A stretch of DNA of 64,000 bases from an uncultured Clostridia bacterium (GTDB lineage: Bacteria; Bacillota; Clostridia; Oscillospirales; Ruminococcaceae), in the NCBI GenBank assembly GCA_947588805.1, contig CANPYR010000002.1:35035-99034 (forward strand). The letters run 5' to 3'. Positions 1 through 64,000 of the stretch are shown one piece after another; position 1 is the first letter of the stretch, and each line of letters begins with the position of its first letter. A program made the translations under genes and the position numbers. The notes below the pieces were generated by a model. The model was given only the letters and a program-made list of their open reading frames with translations. It did no database searches and was not told the DNA's origin.

Positions 1-162
1 GCGCTCTGAACAGGATAAAGGCGAAGGTGTAAGTCAATGACAAAATCAGGAATACGCAGCTAAGAAATCGGACCTCGGAATTTCAATGTTTCCTCTTCGT
101 CTGAGACGTTATAAATCGAAGACGACGGCTGCGAAAGGTCGTTTCCGTTTTTAAAAAAGTTA

Positions 163-191
163 TTGACTTTTTTACGCTCGGGTGATATTAT
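163..191 (+). promoter_or_regulatory. sigma-A-type promoter (TTGACT - 17 bp - TATTAT, extended TG)
   Basis: TTGACT at 163-168, TATTAT at 186-191, 17-bp spacer, TG at 183-184; upstream of the lipoprotein ORF. Confidence 0.75.
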
Positions 192-224
192 ATTTATGTA
201 AAATATATCGCTTGGAGGTAAAAA

Positions 225-839
225 ATGAAAAAATTTGCTGTTTTAACGCTTTTAGTCCTTATGGCGACGTTTATTCTGACGTCCTGCGGCGCAGAAGATC
301 CCGAGCCGATAACCTTAGCCGACGCTTCGGGAACAATAGACGGCGAATCATATACAAATAGCCTGACCGGGCTTAATTTCACGCTTTCCGGGAACTGGTA
401 TTTCCTTTCGGACGAGGAGATAGAGGAGATAACGGGAGTAACAAAGGATCTTTTAAACGGCTCCGGCAGCGAGCTTGATCCGTCTGTGATGGTATACGAC
501 ATGATGGCGATGGACTCCGATACCGCTAATAACGTAAACGTGATGGTACAGCTTGCTCCTGACGCGGAAGACGTTGACTTTGACGAGATTTTGGATCAGT
601 CCGAAGCGGAGATACTTGAAATGGGCGCGTCTATCGGCGCAAGCTATTCCTTCTCCGAGCACTCTACCGCCGCTCTTTCCGGAATAAAATTCTATAAGCT
701 GACCGCAAAGGCCGATATGAACGGAATAAGCTACGAGCAGGGCTGCTACATCGCGATAGAAAACGGAGTATGCCTGAACGTGACTCTTACATCCTACGAC
801 GGCACGCCGCTTGAAGATATCGAAGCCATGTTCAGCTAA
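225..839 (+). CDS. putative lipoprotein of unknown function
   Basis: ORF track; N-terminal signal peptide with lipobox-like LTSC; SD ggagg upstream. Confidence 0.75.
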   Translation: MKKFAVLTLLVLMATFILTSCGAEDPEPITLADASGTIDGESYTNSLTGLNFTLSGNWYFLSDEEIEEITGVTKDLLNGSGSELDPSVMVYDMMAMDSDTANNVNVMVQLAPDAEDVDFDEILDQSEAEILEMGASIGASYSFSEHSTAALSGIKFYKLTAKADMNGISYEQGCYIAIENGVCLNVTLTSYDGTPLEDIEAMFS

Positions 840-856
840 ACGGTAAAAAATAAAGC

Positions 857-885
857 TTGACATTAAAATAAAAGTGTGATATAAT
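857..885 (+). promoter_or_regulatory. sigma-A-type promoter for T-box/tyrS (TTGACA - 17 bp - TATAAT, extended TG)
   Basis: TTGACA 857-862, TATAAT 880-885, TG 877-878. Confidence 0.85.
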
Positions 886-894
886 ACCTGAAAC

Positions 895-1150
895 CGAATA
901 ACTAAAAGACAGCGACGGGAAGAAGTAACGCGTTGCAAAAGAACTTAAGAGAGCCTTCGGAAGGTGCGAGAAGGCGTTGAGCGCGCGCGAAATACATCCC
1001 CGAGTCCGCTTTCTGAAATTTAAGTAGGGGAGCGCGTGCGGCGAGCGTTATATCGCCCAAAGGCGGGGATCTAATATTTGTCCCCGTGAATACGAGGTGG
1101 TACCGCGATATATTCGCCCTCCGGCAGTTGCCGGGGGGCTTATTTTTTTG
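895..1150 (+). promoter_or_regulatory. T-box leader (tyrosine-specific) of tyrS
   Basis: AGTA stem-I motif, candidate UAC (Tyr) specifier at 993-995, conserved T-box AGGTGGTACCGCG at 1095-1107, followed by terminator hairpin and T-tract; upstream of tyrS. Confidence 0.9.
1115..1149 (+). terminator. T-box intrinsic terminator
   Basis: gccctccggcagttgccggggggc hairpin followed by ttattttttt. Confidence 0.8.
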
Positions 1151-1151
1151 A

Positions 1152-1322
1152 GGCGCCCCGCCCAATTAGCGGCTAACGCCTTTTTGGCACATCCGCTTGC
1201 ATCTTTTCCGTCATATTTCACAAAAATCCTCGCTAATACACAAAGTATTAGCTCCGGTTTTTGCTTCATCTGACGAAAAATCTGACTGCGCGTCTGCACC
1301 AAAATAATTGTGCGGCGGCACC
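1152..1322 (-). repeat. MITE-like palindromic intergenic repeat, copy 1 (inverted relative to copies 2 and 3)
   Basis: Reverse complement aligns along its whole length with 10159-10330 (~90% identity by eye); imperfect terminal inverted repeats; internal hairpin GCTAATAC-ACAAA-GTATTAGC. Confidence 0.9.
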
Positions 1323-1350
1323 TTAACTACATTCCGAAAGGAGAAATTTT

Positions 1351-2550
1351 ATGGGAATCTACGAAGAACTTAAGGAACGCGGGCTTATAGCCCAGGTTAC
1401 GGACGAGGAGCTTATAAGAAATCTTGTAAACTCCGGCAAGGCGACATTCTATATAGGCTTTGACTGCACGGCCGACAGCCTTACCGCCGGTCATTTCATG
1501 GCCCTTACGCTCATGAAGCGCCTGCAGATGGCGGGAAATAAGCCTATAGCCCTTATCGGCGGCGGCACTACGATGATAGGCGACCCGTCGGGAAGAAGCG
1601 ATATGAGAAAGATGCTCACAAGAGAAGATATCGATCATAACGCCGAGTGCTTTAAAAAGCAGATGTCCCGCTTTATCGAATTCGGCGAAGGTAAGGCGAT
1701 GATGGTAAATAACGCCGACTGGCTTTTAAAGCTTAACTATGTGGATCTTCTGAGAGAGGTCGGAGCATGCTTCTCGGTAAACAACATGCTCAGGGCAGAG
1801 TGCTATAAGCAGAGGATGGAGAAGGGGCTTTCGTTCCTTGAATTCAACTACATGATAATGCAGTCCTACGACTTCTACTATCTCTTCAAAAAATATGACT
1901 GCAATTTGCAGTTCGGCGGCGACGATCAGTGGTCGAATATGCTGGGCGGCACTGAGCTTATACGCAGAAAGTTAGGCAAGGACGCTTCGGCGATGACTAT
2001 AACCCTTCTTACCGACTCAAACGGAATGAAGATGGGTAAAACAGCCGGAAATGCTGTATGGCTTGATCCCGAAAAGACAAGCCCCTACGATTTCTTCCAG
2101 TACTGGAGAAACGTCGGCGACGCGGACGTGATTAAGTGCATAAAGATGCTGACCTTCCTGCCGATGGATGAAATTCGCGACATGGAAAAGTGGGAGGGCT
2201 CGCAGCTTAATAAAGCTAAGGAGATTTTAGCGTATGAGCTGACTAAGCTCGTTCACGGCGACGAAGAAGCAAATAAAGCCCTTGAAGCCGCAAGAGCGGT
2301 GTTCGGCGGCTCGGGTTCGAGCGATAATATGCCGACGGTAGAGATAGAAGAGGATGAAATAGGAGTTCTTGACGCGCTCGTAGCTTCAAAGCTCGCTCCT
2401 TCAAAGGGGGAAGCAAGAAGACTCGTGCAGCAGGGCGGTGTAAGCGTGAACGACGAAAAGATATCCGACGTATATCAGAAGATCAGCCTTGCGGAGCCCG
2501 CGATACTTAAAAAGGGCAAGAAGCAGTTTGTGAAGCTTGTCAGAAAATAA
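1351..2550 (+). CDS. tyrS: tyrosyl-tRNA synthetase
   Basis: TyrRS motifs (TFYIGFDCTADSLTAGHF, GGDDQW, KMGKT) and C-terminal S4 domain; preceded by Tyr T-box. Confidence 0.97.
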   Translation: MGIYEELKERGLIAQVTDEELIRNLVNSGKATFYIGFDCTADSLTAGHFMALTLMKRLQMAGNKPIALIGGGTTMIGDPSGRSDMRKMLTREDIDHNAECFKKQMSRFIEFGEGKAMMVNNADWLLKLNYVDLLREVGACFSVNNMLRAECYKQRMEKGLSFLEFNYMIMQSYDFYYLFKKYDCNLQFGGDDQWSNMLGGTELIRRKLGKDASAMTITLLTDSNGMKMGKTAGNAVWLDPEKTSPYDFFQYWRNVGDADVIKCIKMLTFLPMDEIRDMEKWEGSQLNKAKEILAYELTKLVHGDEEANKALEAARAVFGGSGSSDNMPTVEIEEDEIGVLDALVASKLAPSKGEARRLVQQGGVSVNDEKISDVYQKISLAEPAILKKGKKQFVKLVRK

Positions 2551-2584
2551 TTCTTAATTTTACACTTTATTGCCATCCCGGTAC

Positions 2585-2613
2585 TTGAAATCCTTTGGGA
2601 TTTGTGATATAAT
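2585..2613 (+). promoter_or_regulatory. sigma-A-type promoter (TTGAAA - 17 bp - TATAAT, extended TG)
   Basis: TTGAAA 2585-2590, TATAAT 2608-2613, TG 2605-2606. Confidence 0.8.
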
Positions 2614-2662
2614 CTAAAATAGATATGTATATGTCATAGGATAAGGACCGGGGTGAAGGAAA

Positions 2663-4516
2663 TTGAATTGCGTTAAAAAAATATTTGCCGTTATGCTCTG
2701 CGCGCTGACTCTTTTCGGATGCGCCGAGAAGCCTGTCGAAAGAGTGAGCGCGCCGGAGAGCGTATCGGTAAATATTGAAACTTATATGCAATCGGAAGAA
2801 AGCTCGGGTTTTGAATCTTCGGAAATTTCATCCGAAACTCTCCCCACGGCTTCATATACAAAAGCCCCGGAGGAGACTACGGTAAGGGAATATAAGACCG
2901 ATGGAACCGAGCCCCGCGAGACCTCGGCGAATATTTCCGAAGAGGATAAAGATTATGAAATCGCCCCCGCGAGCGGTCGGATGAAGGCAACGTCGGATGT
3001 AAACGTAAGAGAGCTTCCGGACGCAGACAGCGACAGGGCGGGACATCTTGACAAGGGAGAGAAGGTAGAGATCACCGGGATATGCTCAAACGGCTGGATA
3101 AGGATAATATATAAAGGCGAAGAAAAGTTTGTAAACGGAAAATATCTGAAGTCTGTTTCGGAAGCGGAAACTACGGCTGAAGCTGTATCCGAGACCGAAA
3201 AGGTCACTTCCGCTCCGCAGACCGAAGTTAAAACCGAGGCCGAAACAGAACCCGCCAAGACCGAGGAAGCGACTAAGCCCACCACCGCCGCTGCTGTCAC
3301 AGAGCCGCCCCAAACCACTCCCGAGCCCACAGAGATAGAGGAGATAACAGAGATCACAGAAAAAACCGAAAGCTCGACCGTGAACGGAAATTTAGAAATT
3401 TTTACGGGATCAAATCCCTACAGCGCCCTTAACTACAGCGTTCAAAAGGCGGTATGGCTTGCTTTTTTGGATATAGACGATATGATAAAGGGCGCGAGCG
3501 AACAGCAGTTTCGCTCAAAGATCTCAGAGGAATATGACAGTATAAAGGATCTCGGATGTAACACCGTTTACGTTCATGTCCGAGCATACGGCGACGCATA
3601 TTACTATTCCGATATCTTTCCGTTCGCGGCTTCATATTCCGACGTTTTAGGAGCGGCGCCCTCGTATGATCCTTTGAAGATAATGATCGACGAAGCGCAT
3701 TCGAGGGGTCTCAGCTTCCACGCATGGATAAACCCGATGAGGACTACGTCCAAGGAGCGCTTTGCAGAGATGGACGGCCGCTACGCGCTTAAGCAGTGGT
3801 ACGATTCGGATTCTGCAAACGGAACTTTTCTCGTATACGATAAAGAAACAAAGCTCTGGTGGCTGAGTCCGGCATATCCCGCCGTAAGGGCGCTTATCTG
3901 CAACGGCGTAAGCGAGATCGTTTCAAACTATAACGTTGACGGCGTTCATATAGACGACTATTTCTATCCCACCACGTCCTCATCATTTGATAAAGCCGCG
4001 TTTGAAGCTTCGGGCGAGGAGGATCTTTCAAAATGGCGCTTAAGCGTTGTGAGCGAGCTTGTAAGCGAGCTTTATTCGACGGTGAAGGCATGCAACGGCA
4101 CGGTCGAATTTGGAGTATCTCCGCAGGGGAATATGGACAACAACCGCGAAAAGCTCTATGCTGATATAGAAAGATGGTGCCGCGAACCGGGATATCTTGA
4201 CTATATAGTCCCGCAGATATATTACGGTTATAACGACAAGCTGTCCTTCGAGACGGCATTGGAGCAGTGGAGAGGGCTTTCCCTTTCATACGGAAAAAGG
4301 CTTATTTGCGGCATAGCAGCCTATAAAGTAGGCGTAAACAGCGAATGGTCGGAGGGGGATATACTTAAAAGACAGGTAGACGGCGCCCGTGAAAAGGGAT
4401 ATAACGGCGTAGCGCTTTATCGCAGCGGTTCGCTCTTTTCAAGCGCCAGCTCGTCCCCAAAGATCATGAAAAACAGCGAACTTCCGGCTCTTAAAATATC
4501 GCTTGCCGGTTTTTAA
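2663..4516 (+). CDS. lipoprotein with SH3b domain and GHL10-type (family 10 glycosylhydrolase-like, PF02638-like) domain
   Basis: Lipobox LFGC; SH3b-like MKATSDVNVRELPDADSDRAGHLDKGEKVEITG; Thr/Glu-rich linker; GHL10 motifs FHAWINPMR and DGVHIDDYFYP. Confidence 0.85.
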   Translation: MNCVKKIFAVMLCALTLFGCAEKPVERVSAPESVSVNIETYMQSEESSGFESSEISSETLPTASYTKAPEETTVREYKTDGTEPRETSANISEEDKDYEIAPASGRMKATSDVNVRELPDADSDRAGHLDKGEKVEITGICSNGWIRIIYKGEEKFVNGKYLKSVSEAETTAEAVSETEKVTSAPQTEVKTEAETEPAKTEEATKPTTAAAVTEPPQTTPEPTEIEEITEITEKTESSTVNGNLEIFTGSNPYSALNYSVQKAVWLAFLDIDDMIKGASEQQFRSKISEEYDSIKDLGCNTVYVHVRAYGDAYYYSDIFPFAASYSDVLGAAPSYDPLKIMIDEAHSRGLSFHAWINPMRTTSKERFAEMDGRYALKQWYDSDSANGTFLVYDKETKLWWLSPAYPAVRALICNGVSEIVSNYNVDGVHIDDYFYPTTSSSFDKAAFEASGEEDLSKWRLSVVSELVSELYSTVKACNGTVEFGVSPQGNMDNNREKLYADIERWCREPGYLDYIVPQIYYGYNDKLSFETALEQWRGLSLSYGKRLICGIAAYKVGVNSEWSEGDILKRQVDGAREKGYNGVALYRSGSLFSSASSSPKIMKNSELPALKISLAGF

Positions 4517-4528
4517 TAAAGAGGTTTT

Positions 4529-7429
4529 ATGAAGAGGTTTATATCGTTATTTTTAGCGGCGCTTATTCTTTTTGCGCCGATTCCGGTCGCGGAATGCTTA
4601 AGGCTTGATATGTCCGCGGAAGGAACCGAATCCGAGCCCCAAACGCCGACCGAGGGGTTTTTGGCGTTTCCGGACAACATGAAGGCTTCGGTCATAACCA
4701 TAGGAAAGGACGTATTTTCCGACAGCTCTCAAAGCGCCGAGACCACTCAGAAAGAGATAGACGGAATACTTTCGGATTTTGAAAACTACGGCTTCAACAC
4801 CGTTATAATAGATACTTCATATAACGGAAGCTCATACTACGAAATAGACGAGCAGATCTTTACGCACGGCTCGCCTCTCGCCATGCTTCTTGAAGCGGCG
4901 GTAAGGGATCACTATTTCATATATATAACTTTCGATATTAACACAGCCCTGAGAAACAGCGGCATGACCGACTTAGGCGACAAGATAGACTATCTTACAT
5001 ACTGCGTTCACAGAATCACAAGCAAATATCTCATCGACGGGATAATTCTTAAAGATTATTACAGCGAAAGAAATGAAGAGACATATTCCCGCTACCGGCT
5101 TTCCGGTTCGGGGATAGGGTATGAAAGATGGCTTCGCGAGAATAATTCTTACCTGTTCAGGCTCGTGAGCGACGCTATAAGGGCGACGAACAATTCGGTC
5201 GCGGTCGGTATTGCGATCGACAATATGTGGATGAACGAATCCTCCGACAGCTCAGGTTCCGATACCGACGACGACTTTGAAGCATATAAGGACGGCCACG
5301 CCGATACGAGGGGATATATTCTTGACGGACTTGCGGACTTCATGGTGGTATACTGCTACGGCGGTCTCGACAGCTCAAGTTTAAAATTTAAAAACGTAGT
5401 ATCCTGGTGGAACGGTATCGCCGAGCAGTCGGATATACCCATGTTTATAAAGCACGCCAACGGCAGGATAAGCTCTTCGGACAGAAGCTGGGCGGTAGAT
5501 CAGATAGTAAAGCAGATAATAGAGGGCGAAAAATATTCAAAATACCGCGGAAGCGTATTTGAAGATTACGAGCAGCTAAGAAAGAACGACGTTTCAACAG
5601 ACGCGCTTATAAAATATTATGAAGGAAAGATCGACGTTTCGGGACTCTATTCAAACCTTAAGATGGTTCTTCCGACTAAGCGCGAATTTGTTACTTATGA
5701 GCCCACGCAGATCTTCCAGGGTACTTTTGATCCGAACTTCGACGTTTACTATAACGGAGAAGCTCTGAAGCTTAACGAAGCCGGGAACTTCTACTTCACC
5801 GAGGACCTTGACGTAGGTCTTAACACCTTCACCTTCGTGAATAAGGCCGATAAGGTCACATACCGCATCACAAGAAAGGTTCAGGTATTAAGAAGCGTGC
5901 AGCCCGAAGCGGGCGCGGTGATGTATGTGGAAGGGAAGACGAGGATAGCGGTAGACGTTATCGCGTATACCGGATCTAAAGTAAAGGCTTCTCTGAACGG
6001 CGAGACCATAACTCTCATGGAAGAGGAGATACGTTCGGACGATCTGGATTCCAACACCTACTATACTCACTTCACAGGATACTTTGAAGCGCCCGAGGGA
6101 ATCATAGGCGAGGAGCAGGATCTCGGAAATATCACTATCACCGGCACCTACGATGAGTTCAGCCGCGAGACCGAGACCGCAGCTCAGGTAATAGTGAACG
6201 CGATCCCCGAGATAGCGGAGTCCGCGCAGATAGTAAGGATAAAGCACGACAACACCCCGACCTATAACTATTATACGACCGACAGCGTTTTGGATCCCAC
6301 GCAGCCGAGACTTCCTGCGGGAACGCTCGACCTGTATGTAAACACCGTGACATATAACACGACATATCACGGAGTCACCCAGAGCTACGACTATTATCTC
6401 ACAGGCTCAGGGCTGCGTATAAGCGCGGACGACTGCGAGCTTATAGACGGATACACGTTTATAAACAATACCGCTTCCCTCAACGGCTCATATACGAGCG
6501 GGGGAGATACGGTCATAAGCTTCTCTATGACCTACCAGACGCCGTTCACGGTATCTTATTCGCCGCTGAGCTACGATAATCCCGATAAAGGCTCCTATCT
6601 TATAGAAAACTTCAGACCGGAATACGTGCTTCTGACCTTTGACTATCTCGCGGCGTACGCCGGAACTCCCACCTTTGATTCGTCAAGCATCTTCTCGGGA
6701 GCGGAGTGGACCACGGTCACGGTAAACGGAGAGCAGAAATATCAGCTCAAGCTTCGTCTTAAAAATCCCGGAGCGTTCATGGGCTACACGTCAAGCTACG
6801 ACGGCTCGGGAGGGCTTACTATCAGATTCAACGGCTGTTCGACAAGTCTTTCCGGCGTGACGGTAGTAATAGACCCCGGCCACGGATATAACACCTCCGC
6901 TACAGATATCGACCCCGGCGCCGTGGGCCACGTCGTGGAGCAGAAGATAAATCTTGCGATAGCCAAGGAGCTTACTTCTCAGCTCGCGGCAGCCGGCGCA
7001 GACGTGCATATGCTTCCGACGGATACGGATTATATCAACCTGTACGACCGTTCCGAAAGGGCAAGAAGGTACGATCCGGATATTTATATCGCGGTACACT
7101 GCAACTCCGTAGAAAACGGAGAAGGCGTAAGAGGAGTTGAAGCATACTACTTCACCCCGTTCTCGCAGCCGCTCGCGGCTTTGGTAAGTAAAAAGATGGC
7201 GAACTACTACGAGCGAAACGTCTACGGCGACGGCAAGAACCGTGACCGCGGCGCGAAATATAACTACTTCGCCGTGACCTTAGAGCAGGAATTCGCGTCT
7301 ATTCTTGTAGAATGCGGCTTCGTTACCGACTACGACGAAGCCATGGCGTTAAATAACCCCACTCATCAATCCGGCTTCGCTTCGGCGATCGTCGATGCGA
7401 TAAGGGAATACATTTCAAGGGGCGGGTAA
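4529..7429 (+). CDS. secreted protein: divergent GHL10-like N-terminal region + Amidase_3 (N-acetylmuramoyl-L-alanine amidase) C-terminal domain
   Basis: C-terminal VVIDPGHG, VEQKINLAIA, IAVHCNS, LVECGFVTD motifs of Amidase_3; N-terminal DGIILKDYY region resembles the preceding gene. Confidence 0.8.
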   Translation: MKRFISLFLAALILFAPIPVAECLRLDMSAEGTESEPQTPTEGFLAFPDNMKASVITIGKDVFSDSSQSAETTQKEIDGILSDFENYGFNTVIIDTSYNGSSYYEIDEQIFTHGSPLAMLLEAAVRDHYFIYITFDINTALRNSGMTDLGDKIDYLTYCVHRITSKYLIDGIILKDYYSERNEETYSRYRLSGSGIGYERWLRENNSYLFRLVSDAIRATNNSVAVGIAIDNMWMNESSDSSGSDTDDDFEAYKDGHADTRGYILDGLADFMVVYCYGGLDSSSLKFKNVVSWWNGIAEQSDIPMFIKHANGRISSSDRSWAVDQIVKQIIEGEKYSKYRGSVFEDYEQLRKNDVSTDALIKYYEGKIDVSGLYSNLKMVLPTKREFVTYEPTQIFQGTFDPNFDVYYNGEALKLNEAGNFYFTEDLDVGLNTFTFVNKADKVTYRITRKVQVLRSVQPEAGAVMYVEGKTRIAVDVIAYTGSKVKASLNGETITLMEEEIRSDDLDSNTYYTHFTGYFEAPEGIIGEEQDLGNITITGTYDEFSRETETAAQVIVNAIPEIAESAQIVRIKHDNTPTYNYYTTDSVLDPTQPRLPAGTLDLYVNTVTYNTTYHGVTQSYDYYLTGSGLRISADDCELIDGYTFINNTASLNGSYTSGGDTVISFSMTYQTPFTVSYSPLSYDNPDKGSYLIENFRPEYVLLTFDYLAAYAGTPTFDSSSIFSGAEWTTVTVNGEQKYQLKLRLKNPGAFMGYTSSYDGSGGLTIRFNGCSTSLSGVTVVIDPGHGYNTSATDIDPGAVGHVVEQKINLAIAKELTSQLAAAGADVHMLPTDTDYINLYDRSERARRYDPDIYIAVHCNSVENGEGVRGVEAYYFTPFSQPLAALVSKKMANYYERNVYGDGKNRDRGAKYNYFAVTLEQEFASILVECGFVTDYDEAMALNNPTHQSGFASAIVDAIREYISRGG

Positions 7430-7489
7430 AATACCGCAAAAAAAGCGAACTTAATTCAGTATGACAACCAAGTTAAGGAGGAAGGTAAC

Positions 7490-8338
7490 TTGTATAAAAT
7501 ACTCAAAAAACGCGAACTCAATTCGCAGGTTACGCTGATGGAGCTTGAAGCTCCGCTTATCGCAAAAAAAGCGAAGGCAGGACAGTTTGTGATCTTTCGC
7601 ATAGACGAATACGGCGAAAGGATCCCGCTGACCGTCGCGGACTATGACCGTGAAAAGGGCAGCGTGACCATTATATTCCAAAAGGTCGGCCGCTCGACGA
7701 TGATGCTCGGAAACCTGAACGAGGGAGACTGCATTCTTGACCTTGTAGGCCCGTTAGGGATCCCGACTGAGATACCCGAGGGCGCGAAGAAGGTAGCGGT
7801 AATAGGCGGCGGCGTAGGCTGCGCTATCGCCTATCCGCAGGCCAAGGCGCTTTATAACGCCGGTATCGAAGTGGACGTGATCGCGGGATTCAGAAATAAG
7901 GATATAGTTATTTTAGAGGAGGAGATGCGCGCGGTCAGCACAAACTATTACATCACGACCGACGACGGAAGCTACGGAACGAAGGGCTTTGTAACCAATA
8001 AGCTCCAGGAGCTTATCGACGCGGGAAATAAATACGACTGCGTGATAGCTATCGGACCTGTTCCGATGATGAAATTCGTCTGCGCGGTGACTAAGCCTTA
8101 TAACATCAAGACCATCGTTTCGCTTAACCCGATAATGATAGACGGAACGGGAATGTGCGGCGGTTGCAGAGTAAGAGTCGGCGGGCAGATCAAATACGCC
8201 TGCGTAGACGGTCCCGACTTTGACGGACATGAAGTAGACTTCGACGAGCTGATGAAGAGAAATTCCGCTTACAGGGATCAGGAAGCTTACGACAGAGAGC
8301 ACATTTGCAGACTTACCGGAGGTGTCAGAAATGCCTAA
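7490..8338 (+). CDS. NfnA/SudB-like ferredoxin-NADP+ reductase subunit (sulfide/dihydroorotate dehydrogenase-like FAD/NAD-binding protein)
   Basis: PyrK/NfnA-like fold motifs, C-terminal 2Fe-2S cysteines (MCGGCRVRVGGQIKYACVDGPDF); adjacent to gltA/NfnB-like gene. Confidence 0.9.
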   Translation: MYKILKKRELNSQVTLMELEAPLIAKKAKAGQFVIFRIDEYGERIPLTVADYDREKGSVTIIFQKVGRSTMMLGNLNEGDCILDLVGPLGIPTEIPEGAKKVAVIGGGVGCAIAYPQAKALYNAGIEVDVIAGFRNKDIVILEEEMRAVSTNYYITTDDGSYGTKGFVTNKLQELIDAGNKYDCVIAIGPVPMMKFVCAVTKPYNIKTIVSLNPIMIDGTGMCGGCRVRVGGQIKYACVDGPDFDGHEVDFDELMKRNSAYRDQEAYDREHICRLTGGVRNA

Positions 8339-9713
8339 TATGCAGCTTAATAAAACCCCTGCCGCCGAGCAGGAGCCGAAGATAAGGGCAAGAAACTTCA
8401 AGGAGGTAACGTCGTGTTACACCGACGAGGAGGCAAAAAACGAGTCGGAGAGATGCCTTAACTGTAAAAATAAGCCCTGCGTATCCGGCTGCCCGGTCGG
8501 AGTAAGGATCCCGGAATTTATCGCTAAGGTAAGAGAGGGATGCATTTCCGAAGCGTACGACATAATCAAATCCACAAACGGACTTCCCGCTGTCTGCGGA
8601 AGGGTCTGTCCTCAGGAGAGTCAGTGCGAATCGAAGTGCGTAAGAGGAATAAAGGGCGAGCCTGTTGGCATAGGAAGGCTTGAAAGATACTGCGCGGACT
8701 ATATGGCCGACAAGGCGAAAAATGCCGAAAAGCCGGAGCCTAACGGACATAAAGTAGCGATCATAGGTTCCGGTCCGTCCGGACTTTCCTGCGCTTCCGA
8801 TCTTGCAAGGCTCGGTTACGAAGTAACGGTATTTGAAGCGTTTCATACCGCCGGAGGAGTTTTGATGTACGGAATCCCGGAATTCAGACTTCCGAAAGCT
8901 ACCGTTCTTCGCGAGGTAGACGGTCTTAAAGAGCTCGGGGTGGATATCAGGACCGACATGGTTATCGGAAAGATACTTTCGGTGGACGAGCTTTTCGAGC
9001 AAGGCTATGAAGCGGTATTTATCGGCACCGGCGCGGGACTTCCGAACTTCATGAACATCCCCGGAGAATCTTTGGTAGGAGTATTTTCCGCTAACGAGTA
9101 TCTTACAAGGACAAATCTTATGAAGGCGTATCTTGACGAGTACGATACGCCGATAAGCAAAAATTCAAAGGTTGCGGTAGTGGGCGGCGGCAACGTCGCT
9201 ATGGACGCGGCAAGGTCTGCCTTAAGACTCGGCGCGGATAAGGTTTATATAGTTTATCGCCGCTCCGAGGAGGAGATGCCGGCAAGACGCGAGGAGGTTC
9301 ATCACGCTAAGGAAGAGGGGATAGATTTCAGATATCTTACAAATCCCACCGAGATCTTAGGCGATGAAAACGGAAGAGTCAGAGCGATAAAGTGCCTGAG
9401 TATGGAGCTCACAGAGCCTGATCAGAGCGGAAGGCGCGGAGTTAAGCCTATCGAAGGCTCAGAGCATGAAATTGAGGTAGACGCGGTCATAATGGCTATC
9501 GGGACCTCTCCGAACCCGCTTATACGCTCCACGACTCCGGGACTTGAAACCAACCGCAGAGGATGCTTCGTAGTTGATGAAAATATGCTTACCTCACGCG
9601 AGGGCGTATACGCAGGAGGAGACGCCGTTACAGGCGCCGCGACGGTAATTCTTGCGATGGGCGCGGGGAAAACCGCCGCTAAGGCCATCGACGAATATAT
9701 CAAGAATAAATAA
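8322..9713 (+). CDS. gltA: NADPH-dependent glutamate synthase small chain-like / NfnB
   Basis: CX2CX3CXXGCP-type N-terminal cysteines, two Rossmann motifs (GSGPSGLSCA, GGGNVAMDAA); 17-bp overlap with upstream gene. Confidence 0.9.
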   Translation: MSEMPNMQLNKTPAAEQEPKIRARNFKEVTSCYTDEEAKNESERCLNCKNKPCVSGCPVGVRIPEFIAKVREGCISEAYDIIKSTNGLPAVCGRVCPQESQCESKCVRGIKGEPVGIGRLERYCADYMADKAKNAEKPEPNGHKVAIIGSGPSGLSCASDLARLGYEVTVFEAFHTAGGVLMYGIPEFRLPKATVLREVDGLKELGVDIRTDMVIGKILSVDELFEQGYEAVFIGTGAGLPNFMNIPGESLVGVFSANEYLTRTNLMKAYLDEYDTPISKNSKVAVVGGGNVAMDAARSALRLGADKVYIVYRRSEEEMPARREEVHHAKEEGIDFRYLTNPTEILGDENGRVRAIKCLSMELTEPDQSGRRGVKPIEGSEHEIEVDAVIMAIGTSPNPLIRSTTPGLETNRRGCFVVDENMLTSREGVYAGGDAVTGAATVILAMGAGKTAAKAIDEYIKNK

Positions 9714-9728
9714 TTGGAGGAAAATAAA

Positions 9729-10148
9729 ATGTTCAAATCGGTACTGCTTGACGCCGCTGCCGCACAGCAGGCAAGCACGGCGGGTTCTATGTACACTCTG
9801 ATATTCATGGTCCTTATGCTGGTAGTTTTATACTTTATCATGATAAGACCCCAGCGTAAGAAGGAAAAAGCCGACGCAGAGATGCGCAAAAACGTCCAGG
9901 TCGGCGACGAGATAGAGACAGTCGGAGGAATCGTAGGAATAATAGTAAAGGTAGAGGACCAGACCGTCGTTATCGAGACCAGCTCGGACAGATGCAAGAT
10001 GAGGATCAAAAAGTGGGCGATAGCTACAAACGTCTCCGCTAACGACGAAAAGAAGAAGGCTGAGGACGCTGCAAAAGCCGCAAAGGAATCAAAAGAGCCG
10101 AAGGATGATAAGAAATCCAAGAAGGACGAGCCGATCGAAAAGGACTGA
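9729..10148 (+). CDS. yajC: preprotein translocase subunit YajC
   Basis: Single TM followed by MIRPQRKKEK and VGDEIETVGGIVGIIVKV; ATG at 9729 preferred over TTG 9714 (SD ggagg lies between). Confidence 0.9.
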   Translation: MFKSVLLDAAAAQQASTAGSMYTLIFMVLMLVVLYFIMIRPQRKKEKADAEMRKNVQVGDEIETVGGIVGIIVKVEDQTVVIETSSDRCKMRIKKWAIATNVSANDEKKKAEDAAKAAKESKEPKDDKKSKKDEPIEKD

Positions 10149-10158
10149 TATGTTCTAA

Positions 10159-10330
10159 GGCGTCACCGCACAATTATTTTGGTGCAGATACGCAGTCAGA
10201 TTTTTTGTCAGATGAAACAAAAACCGGAGCTAATACTTTGTGTATTCGCGAGGATTTTTGTGAAATATGACGAAAAATATGCAAGTAGATGCGCCAAAAA
10301 GGCGTTAGCCGCTAATTGCGCGGTGATGCC
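10159..10330 (+). repeat. MITE-like palindromic intergenic repeat, copy 2
   Basis: Inverted copy of 1152-1322; ends GGCGTCACCGCACAATTA / (rc) GGCATCACCGCGCAATTA; CTAA directly flanks both ends. Confidence 0.9.
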
Positions 10331-10367
10331 CTAAGTAAATCCCGAAGCTTGTATTCTAAAATTCAAT

Positions 10368-10420
10368 CCTCCCGAATATCGTTTAGTGATAATCATTAAA
10401 CGGCGTTCGGGAGGTTTTTT
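10368..10420 (+). terminator. intrinsic terminator-like hairpin overlapping SD of downstream gene
   Basis: CCTCCCGAA / TTCGGGAGG (9 bp) enclosing CGTTTAGTGAT-A-ATCATTAAACG near-palindrome, followed by T6 then ATG at 10421. Confidence 0.8.
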
Positions 10421-10795
10421 ATGCATACTTTTTCAAGAGCGATAGGTTACGGACTTTTAGCGGGCGCGGGGACGGTGATTTTTGTCTGCTCGTCAGTATC
10501 GGTATTGCAGATATTTATAAGCCTTCCGGACGGAATAATAAACGCCGCGGCGATTTTAACGCTGTCTCTCGCTTCCTATATTTCCGCGTACTCCTCGGCG
10601 CAGCTCTGCCGCTCAAAGGGACTTATTCAGGGGGTTATCTGCGGGACCGTTATCTTTTTCGCCGTCTTTCTCCCGGGGATCATAATGTCAAAAGATCCTC
10701 CCACCGAGCAGTCTCTTTTAAAGCTGATTTTGTGCATATTATCCGGAGCCGTGGGCGGGATAAAAGGGATAAATACGAAAAAGACAAGACTGTAA
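10421..10795 (+). CDS. TIGR04086/YrzE-like small integral membrane protein
   Basis: Four predicted TM segments, size and position between yajC and spoIIIA as expected for this family. Confidence 0.7.
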   Translation: MHTFSRAIGYGLLAGAGTVIFVCSSVSVLQIFISLPDGIINAAAILTLSLASYISAYSSAQLCRSKGLIQGVICGTVIFFAVFLPGIIMSKDPPTEQSLLKLILCILSGAVGGIKGINTKKTRL

Positions 10796-10821
10796 TATTT
10801 ATAAGCGCTTAAGAATATAAT
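10793..10821 (+). promoter_or_regulatory. candidate sigma-E promoter for spoIIIA operon
   Basis: TAATATT (10793-10799) - 14 bp - AATATAAT (10814-10821) compared with sigma-E consensus KMATATT / CATACAHT. Confidence 0.45.
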
Positions 10822-10875
10822 TTAAAAACGCGGGTTTTATCCCCGGAATAATAAAAACGGAGGACTTTGTAATTT

Positions 10876-11742
10876 ATGGAATCAAAGCTTAAATACGCGC
10901 TCGAGCTTCTTTCACAGGACGTGCTAAAGGCTTTAAGCGGCTTTTCGGAGCTTGAAGAAGCGGATGAGATAAGGCTGAGACTTTCAAGACGGCTTTGCGT
11001 ATCCCTAAAAGATAAAGACTGTGTTCTTGATTACATATGCACGCAGGCCGACATAGAGCACAGCTTCAAGACAGCATTTTCATATTCAATGCACAGCTAT
11101 TCCCGCGAGCTTTCGCAGGGGTATATAACGACGCGAGGAGGAAATAGGGTAGGGATCTCCGGCACGGCCGTTATATCGCAGGGCGGCGAAGGAATCGAAG
11201 CGGTGAAATATATAACTTCGCTCAATGTTCGCATTGCAAGAGAAATTATCGGCTGCGCGGATGAAATAGTAAGCGAATGCTTCAAAAGCGGTCCCGAGGG
11301 ACTTATAATCGCAGGCCCGCCGGGAAGCGGAAAGACGACTCTTTTAAGAGATATCTCCCGGCAGCTCGGAGCGCGATATAAGATATCTCTTATAGACGAG
11401 CGCGGGGAGATATCGTCGGCGCATAAAGGTTCTGCGCAAAACGGAGTCGGGGAAATGACCGATATATTCTACGGCTATCCAAAGGCGATAGGGATAGAAA
11501 CAGCGGTGAGGGTAATGACTCCAAGGGCGCTTATAGTGGATGAAATAGGCTCCGAGTCGGACGGAAAAGCTCTTTCATACGCAGTAAACTCCGGCGTAAA
11601 GATCATAACTGCGGTCCATGCCGGAAATCTTTCGGAAGCTATGAAAAAAACTGCGATAAGATCTCTTTATGAATCCGGAGCCTTCGGATTCTCCGCAGAG
11701 CTTGACAGCAGCCGCAGAGCGGCGGTGAAAAGGCTTGATTAG
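10876..11742 (+). CDS. spoIIIAA: stage III sporulation protein AA
   Basis: P-loop ATPase GPPGSGKTTLLRDISR; first gene of complete spoIIIA order. Confidence 0.95.
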   Translation: MESKLKYALELLSQDVLKALSGFSELEEADEIRLRLSRRLCVSLKDKDCVLDYICTQADIEHSFKTAFSYSMHSYSRELSQGYITTRGGNRVGISGTAVISQGGEGIEAVKYITSLNVRIAREIIGCADEIVSECFKSGPEGLIIAGPPGSGKTTLLRDISRQLGARYKISLIDERGEISSAHKGSAQNGVGEMTDIFYGYPKAIGIETAVRVMTPRALIVDEIGSESDGKALSYAVNSGVKIITAVHAGNLSEAMKKTAIRSLYESGAFGFSAELDSSRRAAVKRLD

Positions 11743-12190
11743 GATATATGCGGCGCTGATTCTCACGCTTTCGGGTTTTTTGATATCAAGGGAGCTTTAC
11801 CGAAAAAAAGAGAGGATATATCTTGAGACCGAGGAAGCCGCGGAAACCGTATCAAAAATAATATCCGAGCTCGGATACACCCGCGACGATGTTTATACGG
11901 TATCAAAAGAAGCAGCGGGCTTTGAGCTTAAGGGGATAAGCTTTCCCGGAGAATGGGAAGCGGAATGCAAAAAAAGATACGTAGGCGAGGACGGTTTAAA
12001 GATAATGCAGAAAGCCGGGAACATCCTCGGCTCGGCTGATCTTGACAGCCAGCTTGAAAGGCTGAGACTTTTAAGGGATGAAGCGCTGAGGACCGCAAGC
12101 GAAAAAAAGGCGCGGCTCGATTCCGAAAAAAGATTATATCTTACTCTCGGGCTTTCGCTCGGCGCGGCTATAGGGATAATGATGATTTAA
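11735..12190 (+). CDS. spoIIIAB: stage III sporulation protein AB
   Basis: Size, N- and C-terminal TM, position. Confidence 0.9.
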   Translation: MIRIYAALILTLSGFLISRELYRKKERIYLETEEAAETVSKIISELGYTRDDVYTVSKEAAGFELKGISFPGEWEAECKKRYVGEDGLKIMQKAGNILGSADLDSQLERLRLLRDEALRTASEKKARLDSEKRLYLTLGLSLGAAIGIMMI

Positions 12191-12202
12191 AAGGAGAAGA
12201 AA

Positions 12203-12397
12203 ATGGAAGTAACGCTTGTTTTTCAGATAGCGGGGCTCGGGATAATAGTAGCGGTCCTGAGCCAGCTTTTAAAAAGAGCAGAAAGGGACGAGCAGGCGCT
12301 GATGATAACGATAGCGGGGCTTGTTATCGTGATGGTGATGCTTGTAAACGAGATCTCGGAGCTCTTCGATACGGTAAGATCCGCGTTCGGGTTCTGA
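12203..12397 (+). CDS. spoIIIAC: stage III sporulation protein AC
   Basis: 64-aa two-TM protein, LVFQIAGLGIIVAVLSQLLKRAERDEQALMITIAG. Confidence 0.95.
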   Translation: MEVTLVFQIAGLGIIVAVLSQLLKRAERDEQALMITIAGLVIVMVMLVNEISELFDTVRSAFGF

Positions 12398-12401
12398 TCT
12401 A

Positions 12402-12788
12402 ATGGAGATACTTAAGATCGCAGCAGTCTGCCTTACAGCCGCGGTACTTGCAAAAGTGATCCAGCCGACTAACAGAGATCTCGCGGCGCTTTTATCGATA
12501 TCAGCGATGATATTCTGCGCTTTCATGGCGGTAGAAGGCTTAAGCCGGGTGTTTTCCGGCGCGGACGGTATCCTAAGCTATGAAGGCGTCGGTTCCGGAT
12601 ATCTTCATATCGCCTTCAGGGCGCTCGGAATCTGCTACATTTGCGAGCTCAGTTCATCCTCCTGCCGAGACTGCGGGGAAACTGCGCTCGGGAGCGTGAT
12701 AGATATCTCCGGCAGGGCGGCAGTAGCTCTTTTGACGCTTCCTCTTTTAAAAGAATTTGTAGGAATTGTAAAAACTGTTTTATCATGA
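12402..12788 (+). CDS. spoIIIAD: stage III sporulation protein AD
   Basis: Position and hydrophobic profile. Confidence 0.93.
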   Translation: MEILKIAAVCLTAAVLAKVIQPTNRDLAALLSISAMIFCAFMAVEGLSRVFSGADGILSYEGVGSGYLHIAFRALGICYICELSSSSCRDCGETALGSVIDISGRAAVALLTLPLLKEFVGIVKTVLS

Positions 12789-13885
12789 TAAAAAAAGCTT
12801 TAATTATTTTTATATCGATATTTATGATCTCAGCGGCGCTTGAAATTAACATTGAAGCCGAAGGCATTGAGTCGGATATCTCACGTTCTCTTTCCGAGAC
12901 CGAAACAGGGGAAGCGGAGCAGGGACTTGAAGAGCTCGGGATCGACCCCGGCGACGTTTCGGGGATAAGAAATCTGAGCGTATCGAAAATACTTGAATAT
13001 GTATCGAACATATTCAAAAAGGCGATAAACGCCCCGGTGAAGCTTATACTTACCGTGACGGCTTTCGCGGCTATATGCTCGGTATCGTCCGCCGTAAGCT
13101 TCAGGGGAGGACTTTACAGCGAGCTTTTTGTTCTGATATGCTTTATAGCCGTCTCTCCGTCGGCAGTTGAAAGCTTCATGTCCTCGGTAAAAGCTATAAA
13201 GGGAGCTTCCGCGTTCATGCTGAGCTATATCCCGGTATTCGCTTCCTTAGCGGCAGCTTCCGGAAATCTCGCTTCGGCAGTTTCATATAACGCGATTTTG
13301 ATGTATTTCTGCGAAGCCGCGGCGGTGATCACATCCACGCTTCTTAAGCCGATTCTTTGCGGAATGCTGATCCTTTCGGCAGTACAGGCTCTGAACCCCG
13401 ACATGACAAACCTGACCTCGGCTCTTAAAAACATCCTCACCGTCGTAATCGGATTTATAATGACTCTCTTTTTAGGGATTCTTGCGCTTCAAACGGTAGT
13501 TGGCAGAGGCGCGGAGGGGCTTGCGGTCAGGGCGGGAAAGTATGCGGTATCAAGCTTTGTTCCGGTGATAGGATATTCTCTTTCGGAATCGTATAAGGCG
13601 GTTAGCCTGAGTCTTAGCGCGATAAGGACCGCCACCGGAGCTTTCGGGATAGTAGTCCTCGGGGTATTTCTTCTGACTCCTATCATCTCCGCGCTGGTAT
13701 ATAAAGCTTCCTTTCTTTTCAGCGGATGGATATGCAGACTAATAGGCGCGGACAGACTGTCGTCGATGATGTACGGCCTTGCGGACGTGTTTTCTTTTCT
13801 GTCTACTACCCTTATCTTCTTCGGACTTATGCTCACCGTCGCCACGGGAACGCTGATACTTTTAGGAGGCGCACTTTCGCTGTGA
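12785..13885 (+). CDS. spoIIIAE: stage III sporulation protein AE
   Basis: ATG at 12785 overlapping the spoIIIAD stop; FKKAINAPVKLILTVTAFAAICSV motif; track start at 12641 overlaps spoIIIAD and is unlikely. Confidence 0.93.
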   Translation: MIKKALIIFISIFMISAALEINIEAEGIESDISRSLSETETGEAEQGLEELGIDPGDVSGIRNLSVSKILEYVSNIFKKAINAPVKLILTVTAFAAICSVSSAVSFRGGLYSELFVLICFIAVSPSAVESFMSSVKAIKGASAFMLSYIPVFASLAAASGNLASAVSYNAILMYFCEAAAVITSTLLKPILCGMLILSAVQALNPDMTNLTSALKNILTVVIGFIMTLFLGILALQTVVGRGAEGLAVRAGKYAVSSFVPVIGYSLSESYKAVSLSLSAIRTATGAFGIVVLGVFLLTPIISALVYKASFLFSGWICRLIGADRLSSMMYGLADVFSFLSTTLIFFGLMLTVATGTLILLGGALSL

Positions 13886-14349
13886 AATTCTTTACGCAGG
13901 CAGTCTTAGCCGCAGCAGTACTCGGTACTCTCCATATCCTCCTTCTTGCCCTCGCGCCGGATAAATACCGCCGGGAGATCAAAGCGATAATATCGCTTAT
14001 TACCGTGATAACGATAGCTTCGCTCTTAAGCGGCGCTGATTTTTCGGATATAACGTCGAGCCTTAAAGAAATAGAACTCAGCGAAAGCGTATATTCAAAC
14101 GACGAGCTTGTAAAAAAGGATCTTGAAGGAAGAATCGAGCAGTATCTCGAAGCGCTTCTTTCGGAGCAGGGGATAGAATGCAAAAAAATTTCGGTCGGTA
14201 CTACTATAGACGAATCAAGGCGCATATTTATTACAAAGGCAAGCCTGAGACTTTCAGAAGAGTATTCCGACCGAGATCCGGAAATACGGGAGCTTATAAA
14301 GACAAGGATAGGAGAAATCGGGACGGAAATAAGCTATGAGGACGGTTGA
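13882..14349 (+). CDS. spoIIIAF: stage III sporulation protein AF
   Basis: GTG at 13882 overlapping spoIIIAE stop; two TM then soluble domain. Confidence 0.85.
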   Translation: MKFFTQAVLAAAVLGTLHILLLALAPDKYRREIKAIISLITVITIASLLSGADFSDITSSLKEIELSESVYSNDELVKKDLEGRIEQYLEALLSEQGIECKKISVGTTIDESRRIFITKASLRLSEEYSDRDPEIRELIKTRIGEIGTEISYEDG

Positions 14350-14859
14350 ATGGAAGAAAAAGGAATAGAAAAAGTAATCAAAACGCTTAAAAGCACCCCA
14401 AAGCTTTGGATCTATTCCGCAGTAGCGATCTTATGCGTGCTGCTTCTTCTGACGTTAAAAACGCCGAAGAGCAGGGATGAGCCGGAGCAGGAGAATATTC
14501 CCAAAAGCGCGGCTTCGGAGGTACAGGACTACCGCAAGGAGCTTGAAGCGCGGCTTGAAGATATTCTTTCCGAGATACGCGGTGCGGGAGAAGTGAGCGT
14601 AATGATAACTCTGTCCGGAAGCGAGGAAACGGTTTACGCCGAGGATCTAAGCGAGTCGGACGGAAAAAGGAGCAGCGAAACCGTTATAGCAGGTTCGCAG
14701 CAAGCGCTGATCAGGAAAAAGGACAATCCGAAAATATTAGGGGTGCTGATCGTGTGCACCGGCGGCGGCAGGCCGCAGGTAAAGGAAAAGGTGGTAAATG
14801 CGGCTTCGACCGTATTGGATATACCCACAGGCAAGGTCTATGTGACCGAATCAAAATAA
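14350..14859 (+). CDS. spoIIIAG: stage III sporulation protein AG
   Basis: YRKELEARLEDILSEIRGAGEVSVMITL and VVNAASTVLDIPTGKVYVTE motifs. Confidence 0.93.
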   Translation: MEEKGIEKVIKTLKSTPKLWIYSAVAILCVLLLLTLKTPKSRDEPEQENIPKSAASEVQDYRKELEARLEDILSEIRGAGEVSVMITLSGSEETVYAEDLSESDGKRSSETVIAGSQQALIRKKDNPKILGVLIVCTGGGRPQVKEKVVNAASTVLDIPTGKVYVTESK

Positions 14860-14879
14860 ATCAGATTCAGGAGGAAATT

Positions 14880-15443
14880 ATGAGGAATTTTCACAGAAGC
14901 GTCAGTTTAAAGGTAAACAAAAGGCATATCATCTTAGCGGGTCTCACTCTTCTTTTGGGAGTGACGGTGTATGCAAACTACAAGCTTTCAAAGCCCGAGA
15001 TCCCGACTACTGAGGTGATGGAAAACGCTGATATCGGGGAGACCTACGGCGAGGTGCAGTATGTAAACGGAACTGAGCTCAACAGCTATTCTTCGGAGGA
15101 TTATTTCTCCCAGGCAAGGCTTGATAAGCTCACCGCCAGAGACGAAGCGGTAGAAACGCTTAAGATGGTATTGGAGGGTCGGGACATAACCGAGGAGGAG
15201 ATGGCGACCTACACCGAAAACGCGGTATCGCTTTCATCGCTTATAGAGAGCGAAGCGGAGATAGAGAACCTGATACTCGCATGCGGATATGAGGACTGCG
15301 TGGTATATCTTGACGGCGAAAACGCAAGCATTGTAGTAAAATCCGACGGTCTTTCGGCAGCTCAGGCAGCGGAGATAAAAGATATCCTTCTCAGCGAAAC
15401 GCAGGTGCCGAATGAAAATATCAGAATTTTTGAGGTAAAGTAG
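14880..15443 (+). CDS. spoIIIAH: stage III sporulation protein AH
   Basis: ATG at 14880 with ggagg SD; TM plus SQARLDKLTARDEAVETLKMVL motif. Confidence 0.92.
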   Translation: MRNFHRSVSLKVNKRHIILAGLTLLLGVTVYANYKLSKPEIPTTEVMENADIGETYGEVQYVNGTELNSYSSEDYFSQARLDKLTARDEAVETLKMVLEGRDITEEEMATYTENAVSLSSLIESEAEIENLILACGYEDCVVYLDGENASIVVKSDGLSAAQAAEIKDILLSETQVPNENIRIFEVK

Positions 15444-15472
15444 TTGAAATTTTATAAAGACTGTGATATACT
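15444..15472 (+). promoter_or_regulatory. sigma-A-type promoter for asp23 (TTGAAA - 17 bp - TATACT, extended TG)
   Basis: TTGAAA 15444-15449, TATACT 15467-15472, TG 15464-15465. Confidence 0.75.
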
Positions 15473-15535
15473 GTATAATGTATAAATGTATAAAAGGTAT
15501 ATACAGTCACCCGGAAGTATAAAGGAGCATAAAAA

Positions 15536-15898
15536 ATGGAAAAAACATCAGGCAGCCAGAGGGGTACTCTTAAAGTATCCGAGAGCGTAATTATCACCAT
15601 TGTAAAAAATGCCGCGCTTGAGGTTGACGGAGTGGACAGAATTCCCGCGAAGCAGTTCAGGATAAAAAGTCTTCTTCGCTCGACCGGAGATCTGAGCGAT
15701 ATCGGAGTCACGATGTCTGAAGGAGTATGCAGGATCGCGGTATCGATAGTGGCGAAAAGCGGATATAACGTTGTGAACGTCTGCGAGCAGATCCAGGAAA
15801 AGGTCAAAGCCGCCGTGCAGTCGATGACCGGAGTCACGGTATCCAAAGTCGACGTAACGGTAGCGGACGTTGAGTTTGACAGCCGTGAAAACGAATAA
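15536..15898 (+). CDS. Asp23/Gls24 family envelope stress protein
   Basis: Asp23 family pattern (GTLKVSESVIITIVKNAALEVDGV...VCEQIQEKVKAAVQSMTGVTVSKVDVTV). Confidence 0.92.
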   Translation: MEKTSGSQRGTLKVSESVIITIVKNAALEVDGVDRIPAKQFRIKSLLRSTGDLSDIGVTMSEGVCRIAVSIVAKSGYNVVNVCEQIQEKVKAAVQSMTGVTVSKVDVTVADVEFDSRENE

Positions 15899-15907
15899 GA
15901 ATAATTA

Positions 15908-15952
15908 GCTTTAAAGACCGAGCGCGGCAAGTAACCGCGCTTGGTCGAAAGC
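15908..15952 (+). promoter_or_regulatory. stable hairpin in asp23-nusB intergenic region
   Basis: GACCGAGCGCGG (15916-15927) / CCGCGCTTGGTC (15935-15946) with flanking GCTTT/AAAGC extension. Confidence 0.6.
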
Positions 15953-16006
15953 ATATCCGCAGAGCACTCCGTTTTCTTAATTTTTTTAGATATTAGGAGA
16001 AAAAAT

Positions 16007-16429
16007 ATGACACGACATGAGATCCGGGAAGCGGAATTTCTTTTGCTGTTTGAAAAGACCTTCACCGATGAGGACGTGAGCGAGCTTATAACACGGCATG
16101 AAACCGACTACGAGTATAAATGCGAGGAAGAGGTCGAGGAAACCGTAAAGGACGTTCTTTCAAAAATCCCCGAGCTTGACGGCGTAATCTCAAGATATTC
16201 CTCAACGAGGGCGGTAAGCAGGATACCGAGGGTAAATCTTTCTATTCTGCGGCTCGCTGTTTTCGAGATATTATACAGAAGGGAAAAGGTCCCCGTGAAC
16301 GCGGTCGTAAACGAAGCGGTAGGTCTTGCGAAAGCCTACGGCCAGGACAGCGACGTAAGATTTGTGAACGGAGTGCTCGGCTCGTTTACAAGAAGCCTTA
16401 AAGAAGATGAAAAGCTTCCTCGGAATTGA
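16007..16429 (+). CDS. nusB: transcription antitermination factor NusB
   Basis: ATG at 16007; MTRHEIREAEFLLLFE and VPVNAVVNEAVGLAKAYGQDSDVRFVNGVLG. Confidence 0.95.
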   Translation: MTRHEIREAEFLLLFEKTFTDEDVSELITRHETDYEYKCEEEVEETVKDVLSKIPELDGVISRYSSTRAVSRIPRVNLSILRLAVFEILYRREKVPVNAVVNEAVGLAKAYGQDSDVRFVNGVLGSFTRSLKEDEKLPRN

Positions 16430-17354
16430 TACTTCAAACTATACCACATCCGCGGCGATATACGAGCCGTCTTCGGGAATAATAAGACAGCGTAAAAAGC
16501 TTCTTCCCGTAAAAGATGGCGAAAAGGGGATAAGGCAGTCCGACGCGGTGTTTCATCACACAAGACAGCTTCCCGAAACGGCGAAGGAGCTTTTGGAGAG
16601 CTCAAATTCCGATATACGCGCAGTAGGAGTATCGGTAAGACCGAGAAACGTCGAAGGCTCGTATATGCCGTGCTTTTTGGCGGGCGAGACCGCGGGAGAG
16701 CTTATAAGCTCCGCGCTCGGCGTGAAGCTCTATAAAACCTCGCACCAGGTAGGACATATCCTTGCGGCGCTATATTCATCCGGAAGGCTTGACCTGTTAA
16801 AAAGCGAAAAAAGCTTTATCGCCTTTCACGTCAGCGGCGGCACCACGGACTGTCTGATCTGCGCGCCGGATAAGGATGAAGCTCTGACATGCCGAGAGAT
16901 AGCTTCCTCGAGCGATCTTAAGGCGGGACAGGCCATAGACAGAGTAGGGGTAACGCTCGGACTGAAATTTCCCTGCGGCAAGGAGCTTGAAGAGCTTGCT
17001 ATAAGATCCGAAAGAAAATTCAGGATCTCTCCACATATAAAAGACGGCTGCTGCTCCTTTTCGGGGCTTGAGAATATATGCAAAAAAATGCTTTCAGACG
17101 GCGAGAAAAAGGAAGATATCGCGCTTTACTGCATTAAATATATCGAAGCCGCGATAATTAAAACGACCGAGTGGGCTCTGAAAGAATACGGCGAGCTGCC
17201 GATAGTTTACGCCGGCGGCGTGATGTCAGACAGGATTATAAGAGAAAGCGTCGCCGGCAGATTTGAAGCATACTTTGCAGATCCCGAGTTTTCATCCGAC
17301 AACGCGGCAGGGATCGCTATCTACGCGGCGATAAGGGAGGGAGAGGTACTTTGA
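16407..17354 (+). CDS. TsaD/Kae1-like (peptidase M22 family) paralog
   Basis: MKSFLGIDTSNYTTSAAIY, HQVGH, GGVMSDRIIRE; shorter than canonical TsaD. Confidence 0.85.
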   Translation: MKSFLGIDTSNYTTSAAIYEPSSGIIRQRKKLLPVKDGEKGIRQSDAVFHHTRQLPETAKELLESSNSDIRAVGVSVRPRNVEGSYMPCFLAGETAGELISSALGVKLYKTSHQVGHILAALYSSGRLDLLKSEKSFIAFHVSGGTTDCLICAPDKDEALTCREIASSSDLKAGQAIDRVGVTLGLKFPCGKELEELAIRSERKFRISPHIKDGCCSFSGLENICKKMLSDGEKKEDIALYCIKYIEAAIIKTTEWALKEYGELPIVYAGGVMSDRIIRESVAGRFEAYFADPEFSSDNAAGIAIYAAIREGEVL

Positions 17355-18544
17355 GCATATATACCGTCTCTCAGATTTCAAATATACTTTCCGCAAAATT
17401 AAGGACCGAACCCAAATTCAGGGGGATAGCGGTAAAAGGAGAAATAACGGATCTCGGCCGCGACAGGGCGGGGCATATGTATTTCCGTCTTACGGACGGG
17501 GACTGCTCGATAAAAGCGGTGATGTTTGCTCAGTACGCGGCGAAGCTGAGATTTGCGCCATTTGACGGGATTTCGGCGATAGCTTACGGAGCGCTCGACT
17601 ACTATCAGCGAGACGGAAGCTGCGAGATAAAGGTCGCACAGCTTCTTCCCGACGGCGCGGGAGCGGAGTATCTATCGCTTATAAAGCTTAAAGAAAAGCT
17701 TGAAGCGCTCGGGATATTCAGCGCCCCTAAGAAGCCGGTCCCGAAGTATCCGAAAAGCATAGCGGTAGTAACTTCGCCGGACGGCGCGGCCCTTCAGGAC
17801 ATAAAAAATATAACGTCAAGAAGATATCCGATAGCAAAGCTCACGGTTTTTCCGACTCTTGTACAGGGCGATTTCGCCCCGCAGGGGATAGTTTCAGCGC
17901 TTTCTATGGCCGACAGCTCCGGCGCGGACGTAATAATACTTACAAGGGGCGGCGGCTCGTCGGACGATCTTTCGGCATTTAACGCCGAGACCGTAGTTAT
18001 GGCCGTCGCGTCATGCAGTACTCCTGTGATCTCGGCGGTAGGTCATGAAACCGACTGGACTCTTTCGGATCTTGCGGCGGACCTGAGAGCGCCTACTCCG
18101 TCCGGAGCCGCAGAGCTCGCTACGCCGGATATAGCGGAGATGAGAAGAGAGCTTGATACTCTTTCGGCGCTTTTAAAGCATTCCGCGCTTTCAAGAATAG
18201 GAGCTCTCAGAGAAAATCTCAGGGGAATAGATTATATGCTTATAGGATATTCCTTAAGCTCAAGGATTAAGGCACGGCGAAAGGAGCTTGAAGCGCTCTC
18301 GGAGAGACTTGAAAACGGAGCGCAGCAAAAAATCAGGCTCGGAAGACTAAGGCTTGAAGCCATAGGCGGGCTTCTTGAAAGTCTCGACCCGCAGAGGGTA
18401 GTTTCACGCGGGTACGCGATCGTATACAAAAACGGGGAACTTATTCCGCAAGCGGACATGCTTTCCGCAAAGGACGAGATAAGAATAATAATGCGCGGCG
18501 GCTCAGTCGGCGCAGAGGTAACGGGTGAATTAGATGAATTATGA
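17351..18544 (+). CDS. xseA: exodeoxyribonuclease VII large subunit
   Basis: N-terminal OB domain (VKGEITDLGRDRAGHMYFRLTD), RGGGSSDDLSAFN. Confidence 0.97.
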   Translation: MSIYTVSQISNILSAKLRTEPKFRGIAVKGEITDLGRDRAGHMYFRLTDGDCSIKAVMFAQYAAKLRFAPFDGISAIAYGALDYYQRDGSCEIKVAQLLPDGAGAEYLSLIKLKEKLEALGIFSAPKKPVPKYPKSIAVVTSPDGAALQDIKNITSRRYPIAKLTVFPTLVQGDFAPQGIVSALSMADSSGADVIILTRGGGSSDDLSAFNAETVVMAVASCSTPVISAVGHETDWTLSDLAADLRAPTPSGAAELATPDIAEMRRELDTLSALLKHSALSRIGALRENLRGIDYMLIGYSLSSRIKARRKELEALSERLENGAQQKIRLGRLRLEAIGGLLESLDPQRVVSRGYAIVYKNGELIPQADMLSAKDEIRIIMRGGSVGAEVTGELDEL

Positions 18545-18710
18545 AGAATCTGTAAAAAGGCTCAGGGAGATATGCGACCTGTTAAGGAACGAATCAACGC
18601 CGCTTGAAGAAACCGCAAGGCTTTATAAAGAGGGAGCAAAGCTTTTGGAGGAATGCAAGAGCGCCCTTGATAAGGCCGAGAAGGAGATAACGGATGAAAA
18701 AAATATTTGA
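18534..18710 (+). CDS. xseB: exodeoxyribonuclease VII small subunit (58 aa)
   Basis: My translation: MNYEESVKRLREICDLLRNESTPLEETARLYKEGAKLLEECKSALDKAEKEITDEKNI*; overlaps xseA and ispA; absent from ORF track because of size. Confidence 0.93.
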   Translation: MNYEESVKRLREICDLLRNESTPLEETARLYKEGAKLLEECKSALDKAEKEITDEKNI

Positions 18711-19611
18711 AGACGGGATAAGCGCCGAGGTTTCTAAAATTAACGGGTATCTGTATAACGTTCCAGAGCTTGAGATAAAAGAGAATTCGCCGTGGGAAAA
18801 GGTTCTCGAAGCGGAAAAATATGCTCTCTCGGCAGGCGGCAAGAGGATAAGAGCGGTTATGGTCGTTGAATTTTACAAGCTCTTTTCCGGGGAAATATCC
18901 CCGCCGCCGCAGGTATATGAAGCTGCGTGCGCGATAGAGATGACTCACACGTTTTCTTTAATACACGACGATATGCCGGAGATGGACGACGACGATACAA
19001 GGCGTGGAAAACCATCCACGCATATAGCCTACGGAACGGCCGAAGCGCTTTTAGCTGGAGACGGACTTGCGATACTTCCGTATGAAATCATAGCAAGGCT
19101 GTCGGAGGAGGGGAAAATATCCCCCGAGACTGCCGTAAAGCTTATATCGGTTTTAAGCAAAAACGCCGGAAATAAGGGAATGATAGCCGGACAGACGCTC
19201 GACTTATGGAGCGAGGGAAGGCATGAGGAGATCGACGAGCCTTTTCTGCGAAAAATGTCGAAGCTTAAGACCGGAAGGATGCTGATCGCTTCCTGCGTTT
19301 TCGGAGCGGTTTTAGCCGGCGCGGACGACGAAAAGCTCCGCGACGCAGAAAAGTATGCGGAAAATATCGGACTTGCTTTCCAGATAATAGACGATATACT
19401 TGACGTAACATCAGACGCTTCCACGCTCGGAAAGCCGATAGGAAGCGATAAGGAAAGGCATAAGCCGACGTTTGCGGACCTGCTCGGAATATCCGGCGCG
19501 CAGAAGGAAGCGGAAAAACTCAGCGGCGAAGCCGCAGGGGTTCTTGAAAAATACCCCGGGAGCGAGCTTTTAAGGGAATACGCAGTCGAGCTTTGCAGAC
19601 GAAAATTCTGA
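18694..19611 (+). CDS. ispA: farnesyl diphosphate synthase / polyprenyl synthetase
   Basis: Aspartate-rich motifs LIHDDMPEMDDDD and IIDDILD. Confidence 0.95.
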   Translation: MKKIFEDGISAEVSKINGYLYNVPELEIKENSPWEKVLEAEKYALSAGGKRIRAVMVVEFYKLFSGEISPPPQVYEAACAIEMTHTFSLIHDDMPEMDDDDTRRGKPSTHIAYGTAEALLAGDGLAILPYEIIARLSEEGKISPETAVKLISVLSKNAGNKGMIAGQTLDLWSEGRHEEIDEPFLRKMSKLKTGRMLIASCVFGAVLAGADDEKLRDAEKYAENIGLAFQIIDDILDVTSDASTLGKPIGSDKERHKPTFADLLGISGAQKEAEKLSGEAAGVLEKYPGSELLREYAVELCRRKF

Positions 19612-19638
19612 TTTGAAATTTTGAAATGAAGTGATATC

Positions 19639-21453
19639 TTGAAATACAGGCTTTTGTCGCGGCTTGATCTGCCGCAGGAGCTTAAAAAGCTTTCGCTCAA
19701 GCAGGAAGAGGAGCTATGCGCCGAGATCAGGGATAAGATAATCTCCACCGTATCAAAAAACGGAGGGCACCTGAGTTCAAACCTCGGCGCGGTTGAGCTG
19801 ACTGTCGCTATTCATAAGGTATTTGATTCTCCGAACGACAAGATAGTATTCGACGTAGGGCATCAGAGCTATACGCATAAGCTTCTCACAGGGAGATACA
19901 AGGATTTTCACACCCTCAGAAAAAAAGGAGGGATTTCCGGTTTTACCCGTCCATCTGAATCGGAGCACGATTCAAATATCAGCGGCCACAGCTCTAATTC
20001 AATATCGGTAGCTCTCGGAATGGCGGAAGCCATGAGACTTTCCGGGGACGGTCATCACGTTGTCGCGGTGATAGGAGACGGCGCCATGACCGGCGGGCTT
20101 GCCTTTGAGGGACTGAATAACGCCGGAAATTCGGGCTGCAATATTATAGTTATACTGAATTATAACGAGATGTCGATCTCAAAAAATATCGGAGGTCTCG
20201 CGGCGTATCTTTCAGAGCTTCGCACAAAAGTGACCTACAGAAACATAAAATCCGGAGCAAAGAAGGTAATAGGCTCTATTCCTATTATCGGGAGCGGTAT
20301 CAGCAGCATAATCTCAGCGTCCAAGGACAGCATAAAGGAAAGAATACTTCATTCGACGATGTTTGAGGACTTCGGGTTTGAATTCATAGGACCGGTCGAC
20401 GGGCATAATCTTGAAAAGCTCGAGGCGGCTCTCAAAAGCGCCAAGGAGCTCGGTGGACCCGTCCTTGTTCAGGTTAATACCGTTAAAGGAAAAGGGTATG
20501 TGCCTGCGGAGCAGCAACCGGGAGAGTATCACGGCGTAGGTAAATTCGACGCCGAGACCGGCGAAAAGCAGGAGTCCGGACCGTCGTTCTCGGACGAATT
20601 CGGAAAAGAGCTTGCAAGGCTTGCAAAGAAGGACGAAAGGATCATAGGGATCACCGCCGCGATGAAATACGGCGTAGGGCTCAATCATTTCAACGACGGT
20701 TTGAAGGACAGGCTCTTTGACGTAGGGATAGCGGAGGAGCACGCGGTGAGCTTCGCAGCGGGACTTGCGACCATGGGGAAGCTTCCTGTATTTTCGGTAT
20801 ATTCGAGCTTCTTACAGCGCTCCTACGACGAGCTGATACACGATATCGCCATCCCGGGGCTTCATACGGTGCTTGCAATCTGCAACGCGGGGATAGTAGG
20901 CGAAGACGGCGAAACCCATCAGGGACTTTTCGATATACCTTTTCTCACGACGGTGCCGGGAGTGACTATTTACTCCCCGGCGGGGTATGAGGAAATGAGA
21001 CTGTGCCTAAATAAAGCGCTTTATGAGGATAAAGGGCTTTCGGCTGTAAGAATGCCGAAAGGCGGGGAGGATTTCATAGGAACTCCCACCACGGAATTTG
21101 AATACAAAAATCGCGGCTCTGATACGCTGATAATCGCATACGGAAGACTTTCTTCCGAAGCGGAAAAAGCTTCGCTTGATTTAGGAGCGGACCTTTTAAG
21201 GCTGACAAGGATATTCCCTTTACAGGATGAAGCTATAGAAATAATCCGTTCGCATAAATTTGCATATATCTTCGAGGAATGCATGAAGGAAGGCTCTGTC
21301 GGCGAAAAGATAGCGGCTCTCGCGCCCAATACGGTAAGAACTGCGATAGAAGACTTTGTGCCGTGCATGAGCGTCTGTGAAGCTTTTAAGCTTTACGGGC
21401 TGACGGCTGAAAAAATGACTGAAAAGATAAGGAGCCGGAATGCCGAGACTTGA
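19639..21453 (+). CDS. dxs: 1-deoxy-D-xylulose-5-phosphate synthase
   Basis: DVGHQSYTHKLLTGR, GDGAMTGG, FDVGIAEEHAVSFAAG. Confidence 0.97.
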   Translation: MKYRLLSRLDLPQELKKLSLKQEEELCAEIRDKIISTVSKNGGHLSSNLGAVELTVAIHKVFDSPNDKIVFDVGHQSYTHKLLTGRYKDFHTLRKKGGISGFTRPSESEHDSNISGHSSNSISVALGMAEAMRLSGDGHHVVAVIGDGAMTGGLAFEGLNNAGNSGCNIIVILNYNEMSISKNIGGLAAYLSELRTKVTYRNIKSGAKKVIGSIPIIGSGISSIISASKDSIKERILHSTMFEDFGFEFIGPVDGHNLEKLEAALKSAKELGGPVLVQVNTVKGKGYVPAEQQPGEYHGVGKFDAETGEKQESGPSFSDEFGKELARLAKKDERIIGITAAMKYGVGLNHFNDGLKDRLFDVGIAEEHAVSFAAGLATMGKLPVFSVYSSFLQRSYDELIHDIAIPGLHTVLAICNAGIVGEDGETHQGLFDIPFLTTVPGVTIYSPAGYEEMRLCLNKALYEDKGLSAVRMPKGGEDFIGTPTTEFEYKNRGSDTLIIAYGRLSSEAEKASLDLGADLLRLTRIFPLQDEAIEIIRSHKFAYIFEECMKEGSVGEKIAALAPNTVRTAIEDFVPCMSVCEAFKLYGLTAEKMTEKIRSRNAET

Positions 21454-22243
21454 TCAGGAAACGGTTCGCCGAGGGATTTGTCCGTCAAGAGAGCGCGCGA
21501 AGGAATATATAACCTCGGGACAGGTGAGCGTGAACGGCGTTGAGATAAAGAAGCCGTCGTTTGAAGTTTCCGAGACGGATATAATAGTTCTCAGCGGCGA
21601 GACTCTTAAATATGTCGGCCGCGGGGGATTAAAGCTTGAAAAGGCTCTTAAAAGCTTTGAAATCGATGCTTCGGGCCTTATCTGCCTTGACATAGGCGCT
21701 TCTACGGGAGGATTCACCGACTGCCTGCTTCAAAACGGCGCGAAAAAGGTCTATGCCGCGGATGTCGGCCGCGGACAGCTTTCAAAGAAGCTTTTAAACG
21801 ATAAAAGAGTTGTGAATATGGAGGGCGTAAACGTCAAGGACTTAAGCGCCGCGATGTTTGACGAAAAAATAGATTTTGCGGTATCGGATCTGTCGTTTAT
21901 CTCTTCAAGATTCTCGGCCGAAGCGATAAAAAGGATACTAACCGAAGGCAGCGGGGCGGCGATACTTATAAAGCCGCAGTTTGAAGCCGGGAAAAAATAT
22001 CTCGGAAAGTCCGGGATTGTAAAAGACAGAAACGCGCATGAGGATGTATTAAAAAGCCTTTGCGCATACTATAAAAGCATAGGTCTTAGCGTAAGGGGAC
22101 TTATTCCCTCGCCGATAACCGGCGGGGACGGAAATATTGAATATCTCGCACATCTTGTAAAGTCTGAAAGCTTTACGGATATTGATATAGACTACAGAGC
22201 GCTCGTAGATACTGCGTTCAAAGAAAAAGCGGTGAAGAAATGA
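21440..22243 (+). CDS. tlyA: TlyA family rRNA methyltransferase / S4-domain protein
   Basis: S4 domain plus CLDIGASTGGFTDCLLQNGA. Confidence 0.94.
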   Translation: MPRLDQETVRRGICPSRERAKEYITSGQVSVNGVEIKKPSFEVSETDIIVLSGETLKYVGRGGLKLEKALKSFEIDASGLICLDIGASTGGFTDCLLQNGAKKVYAADVGRGQLSKKLLNDKRVVNMEGVNVKDLSAAMFDEKIDFAVSDLSFISSRFSAEAIKRILTEGSGAAILIKPQFEAGKKYLGKSGIVKDRNAHEDVLKSLCAYYKSIGLSVRGLIPSPITGGDGNIEYLAHLVKSESFTDIDIDYRALVDTAFKEKAVKK

Positions 22244-23106
22244 CAGTTTTTGTATATCCGAATTTTGAAAAGCTGCACTCTCTTTCCTGTACCGTCGAGA
22301 CGTGCGGGATACTGAGTAAGCTTGGCTGCAAGATCCTGCTTCCCGATTTTGCAAAAGATAAAGCGGATTTTTCCGGCGCGGAGTTTCTTTCACAGGATGA
22401 AGCGGCGAAATCCTGCGATATAATGATCTCTATCGGCGGGGACGGGACCATACTTAAATGCGCGGGTATGGCCTCCATGAACCGAAAGGAGCTTTTGGGA
22501 ATAAACTGCGGCAGACTCGGATTCATGGCTTCTTTGGAGCTTGACGAGCTTGAATGCCTTAAAGCGCTTATCGAGGGAAATTACAGAGTCGAAGAAAGAA
22601 TGATGATAAGCGCGGGGATAATATATAACGGCGGCGAGATGAAAAAGCTTACCGCGCTTAACGAAGCGGTAATTTCAAACTACGGCGGCAGAGGGATCCA
22701 CGACTTCACGGTTCGAGCCGACGGTATCACGGTCTCGTCTTTAAGAGCCGACGGTCTGATATTTTCAACCCCTACCGGAGCTTCGGGATACTCGCTTTCG
22801 GCCGGCGGGCCGCTTATCGAGCCAACGCTTGACTGCATAGAATTCACGCAGATCTGTCCGCATTCGCTTTTTGCAAGAACTATGCTTTTTTCGCCGGATA
22901 AAAAGATAGAGATAAGATTTCACTCCGACGGAAGAACAAAAGCCGGAGTTTCGGTTGACGGAAGCGAGCCGATAGCGCTTGACGAATGCGATATGGTGAC
23001 GGTCGAGCGTGCGGATGAAAGGTTAAGGCTTATAGATATACGCGGGGGAAGCTATTTCAGGGCGATAAACTCAAAGCTTATGCAGCCCGCAAAGCCGCAG
23101 CAATAG
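22240..23106 (+). CDS. nadK: NAD+ kinase
   Basis: SIGGDGTILK, NYGGRGIHDFTVRADG..., STPTGASGYSLSAGGP. Confidence 0.96.
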   Translation: MTVFVYPNFEKLHSLSCTVETCGILSKLGCKILLPDFAKDKADFSGAEFLSQDEAAKSCDIMISIGGDGTILKCAGMASMNRKELLGINCGRLGFMASLELDELECLKALIEGNYRVEERMMISAGIIYNGGEMKKLTALNEAVISNYGGRGIHDFTVRADGITVSSLRADGLIFSTPTGASGYSLSAGGPLIEPTLDCIEFTQICPHSLFARTMLFSPDKKIEIRFHSDGRTKAGVSVDGSEPIALDECDMVTVERADERLRLIDIRGGSYFRAINSKLMQPAKPQQ

Positions 23107-23167
23107 AGTAACAGTAAACAAATATAACGGGAATTTATATGATCGCAGGAAAAATAAGGAGGAAAGG

Positions 23168-23617
23168 ATGAAAACAGACAGAAAAAAGGCGATACTCGAT
23201 ATCGTCACGCACTATGAAGTCGATACTCAGGAAACGCTCCAGGCGCTCTTGCTTGAACGCGGTTTTTCCGTTACTCAGGCCACCGTTTCGAGGGATATAA
23301 GGGAAATGAATCTTACGAAGGTTCTCGGAGAGGGCGGCAGCTATAAATATTCCGTCCCGAGAGCAGACAGGGACGGCGGCGCGCTTGCAAATCTTTCAAG
23401 ATATTTCGCCGACTCGGTATACGGAGTAGACAGGGCGATGAACACGGTAGTGATAAAGTGCCACGCCGGAGCCGCGAGCGCTGTATGCGCAAGGCTCGAC
23501 AACGCGGGCTACAGCGATATAGTAGGAACTCTCGCCGGAGACGATACTATTTTTGTTATGATGCGTTCTACCGAGGACGCGGAAAAGATGCTTAGCATAC
23601 TTGAAAAACTCTTGTAA
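23168..23617 (+). CDS. argR: arginine repressor
   Basis: QATVSRDIREMNLTKV and C-terminal GTLAGDDTIFVMM. Confidence 0.95.
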   Translation: MKTDRKKAILDIVTHYEVDTQETLQALLLERGFSVTQATVSRDIREMNLTKVLGEGGSYKYSVPRADRDGGALANLSRYFADSVYGVDRAMNTVVIKCHAGAASAVCARLDNAGYSDIVGTLAGDDTIFVMMRSTEDAEKMLSILEKLL

Positions 23618-23631
23618 AAGGAAGTACGGAA

Positions 23632-25305
23632 ATGCTGAAGGAGCTTCATATAGAGAACCTTGCGGTAATAGAAAACGCGACGATAGAGCTCGGCCCGCGC
23701 CTTAACGTGTTTACAGGCGAGACGGGCGCCGGAAAGTCTATCCTGATAGGCGGTATAAACGCGGTCCTCGGCCAGAGAGTTTCAAGGGAAATAGTCCGTG
23801 CGGGAGCGGAAAAAGCTTATGTTTCGGCAGTTTTTACCGATATCCCAGAGGAAGCCGTAAATAAGCTGAAAGAGCTTGGGATAGAGCCGGAGGACGAGCT
23901 GATAGTCTCGCGTGAAATATCACAGGACGGCAGGGGAGCGGCAAGGATAAATTCCCGCGCAGTAAGCGTTTCGGCGCTCAGGGAGCTCGGAAATCTTCTT
24001 ATAAACATCCACGGTCAGCACGACAGCCAGATACTTTTGGACCCCTCTAAGCATCTTGAAATACTTGACGGATACGCCATGACCGACGAGGTTCTTGAGG
24101 ACTACAGGGCTTCCTTCAGGGAGCTTCAGCTCACCGCGAGGGAGATGTCAAGAATAAGCAGGTCCGACCGCGAGACAAAGGCGAGAGCGGAATATCTTAA
24201 ATCCGTAATAAAAGAGATCGAGCCGCTTAAACCCGAGCCGGGCGAGGACATAGCTGTAGAAGAGAAATTCAGACTTCTTGACAATTCCGTAGAGCTTTCT
24301 AAAGCTTTGCACACGGCTTCGCTGCTTCTTTCGGGAGACGATGAGACGGACGGCGCTACAGAAGCCGTAAGATCCGCGCTTGATGAAATAAAAAGCTCAG
24401 AAGATATTTTTTCTGATCTTAAACCGTATGCCGAAAGGCTCGCTTCCGCGGAGATCGAGCTTTCGGATATCGCCGACGGGCTCGAGAGACTTTGCGAGTC
24501 ATTGGATATCGATCCCGCGGAATATGAAAGACTTTCACAGCGCAGAGACGATCTTACAAGGATAAAAAGAAAATACGGTCCCGAGCTTTCGGACGTAATA
24601 GAGCTCTGCGAAAAATCTCGCGAGGAGCTTACGAAGATCTCGGGCTCAGAGCTTGAGCTTGAAGAGCTTGCAAGAAAAAAATCGGAGCTTTTAGCTGTCG
24701 CTTCAAAGAAGGCTGAAAATCTCAGCCGTCTCAGAGAAGAAGCCGCAAAGCGATTCCGCGAACAGGTAGAAAACGAGCTGAGATTTCTTAATATGCCGGA
24801 CGTGAGGATAGAAATGCGGCTCGAAAGAGGAAAGCTTACCGGAAACGGCATGGACGGAGCGGAGCTTTTGATATCCTCAAACAGGGGAGAAGAGCCGAAG
24901 CCTGTGGCGAAGATAGCGTCGGGCGGCGAGCTTTCGAGGATAATGCTCGCGCTTAAAAGCGTTATATCCGACCGCGACTCTATCCCGACGATGATCTTTG
25001 ACGAGATAGACGCGGGAGTGAGCGGACGCGCGGCCCAAAAGATCGGTATCAAGCTCCGGGAGATATCAAGAAAGCGCCAGGTGCTCTGCGTAACTCACCT
25101 CGCTCAGATAGCGATAGTCGGAGACGATCATATACTTATAGAAAAATCCAGCGGCGAGCATAGAACCACCACCGAAATAAAACCGCTTGATTTCAAAGGC
25201 AGAACGCTCGAGATAGCAAGGATTCTCGGCGGGGACAATATCACCGAAACGGTGCTTAAAGACGCGGAAGAACAGCTTAGATCCGCGCTGGAAGGAGTAA
25301 AATAA
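23632..25305 (+). CDS. recN: DNA repair protein RecN
   Basis: GETGAGKSILIGGINAVLGQR, GGELSRIMLALK, FDEIDAGVSGRAAQKIG. Confidence 0.97.
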   Translation: MLKELHIENLAVIENATIELGPRLNVFTGETGAGKSILIGGINAVLGQRVSREIVRAGAEKAYVSAVFTDIPEEAVNKLKELGIEPEDELIVSREISQDGRGAARINSRAVSVSALRELGNLLINIHGQHDSQILLDPSKHLEILDGYAMTDEVLEDYRASFRELQLTAREMSRISRSDRETKARAEYLKSVIKEIEPLKPEPGEDIAVEEKFRLLDNSVELSKALHTASLLLSGDDETDGATEAVRSALDEIKSSEDIFSDLKPYAERLASAEIELSDIADGLERLCESLDIDPAEYERLSQRRDDLTRIKRKYGPELSDVIELCEKSREELTKISGSELELEELARKKSELLAVASKKAENLSRLREEAAKRFREQVENELRFLNMPDVRIEMRLERGKLTGNGMDGAELLISSNRGEEPKPVAKIASGGELSRIMLALKSVISDRDSIPTMIFDEIDAGVSGRAAQKIGIKLREISRKRQVLCVTHLAQIAIVGDDHILIEKSSGEHRTTTEIKPLDFKGRTLEIARILGGDNITETVLKDAEEQLRSALEGVK

Positions 25306-25847
25306 TGATTTTGGTATATCTTGCAAACGGCTACGAGGAAATAGAAGCTCTTTCGCCCGTTGACTGCTTAAGAAGATGCGAAAAAGAGGTAAAGACCGTA
25401 GGAGTTAATTCAAGAGCCGCGACCGGTTCCCACGGCATAACGGTTTTTTGCGACCTCATCGCCGAGGAAGTAATTCTTGACGGAAGCATAGAAATGATCA
25501 TACTTCCTGGAGGAATGCCGGGAACGTTGAATCTTGAAAAATCGCCCTACGTTCAAAAAGCCATAGACTATTGCGCCGAAAACGGTATCCCGATAGCCGC
25601 TATATGCGCGGCTCCGTCCGTTTTGGGGCATAAGGGACTTTTGAAGGGCAAGAAAGCGACCTGCTATCCCGGTTTTGAGGACCAGCTTATAGGCGCGGAA
25701 TTTGTCGATACCGCCGCAGTAACCGACGGAAAGATAATCACAGCCTGCGGAATGGGCTCCGCGCTTGAATTTTCGTATGAGATCGTCAGTACGCTGTTTA
25801 ACGCCGAGCGCGCGGAAAAGCTGATGAAAGCGCTCAATAAGAAGTGA
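25305..25847 (+). CDS. DJ-1/PfpI family protein
   Basis: VYLANGYEEIEALSPVDCLRR, IILPGGMPG, AAICAAPSVLG. Confidence 0.92.
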   Translation: MILVYLANGYEEIEALSPVDCLRRCEKEVKTVGVNSRAATGSHGITVFCDLIAEEVILDGSIEMIILPGGMPGTLNLEKSPYVQKAIDYCAENGIPIAAICAAPSVLGHKGLLKGKKATCYPGFEDQLIGAEFVDTAAVTDGKIITACGMGSALEFSYEIVSTLFNAERAEKLMKALNKK

Positions 25848-25867
25848 TGAAAGTGAAAGGATAAAAA

Positions 25868-27172
25868 ATGAGAGACGACATCTTTGATACCTACCTCCGT
25901 TCGATCATGAACAAGAGCGACCGAAAGAAGGAAGGGACAGAGGAAAATACCGAAACCGCAAGCTCAGGATCCGATCTGCCGGACGGGGTCGAGAACGAGA
26001 CCGAAGGCGGTACGATAAGCTTTGAAAAGGGTTCGGTCATAGCGACCGACGAGCGCTTAAAGCCGGCGGCGCAGGAGGAGATCATCCGGCCTGTTATCAG
26101 AGGAAAGCGCAAAAGAATAAGAAAAGCGAACTATTCCGCATACGGCGGTATAGTCCTTGCCACGCTCGTTATCTGCTGTTCGATCATTATTTCGCTCTTT
26201 GTTATCGTAGTAGGGCGGGATTTTCTCGGGATAGATACCGACGAAAACAGGTTCACGCTTTATATAGAATCCAACTGGACGATATCGGATATCGCAGACT
26301 ATCTTTATGAAAACGGGATAATCCAGTACCCCAAGCTCTTCACGCAGTACGCGAAGCTTCAGGTAGGGGACGGAGCGGTTTATCCCGGAGATATCGAGGT
26401 AAAGCGTTCTATGAGCTATCCTGAACTTATAGAAGCGCTTTCCGAAGCTCGCGACGTTCTTCCTACGGTTACGGTAACATTCACCGAGGGCCTTACGATA
26501 GACGACTGCGCGCGGATTCTTGAAGAGAACGAAGTCTGCTCCGCCGACGAATTCATCTTCGCATTTAATACAAACATATACGGCTTTGACTTTGAATCCC
26601 ATGTCAGCTCGTCGGGAATGAAATATTATAAGTATGAGGGATATCTTTTCCCGGATACCTACGAATTCTACGTCGGAGATTCGGTCTATAATATCGTGAG
26701 AAAGATCAAGGAGCGCACCGACGAGATAATGAACGCGGACTTTATCCGCGAATGCCAGGACGCCGGAAGGACAGTCGAAGAGGTCATAACTATGGCTTCC
26801 ATTCTTCAGCTTGAGTCGGGAGTCGGCGAAGAGATGAAAAATATCGCTTCGGTATTCTATAACCGTCTCGAGCACCCGGATATCTATCCGAGACTCCAGA
26901 CCGACGCGACCAACAAATATATCGAAGTCATCAAGAAAGGCTCGATGGTAGAGCTTCAGGAAATGATAGACGCGTACGATACCTACGTCTGCCAGGGACT
27001 TCCCGCCGGACCTATCTGCAATCCCGGAAAGGAAGCTATAGACGCGGCGCTTCATCCGAATGAAACGAATTATTACTTCTTCTGCTCGAGCGCCGAGACC
27101 GGAGAATTCTATTACGCCGAGACATATGCGGAACATCAGGAAAATATAAAAGCGGCGGGGCTTGAGGTATGA
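25868..27172 (+). CDS. mltG: endolytic transglycosylase MltG
   Basis: EEVITMASILQLESG, ASVFYNRLE, LQTDATNKY, GLPAGPICNPG. Confidence 0.95.
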   Translation: MRDDIFDTYLRSIMNKSDRKKEGTEENTETASSGSDLPDGVENETEGGTISFEKGSVIATDERLKPAAQEEIIRPVIRGKRKRIRKANYSAYGGIVLATLVICCSIIISLFVIVVGRDFLGIDTDENRFTLYIESNWTISDIADYLYENGIIQYPKLFTQYAKLQVGDGAVYPGDIEVKRSMSYPELIEALSEARDVLPTVTVTFTEGLTIDDCARILEENEVCSADEFIFAFNTNIYGFDFESHVSSSGMKYYKYEGYLFPDTYEFYVGDSVYNIVRKIKERTDEIMNADFIRECQDAGRTVEEVITMASILQLESGVGEEMKNIASVFYNRLEHPDIYPRLQTDATNKYIEVIKKGSMVELQEMIDAYDTYVCQGLPAGPICNPGKEAIDAALHPNETNYYFFCSSAETGEFYYAETYAEHQENIKAAGLEV

Positions 27173-28398
27173 ATACTTTATTAAAGCCGGAGGTCTTATC
27201 TCCCGCCGGCGATCCCGAAAGCTTAAGACTTGCGCTTATGTACGGCGCGGACGCGGTGTATCTTGCAAAAAAGAGCTTCGGAATGCGCTCGGCTCCGGAT
27301 AATTTTTCTCAGGAGGAGCTTGAAGCGGCGTGTAATCTCGCCCACGGTCTCGGGAAAAAGATTTATCTTACCTGCAACACTCTCCCCGAAAACCGCGAGA
27401 TAGATCAGCTGGAGGAATTCGCGGCTCAGGCAAAAGCTGCGGGCGTGGACGCGTTCATAGTCAGCGATATAGGCGTTATGGCGCTCTTAAAGGAATACGC
27501 TCCGGAAATAGATATCCATATCTCCACACAGGCCGGAACGGTAAATTATGCTTCCGCGCGAGAGTTTTATAAAATGGGCGCGAAAAGAACGGTGCTTGCA
27601 AGAGAGCTCAGCATAGATGAAATTAAAACGATAAGGGATAAAACCCCGCCCGAGCTTGAAATAGAAGCTTTTGTGCACGGCGCGATGTGCGTATCGTTTT
27701 CCGGAAGATGTCTTTTGTCTCAGTACCTGACCGGAAGAAACGCAAACCGCGGAGAATGCGCCCAGCCCTGCAGGTGGAGCTACGCTCTTACCGAAAAAAC
27801 CCGCGAGGGGACGTATTTCCCGATATTTGAGGACGACGGCGGGACATACATTCTTAACGCTAAGGATCTTAACATGATAAGGAACCTTGAGGAACTCAGA
27901 AACGCGGGAATATCAAGCTTTAAGATCGAAGGCAGAGCGAAGTCGTCATATTATACCGCAGTAATAACAAACGCTTACAGGGCGGCGGCAGATTTTATAG
28001 CCGAAAATCCCGGAAAACCCGTTCCGGAGTGGATAGTCTCGGAGACCGAGAAGGTATCCCACAGAGAATACTCCACAGGCTTTTACTTCAAGGATATGCC
28101 CCCCGGACAGAACTATCTTGACGGAGGTTATATAAGACGGTACGACGTATGCGCGATCGTATTGAAATACAGCGACGGCTGGTGTGAAATATCCGAAAGA
28201 AACCGCTTTTTCAAGGGAGACGAGCTTGAAGCTATCATCCCCGGAAGGGAGCCGGTGAAATTCAGAGTCAGAGAAATAACCGATCCTGACGGCCTTAGCG
28301 CTGAATCCGCAAACAAGGCCGCCGGGATATACAGAATTACGTGCGAATACCGTCTTTCGCCGGGAACGGTACTGAGAATCAACAAAGAAAGGGTGTAG
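27169..28398 (+). CDS. U32 family peptidase / tRNA hydroxylation-type protein
   Basis: ELLSPAGDPESLRLALMYGADAVYL-like start, EAFVHGAMCVSFSGRCLLS, NRGECAQPCRW. Confidence 0.93.
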   Translation: MNTLLKPEVLSPAGDPESLRLALMYGADAVYLAKKSFGMRSAPDNFSQEELEAACNLAHGLGKKIYLTCNTLPENREIDQLEEFAAQAKAAGVDAFIVSDIGVMALLKEYAPEIDIHISTQAGTVNYASAREFYKMGAKRTVLARELSIDEIKTIRDKTPPELEIEAFVHGAMCVSFSGRCLLSQYLTGRNANRGECAQPCRWSYALTEKTREGTYFPIFEDDGGTYILNAKDLNMIRNLEELRNAGISSFKIEGRAKSSYYTAVITNAYRAAADFIAENPGKPVPEWIVSETEKVSHREYSTGFYFKDMPPGQNYLDGGYIRRYDVCAIVLKYSDGWCEISERNRFFKGDELEAIIPGREPVKFRVREITDPDGLSAESANKAAGIYRITCEYRLSPGTVLRINKERV

Positions 28399-28406
28399 TT
28401 GTTATT

Positions 28407-29366
28407 ATGAATATGTATCCGCTTATACTGAAAGCGCCGCTTAAGGATTATATCTGGGGAGGTCAGAGACTTAAAACGGAATACGGCTTTGAAACCGACC
28501 TTGAAAGGGTATCGGAGGCATGGGTGCTCTCCTGCCACAAGGACGGCGAATCGGTTGTCATGAACGGCGAGCACGCCGGTAAAAAGCTTTCGGAGGTTAT
28601 AAAGCTCTGGGGCGACGCGGCGATAGGGAGCAGAGCTTCGGAATTTTCCTATTTTCCTCTTCTGATAAAGCTTATCGACGCTCACGACAGGCTTTCCCTG
28701 CAGGTACATCCGAACGACGAATACGCGCTTAGAGTCGAAGGGGAATACGGAAAGACCGAGATGTGGTATGTGGTAGACTGCGAGCCGGGCGCGGAGCTTA
28801 TCTACGGGATGAAGAAAAAAATAGATAAGGAAGAATTCAGCCGCAGAGTCCGCGACAATACGGTAGACGAGGTCTGCAACCATGTGAAGGTCAAGAAGGG
28901 CGACGTGTTCTTTATCCCCGCCGGGACGCTTCACGCCATCGGCAAGGGGATCCTTATAGCCGAGGTCCAGCAGAATTCAAACACTACCTACCGGGTTTCC
29001 GATTACGGCCGTCTCGGAGCAGACGGAAAGCCGAGACCGCTTCATATCGATAAAGCGATAGACGTGACCGATACCGACATAATGTCGGTCCCTTACGGAC
29101 CCGTAGGAAAATTTGCCAAAAAGGGCGGGGGAACCCTTAGACTTTTAGCGGAGTGCGATAAATTCACTGCGGCTCTTCTAAGACTTGACGGCGATTTCGG
29201 GATATTGAACGCGAGCTTTTCATCCGCGGTCGTTCTTTCCGGAGAAGCCACGATAAAATGGCTCGGAGGTTCGGAGCATATCAAAAAGGGGAGCAGCATA
29301 TTCGTCCCCGCGAACACCTCCGCGACGGTTTCCGGTAAGGCCGAAATACTCTTAGCAAGGGTCTGA
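28407..29366 (+). CDS. manA: mannose-6-phosphate isomerase, class I
   Basis: ILKAPLKDYIWGG, LQVHPNDEYA, GKTEMWYV; ATG at 28407. Confidence 0.95.
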   Translation: MNMYPLILKAPLKDYIWGGQRLKTEYGFETDLERVSEAWVLSCHKDGESVVMNGEHAGKKLSEVIKLWGDAAIGSRASEFSYFPLLIKLIDAHDRLSLQVHPNDEYALRVEGEYGKTEMWYVVDCEPGAELIYGMKKKIDKEEFSRRVRDNTVDEVCNHVKVKKGDVFFIPAGTLHAIGKGILIAEVQQNSNTTYRVSDYGRLGADGKPRPLHIDKAIDVTDTDIMSVPYGPVGKFAKKGGGTLRLLAECDKFTAALLRLDGDFGILNASFSSAVVLSGEATIKWLGGSEHIKKGSSIFVPANTSATVSGKAEILLARV

Positions 29367-29380
29367 AGAATATAAAAAAT

Positions 29381-29434
29381 ACCTCCGCTTTTGGAGTTTC
29401 GTGCGGAACAAAAGCGGAGGTGAAAAATTTTTTT
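29381..29434 (+). terminator. intrinsic terminator after manA
   Basis: ACCTCCGCTTTTG ... CAAAAGCGGAGGT stem with T-tract. Confidence 0.9.
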
Positions 29435-29444
29435 AGAAAAACTA

Positions 29445-29473
29445 TTGATTTTTCCGAAAAGATATGTTATAAT
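29445..29473 (+). promoter_or_regulatory. sigma-A-type promoter of tRNA-His (TTGATT - 17 bp - TATAAT, extended TG)
   Basis: TTGATT 29445-29450, TATAAT 29468-29473, TG 29465-29466. Confidence 0.8.
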
Positions 29474-29512
29474 AAGCAACGGTTCCGAAAAAAAGGAACG
29501 TGAAATACATAC

Positions 29513-29590
29513 GGTGGGTATAGCGTAGTTGGTTAACGCGTCAGATTGTGGTTCTGAAGACCGTCGGTTCGAGTCCGACTATCCACCCCA
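29513..29590 (+). tRNA. tRNA-His (GTG), CCA encoded
   Basis: Cloverleaf with acceptor GTGGGTA/TATCCAC, G-1, anticodon loop ttGTGgt, T-loop GGTTCGAGTCC, CCA end. Confidence 0.95.
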
Positions 29591-29591
29591 C

Positions 29592-29622
29592 AGCGCCGAG
29601 GATTTTTCTTCGGCGCTTTTTT
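29592..29622 (+). terminator. tRNA-His intrinsic terminator
   Basis: AGCGCCGA/TCGGCGCT stem followed by TTTTT. Confidence 0.85.
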
Positions 29623-29625
29623 GCA

Positions 29626-29659
29626 TGAAAAATGCAGGCTGGTAATCCGGCCTGCATTT
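29626..29659 (-). terminator. intrinsic terminator for the minus-strand dnaD/dnaI operon
   Basis: AAATGCAGGC / GCCTGCATTT stem; T-rich on minus strand. Confidence 0.8.
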
Positions 29660-29671
29660 GATCTGCATAAT

Positions 29672-30667
29672 CTACATAAATATTCCCTGTCTTCGCTTTA
29701 TCTGCCTTATGTCCTCGCCGATAAACCGAAGCGTTTTGAACATCCCCATAAGTCTTGACATTATCCTGTCGTCATATCTTGCCGAGAGCCCTTCGATCGA
29801 AAGATTTGAGCTTACGATTATCGGCTTTCCGGCGTTAAGACGCGGGTTTATAATGTTATAAAGCGCCGCCGCGTTGAAATTAGAGGGAAGCTCGCTCCCG
29901 AGATCGTCAAGAATAACGAGGTCCGCGTTCATAAGCACCGATACCGTATCGCCGTCGGAGCGGCCGAAGTGTTCTTTTTCTATTTCGTGGAGGTAGTTTT
30001 GCGCGAGATCAAACGCTACGCTGAAGCCCCTCTGCTGAAGCTCTCTTGCGACGCATCCGGATAAAAACGTCTTTCCGAGACCGGTGTGTCCGAGCATAAA
30101 AAGCGAAGGACAGCCGTCCGGGAATTTTTTTGCGTACTCCATGCAGTACCGAAGATGATTTTCCGCTATCTCTCTCGGATTATACGTAGAGCCGCCGTAC
30201 TGGTATCTCTCGGGATAATATGAAAGATCGAAATCCGCGAAGCTTCCGAGCTTTATGCTGCAAAGCCGGTTCATCTCTTCCACCGCATACTTATCCAAAA
30301 GCGCGGTAACGCATTCGCAGCGGTTTCCGTCCTTAACGCCGAGGTCCCGGCAGATAGGGCAGCTGTAGTGCCGATCAAGATAGTCCTCAGGATATCCGAA
30401 GCCGGAAAGAAGCTCTCTTAAGCGCTTTTGGAGAGCAAGGTTTCCCTCTCTTATCCTTTCGATCGCCCCACGAACGTCGCCGCTTCTTGAGAGTATCACC
30501 TCCGAGAGCCTGTCCTTGGTTGAGAGAATCTCTTCATATACCGAATATATCTCGGGATAGGATCTTTTTATCTCCTCAACCCGCGAATTCTGCACCGCGG
30601 CGGCGCTGTCGCGCCTTTTCGAAAGCTCGTCGTATGCCTTTTTTATAGCTTCCTGACTGTAGTTCAT
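29672..30667 (-). CDS. DnaC/DnaI-like primosomal ATP-binding protein
   Basis: LFMLGHTGLGKTFLSGCVARE, LVILDDLGSE; N-terminal CXXC...C zinc-like motif (SCPICRDLGVKDGNRCEC). Confidence 0.93.
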   Translation of the reverse strand: MNYSQEAIKKAYDELSKRRDSAAAVQNSRVEEIKRSYPEIYSVYEEILSTKDRLSEVILSRSGDVRGAIERIREGNLALQKRLRELLSGFGYPEDYLDRHYSCPICRDLGVKDGNRCECVTALLDKYAVEEMNRLCSIKLGSFADFDLSYYPERYQYGGSTYNPREIAENHLRYCMEYAKKFPDGCPSLFMLGHTGLGKTFLSGCVARELQQRGFSVAFDLAQNYLHEIEKEHFGRSDGDTVSVLMNADLVILDDLGSELPSNFNAAALYNIINPRLNAGKPIIVSSNLSIEGLSARYDDRIMSRLMGMFKTLRFIGEDIRQIKRRQGIFM

Positions 30668-31614
30668 TTATTTTCCTTTCCTTCACCGAGGGTGAATCTG
30701 TCGAATTCGTCAAGATCAAAAGAACTCTCTTTTCCCTTTACATCCGGTTTCTTTTCGTTCATAGCGGCTTCCGGGGTAGTAATGCCCTTTTCCTTCCAGG
30801 ACGAAAGCACCTTGTTGATATACGGAAAAGATATTTTATTAGTCGCGTCTACGCATTTTTCACGCGCTATAGAGATCATATCCGTCCCGAAGCCCATTTC
30901 CTTCCAGGCTTTTATGTAACCGCTCTGCTTCGCCGAAAGCTTTACGTCTATCCCGAATTCCCTCTTTATCTCGCTTTCAAAGTCCGAAGCTTCGCTTCTT
31001 CTTGCAAATTCCTCTTCTATCGACTTGAAATCCCCGGCTCCCTTTTCAAAGAGATCCTTCGCTACCGTCTCATAGTATCTCGCGGAGGTCTTTCCGAGCC
31101 GCGCGCAGTATTCAAGAATAAGCACCACCGACTGCTCGTCAAAGCCGTAGTAGTCCCTGAGATTTAAAAGAACCTCGTGGTCGGCGTGTTTCAGGATTCT
31201 TCCGAGGGTGGCTTCGGCTTCGGAAAACAGCTCTTTAAGCGAACGGTCCGACCGTAACATCTCCGCTATGTCCTTCGGCTGGTACCTTGAATGCACAACC
31301 ATCTTAGCCGGATCCTGAGACCTTGGCTCTTCCGGAGCTTTTATCTCGGTCATGGGAATCGCGGACCCGGATTCTTCCCGATGATCTTCGTCGCTTATGA
31401 CTCCTACCTGCTTCCAGAACATTAACGCTTCGCTAAGCTGCTGTTTCGAGACTCCGGCAGCAGCCATGAATCTTTCGGCGCTGAATTCCTCCTCGGAGGA
31501 AAGAAGATATAATATAAGCTTAAGCGCGGGACCGTCTGCGAGCTTAAGATAGTTGTCCGCAAGCGAGCAGGGAACCGCAAAAAATCTTTTGGAACCCGAA
31601 AATACGGTATTCAC
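30664..31614 (-). CDS. DnaD domain protein
   Basis: C-terminal DnaD-like YIKAWKEMGFGTDMISIAREKCVDATNKISFPYINKVLSSWKEKGI. Confidence 0.92.
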   Translation of the reverse strand: MNTVFSGSKRFFAVPCSLADNYLKLADGPALKLILYLLSSEEEFSAERFMAAAGVSKQQLSEALMFWKQVGVISDEDHREESGSAIPMTEIKAPEEPRSQDPAKMVVHSRYQPKDIAEMLRSDRSLKELFSEAEATLGRILKHADHEVLLNLRDYYGFDEQSVVLILEYCARLGKTSARYYETVAKDLFEKGAGDFKSIEEEFARRSEASDFESEIKREFGIDVKLSAKQSGYIKAWKEMGFGTDMISIAREKCVDATNKISFPYINKVLSSWKEKGITTPEAAMNEKKPDVKGKESSFDLDEFDRFTLGEGKENK

Positions 31615-31650
31615 AACATCACTTCCGTTTCGGCGATTATTCTGATATTA

Positions 31651-31679
31651 AGTATAGCACATCCCGCCCCAATTTTCAA
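31651..31679 (-). promoter_or_regulatory. sigma-A-type promoter of dnaD/dnaI operon (minus)
   Basis: On minus: TTGAAA - 17 bp - TATACT with extended TG. Confidence 0.75.
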
Positions 31680-31726
31680 CATTTTTTTAAAATCCGAAAA
31701 ATCCGCAATATTTAGTAATTTTCCTC

Positions 31727-31755
31727 TTGATATTTACAAAGTATTGTGATATACT
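31727..31755 (+). promoter_or_regulatory. sigma-A-type promoter of ylbF-mutS
   Basis: TTGATA 31727-31732, TATACT 31750-31755, 17 bp, extended TG. Confidence 0.75.
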
Positions 31756-31792
31756 GTACATATAAATATAATTTATAAAGGAGAAGTATGCG

Positions 31793-32197
31793 ATGACAGT
31801 TATCGAGCTTACAAGAGAATTAGGAAAGGCTATACAGGCGGACGGGAGATACAAGGAATACAACGCCGCAAGACTTGCAAACGACGGCGACGAGGAGCTC
31901 CAGCAGCTTATCGGCGAATTCAATATGCAGAGAATGCAGTTAAACCGCGAGATGTCTAAGCCCGATAAGGATCAGGACAAGATATCGTCTATGAATCTTT
32001 CCATCCGCGAGCTATACGGGAAAATAATGGCTAACGAGCACATGGCGGTCTTTAACGACGCTAAAACCGCCTTTGACGATATGATGCTCGAGATTCAAAA
32101 CATTATCACCCTCTGCGCAAACGGCGAGGACCCCGATACATGCGAACCGAAGTCCAGCTGCACAGGAAGCTGCGCCACCTGCGGGGGCTGCCACTGA
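31793..32197 (+). CDS. ylbF: YlbF family regulator with Cys-rich C-terminus
   Basis: YlbF/YmcA-type helical protein; C-terminal CEPKSSCTGSCATCGGCH. Confidence 0.88.
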   Translation: MTVIELTRELGKAIQADGRYKEYNAARLANDGDEELQQLIGEFNMQRMQLNREMSKPDKDQDKISSMNLSIRELYGKIMANEHMAVFNDAKTAFDDMMLEIQNIITLCANGEDPDTCEPKSSCTGSCATCGGCH

Positions 32198-32239
32198 TTT
32201 TTAACGCGCGATTCGGGAAAATGAAATTTAACTGACAGG

Positions 32240-34870
32240 TTGGAAAATGATATGGCTCTTTTACTGAAGGATGTTGACAGCGAAAAGCTCTCGCAGGGAA
32301 TGAAGCAATACTATGAATTCAAGTGCGCTAACATGGATAAAATAGTATTTTTCCGGCTCGGGGACTTTTATGAAATGTTTTTTGACGACGCGGTGATAGC
32401 GTCTCAGGTCTTAGGACTTACTCTTACCGGTAAGGACTGCGGGCTGAATGAGCGCGCGCCGATGTGCGGAGTGCCGCACCACGCCTGCGACGAATATATC
32501 CAGAAGCTTGTGGAAAGCGGATATAAGGTAGTTATCTGCGAGCAGATGGAGGATCCGGCGCTTGCGAAGGGAATAGTTAAGCGGGACGTAGTAAAGATAG
32601 TGACTCGGGGGACTCTTACGGAAGGCGCGCTTTTGGACGAGGGTTCCAATAACTGGCTGGCTTCGGTTTATTATACCCGGCTTCCGTCGGGCGGCAACGC
32701 GGTATATATCTGCTTTGCAGATATGTCCACCGGAGAAGCGAGACTTTGCAGCGCCGAGGGTAAGGACATAGAGTCCGGGATAATCGAAAAGCTCTCAAGA
32801 TTTTCGCCTGTCGAGATAATCTGCCAAAAGAGCTTCGGGAGCTTTTTGAACGTCGCGAAATTCATTAAAAACACTTTAAGATGCAGCGTTGAAACGCTTG
32901 ACGACCGGGAATTTGACCCCTGCTGCAGGCAAGAGGATATCTTGGGACTTTTCTCAGTTAAAAGCATATCCGAGCTCGGTCTTTCATCGGAGGATCCCGC
33001 TCTTTGCGCGGTAGCGGCCGTATGCGGATATATCCACGATACTCAAAAAGCGCTCGTAGGGAGCTTTTCGTGTCTGAGACTTTCGGACGACGGTCAGGTC
33101 ATGCGGCTCGGATATGCGGCGAGAACTAATCTTGAGCTGACAAAAAGCCTTCGCTCGAACGAGAAATGGGGAACGCTTCTTTGGGTGCTCGACAAGACAA
33201 ACAACGCGCTCGGAAGAAGAGCTCTTGTAAACGTCATACAGCAGCCGCTCGTAAATCCCTACAGGATAATTAACAGGCTCGACGCGGTAGAGGAGCTTTA
33301 TTCCTCGGGCTCCGAGCTCGGTATTCTCTGCGATATCTTAGGCGGGGTGTACGACCTTGAAAGGCTTATGACAAAGGTCTTGTACAAGACCGCAAAGTCC
33401 TCGGACCTTCGGGCGCTTTCTTCGGCGGCTATGTGTATGCCGAGAATAAAGGAAAAGCTTTCGCAGTTTAATTCAAAGCTTTTGACTGAGCTTAACGAAG
33501 CGATATGCCCGCTAACTGAGATCTCGGACATAATCGAAGCCGCGATTTCCGACGATCAGGATACAAAGGACGGAGTAATAAAGCCCGGCTACAGCGAGGA
33601 GCTTGACAGCCTTAAGAGCATCCGCTCCGGCGCTAACGGGATAATAGACGGAATAGTAGGCCGAGAAAGAGAACGCACCGGGATAAGGAATTTAAAGGTA
33701 GGATATAACCGGGTATTCGGATATTATCTTGAAGTCACGCGTTCGTTTTACGATCTTGTCCCGCAGGACTATGTAAGAAAGCAGACTCTTGTGAACTGCG
33801 AGAGATTCGTAACGGAAGAGCTCAAAAGAGTAGAAGAGCAGATAATCACCGCCGAGGAGAAGATAGAGGAGCTTGAAACAAAGCTCTTTAACGAGGTAAG
33901 GGATTTTGCCGCTTCCAAAAAGGACGAGGTCCATAAAACAGCCGAAGCGGTAGCTATGCTCGACGTTTTGACTTCGTTTGCAAAAGTCGCTCTTGCTAAC
34001 GACTACGTTAAACCGGAGATAGCGATTGACGGAATTATAAATATAAGAAACGGCAGACATCCCGTAGTCGAACAGACGATAGAAAATGAGATTTTTGTTC
34101 CTAACGACACGTATCTTGACCTGTCGTCTAACAGGCTCGCAATTATAACCGGGCCGAATATGTCCGGAAAATCAACTTATATGCGGCAGACGGCGCTTAT
34201 AACGCTTATGGCGCAGATAGGTTCCTTCGTTCCAGCGGATTACGCTAAGATATCGGTAGTCGATCAGATCTTCACAAGAGTCGGAGCGTCGGACGATCTT
34301 GCAGCAGGACAGTCTACTTTCATGGTAGAGATGGCCGAGGTCGCGGAGATTGTAAAATACGCGACGAAAAACAGCCTTGTGATACTTGACGAGGTGGGAA
34401 GAGGAACTTCAACCTTCGACGGAATAAGCATCGCAAGAAGCGTTGCGGAGTATATCGCGGACCCGAAGCTTATAGGATGCAAAACCCTCTTTGCTACTCA
34501 CTATCACGAGCTTATATCTCTTGAGGGCGAGGTGCCGGGAGTTCTCAACTACAGCGTAGCGGTGAGAAAAACCGGCGACAGCGTGAGATTTTTAAGAAAG
34601 ATAGTCAGAGGCGGCGCCGACGAGAGCTACGGGATCGAAGTGGCTAAGCTTGCAGGACTTCCGAAAAAGCTTATAGACAGGGCGAAAACGATCTTGGGAA
34701 TGCTTGAAGCGGAAAAGCCGGCTCGCGACGAAGGAAACTCGGACGCGCAGATCACCTTTGACAGGATAGTCGAGGGCGAAGCGATTGACAGACTCAAAAA
34801 GACAAATATCGACGAGCTGAGCGATTCGGAGCTCAGGGAGCTGATAGAAGATATAGTCAAATACATATAA
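32240..34870 (+). CDS. mutS: DNA mismatch repair protein MutS
   Basis: FFRLGDFYEMFFDDA, TGPNMSGKSTYMRQTALI, DEVGRGTSTFDG; start may be ATG at 32252. Confidence 0.97.
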   Translation: MENDMALLLKDVDSEKLSQGMKQYYEFKCANMDKIVFFRLGDFYEMFFDDAVIASQVLGLTLTGKDCGLNERAPMCGVPHHACDEYIQKLVESGYKVVICEQMEDPALAKGIVKRDVVKIVTRGTLTEGALLDEGSNNWLASVYYTRLPSGGNAVYICFADMSTGEARLCSAEGKDIESGIIEKLSRFSPVEIICQKSFGSFLNVAKFIKNTLRCSVETLDDREFDPCCRQEDILGLFSVKSISELGLSSEDPALCAVAAVCGYIHDTQKALVGSFSCLRLSDDGQVMRLGYAARTNLELTKSLRSNEKWGTLLWVLDKTNNALGRRALVNVIQQPLVNPYRIINRLDAVEELYSSGSELGILCDILGGVYDLERLMTKVLYKTAKSSDLRALSSAAMCMPRIKEKLSQFNSKLLTELNEAICPLTEISDIIEAAISDDQDTKDGVIKPGYSEELDSLKSIRSGANGIIDGIVGRERERTGIRNLKVGYNRVFGYYLEVTRSFYDLVPQDYVRKQTLVNCERFVTEELKRVEEQIITAEEKIEELETKLFNEVRDFAASKKDEVHKTAEAVAMLDVLTSFAKVALANDYVKPEIAIDGIINIRNGRHPVVEQTIENEIFVPNDTYLDLSSNRLAIITGPNMSGKSTYMRQTALITLMAQIGSFVPADYAKISVVDQIFTRVGASDDLAAGQSTFMVEMAEVAEIVKYATKNSLVILDEVGRGTSTFDGISIARSVAEYIADPKLIGCKTLFATHYHELISLEGEVPGVLNYSVAVRKTGDSVRFLRKIVRGGADESYGIEVAKLAGLPKKLIDRAKTILGMLEAEKPARDEGNSDAQITFDRIVEGEAIDRLKKTNIDELSDSELRELIEDIVKYI

Positions 34871-34885
34871 AGCGGGAGTAAATAT

Positions 34886-36766
34886 ATGGGAATAAAGGTT
34901 CTTGACAAATCGGTATATGAGCTTATAGCGGCGGGAGAGGTGATCGAACGCCCTTCAAGCGTTGTCAAGGAGCTGGTGGAAAATTCAATCGACGCCGGCG
35001 CGGACAAGATAACGGTGGAAATACGTCACGGCGGCAGAAGCTATATAAGAGTTACCGACAACGGCTGCGGGATATTATTCGAGGAGATCCCGATAGCATT
35101 TGAAAGGCACGCCACCTCGAAGATAAACACTCAGGAGGACCTAAACGCGATCGGAACTCTGGGATTTCGCGGAGAAGCCTTGGCTTCGGTGTGCGCGGTA
35201 TCAAAGGTCGAGCTGACGACGAAAAGGCGCGAGGATGAATTCGGGTCGTTTTGCACCTGCGAAGCGGGAGAGATAACGGCTCTTGAAGAAACGGGATGCC
35301 CGGACGGAACTACGTTTATAATAAGAGATCTTTTTTATAACGTCCCCGCAAGGCTCAAATTCCTTAAAAAGGATGTGAGCGAGGGAAATTCAATTGCAAA
35401 CGTAGTTTCAAAGATAGCTCTTTCACGGCCGGACATATCCTTTAAATTCATCCGCGACGGAAAGACCGAGACTGTCACTCCCGGAGACGGAAGGCTTCTT
35501 TCTTCGATATATTCAGTCCTCGGAAAGGATTTTTACGGTACTCTCATCCCGTTAGACTATTCTCTGAACGGCGTGACTGTTACCGGATACATAACAAAGC
35601 CGCTCGGAGCAAGAGCTAACCGAAGCTTCCAGAATTTCTTCGTGAATCAAAGATACGTCAAATCCGTGACTGCGATGGTAGCGCTCGAGGAAGCATACCG
35701 AAACCAGATAATGGTAGGAAAATTCCCGGGCTGCGTGCTTATGATAGAGATAGACCCGGCAAGCACCGACGTAAACGTTCACCCGGCAAAGCTTGAGATC
35801 AGATTCAGCAACGAAAAACCGGTTTACGACGCGGTGTATTTCGCGGTCAAAAACGCGCTGATGATTAGCGACGACGTAACAGATTCCGCGCCGTCTCCCA
35901 AAGCTCAGACTCTGAGCCGAGCGGAGATATTCAGACAGCCCGAGCCGGAAACCGAACAGCTGACTCTGAGCTCTTCACAGGCGGCGCATATCGGTATGCC
36001 GGAGGAAAATAAAGAACCGAATAAACCGTTTATCGGCATTACCGATTCATTTTATGAAAAGCGTTCGGACATAGAGATATCCGAAAAGCCGAAGGATGAA
36101 AAAGTATATAAAGAACCCGATATCCCCAAGAATCGGGAAAATATCATCCCAAAGCCCGAGGAAGCTGCGAAGGATATCCCGACAAACGATCCGGTACAGG
36201 AGAATATAACGGTATTAGGCGAAGTTTTTAAGACATATATAGTCGCGCAGCGCGGGGAGGATATGTTTTTGATAGATAAGCACGCCGCGCACGAAAGGTA
36301 TAATTTTGAAAAGCTTAGAAACGGGATAGCCGAGGTAGAATGCCAAGAGCTTCTGAATCCGTTTGACATAACTCTTTCTTATGATTCTCACACGGCGGTG
36401 AAGGATAATACCGAGCTTTTGGAAAAATTCGGGTTCCGGCTTGAGATACTTCCCGCTCCCGAGGTCAGAATATGCGGAGTGCCGATACTTCTTACCGAGG
36501 ACGACCCCGCGGATATTCTCACCGAGACTGCGGACAGGCTTTCGGTGGGAGGAATACACGACAAGGACGGGATTTTCGACGAGCTTTTCCATTCCGTCGC
36601 CTGCAAGGCTTCGATAAAAGCGAACCGCCCGAGCGCTAAAGAGGAGCTCCAACACCTTGCGGAGCTTGTAATAGAAAACGACATACGCTACTGCCCGCAC
36701 GGAAGGCCGGCTATTATTAAATTCACGAAATATGAGCTTGAAAAGATGTTCAAGAGGGTAGTATGA
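34886..36766 (+). CDS. mutL: DNA mismatch repair protein MutL
   Basis: IAAGEVIERPSSVVKELVENSIDAGA, GFRGEALASV. Confidence 0.97.
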   Translation: MGIKVLDKSVYELIAAGEVIERPSSVVKELVENSIDAGADKITVEIRHGGRSYIRVTDNGCGILFEEIPIAFERHATSKINTQEDLNAIGTLGFRGEALASVCAVSKVELTTKRREDEFGSFCTCEAGEITALEETGCPDGTTFIIRDLFYNVPARLKFLKKDVSEGNSIANVVSKIALSRPDISFKFIRDGKTETVTPGDGRLLSSIYSVLGKDFYGTLIPLDYSLNGVTVTGYITKPLGARANRSFQNFFVNQRYVKSVTAMVALEEAYRNQIMVGKFPGCVLMIEIDPASTDVNVHPAKLEIRFSNEKPVYDAVYFAVKNALMISDDVTDSAPSPKAQTLSRAEIFRQPEPETEQLTLSSSQAAHIGMPEENKEPNKPFIGITDSFYEKRSDIEISEKPKDEKVYKEPDIPKNRENIIPKPEEAAKDIPTNDPVQENITVLGEVFKTYIVAQRGEDMFLIDKHAAHERYNFEKLRNGIAEVECQELLNPFDITLSYDSHTAVKDNTELLEKFGFRLEILPAPEVRICGVPILLTEDDPADILTETADRLSVGGIHDKDGIFDELFHSVACKASIKANRPSAKEELQHLAELVIENDIRYCPHGRPAIIKFTKYELEKMFKRVV

Positions 36767-37710
36767 TAAAATTGGCAGCCGTTATGGGACCTACGGCGTC
36801 CGGAAAAACAGCGCTTTCGGTAGAGCTTGCAAAGCGTTTCGACGGTGAAATAGTTTCCGCGGACAGTATGCAGATCTATAAGGGGATGTCGATAGCGACA
36901 GCAAAGCCTACTCCCGAAGAGCAAAACGGTATACCTCATCGGCTTATAGATTTTTTGGAGCCGTGGGAGGAATTTTCGGTCGCGGATTACGTAGAGCTTG
37001 CCCATAAGGAGATAGCAAAAATAGATAAAAGCGGAAAGCTTCCGATAATCTGCGGAGGGACCGGGCTTTATATCGATTCGCTGCTTGAAAATCTCAGCTT
37101 TTCGGAAACGGATACGGACGGGGATCTGAGAGCGGAGCTTTCAAAGCTCTCGGGTGAAAGGCTTCTTGAGATTTTAAGAGAATTTGATCCCGAAACCGCG
37201 GCGGCTCTTCATCCCGCAAACGTAAAGAGAATCATCCGGGCGATAGAAATCTATAAAACCTCCGGGATAACAATGTCGGAGCAGAAAAAAATCAGCAGAA
37301 AAAACAGCTCTCCGTATCTTTCGCTCAAAATTTGTCTTGATTTCAGGGACAGACAGAAGCTTTATGAAAGAATCGATAAAAGAGTGGATCTTATGCTTGA
37401 AGCCGGACTTATAGACGAAGCGAAAGAGGTGCTTTCCGGAGAACTTAAGACCTCGCGGCAGGCTATAGGATATAAGGAGCTTTCGCCGTACTTTTCCGGC
37501 GAGCTTGAATTAGAGGAATGCATAGAAAATCTTAAGCGCGCGACGAGACGTTACGCCAAGCGGCAGCTGTCATGGTTCAGGCGCGAAAAGAACGCCGTGT
37601 GGCTTTATCCGGACGACTATAACGGCTTTGACGGGCTTGCGGAAAGAGCCGCAGAGCTGACCGAAGATTTTTTAAGAGGAGGATCCGATGACATACAGAA
37701 GAATCCGTGA
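36763..37710 (+). CDS. miaA: tRNA dimethylallyltransferase
   Basis: MGPTASGKTALSVELAKRFDGEIVSADSMQIYKGM. Confidence 0.97.
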   Translation: MIKLAAVMGPTASGKTALSVELAKRFDGEIVSADSMQIYKGMSIATAKPTPEEQNGIPHRLIDFLEPWEEFSVADYVELAHKEIAKIDKSGKLPIICGGTGLYIDSLLENLSFSETDTDGDLRAELSKLSGERLLEILREFDPETAAALHPANVKRIIRAIEIYKTSGITMSEQKKISRKNSSPYLSLKICLDFRDRQKLYERIDKRVDLMLEAGLIDEAKEVLSGELKTSRQAIGYKELSPYFSGELELEECIENLKRATRRYAKRQLSWFRREKNAVWLYPDDYNGFDGLAERAAELTEDFLRGGSDDIQKNP

Positions 37711-38911
37711 CGCGATTTTGATGTTTTTGATAGCGCTCTGCGTCGCAGTGATCATTATCTCGCAGATCTATATCGGAGTCCACGGGACCGAAAACACCCA
37801 GGACGCGGTGCTTTATACCTGCAAAGAGAGCTTAAGCTTCACCGGCGTTTTCGTAAGGGACGAGACGGTGATATATTCCGACTATACCGGAAAGGGGATA
37901 ATGAACTACACCGTATCGGACGGCTCAAGACTTTCAAAGGATTCCACCGTCGCGATGATATACGACAGCAACACGCAGATATATAACCGCTACAGGATCG
38001 AGCGGCTGACTAAAGAGCTCGAAAACCTCGAGCGCGCAAACGACAGGGGAGTTACCGATTACGCGCAGCCGGAGTTTATATATAATCAGATCTCCGACAG
38101 CTATAAAAATCTTCTTCTTAATCTTGACGGCGGGAAGCTCGATATAGTATACGACGACAGTCTTGATCTATTAAAGCTGATGAATATATATAACGTCGCT
38201 ACGAACGCCGAAAACGATTTCGATTCAAGGATATCGCTTCTAAACGAAGAGATAAAAAATCTCAGCGCTGCCCTAAAGGAGCCGGAAGCGGTCATAACAT
38301 CCAAAGATACGGGATACTTTACCAAAAACGTAGACGGCTACGAATCCGAGCTTTCGACCGACGGGATAGAAAACATGACCGTCGAGCAGATAAAGGGAAT
38401 AATCGAAAAGCCTGATAACCGCTCTTCGTCAGATCTTCGGGCGATAGGGAAGGTGTTTAAAGACTATTCCTGGAAGATGGTGGGAGTGATAAACGTCGCG
38501 AACAGATACTTCGTGCATGAAAAGCTGCAATTTTCCATCGACTCCTCGGAAAAGATCCACACAGTCACGGTTGAGAGCATAACTCCGACCGGAAACGGTA
38601 ACGAAGCGATAATAGTGATAAGCTGCGACGAGCTTGACAGCGAGCTCGCAAGCTCAAGGACCGCCGACGTTGAGCTTACTTTTGTGGAAGCCACGGGAAT
38701 AAGAGCGCCAAGAACCGCTATAAGATTCGTAGGCGGGGAAAAGGGCGTATATGTGATGGTAGGGGAGCAGCTTGAATTCAAAAAACTCGACGTAATTTAT
38801 GAGGGAGACGACTATGTTCTGTCAAAAAACACCTCCGACAGCGACTATCTTAACCTCTACGACCGCATCGTTATCGACCCGATTTCATCAAAATCCGAAA
38901 ATGAAGCGTAA
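37688..38911 (+). CDS. HlyD-like membrane-anchored protein (orphan periplasmic-adaptor-like)
   Basis: Single N-terminal TM, lipoyl-like segment, central coiled region, C-terminal barrel; position upstream of sepF. Confidence 0.7.
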   Translation: MTYRRIRDAILMFLIALCVAVIIISQIYIGVHGTENTQDAVLYTCKESLSFTGVFVRDETVIYSDYTGKGIMNYTVSDGSRLSKDSTVAMIYDSNTQIYNRYRIERLTKELENLERANDRGVTDYAQPEFIYNQISDSYKNLLLNLDGGKLDIVYDDSLDLLKLMNIYNVATNAENDFDSRISLLNEEIKNLSAALKEPEAVITSKDTGYFTKNVDGYESELSTDGIENMTVEQIKGIIEKPDNRSSSDLRAIGKVFKDYSWKMVGVINVANRYFVHEKLQFSIDSSEKIHTVTVESITPTGNGNEAIIVISCDELDSELASSRTADVELTFVEATGIRAPRTAIRFVGGEKGVYVMVGEQLEFKKLDVIYEGDDYVLSKNTSDSDYLNLYDRIVIDPISSKSENEA

Positions 38912-38937
38912 AATTATTAAAAAATTCCCCAAAAACC

Positions 38938-38966
38938 TTGACAATCGCTCCAAAATGTACGATAAT
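38938..38966 (+). promoter_or_regulatory. sigma-A-type promoter of sepF cluster
   Basis: TTGACA 38938-38943, GATAAT 38961-38966, 17 bp. Confidence 0.7.
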
Positions 38967-39040
38967 AGATATGATGGAGAAATAATATAAAAGTTACAGA
39001 CGGTAAATAAGTAAGTAGAAAATTGTAAATTGTAAATATC

Positions 39041-39055
39041 GGGGGCGACGCCCCC
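39041..39055. repeat. palindrome GGGGGCGACGCCCCC in sepF 5' UTR
   Basis: 6-bp GC stem with 3-nt core, upstream of ggagg SD. Confidence 0.7.
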
Positions 39056-39075
39056 TGAAAAGATGGAGGATAACT

Positions 39076-39492
39076 ATGAGCGTAATTGATTCAATCAGGA
39101 ATTTCGTTTTGGGCGAAGAGGAAGAATACCAGCCCATCTACGAAGAGGAAACCGCACAGACTGTAGACGTTGCCGAGGAAAGGCGCAACCGCGAGGTCAA
39201 AATCGCCACCACCGCCACTGTGCAGATCGTTTTAGCGCGTCCCGCCGACTTCTCCGAGGTCAAATCGATCGGCGACGATCTCAACAACCAGAAGACCGTT
39301 CTTTTAAACCTTGAGCAGGTCAAGTCCGAGGACGCAAAGCGCATCATGGACTTCCTTTCGGGAGTCGCATACGCAAACGAGGCGACCATAAAGATGACCG
39401 CCCAGAAGACCTTTGTAATAATGCCCAAAAACGTCGGATTCTCAGGCGTAGATCTCATGAGCGAGCTTGAGAACAACGGCTATACTTTCTGA
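39076..39492 (+). CDS. sepF: cell division protein SepF
   Basis: VQIVLARPADFSEVKSIGDDLNNQKTVLLNLEQVKSEDAKRIMDFLSGVAYA. Confidence 0.95.
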   Translation: MSVIDSIRNFVLGEEEEYQPIYEEETAQTVDVAEERRNREVKIATTATVQIVLARPADFSEVKSIGDDLNNQKTVLLNLEQVKSEDAKRIMDFLSGVAYANEATIKMTAQKTFVIMPKNVGFSGVDLMSELENNGYTF

Positions 39493-40250
39493 TGCCCTTT
39501 TCCGCGTTGCCGGCCGGCGAGGAGGACAGGCTTCTTCTAAGGCATATTCTTGATCTTAAGGCCAGGCATGAAAAAACGGGCAGGGTAATTTATTCAAATT
39601 TTTTGGACGACAGGCAGCTTGCAATTTGCGAGACTGCCTTGAAGTCGGATAAGACTGAGGATTTCACTACGCTCGGCGGCTATGAAAACGCTGAGCGCAG
39701 GGTTATTTCTTTCGGCGTTCCAGAGCCTTGGGATAAGCTTCCGTTTTCTGCGGCGGTATTCAACTATCCCGAGGAATACGGGCTTACGCACCGCGACTTC
39801 TTAGGAAGCCTTATGGCGCTCGGAATCAAGCGGGAGCTTTTAGGGGATATACTTGTCGGAAAGGGCCGCACGGCGGTATTTGTGATAAATACCGCGGTTC
39901 CGCTTGTTTTTGAGATGAAAAAGATAGGAAGAGTGGGAGTGAGCGTATCCGACGATTTTTCCGAGGAGGATATACCGAAGCAGGAGTTTGAAGAGATCCG
40001 TTCCACCGTTTCATCCCTAAGACTCGACTCCGTAACGGCGACCGCTTTAAGGCTTTCAAGAGATAAGGCTCAGGAGCTTATCAGGCAGAAGGGCGTAAGC
40101 AGAAACCGCGTTATTACCTATCAGCCGGATTTAAAGGTATCGTCAGGCGACAGGTTTTCTGTTCGCGGCTTCGGGAAATTCGAGCTTTCCGAGGTCGGGG
40201 GACAGTCAAGAAAAGACAGAACGATAATTACAATAAAAAAATATAAATAA
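39492..40250 (+). CDS. ylmH: YlmH-type S4-domain RNA-binding protein
   Basis: THRDFLGSLMALGIKRELLGDI; C-terminal S4 motif LRLSRDKAQELIRQKGVSRNRV. Confidence 0.92.
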   Translation: MPFSALPAGEEDRLLLRHILDLKARHEKTGRVIYSNFLDDRQLAICETALKSDKTEDFTTLGGYENAERRVISFGVPEPWDKLPFSAAVFNYPEEYGLTHRDFLGSLMALGIKRELLGDILVGKGRTAVFVINTAVPLVFEMKKIGRVGVSVSDDFSEEDIPKQEFEEIRSTVSSLRLDSVTATALRLSRDKAQELIRQKGVSRNRVITYQPDLKVSSGDRFSVRGFGKFELSEVGGQSRKDRTIITIKKYK

Positions 40251-40292
40251 TACGGAACTCGGTTCCGGCAAATGAACAGGAGGTAAAAGCAT

Positions 40293-41042
40293 ATGAACCC
40301 GCAGGACATTTCCAACAAGAAGTTTGAAAAATCGATGTCAGGCTATAAGACGGAGGACGTTGACGAATATCTCCGCGACGTGGCCATCGCTTATGCAAAG
40401 GCGATAAAGGACAAGGAAGAGAGCGAGCTTAAAATAGTAAAGCTCGTTGAGAAGATAAACGAATACCGAAACGACGAGGACGCTATACGCGACGCTTTGC
40501 TCGTAGCCCAGAAGCAGGGAAACAGGATCGTTGCGGAGGCCAAGGCCGAAGCTGAGAATATAGTTTCCGAAGCTCAGGCTAAGCGCGACGCGATGATGGC
40601 AGAGATCCAAAACGACTGCGACGCCCTAAAGCGCTCCGAGATCGAAAAGGTCTATAACGCTATTAAAGCCGAGAAGGAAAAGCTCGACGCGGTTGAAGCC
40701 GCTGCAAAGACGAGGATGGAGCTCCAAAACGATAAGCTCAACACCCTTAAGAAGGAAGTCACCGATTTTAAGCGCAAGCTTATAGTTATGCTCGACGAGC
40801 AGATAAAGCTTGCGGTAGCGCTTCCCGAGCTTACCGACGAGCAGATTGAGAATATCATGAACGCCGAAGCCGCTCCCGCGCAGGCTGTAAAGACCGAAGC
40901 TCCCGTTCCCGAGGAGCCGAAGCCGCATAACGCCGAAGAAAGCAAGGAGCCGAAAACGCCGACCGCGTTCGGATTCTCCGAATTCAAGCGTCAGAATTAC
41001 ACAGCAGACGATCTTAAATTCGGCCAGAACACAAAGCATTGA
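40293..41042 (+). CDS. divIVA: DivIVA domain-containing protein
   Basis: MNPQDISNKKFEKSMSGYKTEDVDEYLRDVAIAY, coiled coil. Confidence 0.94.
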   Translation: MNPQDISNKKFEKSMSGYKTEDVDEYLRDVAIAYAKAIKDKEESELKIVKLVEKINEYRNDEDAIRDALLVAQKQGNRIVAEAKAEAENIVSEAQAKRDAMMAEIQNDCDALKRSEIEKVYNAIKAEKEKLDAVEAAAKTRMELQNDKLNTLKKEVTDFKRKLIVMLDEQIKLAVALPELTDEQIENIMNAEAAPAQAVKTEAPVPEEPKPHNAEESKEPKTPTAFGFSEFKRQNYTADDLKFGQNTKH

Positions 41043-41110
41043 CAAAACGGTCCGCAGTTTACGGATCTATATGAAATTACATATTTTATTTATCGAAGGA
41101 GAAAGTTTTA

Positions 41111-43900
41111 ATGCCGGTAGACTATAACAAGACGCTCAATCTTCCCGAGACCGACTATCCTATGAGAGGAAATCTCCCGACCAAGGAGCCGGGAATGGTC
41201 AAGCAGTGGGACGAGGAGTGTCTTTACAACAAAATCCTTAAGAAAAACGAGGGCAAGCCATCATATATTCTTCACGACGGCCCTCCCTATGCAAACGGCG
41301 ATATCCACCTCGGCACCGCGCTTAATAAGGTGCTTAAGGATATAATCGTTAAGCAGAAGAATATGTCCGGATTCTGCGCTCACTACGTTCCGGGCTGGGA
41401 TACCCACGGACTTCCCACCGAGCTTAAAGCGATGAAGGCGATAGGAGTCGAGAACGGCGCTATCCCTCCGCTCGAGCTCAGAAAGCACTGCCGTGAATTT
41501 GCGCTTTCGTATGTGGAATCTCAGAAAGAGCAGTTCAAGCGTCTCGGAGTTCTGGGAGATTTTGAGAACCCGTATATCACGCTCCAGCCCGAGTTTGAAG
41601 CAAGACAGATAGAGGTCTTCGGCGTTATGGCGAAAAAAGGCTTCATCTATAAAGGACTGAAGCCGGTATACTGGTGCCCCGACTGCCAAACCGCTCTTGC
41701 GGAAGCCGAGATAGAATATCAGGACGATCCCTGCTATTCCGTATATGTAAAATTCAAGGTCGCGGACGACAGGGGAGTGCTTGCGCCTTTAGGTCTTGAT
41801 ATGGATAAGACGTACTTCGTTATCTGGACCACTACCACCTGGACTCTGCCCGGAAACCTTGCTATATGCTTAGGACCGGAATACGAGTATACCGTAGTTC
41901 AGGCGAACGGCGAAAACTATATCATGGCGCGCGAGCTTATCGAGCCCACTCTCAAGGCCGCAGGGATAACCGAATATACGACTGTCGGCTCGTTCACAGG
42001 AAAAGAGCTTGAATACTGCACCGCATATCATCCCTTCCTTGACAGGACTTCTTTGGTAATCTGCGGAGACCACGTAACTCTTGAAAGCGGTACCGGCTGC
42101 GTTCACACCGCTCCGGGATACGGCGTTGACGACTTTGAGATAGGGAATAAATACAACGTCGGTATAATCGTAGGCGTTGATGAAAAGGGATACCTGACCA
42201 AGGATTCCGGAGAGCAGTTCGCAGGTCTTAAGACCGACGACGCAAATAAAGAGATCGCAAAGCACATGGCCGCCACCGGCTCGCTCTTTGCGACGGAAAA
42301 GATAACTCACCAGTACCCGCACTGCTGGAGGTGCAAATCTCCGATACTTTTCAGAGCTACTGAACAGTGGTTCTGCTCGGTCGACAGCATCAAGGACCAG
42401 GCGGTAAAGGCGATCGAGGGCGTAAAGTGGATCCCGGAGTGGGGCGAAGAGAGGATAAAGGGAATGGTAAGAGACCGTTCCGACTGGTGCATTTCCCGCC
42501 AGAGAACCTGGGGCGTTCCAATCCCGATAGTATACTGCAAGAGCTGCGGGAAGGCGATAATAAACGACGATACCATTAAATCCATCGCCGCCGTCTTCAG
42601 AAAGGAAGGCTCGGACGCGTGGTGGGCGCACGACGTAAACGAGCTTATACCCGGGCTTAAGTGCGAATGCGGCTGCACGGAGTTTGAGAAGGAAAAGGAC
42701 ATACTTGACGTATGGTTTGACTCTGGCGTTACTCATACCGCGGTTTTGGATCAGCGCGAGGGACTTCATTCTCCCGCCGACCTCTATCTTGAAGGCGCGG
42801 ACCAGTACAGAGGATGGTTCCAGTCGTCGCTTCTTACTTCCGTCGCGATAAACGGAACCGCTCCCTATAAGGCGGTTTGCACTCACGGCTGGGTAGTTGA
42901 CGGACAGGGGAAGATCATGCATAAATCCCTCGGAAACGGAATCGAGCCGAAGGAGATATATGAAAAGAACGGCGCGGATATCTTAAGACTCTGGGTCGCT
43001 TCGAGCGATTATCACTCCGATATCAGGATATCCAAGGAGATCTTAGCTCAGATATCCGAAGCCTACAAGAAGGTAAGAAATACCGCAAGATACATCCTCG
43101 GAAACATCTGCAACCAGGGCGGCTTCAATTTCGATACCGACGCAGTATCGCTTGATAAGCTCGCCGAGATAGACAAGTGGGCGCTTATAAAGCTTAATCA
43201 GCTCATCAAAAAGGCCGATGAAGCGTATAACGACTTCGATTTCCATATCGTCTTCAAATCCATCCACAACTTCTGCGTAGTTGAGATGTCAAACTTCTAT
43301 CTTGACATAATCAAAGACAGACTTTACTGCGAGGAGCCGAAGAGCGAGATTAGAAGAAGCGCTCAGACCGCGATGTATATAATCCTCTCCGCGCTTGCAA
43401 GGCTTGTCGCGCCGATAATTCCGTTTACTGCGGACGAGATCTGGCACTACATCCCGCACTGCAAGGAAGACAACGGCGAGAGCGTATTCTTAAACGATAT
43501 GCCGAAGCCGGTCGATATCAAGATCTCTGAGGAATTCGAGAAAAAGTGGGAGTTCATCTATAAGCTCCGCGACGACGTCAAAAAAGCGCTTGAAATAAAG
43601 CGCGCCGACAAGGTTATCGGTTCGTCTCTTGAAGCCGACGTTACGCTTACAGCCGACGGAGAGCTTTACGACGAAGTGAAAGCGGTCGAAGCCGAGCTTC
43701 CGGCAGTATTCATCGTTTCAAAGGTTAGCGTAATAAAGGGAGACGGCGAAAACAAGGGAGAAGTCACAGGCGTATCTATAGATATCAAACACGCCGAGGG
43801 CGGCAAGTGCGAGCGTTGCTGGACGTATTCCGATTACGTAGGCTCCTGCGCCGAGCATCCGACGTTATGTGAGCGCTGCGCTCACACCGTTTCGGATTAA
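41111..43900 (+). CDS. ileS: isoleucyl-tRNA synthetase
   Basis: [31 protein letters not shown]-equivalent [11 protein letters not shown]-terminal zinc motif [12 protein letters not shown]. Confidence 0.97.
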
Positions 43901-43924
43901 AGAGATTAAATTATAAATTTATAT

Positions 43925-44614
43925 ATGCTGAAACTGATATTGATCTTAGTATATGTAATGCTCTTCGCCGTTTTGCTAATAACGGTAAGAGCGCTCAGAA
44001 ACCTGATCTCATCAAACGGAATCAGGAACATGATCTATTCGCTTATAACGGTTTCGGGGCTTGTGACGGTCGATCAGCTTTTAAAACTCTTGGTCGTATA
44101 TAACTACCCCGAATGCCGAGGGGCGATCAGAAACTATTATACCTTCGAGCTCTTTGGGATAAGAATTTTCAGCCTGACCCACATAAGAAACGACGGCGCG
44201 GGCTGGAGCATCTTAGGCGGTCAGACGGTGCTTTTATCGTCGTTCACGCTTATAGTTGTCATAGGGATCGTGATCTATATGATAATTCGCAGAAAAATGC
44301 TGAAGAGCTCAGAATGGATATCGCTGGACCTTATAATCGCCGGAGGTCTCGGAAACCTTATAGACCGGCTCAGGATGCTTATCGAAGGCACAGATAAATT
44401 TTCCGGAGTAATCGATTATATAAAGCTTGATTTTATAAATTTCCCGGTATTCAATTTTGCGGATTGCTGCGTAGTTGCGGGAGCTATACTCTTTTGCGCG
44501 GTAATGATCTTTGACGAGATCAAGGAAGAAAAGGACAAAAAACACCGCAAAAAGCTCAGCGAAGCCGCGGCTTCGGAGGAAAATATAACGGAGCAAAGCG
44601 ATGAACCGCTATAA
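43925..44614 (+). CDS. lspA: signal peptidase II, N-terminally extended
   Basis: VTVDQLLK, RNDGAGWSIL, GGLGNLIDRL, FNFADCCV; extra N-terminal hydrophobic helix; alternative ATG at 44030. Confidence 0.9.
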   Translation: MLKLILILVYVMLFAVLLITVRALRNLISSNGIRNMIYSLITVSGLVTVDQLLKLLVVYNYPECRGAIRNYYTFELFGIRIFSLTHIRNDGAGWSILGGQTVLLSSFTLIVVIGIVIYMIIRRKMLKSSEWISLDLIIAGGLGNLIDRLRMLIEGTDKFSGVIDYIKLDFINFPVFNFADCCVVAGAILFCAVMIFDEIKEEKDKKHRKKLSEAAASEENITEQSDEPL

Positions 44615-45509
44615 CTTCATAGCCGAAGAGAGCGACGAAGGAATCAGGCTCGATAAATGGCTTGTCTCGCAGGACGAGATCGATCTTACGAGATCGTCGT
44701 TAGTCAAGCTTATCGAATCGGGAGCCGTGACGGTAAACGGAAAGCCCGCCCAGAAGAGCCGAACGCTCAGGGCAGGGGAGGAGATCTCGGTAGAGATCCC
44801 GGAGCCGAAGGAGCTTGAAGTCATACCGCAGGACATTCCGATAGAGATAGTTTACGAGGACAAATATTTAGCGATTGTAAATAAACCGCAGGGGATGGTA
44901 GTTCATCCCGCGCCGGGGAATCCCGACGGAACGCTTGTAAACGCGCTTTTATACAGATTCAGGGGCGAGCTTAGCGGAATAAACGGCGTTATACGTCCCG
45001 GGATCGTTCACAGAATAGACAAAAATACGGCGGGGCTTCTTGTTATCGCAAAAACCGATTCCGCACACCGAGGTCTTGCGGCGCTTATAAAGGACCACAA
45101 CTTCATAAGAGAATATGAAGCAGTCTGCACGGGGCATTTCAAAGAAAAGTCCGGAACGGTAAACGCTCCTATCGGAAGAGATCCAAAGGACAGAAAGCGG
45201 ATGTGCGTAAGCGAAAAAAATTCAAGGGTCGCGATCACGCGCTATGAGGTTCTTGAAGAGCTAAGGGGCGCAAGCTATGTAAGATTCGCTCTTGAAACCG
45301 GGCGCACTCACCAGATAAGAGTCCACAGCGCCTATCTCGGGCATCCGATACTCGGGGACGACGTTTACGGGAAGCCGTATAAAGGCTGTAAAGGCCAGGC
45401 GCTTTACGCTAAAAGGCTCGGATTCGTGCACCCGATAACAGGAGAGAATCTGGATTTTTCGATTGAACCGCCCGAATTTTTCATAAAAATACTTGAATCG
45501 CTGAGGTAA
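44601..45509 (+). CDS. RluA/RluD family pseudouridine synthase
   Basis: S4 domain; RPGIVHRIDKNTAGLLVIAKT; GRTHQIRVH. Confidence 0.95.
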   Translation: MNRYNFIAEESDEGIRLDKWLVSQDEIDLTRSSLVKLIESGAVTVNGKPAQKSRTLRAGEEISVEIPEPKELEVIPQDIPIEIVYEDKYLAIVNKPQGMVVHPAPGNPDGTLVNALLYRFRGELSGINGVIRPGIVHRIDKNTAGLLVIAKTDSAHRGLAALIKDHNFIREYEAVCTGHFKEKSGTVNAPIGRDPKDRKRMCVSEKNSRVAITRYEVLEELRGASYVRFALETGRTHQIRVHSAYLGHPILGDDVYGKPYKGCKGQALYAKRLGFVHPITGENLDFSIEPPEFFIKILESLR

Positions 45510-45511
45510 TA

Positions 45512-46315
45512 ATGGATTTTTCAAAAACGGTTTTAGTTTCCGACATGGACGGAACGCTGCTTAAATCTGATAAAACGCTTAACCCTATCGACGTAGAAGC
45601 GATAAAGCGCTTTTGCTCAAAGGGAGGACATTTCGTCCTGGCAACGGGAAGACCTTTACATACGGTCACGGATTACACGGGATACTTTGAACCCGAGCCG
45701 ATCATTTTATGCAACGGCGGGGTGATATACGATATCTGTAAAGAAAAAACACTTTACGAGGTGGATCTTCCGGAAGCGGCGCGGGATGTTCTCAAAAAAA
45801 TCCGAGAGCGCTACAGGGACGTTTCTCCCGAGATCTATACCTTCTCTCACCGCTATTATTTTCATCTCAACACCGTGGAAAAATGGCATCAGAGCCTTTT
45901 GGGAATAGATTTCATAAGAATCGACAGCCCCGAGGAGACTGCGGAGCCTTGGAATAAGATGCTTTTTGCGGACGAGATAGAAGTAATCGACGACATGTCG
46001 GAGTATGTGAAAAGCTTCAAAAACTGCGGTCTTAGGTTTGTAAGGAGTTTCCCGAAGTTTTTGGAGGTCCTTCCGGAGGGCGTTTCAAAGGGAAGCGCGC
46101 TTGACGAGCTTATAAAAATTATGTGCTGGCAGGACAAAACCGTCGCCGCCGCAGGGGACTACGACAACGATTTGGAAATGCTCAAGCGAGCGGATATAAG
46201 CTTTTGCCCGTCAAATTCTCAGGACTGCGTAAAAGCCGTCTGTACGAACCTTTTGAGCCGCACAAGCGACGAAGGCGCGATAGCGGAAGCGATAGGGATA
46301 CTTGAAAAAATTTAA
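45512..46315 (+). CDS. Cof-type HAD family hydrolase
   Basis: VSDMDGTLLKSDKTL, AAGDYDNDLEML. Confidence 0.94.
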   Translation: MDFSKTVLVSDMDGTLLKSDKTLNPIDVEAIKRFCSKGGHFVLATGRPLHTVTDYTGYFEPEPIILCNGGVIYDICKEKTLYEVDLPEAARDVLKKIRERYRDVSPEIYTFSHRYYFHLNTVEKWHQSLLGIDFIRIDSPEETAEPWNKMLFADEIEVIDDMSEYVKSFKNCGLRFVRSFPKFLEVLPEGVSKGSALDELIKIMCWQDKTVAAAGDYDNDLEMLKRADISFCPSNSQDCVKAVCTNLLSRTSDEGAIAEAIGILEKI

Positions 46316-46401
46316 TTTTTTATAAATGCTAAAATTAGTAAATATGGCAAAATGGTCAGTATTGCTGTAATAATAAATCACTAAACGGAGGTAAACAAAA
46401 A

Positions 46402-47244
46402 ATGGATGAATTACTGAAAAAGCAGCTTGAAATAACAGCCTGCAAGGTCAGGATGGGCATTATCGAGGGCGTGTACAACGCCAAAAGCGGTCACCCCGGC
46501 GGGTCGCTTTCTATTGCAGATACCCTTACATATCTTTACTTTGCGAAGATGAACGTATACCCGGATAACCCCAAGGAAAAGGACAGAGACCGCTTTGTGC
46601 TCTCAAAGGGCCACACCGCTCCCGCTCTTTATTCCGTTTTGGCGCACAGGGGCTTCTTCCCGGTTGAAGAGCTCAAGACCTTAAGACATATCGGAGCCCG
46701 TTTGCAGGGCCACCCGGATATGAAGCACATTCCCGGCGTTGATATGTCCACCGGCTCGCTCGGCCAGGGGATCTCTGCTGCCTGCGGAATGGCGCTTTCG
46801 GCTAAGCTCACAAGCGATACCTATCACGTCTACGCGATCTTAGGCGACGGCGAGATCGAAGAGGGTCAGGTCTGGGAAGCCGCGATGTTCGCGGCGCACA
46901 ACAAGCTTGACAATCTCACCGCAATCGTTGACAACAACGGCCTTCAGATCGACGGAAAAATAAGCGACGTATGCTCTCCTTATCCTATAGACGAGAAGTT
47001 TAAAGCCTTCGGCTGGCACGTTATCACCATGGACGCGCACGACTTCGACTCCATTGAAAAGGCGTTCAGAGAAGCCGAAAAGGTTGTAAACCAGCCTACC
47101 GTAATTATTCAGACCAGCACCAAGGGCAAGGGCGTTTCGTTTATGGAGAATCAGGTCTCCTGGCACGGAACCGCCCCCAACAAGGAGCAGTACGAGCAGG
47201 CCATGAGCGAACTCAGCGCTCATCTGAAAGAATTGGAGGGATAA
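46402..47244 (+). CDS. transketolase, N-terminal subunit
   Basis: GHPGGSLSIADTL, VLSKGHTAPALY, GDGEIEEGQVWEAAM. Confidence 0.96.
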   Translation: MDELLKKQLEITACKVRMGIIEGVYNAKSGHPGGSLSIADTLTYLYFAKMNVYPDNPKEKDRDRFVLSKGHTAPALYSVLAHRGFFPVEELKTLRHIGARLQGHPDMKHIPGVDMSTGSLGQGISAACGMALSAKLTSDTYHVYAILGDGEIEEGQVWEAAMFAAHNKLDNLTAIVDNNGLQIDGKISDVCSPYPIDEKFKAFGWHVITMDAHDFDSIEKAFREAEKVVNQPTVIIQTSTKGKGVSFMENQVSWHGTAPNKEQYEQAMSELSAHLKELEG

Positions 47245-47247
47245 GAC

Positions 47248-48195
47248 ATGGCAGAATTAGTAAAAAAGGCTACCCGAGAGAGCTACGGCGAAGCTTTAGC
47301 GGAGCTTGGCGATAAGTATGAGAACCTGTACGTTCTTGACGCCGACCTTGCGGGAGCGACAAAGACAGGAATATTCAAGAAAAAATTCCCCGACCGCCAC
47401 ATCGACTGCGGTATAGCGGAAGCGAATATGATGGGAATAGCCGCGGGACTTGCGACTACGGGAAAGATTCCGTTTGCTTCAAGCTTTGCGATGTTCGCAG
47501 CAGGGCGCGCTTTCGAGATAGTAAGAAACTCGATAGGATATCCCCACCTCAACGTTAAGATAGGCGCTACTCACGCCGGTATCTCTGTAGGCGAGGACGG
47601 CGCGTCTCACCAGTGCAACGAGGATATCGCTCTTATGCGCGCGATCCCGGGAATGACGGTGATCAACCCCGCGGACGACGTAGAAGCGAGAGCTGCGATT
47701 GAAGCCGCCATCAACTACGAGGGTCCCGTATATATGAGATTCGGCAGACTCGCCGTTCCCGTATTCCACGACAAGGATACCTTCAAGTTCGAGATCGGAA
47801 AAGGCGAACTCTTAAAGGACGGCAAGGATGTGACTATAGTCGCCACCGGACTTATGGTCTATGAAGCCGTCAAGGCCGCCGAGACGCTCGAAGCCGAGGG
47901 AATCAGCGCAAGAGTCATAAACATTGCGACCATCAAGCCGCTTGATAAAGAAATCATCCTCAAGGCCGCAAAGGAAACCGGACTTATCGTTACAGCCGAG
48001 GAGCACAGCGTTATCGGCGGTCTCGGCTCTGCGGTATCCGACTGCGTGACCGAGTCCTGCCCCGTAAAGGTAGTTAAGATCGGCGTTCAGGACGTTTTCG
48101 GACATTCCGGACCCGCCGCGGACCTTCTTAAGGAATTCGGTCTTTGCGCCGAGAATATCGTTGAAACGGTCAAGAAAGCAGTTTCCGAAAAATAA
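47248..48195 (+). CDS. transketolase, C-terminal subunit
   Basis: HIDCGIAEANMMGIAAGLATTGKIPFASSFAMF. Confidence 0.96.
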   Translation: MAELVKKATRESYGEALAELGDKYENLYVLDADLAGATKTGIFKKKFPDRHIDCGIAEANMMGIAAGLATTGKIPFASSFAMFAAGRAFEIVRNSIGYPHLNVKIGATHAGISVGEDGASHQCNEDIALMRAIPGMTVINPADDVEARAAIEAAINYEGPVYMRFGRLAVPVFHDKDTFKFEIGKGELLKDGKDVTIVATGLMVYEAVKAAETLEAEGISARVINIATIKPLDKEIILKAAKETGLIVTAEEHSVIGGLGSAVSDCVTESCPVKVVKIGVQDVFGHSGPAADLLKEFGLCAENIVETVKKAVSEK

Positions 48196-48214
48196 TTGAA
48201 TAACAGTCACTTTT

Positions 48215-48248
48215 CCGCCCTGATGAACATAGAATATCATCAGGGCGG
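48215..48248 (+). terminator. strong hairpin before yunB, 3' arm contiguous with SD
   Basis: CCGCCCTGATGA / TCATCAGGGCGG 12-bp perfect stem, loop acatagaata, then GGGTGATATTTTTG. Confidence 0.7.
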
Positions 48249-48259
48249 GGGTGATATTT

Positions 48260-48907
48260 TTGAGAAGAAAAGAAAAAAGATTCAGGCCAAATCCACTTTC
48301 GGACAGACGTTTTATAGTAATTTCGTTTATTTTGGCAATACTTATACTGCTTGCAAATCTTGTAAATAAAGCGGTAAAACCGATAAGCTTCGAGCTTGCG
48401 GAAGCGTATGCAAAAGAAACGGTTATCGGGATCATAAACGAATGCGTGTATGAATATTTCGAGGATGAAAACGTGGGATATTCGGATCTTGTTGATCTGA
48501 GCTTCAGTCCGTCCGGAATGGTAACGGCGATCGAATACGACAGCTCCGCGCTGAACAGGCTCAAAATAGGCTGCTCCGAAAAGATAGCGGATAGGCTCAA
48601 AAGGTTTCGCGCGGCTAAAATAAAGGTTCCGATAGGATCTCTTTTCGGAAATCTGCCGCTGAGCGGCTCGGGACCGAGGGTGACGGTAAAGCTTGCCGCG
48701 AAAGCATTTGCCGATTCCGAAATACGCTCAAGTCTTGAATCTGCGGGCGTAAACCAGTCGCGGCATGAAATAGTACTTAGGGTAACGGCTGAGGTCAGTC
48801 TCATGCTGCCGCCGAAAACACGTTCTTTTTCTCTGACGCAGGACTACGTCCTTGCACAGACGGTAATAGCGGGGGATATCCCGCAGGGAAATATAGTAAT
48901 TGATTAA
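48260..48907 (+). CDS. yunB: sporulation protein YunB
   Basis: YunB-like: N-terminal TM, VPIGSLFGNLPLSGSGPRVTVKL, C-terminal IPQGNI; start TTG 48260 (or GTG 48251). Confidence 0.9.
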   Translation: MRRKEKRFRPNPLSDRRFIVISFILAILILLANLVNKAVKPISFELAEAYAKETVIGIINECVYEYFEDENVGYSDLVDLSFSPSGMVTAIEYDSSALNRLKIGCSEKIADRLKRFRAAKIKVPIGSLFGNLPLSGSGPRVTVKLAAKAFADSEIRSSLESAGVNQSRHEIVLRVTAEVSLMLPPKTRSFSLTQDYVLAQTVIAGDIPQGNIVID

Positions 48908-48914
48908 ATTTTAG

Positions 48915-50912
<1,998 letters not shown>

Positions 50913-50938
50913 TTTATTTTCTATTTAGGAGGATAAAT

Positions 50939-51208
50939 ATGGATATTGATATCAGACATATCGCAAAGCTTTCAAGGCTTAAAATTTCAGACAGCGAGCT
51001 TGAAGGATACGAAAAGGAAATGGGCGAAATAATCGCTATGGTCGAAGCCATGCCGGACATAAAGGACGAGCTGACTGTGGATCCCGACAACGTAATGAAG
51101 CTCAGAAGCGACGAGATCGGCGAGGTAAAATATTCTCGCGACGAGATCCTTAAAAACGCGCCGAAGACCGTCGCAGGCTGCGTAGTCGTTCCAAAGACCG
51201 TCGACTGA
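50939..51208 (+). CDS. gatC: Asp-tRNA(Asn)/Glu-tRNA(Gln) amidotransferase subunit C
   Basis: [27 protein letters not shown]; position. Confidence 0.95.
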
Positions 51209-51221
51209 GAGGAGAGATTTG

Positions 51222-52679
51222 ATGAAACTGTACGAATATAACGCATACGAGCTTTCCGAGATGCTCCGCTCTAAAAAAATATCCTCAAAGGAGCTTACGG
51301 AATCGGTATTAAAAAGAGTCGAGGAGTTAGACGGAAGCCTTCAGGCCTACCTTTACACCGATCCGGATATGTCCCTTAAAATGGCCGAGAACGCCGATAA
51401 AATGATAGCCGCGGGTGAAAACAGGTCTCGCCTTGCGGGTATTCCGATAGGGATCAAGGATAATATTTCCACCAAGGGAATTAAAACTACCTGCGCTTCA
51501 AAAATGCTTGAAAATTACACCCCGGTGTTTAACGCCACAGTAGTGGACAAGCTCAACGCGGCGGGGTGCGTAACTTTGGGAAAGCTTAATATGGATGAAT
51601 TCGCGATGGGATCTTCGACAGAGAGCTCGTATTTTAAGATAACCAAAAACCCGTTTGATTTAAGCTGCGTTCCCGGAGGATCATCCGGCGGCTCGGCGGC
51701 TGCGGTATCAAGCGGCGAAGCCGTCATTGCGCTCGGCTCCGATACCGGAGGTTCTATACGCCAGCCCGCGAGCCTTTGCGGAGTGGTCGGACTTAAGCCC
51801 ACCTACGGAAGCGTATCAAGATACGGTCTTGTCGCGTTCGCTTCATCTCTTGACCAGATAGGCTCCTTCGGCCGCTGCGTTAAGGACGTTGCGCTTTTGC
51901 AGGACGAGATCATGGGCCACGATTCTATGGACGCTACGAGCGCTTACAGGGAATACCGCCCGTTATTTGACGGTCTTAACTCAGATATCTCCGGTCTTAA
52001 GATAGGTATACCGTCGGAGTACTACGGTAAAGGCGTAAAGCCCGAGGTATCAAAGGCTGTTATGTCTGCGGTCTCGGAGCTTGAAAAGCAGGGAGCGAAG
52101 GTAACGCCTATATCTCTTCCCTCGACAGAATACGCGCTCTCCGCGTACTATATAATCGCCTGCGCCGAGGCTTCCTCAAACCTTGCGAGATTCGACGGAG
52201 TTAAATACGGCTACCGCGCGGAAAACTGCAACGGGCTTATAGATATGTATGAAAAAACGCGCAGCGAGGGCTTCGGAAGAGAGGTCAAGAGAAGAATTAT
52301 GCTCGGGACCTTCGTTTTAAGCTCGGGATATTTTGACGCTTACTATAAAAAAGCTAAGCTTTTGCAAAAAAGGATCACAAAGGAATTTGACGACGCGTTC
52401 CGCTCGGTAGACGTTATCATAACTCCCACCTCTCCGTCAGAAGCGTTTAAGATAGGCGACAGGATAGCCGATCCTCTTGCGATGTACGCCGCGGATATCT
52501 GCACCGTTACCGTTAATATCGCGGGACTTCCCGCAGTATCCGTTCCCTGCGGATATTCAGAAGCCGGGCTTCCGTACGGGATGCAGATAATCGGCAGAAA
52601 ATTCGACGAACAGACTTTACTTAATGTCGCTTTGGCGCATGAGCTCGCCTTCGGCGGGTTCAGACGTCCCAAGATTTAA
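51222..52679 (+). CDS. gatA: Asp-tRNA(Asn)/Glu-tRNA(Gln) amidotransferase subunit A
   Basis: Amidase signature [36 protein letters not shown]. Confidence 0.97.
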
Positions 52680-52694
52680 AAAGGAGGGTATGAA

Positions 52695-54128
52695 ATGATA
52701 AAAGGCTATGAAGTCGTCGTGGGACTTGAAGTCCACGCCGAATTGAATACAAAAACAAAAATATATTGCAGCTGCAAAAACTCCTTCGGCCTTGAGGTCA
52801 ATACCCAGGTCTGCCCGATCTGTCTCGGTATGCCGGGAACGCTTCCTACGCTCAACGAAAAGGTCGTGGAGTATGCGATAAAGATGGGTCACGCTCTCAA
52901 CTGCAAGATAAACAGGGTATGCAAGCAGGACAGAAAGAATTATTTCTATCCCGACCTTCCTAAATCGTATCAGATCTCTCAGGCGGATATCCCTCTTTGT
53001 CAGAACGGATATCTTGACGTTATAATGGACGGCGAGATCAAAAGGATAGGTATCGAAAGGATCCACATAGAGGAGGACGCGGGAAAGCTGCTGCATTCGG
53101 ATAAATTCGACGGCTCTCTTGTTGACTTCAACCGCTGCGGCGTTCCTCTTATCGAGATAGTTTCACGCCCCGATATGCGCTCCTCAGCCGAAGCGAAGGC
53201 ATATCTTGAGACCGTTCGCTCGATTTTAAAATATATCGATATCTCCGACTGCAAGATGCAGGAGGGATCTATAAGATGCGACGTGAACGTTTCGGTCCAT
53301 AAGCCCGGAGAACCCTTCGGGACAAGGTGTGAAATGAAAAACGTCAACAGCTTCTCCGCGGCCGTGAGGGGAATAGATTACGAAGCGAACCGCCAGATAG
53401 AAGTTCTCGAAGCCGGAGGAACGGTAACGCAGGAGACGAGAAGATGGGACGATCAGAAGGGGATAAGCGTTTCGATGCGCTCAAAAGAGGACGCTCAGGA
53501 CTACCGCTATTTCCCGGAGCCGGATCTTCTTACCATCTCGGTACCCGAAGAAAAGGTCCAAGAGCTTAAGGATACCCTCCCGGAGCTTCCAAACGCAAAG
53601 ATAATGCGCTACGTCAAGGACTACGGTCTTAGTCATTACGACGCGGCGATGATAGTAGACGTAGTTGAAAAATCGTCATTCTTTGAAAAGTGCATTGACG
53701 CGGGCTGCAAATCTCCGAAGCTCCTTTCAAACTGGGTCTTGGGAGAGATATCGAAATTCATGAACGAGGGAAAAGAGATAAGCGATACAAAGCTTACTCC
53801 TGAAAAAATGTCGGAGCTTATAGGACTTATCTCTGACGGAAAAATTTCGACTGCGGCAGGAAAGACCGTGTTTGATATTATCCTGAACGAGGACCGGGAT
53901 ATCTCGGCTATTATCGAGGAAAAGGGACTCGCGCAGGTCTCGGATCAGTCCGCGCTGGAAGCTATAGCCGACGAAGTGCTTTTAGCAAACGAAAAATCGG
54001 TCACAGACTATAAAAACGGTAAAACCAACGCCCTCGGATATCTTGTAGGCCAGTGCATGAAGGCTTCAAAGGGCAAGGCTAACCCGGGAGCGATGAAGGA
54101 AATAATCCTTAAGAAGATAGAGGGATAA
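52695..54128 (+). CDS. gatB: Asp-tRNA(Asn)/Glu-tRNA(Gln) amidotransferase subunit B
   Basis: VVGLEVHAELNTKTKIYCSC, DFNRCGVPLIEIVS. Confidence 0.97.
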   Translation: MIKGYEVVVGLEVHAELNTKTKIYCSCKNSFGLEVNTQVCPICLGMPGTLPTLNEKVVEYAIKMGHALNCKINRVCKQDRKNYFYPDLPKSYQISQADIPLCQNGYLDVIMDGEIKRIGIERIHIEEDAGKLLHSDKFDGSLVDFNRCGVPLIEIVSRPDMRSSAEAKAYLETVRSILKYIDISDCKMQEGSIRCDVNVSVHKPGEPFGTRCEMKNVNSFSAAVRGIDYEANRQIEVLEAGGTVTQETRRWDDQKGISVSMRSKEDAQDYRYFPEPDLLTISVPEEKVQELKDTLPELPNAKIMRYVKDYGLSHYDAAMIVDVVEKSSFFEKCIDAGCKSPKLLSNWVLGEISKFMNEGKEISDTKLTPEKMSELIGLISDGKISTAAGKTVFDIILNEDRDISAIIEEKGLAQVSDQSALEAIADEVLLANEKSVTDYKNGKTNALGYLVGQCMKASKGKANPGAMKEIILKKIEG

Positions 54129-54147
54129 AGCCCCTATTCGACAAGAT

Positions 54148-55155
54148 TCAGCTTCTTCTTTTCGGATACACAAGCGTGATAAACACCATCGCAAATACGC
54201 ATATTACAGGAATAAGGCTCGGGCTTTGGCTCAGCCTTATTTTTGTTGAAGCTTCGCTCGCGATCCCGGTTCTTTTTAGAATAAGCTCCGCAAATATCCC
54301 GAAAACTCCCGAAAGCGGGACTGATATCATCTTAGAAAGCAAAAATTTTTTCAGTCCGAACTCTCCGTTTATGATAGCGAAAATCTGTAAAATCACGCAT
54401 AGCCCGCCGAATGAAAGAAACATGGCGGCAATAGGAAGCGTTATACCGTCGGATGGCGATAAAAACGATATCCCGGTTATCTCGATAACAGGGGAGAGGA
54501 GCGGAATAGTTTTCAGATACGGAAAAGCCGCTTCAAGCACCGCTCTTACGGATGTGAAAAAAATAATCACCGAGCAGACTCCGCTCATAGCCCCCACAGA
54601 CGATTGAATGCTTTCTACCATCAGAGCCGAGGAGAATCCTCGCATGGGAACGCTCGGGATCTCTGACTTTTTGGAGCGCCTGAATATAAAAATCAAAAAA
54701 AGAACCGAATTTGAAAGAATACAGCATAAAAGCGCAAAAATTCCGTATAAAGCGCTGTTAAAAACCGCCGCTCCGATTATACCCGCCGCGAACGCAGGTC
54801 CCGCGCCGTAACAAAACGCCATCGCTTCCTCGGCTTCTTCCCTTTTGAGCCTTCCCGAGGATACAGCTTCGGATAAGATCCTTGCGCCTATGGGATAACC
54901 TCCGATGTTTCCGAGAATAAACGCAGAAAGAATGTCCGGGGATATCCGCTCAGACCTGAAAACGCCGTACACGGCTCCCGAACGCGATAAAGCGGTAGAA
55001 AGGACCGTTACCCCGAAAAGCGACGGGACGATCCTGAAAACGCAGTTTTTAATAGCTTCTATTACAGCCTGCGAGACCGACTGCTGACAAAAAATCATAG
55101 CTCCCGCCGCAAGTATCAGCCCGCAAAAAGTAAATACCGCCGTTGTCCTTTTCAT
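54148..55155 (-). CDS. ylbJ: YlbJ-like sporulation integral membrane protein
   Basis: Multi-TM nucleoside-recognition-like (Gate) pattern; divergent from yqfC. Confidence 0.8.
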   Translation of the reverse strand: MKRTTAVFTFCGLILAAGAMIFCQQSVSQAVIEAIKNCVFRIVPSLFGVTVLSTALSRSGAVYGVFRSERISPDILSAFILGNIGGYPIGARILSEAVSSGRLKREEAEEAMAFCYGAGPAFAAGIIGAAVFNSALYGIFALLCCILSNSVLFLIFIFRRSKKSEIPSVPMRGFSSALMVESIQSSVGAMSGVCSVIIFFTSVRAVLEAAFPYLKTIPLLSPVIEITGISFLSPSDGITLPIAAMFLSFGGLCVILQIFAIINGEFGLKKFLLSKMISVPLSGVFGIFAELILKRTGIASEASTKIRLSQSPSLIPVICVFAMVFITLVYPKRRS

Positions 55156-55233
55156 ATAAACCTCCCAAAAATAGTATGTCTTTAAAATTCTATGCCGATA
55201 AAAACCGTAGTATAATTAAACGGGACAAATTAA

Positions 55234-55333
55234 GGGCGTTGCCGAACGATTATTTTGGCGCATACACAATAAAAGCCGGTTTTATTCGCAGCTGTGCCAA
55301 AAAGGCGATATCCGCTAATTGTGCGGGGATTCC
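55234..55333 (+). repeat. MITE-like palindromic intergenic repeat, copy 3 (internally shortened)
   Basis: Shares termini (GGGCGTTGCCGAACGATTATTTTGGCGCA ... TGTGCCAAAAAGGCGATATCCGCTAATTGTGCGGGGATTCCC) with copies 1 and 2, lacks about 70 bp of the middle. Confidence 0.8.
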
Positions 55334-55354
55334 CACGGAAAGGATGATAAGAAA

Positions 55355-55627
55355 ATGAAGCTAAAGGATATTTTCAGGGGGATGGAAAGGGCGGTATTTT
55401 ATGAATCGATCATAACAGTGACCGGAAACCGCGAGGTAGTAATAGAAAACTGCACTCACGTATATGAATGCAACGAAATAATGATAAGGCTGAGAACTCC
55501 CGACGGAGATGTGAGTATCTGGGGCGAGGGGCTTATAACATCAAGCTTTCGCGAAGGGATAGTCAAGGTGACCGGGAAAATAACTTCACTTGAGATCAGC
55601 GAAAGAGGGAGTACTGCAAATGCTTGA
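55355..55627 (+). CDS. yqfC: YabP/YqfC family sporulation protein
   Basis: ITVTGNREVVIENCTHVYECNEIMIRL; ATG 55355; upstream of yqfD and phoH. Confidence 0.9.
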   Translation: MKLKDIFRGMERAVFYESIITVTGNREVVIENCTHVYECNEIMIRLRTPDGDVSIWGEGLITSSFREGIVKVTGKITSLEISERGSTANA

Positions 55628-56786
55628 AAGACAGATTTTCGGCGAGATAACATTTAAAATAGACGGCTTCGATATATCGCTTCTTGCTGAAAAGCTGAGA
55701 CATGTATGTAAAGTCATAGCTCTTTACACGCGCTCCGGCAGCCTTTATCTGACGACTTTGGGAAAATACGAGCGTAAAGTAAAAAAGCTTGTCGAAGACG
55801 ACGGGTGCGTATACGAAGAGGTATCAAGAAAAGGGATAGTTTTCAAATTAAAAAAATACGCTAAAAGATTCGGTCTGCCCGTAGGCGCGATAATTTCTGC
55901 TGCGGCGATATTTTTTCTTTCAAATACAGTCATGAAAATAGACGTAAAAGGTACCGATGATGAAAAGCTTGCGGGAGATATCAAGGCGGTCCTTCGCGAG
56001 GAGGGATTAAAGCCGGGGGCTTATATCCCGTCTCTTAACTTTTTAGAGCTCTCGGATACGCTCTTTGATAAATTCGATTCGGTAGGCTGGGCCTCGGTGG
56101 GAAGCTCCGGCTCGGTCGTGACGGTGAATATAAACGAAGCGCGAAAAAAGCCGGACGGAGAATCAAGAAGAATACCCTGCAACATAGTTTCCGACAAGGA
56201 CGCGGTGATAGTATCGGCAAACGTTAAAGTGGGGCAGCTCTGCGCGCTTTTAGGCGACGCTGTCTTCAAGGGCCAGCTTCTTGTGAGCGGGATAATAGAG
56301 CGCGGCGACGGAACGGTAAAATACTATCATTCCTACGCAGAAATTATCGGAAGATATGAAGAGACCGCGGATTTTCGTCAGGATTATCACGAAGAGCAGT
56401 CGGAAGATGGTGATAAAATATACCGCCGCTCGTTCTGTATCTTCGACGCAGAGATCCCTCTTCCGGGCGAACTTTTAGATACGGCTTCGGAATACTCGGT
56501 AAAGGATTCGACAGTCCCCGTCAAGCTTTTCGGTCTTAAGCTCCCGTTTTCTGTAAAAACCTACGAATACAGCGAAATAATAAAGAGGGAAAGAGAGTAT
56601 ACATACTCGGAAGCGGTGATAAAGCTTTACAGAAAAATACGAAACTATGAGCGAAGCATTCTTTCCGATAAAAAGATAATTTCCCGAGATATTGATGAGC
56701 TTACGGATGAAAACGGCGTAAGCTTTAGGGTGAATTATGTTTTAGAGGGTGAAATCGGCAGCTCGAGAGAAATTTTCATCAAATAG
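55620..56786 (+). CDS. yqfD: sporulation protein YqfD
   Basis: YqfD-type architecture; ATG 55620; position between yqfC and phoH. Confidence 0.92.
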   Translation: MLERQIFGEITFKIDGFDISLLAEKLRHVCKVIALYTRSGSLYLTTLGKYERKVKKLVEDDGCVYEEVSRKGIVFKLKKYAKRFGLPVGAIISAAAIFFLSNTVMKIDVKGTDDEKLAGDIKAVLREEGLKPGAYIPSLNFLELSDTLFDKFDSVGWASVGSSGSVVTVNINEARKKPDGESRRIPCNIVSDKDAVIVSANVKVGQLCALLGDAVFKGQLLVSGIIERGDGTVKYYHSYAEIIGRYEETADFRQDYHEEQSEDGDKIYRRSFCIFDAEIPLPGELLDTASEYSVKDSTVPVKLFGLKLPFSVKTYEYSEIIKREREYTYSEAVIKLYRKIRNYERSILSDKKIISRDIDELTDENGVSFRVNYVLEGEIGSSREIFIK

Positions 56787-56790
56787 AGTA

Positions 56791-56819
56791 TTGAAATATT
56801 TGAAGCTATGTGGTACAAT
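56791..56819 (+). promoter_or_regulatory. sigma-A-type promoter of phoH cluster
   Basis: TTGAAA 56791-56796, TACAAT 56814-56819, 17 bp, extended TG. Confidence 0.7.
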
Positions 56820-56877
56820 ATAGGAGAGAAGAAGATTTCTCAAACGCTTTTTTACCACAGGGGGAAGTGATCGCACC

Positions 56878-57846
56878 GTGTCAGAAAAATCATTGGTAGT
56901 CACAAGCATGGACGCCATGCTGAACTTATTCGGGAGCTACGACGAAAATATAAAAATTATCCAGAGCGAGCTCGGAGTGGATATTCTGAGCCGTGGCGGG
57001 GATATAAGAATAACCGGCCCCGACCGCGCCGTAGAGCGCGCGTATACCTGCATAGAGGGACTTTTAAAAACTGCGGAGCGCGGAGAGCCCATCTCCGCTC
57101 AGCAAGTCAGATACTTTATCTCCATGGCCGACGAGGGTGACCCGGAGGAAATAGCCGCTCTCTCAGACGGCGGTATATGCGTAACTACGAGCGGTAAGAT
57201 AATCAAGCCGAAAACCCTCGGTCAGAAAAAATATATCGACAGCATAGCCGAAAACACCGTTACCTTCGGTATCGGCCCCGCCGGAACCGGAAAGACTTTT
57301 TTGGCGGTATCAATGGCTGTAAGAGCTTTCAAGGCGCATACCGTTCAGAAAATAATTCTGACTCGCCCCGCGGTCGAAGCGGGAGAAAAGCTCGGATTTT
57401 TGCCGGGAGATCTTCAGAACAAGGTCGATCCGTATCTCAGGCCGCTTTATGACGCGCTGTATGAAATGCTCGGAGCGGAGACCTTCGCAAGGCTTCAGGA
57501 GCGCGGAACTATCGAAGTAGCGCCTCTTGCGTATATGCGCGGACGAACCCTCGACGAGAGCTTTATTATACTTGACGAAGCGCAGAATACCTCCCCGGAG
57601 CAGATGAAAATGTTCCTTACGCGTCTCGGGTTCAACTCAAAAATGGTCATAACCGGCGACGTTACGCAGATAGATCTTGCAGACCCTAAAAAATCCGGAC
57701 TTGTCGAAGCGGTCAAGGTCCTTAAGAACGTAAAGGATATCGCGATAAATCACTTCACCGAAAAGGACGTTGTCCGTCACAAGCTCGTTCAGGATATCGT
57801 TAAGGCGTACGAACAGTATAACGCCGAGAGGAGCAGAAAAAGATGA
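56878..57846 (+). CDS. phoH: PhoH family protein
   Basis: FGIGPAGTGKTFLAVSMAV, RPAVEAGEKLGFLPGD, IILDEAQNTSPEQMKMFLTRLG; GTG start. Confidence 0.96.
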   Translation: MSEKSLVVTSMDAMLNLFGSYDENIKIIQSELGVDILSRGGDIRITGPDRAVERAYTCIEGLLKTAERGEPISAQQVRYFISMADEGDPEEIAALSDGGICVTTSGKIIKPKTLGQKKYIDSIAENTVTFGIGPAGTGKTFLAVSMAVRAFKAHTVQKIILTRPAVEAGEKLGFLPGDLQNKVDPYLRPLYDALYEMLGAETFARLQERGTIEVAPLAYMRGRTLDESFIILDEAQNTSPEQMKMFLTRLGFNSKMVITGDVTQIDLADPKKSGLVEAVKVLKNVKDIAINHFTEKDVVRHKLVQDIVKAYEQYNAERSRKR

Positions 57847-58316
57847 GCCCGAAACTTACAGTTAATTTCTATAACAAGCAGCGCAAGCTCACCGTTACCG
57901 AGCCGCTTAAGAATCTTGTGCTGACCTGCGTTCAGGCCGCGCTTGAGTGCGAGGAGTTTTTCGAGCCTACGACGGTAGACGTGACTTTTGTAAGCAACCG
58001 AAAGATAAGGGAATATAACGGGCAATTCCGAAATATCGACCGCGAGACCGACGTTTTATCTTTTCCGACCGGGGACGACGAGTTTGAGACGGACCCGGAT
58101 ACCGGCGAGGTAATTCTTGGGGACATAGTTATATCGCTTGAAAAGGCCGCGGAACAGTCAAGAGAGTACGGCCACAGCTTTGAGCGCGAGGTGGGATTTT
58201 TGACCGTGCACTCCGTTCTGCACCTTTTGGGGTTTGATCACATAGACGAGGAAGAGGGAGAAGAAATGCGCGCCCACGAGAAAAGGATTCTTGAAAGAAC
58301 AGGACTCACGAGGTAA
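57843..58316 (+). CDS. ybeY: endoribonuclease YbeY
   Basis: HSVLHLLGFDH zinc motif. Confidence 0.96.
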   Translation: MSPKLTVNFYNKQRKLTVTEPLKNLVLTCVQAALECEEFFEPTTVDVTFVSNRKIREYNGQFRNIDRETDVLSFPTGDDEFETDPDTGEVILGDIVISLEKAAEQSREYGHSFEREVGFLTVHSVLHLLGFDHIDEEEGEEMRAHEKRILERTGLTR

Positions 58317-58319
58317 AAA

Positions 58320-59219
58320 ATGACAAAATCAGCTTTTATTACAATTTTAGGCCGACCTAACGTTGGAAAATCCTCGCTTCTGAATGCAATTATAGGCGAA
58401 AAGATCGCGGCGGTCAGCTCTAAGCCGCAGACCACGCGTACAAAGATCACAGGGATCATAACCGAAGGGGAGACTCAGCTCGTTTTTATTGATACACCGG
58501 GCGTATTAAAAGAGCGGGACAGGCTCTCGGAGCATATGATAAAGGCCATAGACAGCTCCGTCGGAGCGTTAGACGCGGCGCTTCTTGTAGTAGACGCAGA
58601 AAAGAGGGCAGGGGAGCAGGAAAAAGCGCTTCTAAGAAAGATCTCCGACAAAGCTCCTGTAATACTTGTAATAAACAAAATAGATCTTTTTTCGGATAAA
58701 GAAAAGCTTATACCGATAATAGCGGAATATTCCTCTTTATACAGCTTTTCCGAGGTCGTTCCGGTATCGGCGCTTGAAAACGACGGAGTGGAGATAATAA
58801 AGGATTTGCTGAAAAAATATGCAAAGCCGTCTCCGCACTATTTTCCGGACGATAAGTTTACCGATCAACCCGAACAGGTAATCGTTTCCGAGATGATAAG
58901 GGAAAAGCTCTTAGAGCTTTTAAGCAACGAGGTCCCGCACGGAATAGCCGTAGGCGTAGAGTCTATGGACGAGCACGACAACAGATACGGCGAGCCGATT
59001 TTGGATATAAACGCAGTCATATACTGCGAAAAAAATTCCCACAAAGGGATAATTATAGGCAAAAACGGCGCTATGCTCAAAACTGCCGGAAGGCTCGCAA
59101 GGCAGGATATAGAAAAATTCTTTATGATAAAAACAAACCTTCAACTCTGGGTCAAAGTCAAGGAAGACTGGCGAAACCGCGAAGGACTTATACGCGACTT
59201 CGGACTGAGCGCGGAATAG
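58320..59219 (+). CDS. era: GTPase Era
   Basis: GRPNVGKSSLLNAIIG, DTPG, NKID, KH domain. Confidence 0.97.
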   Translation: MTKSAFITILGRPNVGKSSLLNAIIGEKIAAVSSKPQTTRTKITGIITEGETQLVFIDTPGVLKERDRLSEHMIKAIDSSVGALDAALLVVDAEKRAGEQEKALLRKISDKAPVILVINKIDLFSDKEKLIPIIAEYSSLYSFSEVVPVSALENDGVEIIKDLLKKYAKPSPHYFPDDKFTDQPEQVIVSEMIREKLLELLSNEVPHGIAVGVESMDEHDNRYGEPILDINAVIYCEKNSHKGIIIGKNGAMLKTAGRLARQDIEKFFMIKTNLQLWVKVKEDWRNREGLIRDFGLSAE

Positions 59220-59289
59220 CTCTTTATTTTTCCATTTATATTTTCCCCGAAACGGTCAAAGCTAATATTAACGTAAGGAGGAAAATCAG

Positions 59290-59412
59290 ATGGACGAGCT
59301 GTGGGAAAAATTTATAAGATCCGGGAAAATATCGGACTACTTAAAATACAAAAGCGGTGAAAGAAATGCTGACGACTCAAAACGGCCTGGTGCTTCGGGA
59401 GAGAAGTCTTAA
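59290..59412 (+). CDS. YqzL-like microprotein (40 aa)
   Basis: My translation: MDELWEKFIRSGKISDYLKYKSGERNADDSKRPGASGEKS*; ggagg SD; position between era and recO as for B. subtilis yqzL; overlaps recO start. Confidence 0.7.
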   Translation: MDELWEKFIRSGKISDYLKYKSGERNADDSKRPGASGEKS

Positions 59413-60115
59413 GGAAAACGACAAGTTTCTTTATATACTTACCGACGGCTCAGGGCTTATCGAGGTCGCGGCAAAGGGAGTTAAAAAGCAGAATGCGAAA
59501 AACGCTTCCGTATCCCAGCCGTTTTGCTATGCAAAGTACTGCCTTATAGAATCCGGCGGCGGATTTATTCTCAATTCCGCAGAGCCGATAAGGACCTTTT
59601 TCAACATCTCAAGGGATATGGCAAGATTCTCTCTTGCAAACTATTTTGCCGAGACCGCTCTTTATGTCATGACCGAGGAAAAGCCTAATAATGAGGTCCT
59701 TAGGCTCATTTTAAACTGCCTGCACTTTCTTGATACTCAAAGCCGGGATATCCTGCTTCTTAAGTCGATATTTGAATTTCGGCTCATGTCCGAAATAGGG
59801 CTTATTCCGAATCTTTTGGGTTGCTGCGACTGCTTAAAATATCAGGCTCCGCTTATGCAGTTCGATCTCAGAGGAGGAAGGCTCTTCTGCGAGAATTGCA
59901 TAGGAAACAGAAGCCTTGCGGAGATGGAGCCGCTCGATACTAAGCTTTTGCACTACTTAAGATATATCGCTTTAACCGATATGAAGCAGCTTTTCAGCAT
60001 GAACGTACAGAAAGAATATCTTTCAACTCTTTCACGCATAACGGAAAGATACTGCGAGATACAGTTAGGAAAAAAATTTGCAACTCTTGACTTTTTTAAA
60101 ACTATGATGGGATAA
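59357..60115 (+). CDS. recO: DNA repair protein RecO
   Basis: N-terminal OB fold, zinc CCDCLKYQAPLMQFDLRGGRLFCENC; start GTG 59357 or ATG 59366. Confidence 0.94.
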   Translation: MKEMLTTQNGLVLRERSLKENDKFLYILTDGSGLIEVAAKGVKKQNAKNASVSQPFCYAKYCLIESGGGFILNSAEPIRTFFNISRDMARFSLANYFAETALYVMTEEKPNNEVLRLILNCLHFLDTQSRDILLLKSIFEFRLMSEIGLIPNLLGCCDCLKYQAPLMQFDLRGGRLFCENCIGNRSLAEMEPLDTKLLHYLRYIALTDMKQLFSMNVQKEYLSTLSRITERYCEIQLGKKFATLDFFKTMMG

Positions 60116-60120
60116 CAGAT

Positions 60121-62502
60121 ATGAACGAAAACTATATTACTCTTGAACTACATAAAATACTTGAAATGCTAATAGGGGAGTGCTCTAACGAAGCTTCAAG
60201 AAGGCTTGCGGAGAACACCGAACCTATCGCTGACGCGGAGCTTGTAAGAGCCGAGGTATCTAAAACCTTCGACGCCTATAACGCTTCTTCAAAAATAGGA
60301 AGCCCGAGCTTTTTTGCATTTGCCGATACCGCCGCAATTGCAAACAGAGCTAAATCCGGCGCTGTTTTAAGCCTTAAGGAGCTTTTGGACGTTTCCAAGA
60401 CTCTCACGCAGACGGAAGCTCTTCTTTCATGGCGCAGACAGCTTGAAGGAGACTTTAAGCTCGACTATCTCTTTGAATGCCTTTTCGACAACAGGCATTT
60501 GAACGACCGCATAACATCCTCGATATTAAGCGAGGAGGAAATAAGCGACAACGCGAGCCCGGAGCTTGCTTCTATCAGAAAAAAGATAGCGAACGCCGGT
60601 TCTAAAATCCGCGAGAGTCTTGATAAGATAATCAAATCCTCCGATTCTAAGGACTATCTCCAGGAAAGCCTTGTAACTTTACGCGACGGAAGATATGTTC
60701 TTCCCGTAAAATCCGAGCATAAGAGCAAGGTCTCGGGTCTTGTCCATTCGACTTCGGCGAGCGGTCAGACATACTTCATCGAGCCGCTGGCGGTGGTGGA
60801 AGCAAACAACGAGATAACTATACTTAAAGGCAAAGAGCAGGAGGAAATAGATCGGATACTCAAGGAAATGACCGCGGAGGTAGCGGGATTTTCCGAACAG
60901 CTTTCCTCGGATTTCACCGCCGCGGCGCAGATAAATCTCTATTTCGCCAAGGCTTCTCTCGGAGCCAAAATGGCGGCTTCAATGCCCGAGATCTCGGACG
61001 ACGGGGAGATAATTCTAAAAAAAGCAAGGCACCCGCTTATCAACAAGGATAAGGTGGTGCCGGTGGATTTTGCGCTCGGTAAAGACTACGACAGCCTTAT
61101 TATCACCGGTCCGAATACCGGAGGAAAAACGGTAATACTTAAAACAGTCGGACTTTTAACGCTTATGACAATGTGCGGACTTATGATCCCGGTATCGGAC
61201 GGGAGCAAGGTCACGGTATTCCGTAACATCCTTGTCGATATCGGCGATCAGCAATCGATTGAGCAGAGCCTTTCGACGTTTTCATCGCATATGAATAAGG
61301 TGATAGAGATACTTTACATCGTAGATTCAAGCTCTCTGGTGCTTATTGACGAGCTCGGCTCAGGCACGGACCCAGTTGAAGGAGCGGCGCTTGCCGTTGC
61401 GATAATAGAAAGGATCCACGCTCTCGGCGGTAAGCTTGTTACGACTACACACTATCAGGAGCTTAAGCTTTATGCTCTTGAAACCGACGGCGTAGAGAAT
61501 GCGTCCTGCGAATTTGACGTAAAGACCTTAAGACCGACATACAGGCTCATCATAGGCTCTCCCGGAAAATCTAACGCTTTTGCGATATCGGCGCGCCTTG
61601 GGCTTGACGATTCGATAATAAAGGCTGCGGAAGCTATGCTGACAGGGGAGTCAAGAAGATTAGAAACTATACTCGATAATCTTGAAGCCACGCGGCAGCA
61701 GCTTGAAAAGAACGAGAAATTAGCGGACGAATATCGTCGCGAGACCGAAAAATTGAGAAACGAGGTCGCAGAGGAAAGAAGAAAGCTGACCGAAACAAAA
61801 GATAAAGAAATAGAGCTTGCTAAGCGTGAAGCGAGATCGATCGTAGAGCGGATAAGCAGACAGTCGGCTCAGCTTATGGACGAGTTGGAAGAAATAAGGA
61901 AATCTAAGGATAAGGATGAATTTTCCAAACGCGTATCCGATCAGAAGATGCAGTACAAGCGGCAAATCAATTCTCTGTATGACGAAGCTGCAAAATTAAG
62001 TGAACATCAGGACGAATACGTTCTTCCGAGACCGCTCAAAAAAGGCGACGACGTAACGCTTACAGACGGAAACAAGAGCGGGATAGTGATTTCGCCGCCC
62101 GACAGCGCCGGAAACGTCATGGTCCAGGTCGGGATAATGAAAACGAAGGTACACGTATCAAAGTTAAGGCTTGTAGAAAAATCCGTGACATTCAACAACA
62201 AAAAGATCCCGCAGAAAACCTCGGTATCAAAATCCGTTGAGAGCAGAGCTACGAGACGTCCGGAGCTTGAGCTTGACATAAGAGGTTACACCGTGGACGA
62301 AGGACTGTACGAGCTTGACAGCTTCATCGACCGAGCGATAATGAGCGGAAACAAAGTCGTTACGATAATACACGGCAAAGGCACAGGAGCTTTAAAGACA
62401 GCCGTGCGCGAGCGGCTTAGAAAACACCCGATGGTTCAGTCGTCAAGAAAAGGGGTATACGGAGAGGGCGAAGACGGCGTAACGGTCTGCGAGCTGAAAT
62501 AA
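60121..62502 (+). CDS. mutS2: endonuclease MutS2
   Basis: TGPNTGGKTVILKTVGLLTLM, C-terminal Smr domain ELDIRGYTVDEGL...IIHGKGTGALK. Confidence 0.96.
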   Translation: MNENYITLELHKILEMLIGECSNEASRRLAENTEPIADAELVRAEVSKTFDAYNASSKIGSPSFFAFADTAAIANRAKSGAVLSLKELLDVSKTLTQTEALLSWRRQLEGDFKLDYLFECLFDNRHLNDRITSSILSEEEISDNASPELASIRKKIANAGSKIRESLDKIIKSSDSKDYLQESLVTLRDGRYVLPVKSEHKSKVSGLVHSTSASGQTYFIEPLAVVEANNEITILKGKEQEEIDRILKEMTAEVAGFSEQLSSDFTAAAQINLYFAKASLGAKMAASMPEISDDGEIILKKARHPLINKDKVVPVDFALGKDYDSLIITGPNTGGKTVILKTVGLLTLMTMCGLMIPVSDGSKVTVFRNILVDIGDQQSIEQSLSTFSSHMNKVIEILYIVDSSSLVLIDELGSGTDPVEGAALAVAIIERIHALGGKLVTTTHYQELKLYALETDGVENASCEFDVKTLRPTYRLIIGSPGKSNAFAISARLGLDDSIIKAAEAMLTGESRRLETILDNLEATRQQLEKNEKLADEYRRETEKLRNEVAEERRKLTETKDKEIELAKREARSIVERISRQSAQLMDELEEIRKSKDKDEFSKRVSDQKMQYKRQINSLYDEAAKLSEHQDEYVLPRPLKKGDDVTLTDGNKSGIVISPPDSAGNVMVQVGIMKTKVHVSKLRLVEKSVTFNNKKIPQKTSVSKSVESRATRRPELELDIRGYTVDEGLYELDSFIDRAIMSGNKVVTIIHGKGTGALKTAVRERLRKHPMVQSSRKGVYGEGEDGVTVCELK

Positions 62503-62536
62503 GACTTGCAAGGGGAGGCGAAAATATATATCCGGA

Positions 62537-62568
62537 GATGTTCGCATAATAAAAATTATGCGAACATC
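62537..62568. repeat. perfect 14-bp inverted repeat between mutS2 and xer gene
   Basis: GATGTTCGCATAAT-AAAA-ATTATGCGAACATC. Confidence 0.9.
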
Positions 62569-62675
62569 AGGGGACTACAAAAACCGGATTAAAGCCGATT
62601 ACAGCCGTCCCGGCCTTAGAGCCCTTAAATCCCGCCATATCCGAATCTTCCAATCAATTTTTACGGAGTTCTATT

Positions 62676-63701
62676 ATGAAAAAAGAATACATTTCAGACT
62701 GTCCATATTATCTAAACGATTTTCTTACATACATCCGTGTGATCCGCAACCACACCGACCGTACCGAGGAAGATTATTATATCGATCTGCGAATCTTTTT
62801 AAGATATCTTTTGCTAACTCATGGCGACGTTCCCGACGGCACTCCGTTTGAGGAAATCAAAATCAAGAACTGTCCTCTTGAATATGTTGAAAATCTATCT
62901 CTTATGGGCGCATATCAGTATATGCAATTTTTGATGGAAGAACGTGGAAATTCTAATTCGTCACGTTCACGCCGCACCTCTTCCCTTCGTCAGTTCTATG
63001 AATATCTCTCCGGCAAGGCCGGGCTCATTTCCAAAAATCCGGTAGAATTGCTTGAACATCCGCGTCCGCAGCAAAAGCTTCCCAAATATCTCCAATTAGA
63101 GCAGTCGGTTCAGCTCTTAAACAGCATTGAAAGCAAAAACCAAGCGCGCGACTACTGCATAATAACACTGTTTTTAAACTGCGGAATGCGGCTTTCGGAG
63201 CTTGTGGGACTAAATATCAGCGACTACAGCGAATCCGCGCGTACCTTGAGAGTCTTCGGCAAGGGCCAAAAGGAACGTATCATCTATATAAACGACGCCT
63301 GTATTTCGGCAATAAACGACTATTTAAAGGTACGTCCGGAATCCCCGAACGAGCCTGACGCGATGTTTATTTCCGCTAATTCCTACGGCCAAAAGCGCCT
63401 TTCGAACCGCCGAGTCCAAAGAATCGTCGAGGATCAGCTCGAGCGAGCAGGTCTTGGAAATCTCGGACTCTCTACTCATAAGCTTCGCCATACTGCGGCA
63501 ACGCTGATGTATGAATACGGCGGCGTGGATCCGATGGTGCTTAAGGATGTTTTGGGACATAAGAGCGTAGCTACAACTCAGATCTATACGCACCTCTCGG
63601 ATATCGACAGGCAAAAAGCCGCGGAAAATACTCCGCTTGCAACATTCAAGGCCAAGCCTAAGAAGCCCGATTCATCCGATAATAACGACGAGGAAAAATA
63701 A
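62676..63701 (+). CDS. tyrosine recombinase, XerC/XerD-like
   Basis: SAM-like N-domain; catalytic GMRLSELVGL, HKLRHTAATLMYE, LGHKSVATTQIYTHLS. Confidence 0.92.
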   Translation: MKKEYISDCPYYLNDFLTYIRVIRNHTDRTEEDYYIDLRIFLRYLLLTHGDVPDGTPFEEIKIKNCPLEYVENLSLMGAYQYMQFLMEERGNSNSSRSRRTSSLRQFYEYLSGKAGLISKNPVELLEHPRPQQKLPKYLQLEQSVQLLNSIESKNQARDYCIITLFLNCGMRLSELVGLNISDYSESARTLRVFGKGQKERIIYINDACISAINDYLKVRPESPNEPDAMFISANSYGQKRLSNRRVQRIVEDQLERAGLGNLGLSTHKLRHTAATLMYEYGGVDPMVLKDVLGHKSVATTQIYTHLSDIDRQKAAENTPLATFKAKPKKPDSSDNNDEEK

Positions 63702-63705
63702 AACT

Positions 63706-63743
63706 CCCCCGGCGGCAGAATTAAGCCGTTCGGGGGTGATTTT
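63706..63743 (+). terminator. intrinsic terminator after xer gene
   Basis: CCCCCGGCGGC ... GCCGTTCGGGGG stem followed by tgatttta. Confidence 0.65.
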
Positions 63744-63807
63744 ATCTATATTATATATACTATTGCATAGTAAAGCGCCGCAGTGATAAATTCACGCGGC
63801 GCTGCTT

Positions 63808-63884
<77 letters not shown>

Positions 63885-63923
63885 ATAAATGTTTGCGTCG
63901 CAAGCTCTTGCGCATGCGACGCT

Positions 63924-63997
63924 TGGAGCGGGTGATGGGAATCGAACCCACGCGACCAGCTTGGAAGGCTGGAGTTCTACCATTGAACTACACCCGC
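63924..63997 (-). tRNA. tRNA-Gly (TCC), CCA encoded
   Basis: Minus-strand cloverleaf GCGGGTG/CACCCGC, anticodon loop cTTCCaa, GGTTCGATTCC, CCA. Confidence 0.95.
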
Positions 63998-64000
63998 ATA

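What the first reader, a model, noticed from the sequence alone, without database searches (positions are those of the whole stretch)
10159..10330. 172-bp palindromic intergenic repeat family (MITE-like), reference copy
Seen directly: this segment is the reverse complement of 1152-1322 along its full length, with one indel and roughly 15-18 substitutions by eye. The ends form imperfect inverted repeats: GGCGTCACCGCACAATTA on the left and GGCATCACCGCGCAATTA read inward from the right. A second shared block (TTTTGGTGCA / TTTTTGGCGCA) follows, separated on the right by a 12-13-nt insertion that contains TTAGC-C-GCTAA. The centre holds a hairpin, GCTAATAC-TTTGT-GTATtcGC, which is a perfect 8-bp stem in copy 1. 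CTAA directly abuts both ends here. In common orientation the left flank is YTAA in all three copies, so YTAA is either a target preference or part of the element. There is no transposase in the window, consistent with a non-autonomous element or a structured regulatory repeat. I do not recognise the family.
Basis: partly seen in the sequence, partly recalled or inferred. Interest (0 to 1): 0.8.

Follow-up and report, generated by a model that had tools for sequence, protein, structure and literature searches.

The report
IS5-driven hairpin MITE with RNA-like core
This is a 172-base non-coding jumping element, spread through many gut and rumen Clostridia by borrowed IS5-type transposases, whose interior is preserved as one strand-specific folded hairpin while its ends differ, which suggests the element carries a working RNA rather than being decayed transposon debris.

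Summary
Window 10159-10330 is a 172-bp element with terminal inverted repeats, a 4-bp CTAA target duplication and empty sites in sister species. The genome has 15 copies with the core, plus core-less relatives with the same ends. Full-length autonomous IS5-family elements with matching ends occur in relatives; none was found in the 86%-complete host genome.

The unexpected part is the interior. An inner core of about 85 bp recurs in 77/394 genomes of the order and 54/391 of the class. It sits under different IS5-type ends (GGCAACACCGCACAA, GGAAACACTGATTAAA, GGTCACCTCTAAAAAC and others), even within one genome, while total length stays near 172 bp. The fold is supported by covariation in 44 of 53 base pairs. 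On a strand-neutral pairing, isolated wobbles are G.U in 289 cases and A.C in 48, and the same strand folds better in 117 of 117 elements. Rfam and the paper library held nothing matching.

Best reading: a modular MITE family moved in trans by IS5 transposases, whose + strand is selected to fold, most likely as RNA in read-through transcripts. Mobility is well supported by sequence; the RNA role is inferred.

The parts
10159..10330 (+). 172-bp hairpin MITE, reference copy (core orientation +)
10155..10158 (.). left target-site duplication CTAA
   Evidence: sequence; relatives lack the insertion
10331..10334 (.). right target-site duplication CTAA
   Evidence: sequence
10159..10176 (+). left terminal inverted repeat GGCGTCACCGCACAATTA (IS5-type, class A ends)
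   Evidence: same kind of ends on autonomous IS5-family elements
10313..10330 (-). right terminal inverted repeat GGCATCACCGCGCAATTA
10299..10312 (+). approximate place of the asymmetric mini-hairpin (AAGGCGTTAGCCGC) in the right arm; covaries (G-C, C-G, U-A) and is absent from the 159-162-bp forms
   Evidence: helix 6
10192..10284 (+). conserved core hairpin (GTCAGATTTTTTGTCAGAT ... ATATGACGAAAAATATGCAAG), approximate limits, shared by elements with different ends
1152..1322 (-). second copy of the 172-bp form (171 bp), inserted between the T-box leader of tyrS and the tyrS start; site empty in six relatives
55234..55334 (+). core-less relative: same end type, different short interior

Best explanation
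The element is a non-autonomous MITE moved in trans by IS5-family transposases (DUF772 plus DDE_Tnp_1 type) that recognise its terminal repeats and duplicate a 4-bp YTAA-like target. Unlike an ordinary deletion-derived MITE, it is modular: interchangeable IS5-type ends enclose a conserved inner hairpin, with total length held near 172 bp. The + strand is under selection to fold from end to end. The most likely reason is that it acts as an orientation-specific folded RNA inside transcripts that read through it from neighbouring promoters, insulating or processing the message (for example as an RNase III substrate). Shown from sequence: copies, ends, target duplications, empty sites, autonomous partners with matching ends, the covarying fold, the strand asymmetry and the modular mosaic. 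Inferred: trans mobilisation, selection as the cause of the asymmetry, transcription, and the RNA role.
For: Copies: 15 core-bearing in the own genome and 99%-identical copies in same-genus species. Empty sites at both in-window loci. TSDs and boundaries in many genera. Autonomous IS5 elements with ends GGCRNYACCGCACAA or GGAANCACTGATTAAA and 4-bp TSDs (CTAA/CTAA in G352, TTAG/TTAG in G392 and G393, others imperfect); transposases NF033581. Modularity: core tree needs at least 13 end-class changes; within one MAG, A-ended and B-ended elements share 93% of the inner 85 bp but only 34-60% of the arms. Fold: 94% of cells paired and 44/53 pairs with double changes, against 75.7% and 27.6 in shuffles. 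Strand: + strand more stable in 117/117 elements; G.U 289 against A.C 48 on strand-neutral pairing, also in the variable arms (75 against 12) and ends (54 against 15).
Against: No expression data were available. No sigma-70-like promoter was found in or beside the reference copy. The elements share ancestry, so 117/117 is not 117 independent trials. A single-stranded DNA fold would also favour G.T over A.C. Overall orientation relative to neighbouring genes shows no clear bias. No IS5_4-type transposase was found in the own genome (86% complete). The elements meant as no-core controls turned out to be core derivatives, so the strand test has no independent negative control.
Confidence: 0.6

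Rival explanations
1. Ordinary IS5-derived MITE: the interior has no function, and its conservation reflects horizontal spread together with homogenisation of the palindrome by gene conversion between elements and between arms.
For: Long palindromes and repeat families undergo conversion. The A/B mosaic in one genome is equally explained by conversion of the core between two older end families. Near-identical copies across species show recent spread.
Against: The core recurs in 54/391 class genomes from many families, with compensatory changes in 44/53 pairs. Conversion is strand-symmetric and does not predict G.U over A.C at 6:1 or near-constant length across families.
Confidence: 0.2
2. The selected fold is single-stranded DNA (a cruciform or lagging-strand hairpin of the + strand) that aids transposition or replication-coupled insertion; RNA is irrelevant.
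For: G.T wobbles are also better tolerated than A.C in DNA. The ends themselves, which the transposase must bind, take part in the asymmetric fold (54 against 15).
Against: About 12% of the helix pairs counted as Watson-Crick or wobble are G.U, a level more usual for RNA (general knowledge). DDE transposition is generally held to act on double-stranded ends, and nothing fixes the strand of inserted copies relative to replication (general knowledge, not tested).
Confidence: 0.15
3. Strand-biased mutation rather than selection (for example deamination of one exposed strand) turned Watson-Crick pairs into wobbles.
For: A steady C-to-T bias on one strand would create G.U pairs.
Against: Both C-to-T and A-to-G type departures appear as G.U (A-U to G-U as well as C-G to U-G columns), which one deamination bias does not give; one U.G pair is kept in 32 of 35 diverse elements.
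Confidence: 0.05

Closest known systems
IS5-family insertion sequences (NCBIfam NF033581, transpos_IS5_4)
   Same: Same kind of terminal repeats and 4-bp YTAA-like target duplications; the autonomous elements of about 1.0-1.2 kb in relatives are the likely movers.
   Different: The MITE carries no transposase; resemblance was looked for, and seen, only at the ends.
Correia/NEMIS elements of Neisseria
   Same: Short hairpin MITE between genes whose transcripts fold and are cut by RNase III (PMC10969869, PMC2229807).
   Different: No sequence comparison was run here. A conserved core under several end families and strand-specific G.U bias are, to my knowledge, not described for Correia elements. 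RNase III cutting is untested here.
ERIC (enterobacterial repetitive intergenic consensus)
   Same: Short imperfect palindrome whose effect on neighbouring mRNA depends on orientation (PMC2229807).
   Different: Different hosts; not compared by sequence here. An autonomous partner with matching ends was identified for the present family.
BOX, RUP and SPRITE repeats of Streptococcus pneumoniae
   Same: Small interspersed repeats with predicted RNA structure (PMC3049150, PMC10969869).
   Different: Different hosts; not compared by sequence here. BOX is modular by repeat number (from memory); here the ends vary and the interior is constant.

Membership tests
MITE (miniature inverted-repeat transposable element) | short, no transposase gene, terminal inverted repeats | tested here: met
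   172 bp, TIR 14/16 matching; no reading frame kept open across family members
MITE (miniature inverted-repeat transposable element) | target-site duplication | tested here: met
   4-bp CTAA, TTAA, TTAT, TTTA and others
MITE (miniature inverted-repeat transposable element) | multiple copies with empty sites in relatives | tested here: met
   empty sites
MITE (miniature inverted-repeat transposable element) | autonomous element with the same ends | tested here: met
   found in relatives; not found in the own 86%-complete genome
MITE (miniature inverted-repeat transposable element) | actual mobilisation in trans | not testable with these tools
   needs a transposition assay
IS5 family (mobiliser) | transposase of IS5 type | tested here: met
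   NF033581 at 287-332 bits, cut-off 140; DUF772 and DDE_Tnp_1
IS5 family (mobiliser) | 4-bp target duplication of YTAR type (IS5 subgroup, from memory) | tested here: met
   CTAA and TTAG perfect duplications on autonomous copies; MITE targets are wider, e.g. TTAT, TTTA, TCAA
known Rfam RNA family | score above a family's gathering threshold | tested here: not met
   no match for the window copy or for eight loci of diverse relatives
structured RNA | compensatory base-pair changes supporting one fold | tested here: met
   44/53 pairs with double changes; 0/500 shuffles reach it
structured RNA | transcribed | not testable with these tools
   no expression data held
Correia/NEMIS-like RNase III-processed MITE | RNase III cleavage of the hairpin transcript | not testable with these tools
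   needs experiment

The most novel reading that the evidence does not exclude
The inner hairpin is a mobile non-coding RNA found across the class Clostridia that persists by riding whichever IS5 transposase a genome holds, exchanging terminal repeats while keeping its fold and a total length near 172 nt.
Probability: 0.3. Interest if true: 0.85.

Novelty: new variant of a known kind. Interest (0 to 1): 0.62.

Why it matters
MITEs are usually taken to be decayed transposons whose interiors drift. Here the interior is the conserved part and the ends vary, with strand-specific folding, in bacteria common in gut and rumen. If confirmed, it offers a tractable case for asking whether small transposons carry functional RNA, and how a hairpin can be shared among transposase families. 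The covariance model built here already finds it across the class.

Tried and rejected
A protein-coding reading of the + strand (one frame open to the end in 12 of 29 elements) was dropped because stops break it in most others. The elements in G332 and G352 meant as no-core controls were core derivatives with apex deletions, so they could not serve. A hammerhead-like internal loop was considered and dropped on reading the alignment, because in the other core subtype that loop is closed by pairing. Overall gene-orientation bias was not significant; only abutment on stop codons at the right end (14 against 3 within 8 bp, p = 0.013, crude ORF calls, post hoc) stood out. A search for paired class A ends 1-2 kb apart showed none among the places listed for 14 genomes (the listing was truncated); the autonomous elements were found through the transposase instead. 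Paper searches found no relevant holder of the sequences.

Full report
Observation. Window 10159-10330 is a 172-bp near-palindrome; its reverse complement recurs at 1152-1322 (92% over 168 nt). Folded as RNA it reaches -75.1 kcal/mol, z = -9.8. CTAA stands on both sides. A BLAST search of the own genome found 22 matching pieces and a covariance model of the core found 15 core-bearing copies: 11 of the short form and 4 of a 257-bp form. The window's third copy, at 55234-55334, has the same ends but another interior.

Mobility. Copies in the own genome carry 4-bp target duplications: CTAA, TTAA, TTAT, some imperfect. At 1152 the element sits between the T-box leader and tyrS; sister species run from terminator to ribosome-binding site without it. 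At 10159, between yajC and a TIGR04086/spoIIIAA gene pair, relatives join the two flanks directly or nearly so. This is insertion, not ancestral sequence.

The mover. The own genome has no paired class A ends at IS distance and no IS5_4-type transposase at E <= 1e-40, but it is only 86% complete. In relatives, a DDE_Tnp_1 search led to complete elements. G352 has a 1150-bp element, CTAA|GGCAGCACCGCACA ... GGCAATACCGCACA|CTAA, the MITE's own kind of end; G332 has a 1.2-kb element with ends GGAAACACTGAACAAA/GGAACCACTGATTTAA, close to the end type of that genome's MITEs. A wider search gave further class A elements (G340, G449, G186, G393) and class B elements (G392, G374). Transposases score 287-332 bits to NF033581, IS5 family; classes A and B are about 47% identical.

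The interior. Genus and family relatives often match only the inner part. With model R1 the core was found in 77 of 394 genomes of the order (51 of 168 genera) and 54 of 391 of the class (32 of 223 genera, E <= 1e-5). Named hosts include Ruminococcus flavefaciens FD-1, many rumen Ruminococcus MAGs and Oscillospiraceae, Subdoligranulum variabile and gut phage records. Ends vary widely but length clusters at 170-173 bp, or 159-162 bp without the side mini-hairpin. On a core tree of 92 elements, three end classes need at least 13 changes, at least 5 forced by well-supported branches for class A (few columns, many forks unresolved). In one MAG (Lapin-021 bin38), A-ended and B-ended elements are 93% identical over the inner 85 bp and 34-60% over the arms. 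This mosaic means either exchange of ends or conversion of cores.

Selection on one strand. In 35 elements (34 of them chosen to be under 82% identical, plus the window copy), 94.0% of cells in a 53-pair fold are standard pairs (shuffled 75.7%), 44 pairs have double changes, and sliding the partners drops pairing to 37-44%. The alignment was not fitted to the structure, but the structure was predicted from it. On a pairing that scores G.U and A.C alike, single wobbles flanked by Watson-Crick pairs were G.U 289 and A.C 48 in 70 dereplicated elements, in every segment. The + strand was more stable in 117 of 117. Shared ancestry means these are not independent, and no independent negative control was available.

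Mechanism. Trans mobilisation by IS5 transposases is well supported by sequence but not demonstrated. The strand asymmetry points to selection for + strand folding; that the folded molecule is RNA is inferred from the high G.U share and from precedents in Correia and ERIC elements, whose transcripts affect neighbouring mRNA (PMC2229807, PMC10969869). No sigma-70-like promoter was seen at the reference copy, so transcription would come from neighbours.

Novelty. No Rfam family matched and the open-access paper library held none of six diagnostic sequence strings in a relevant paper; most subscription journals and ISfinder were not searchable. As a MITE it belongs to a known kind; the constant interior under changing ends with strand-specific folding is the unusual feature.

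Noticed in passing
55234-55334: Core-less relative with the same end type but a different interior; the own genome also has longer elements of this second type (G000:C3:56218, G000:C15:7039) and four 257-bp chimaeras carrying both interiors (L012-L015).
   Followed up: partly
1152-1322: The element lies between the T-box leader and the tyrS start, antisense to tyrS, about 25-30 bp upstream of the start codon; effect on T-box control unknown.
   Followed up: no
G332 (L390-L403): Over 200 end matches; the sampled elements are core derivatives with deletions or foreign inserts at the hairpin apex, and many contig ends fall about 80 bp from an end match.
   Followed up: partly
L151 (G387:C30:7816-8619): Three core copies spaced about 348 bp apart in the same orientation, as in a direct array.
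   Followed up: no
loci: Right ends abut gene stop codons more often than left ends (14 against 3 within 8 bp, p = 0.013; crude ORF calls, post hoc).
   Followed up: partly
L168, L192, L199-L201, L204, L209, L231 (genus g113): G+C-rich relatives of about 158-163 bp whose arms differ between copies yet stay self-complementary, mostly without a clear 4-bp target duplication.
   Followed up: no
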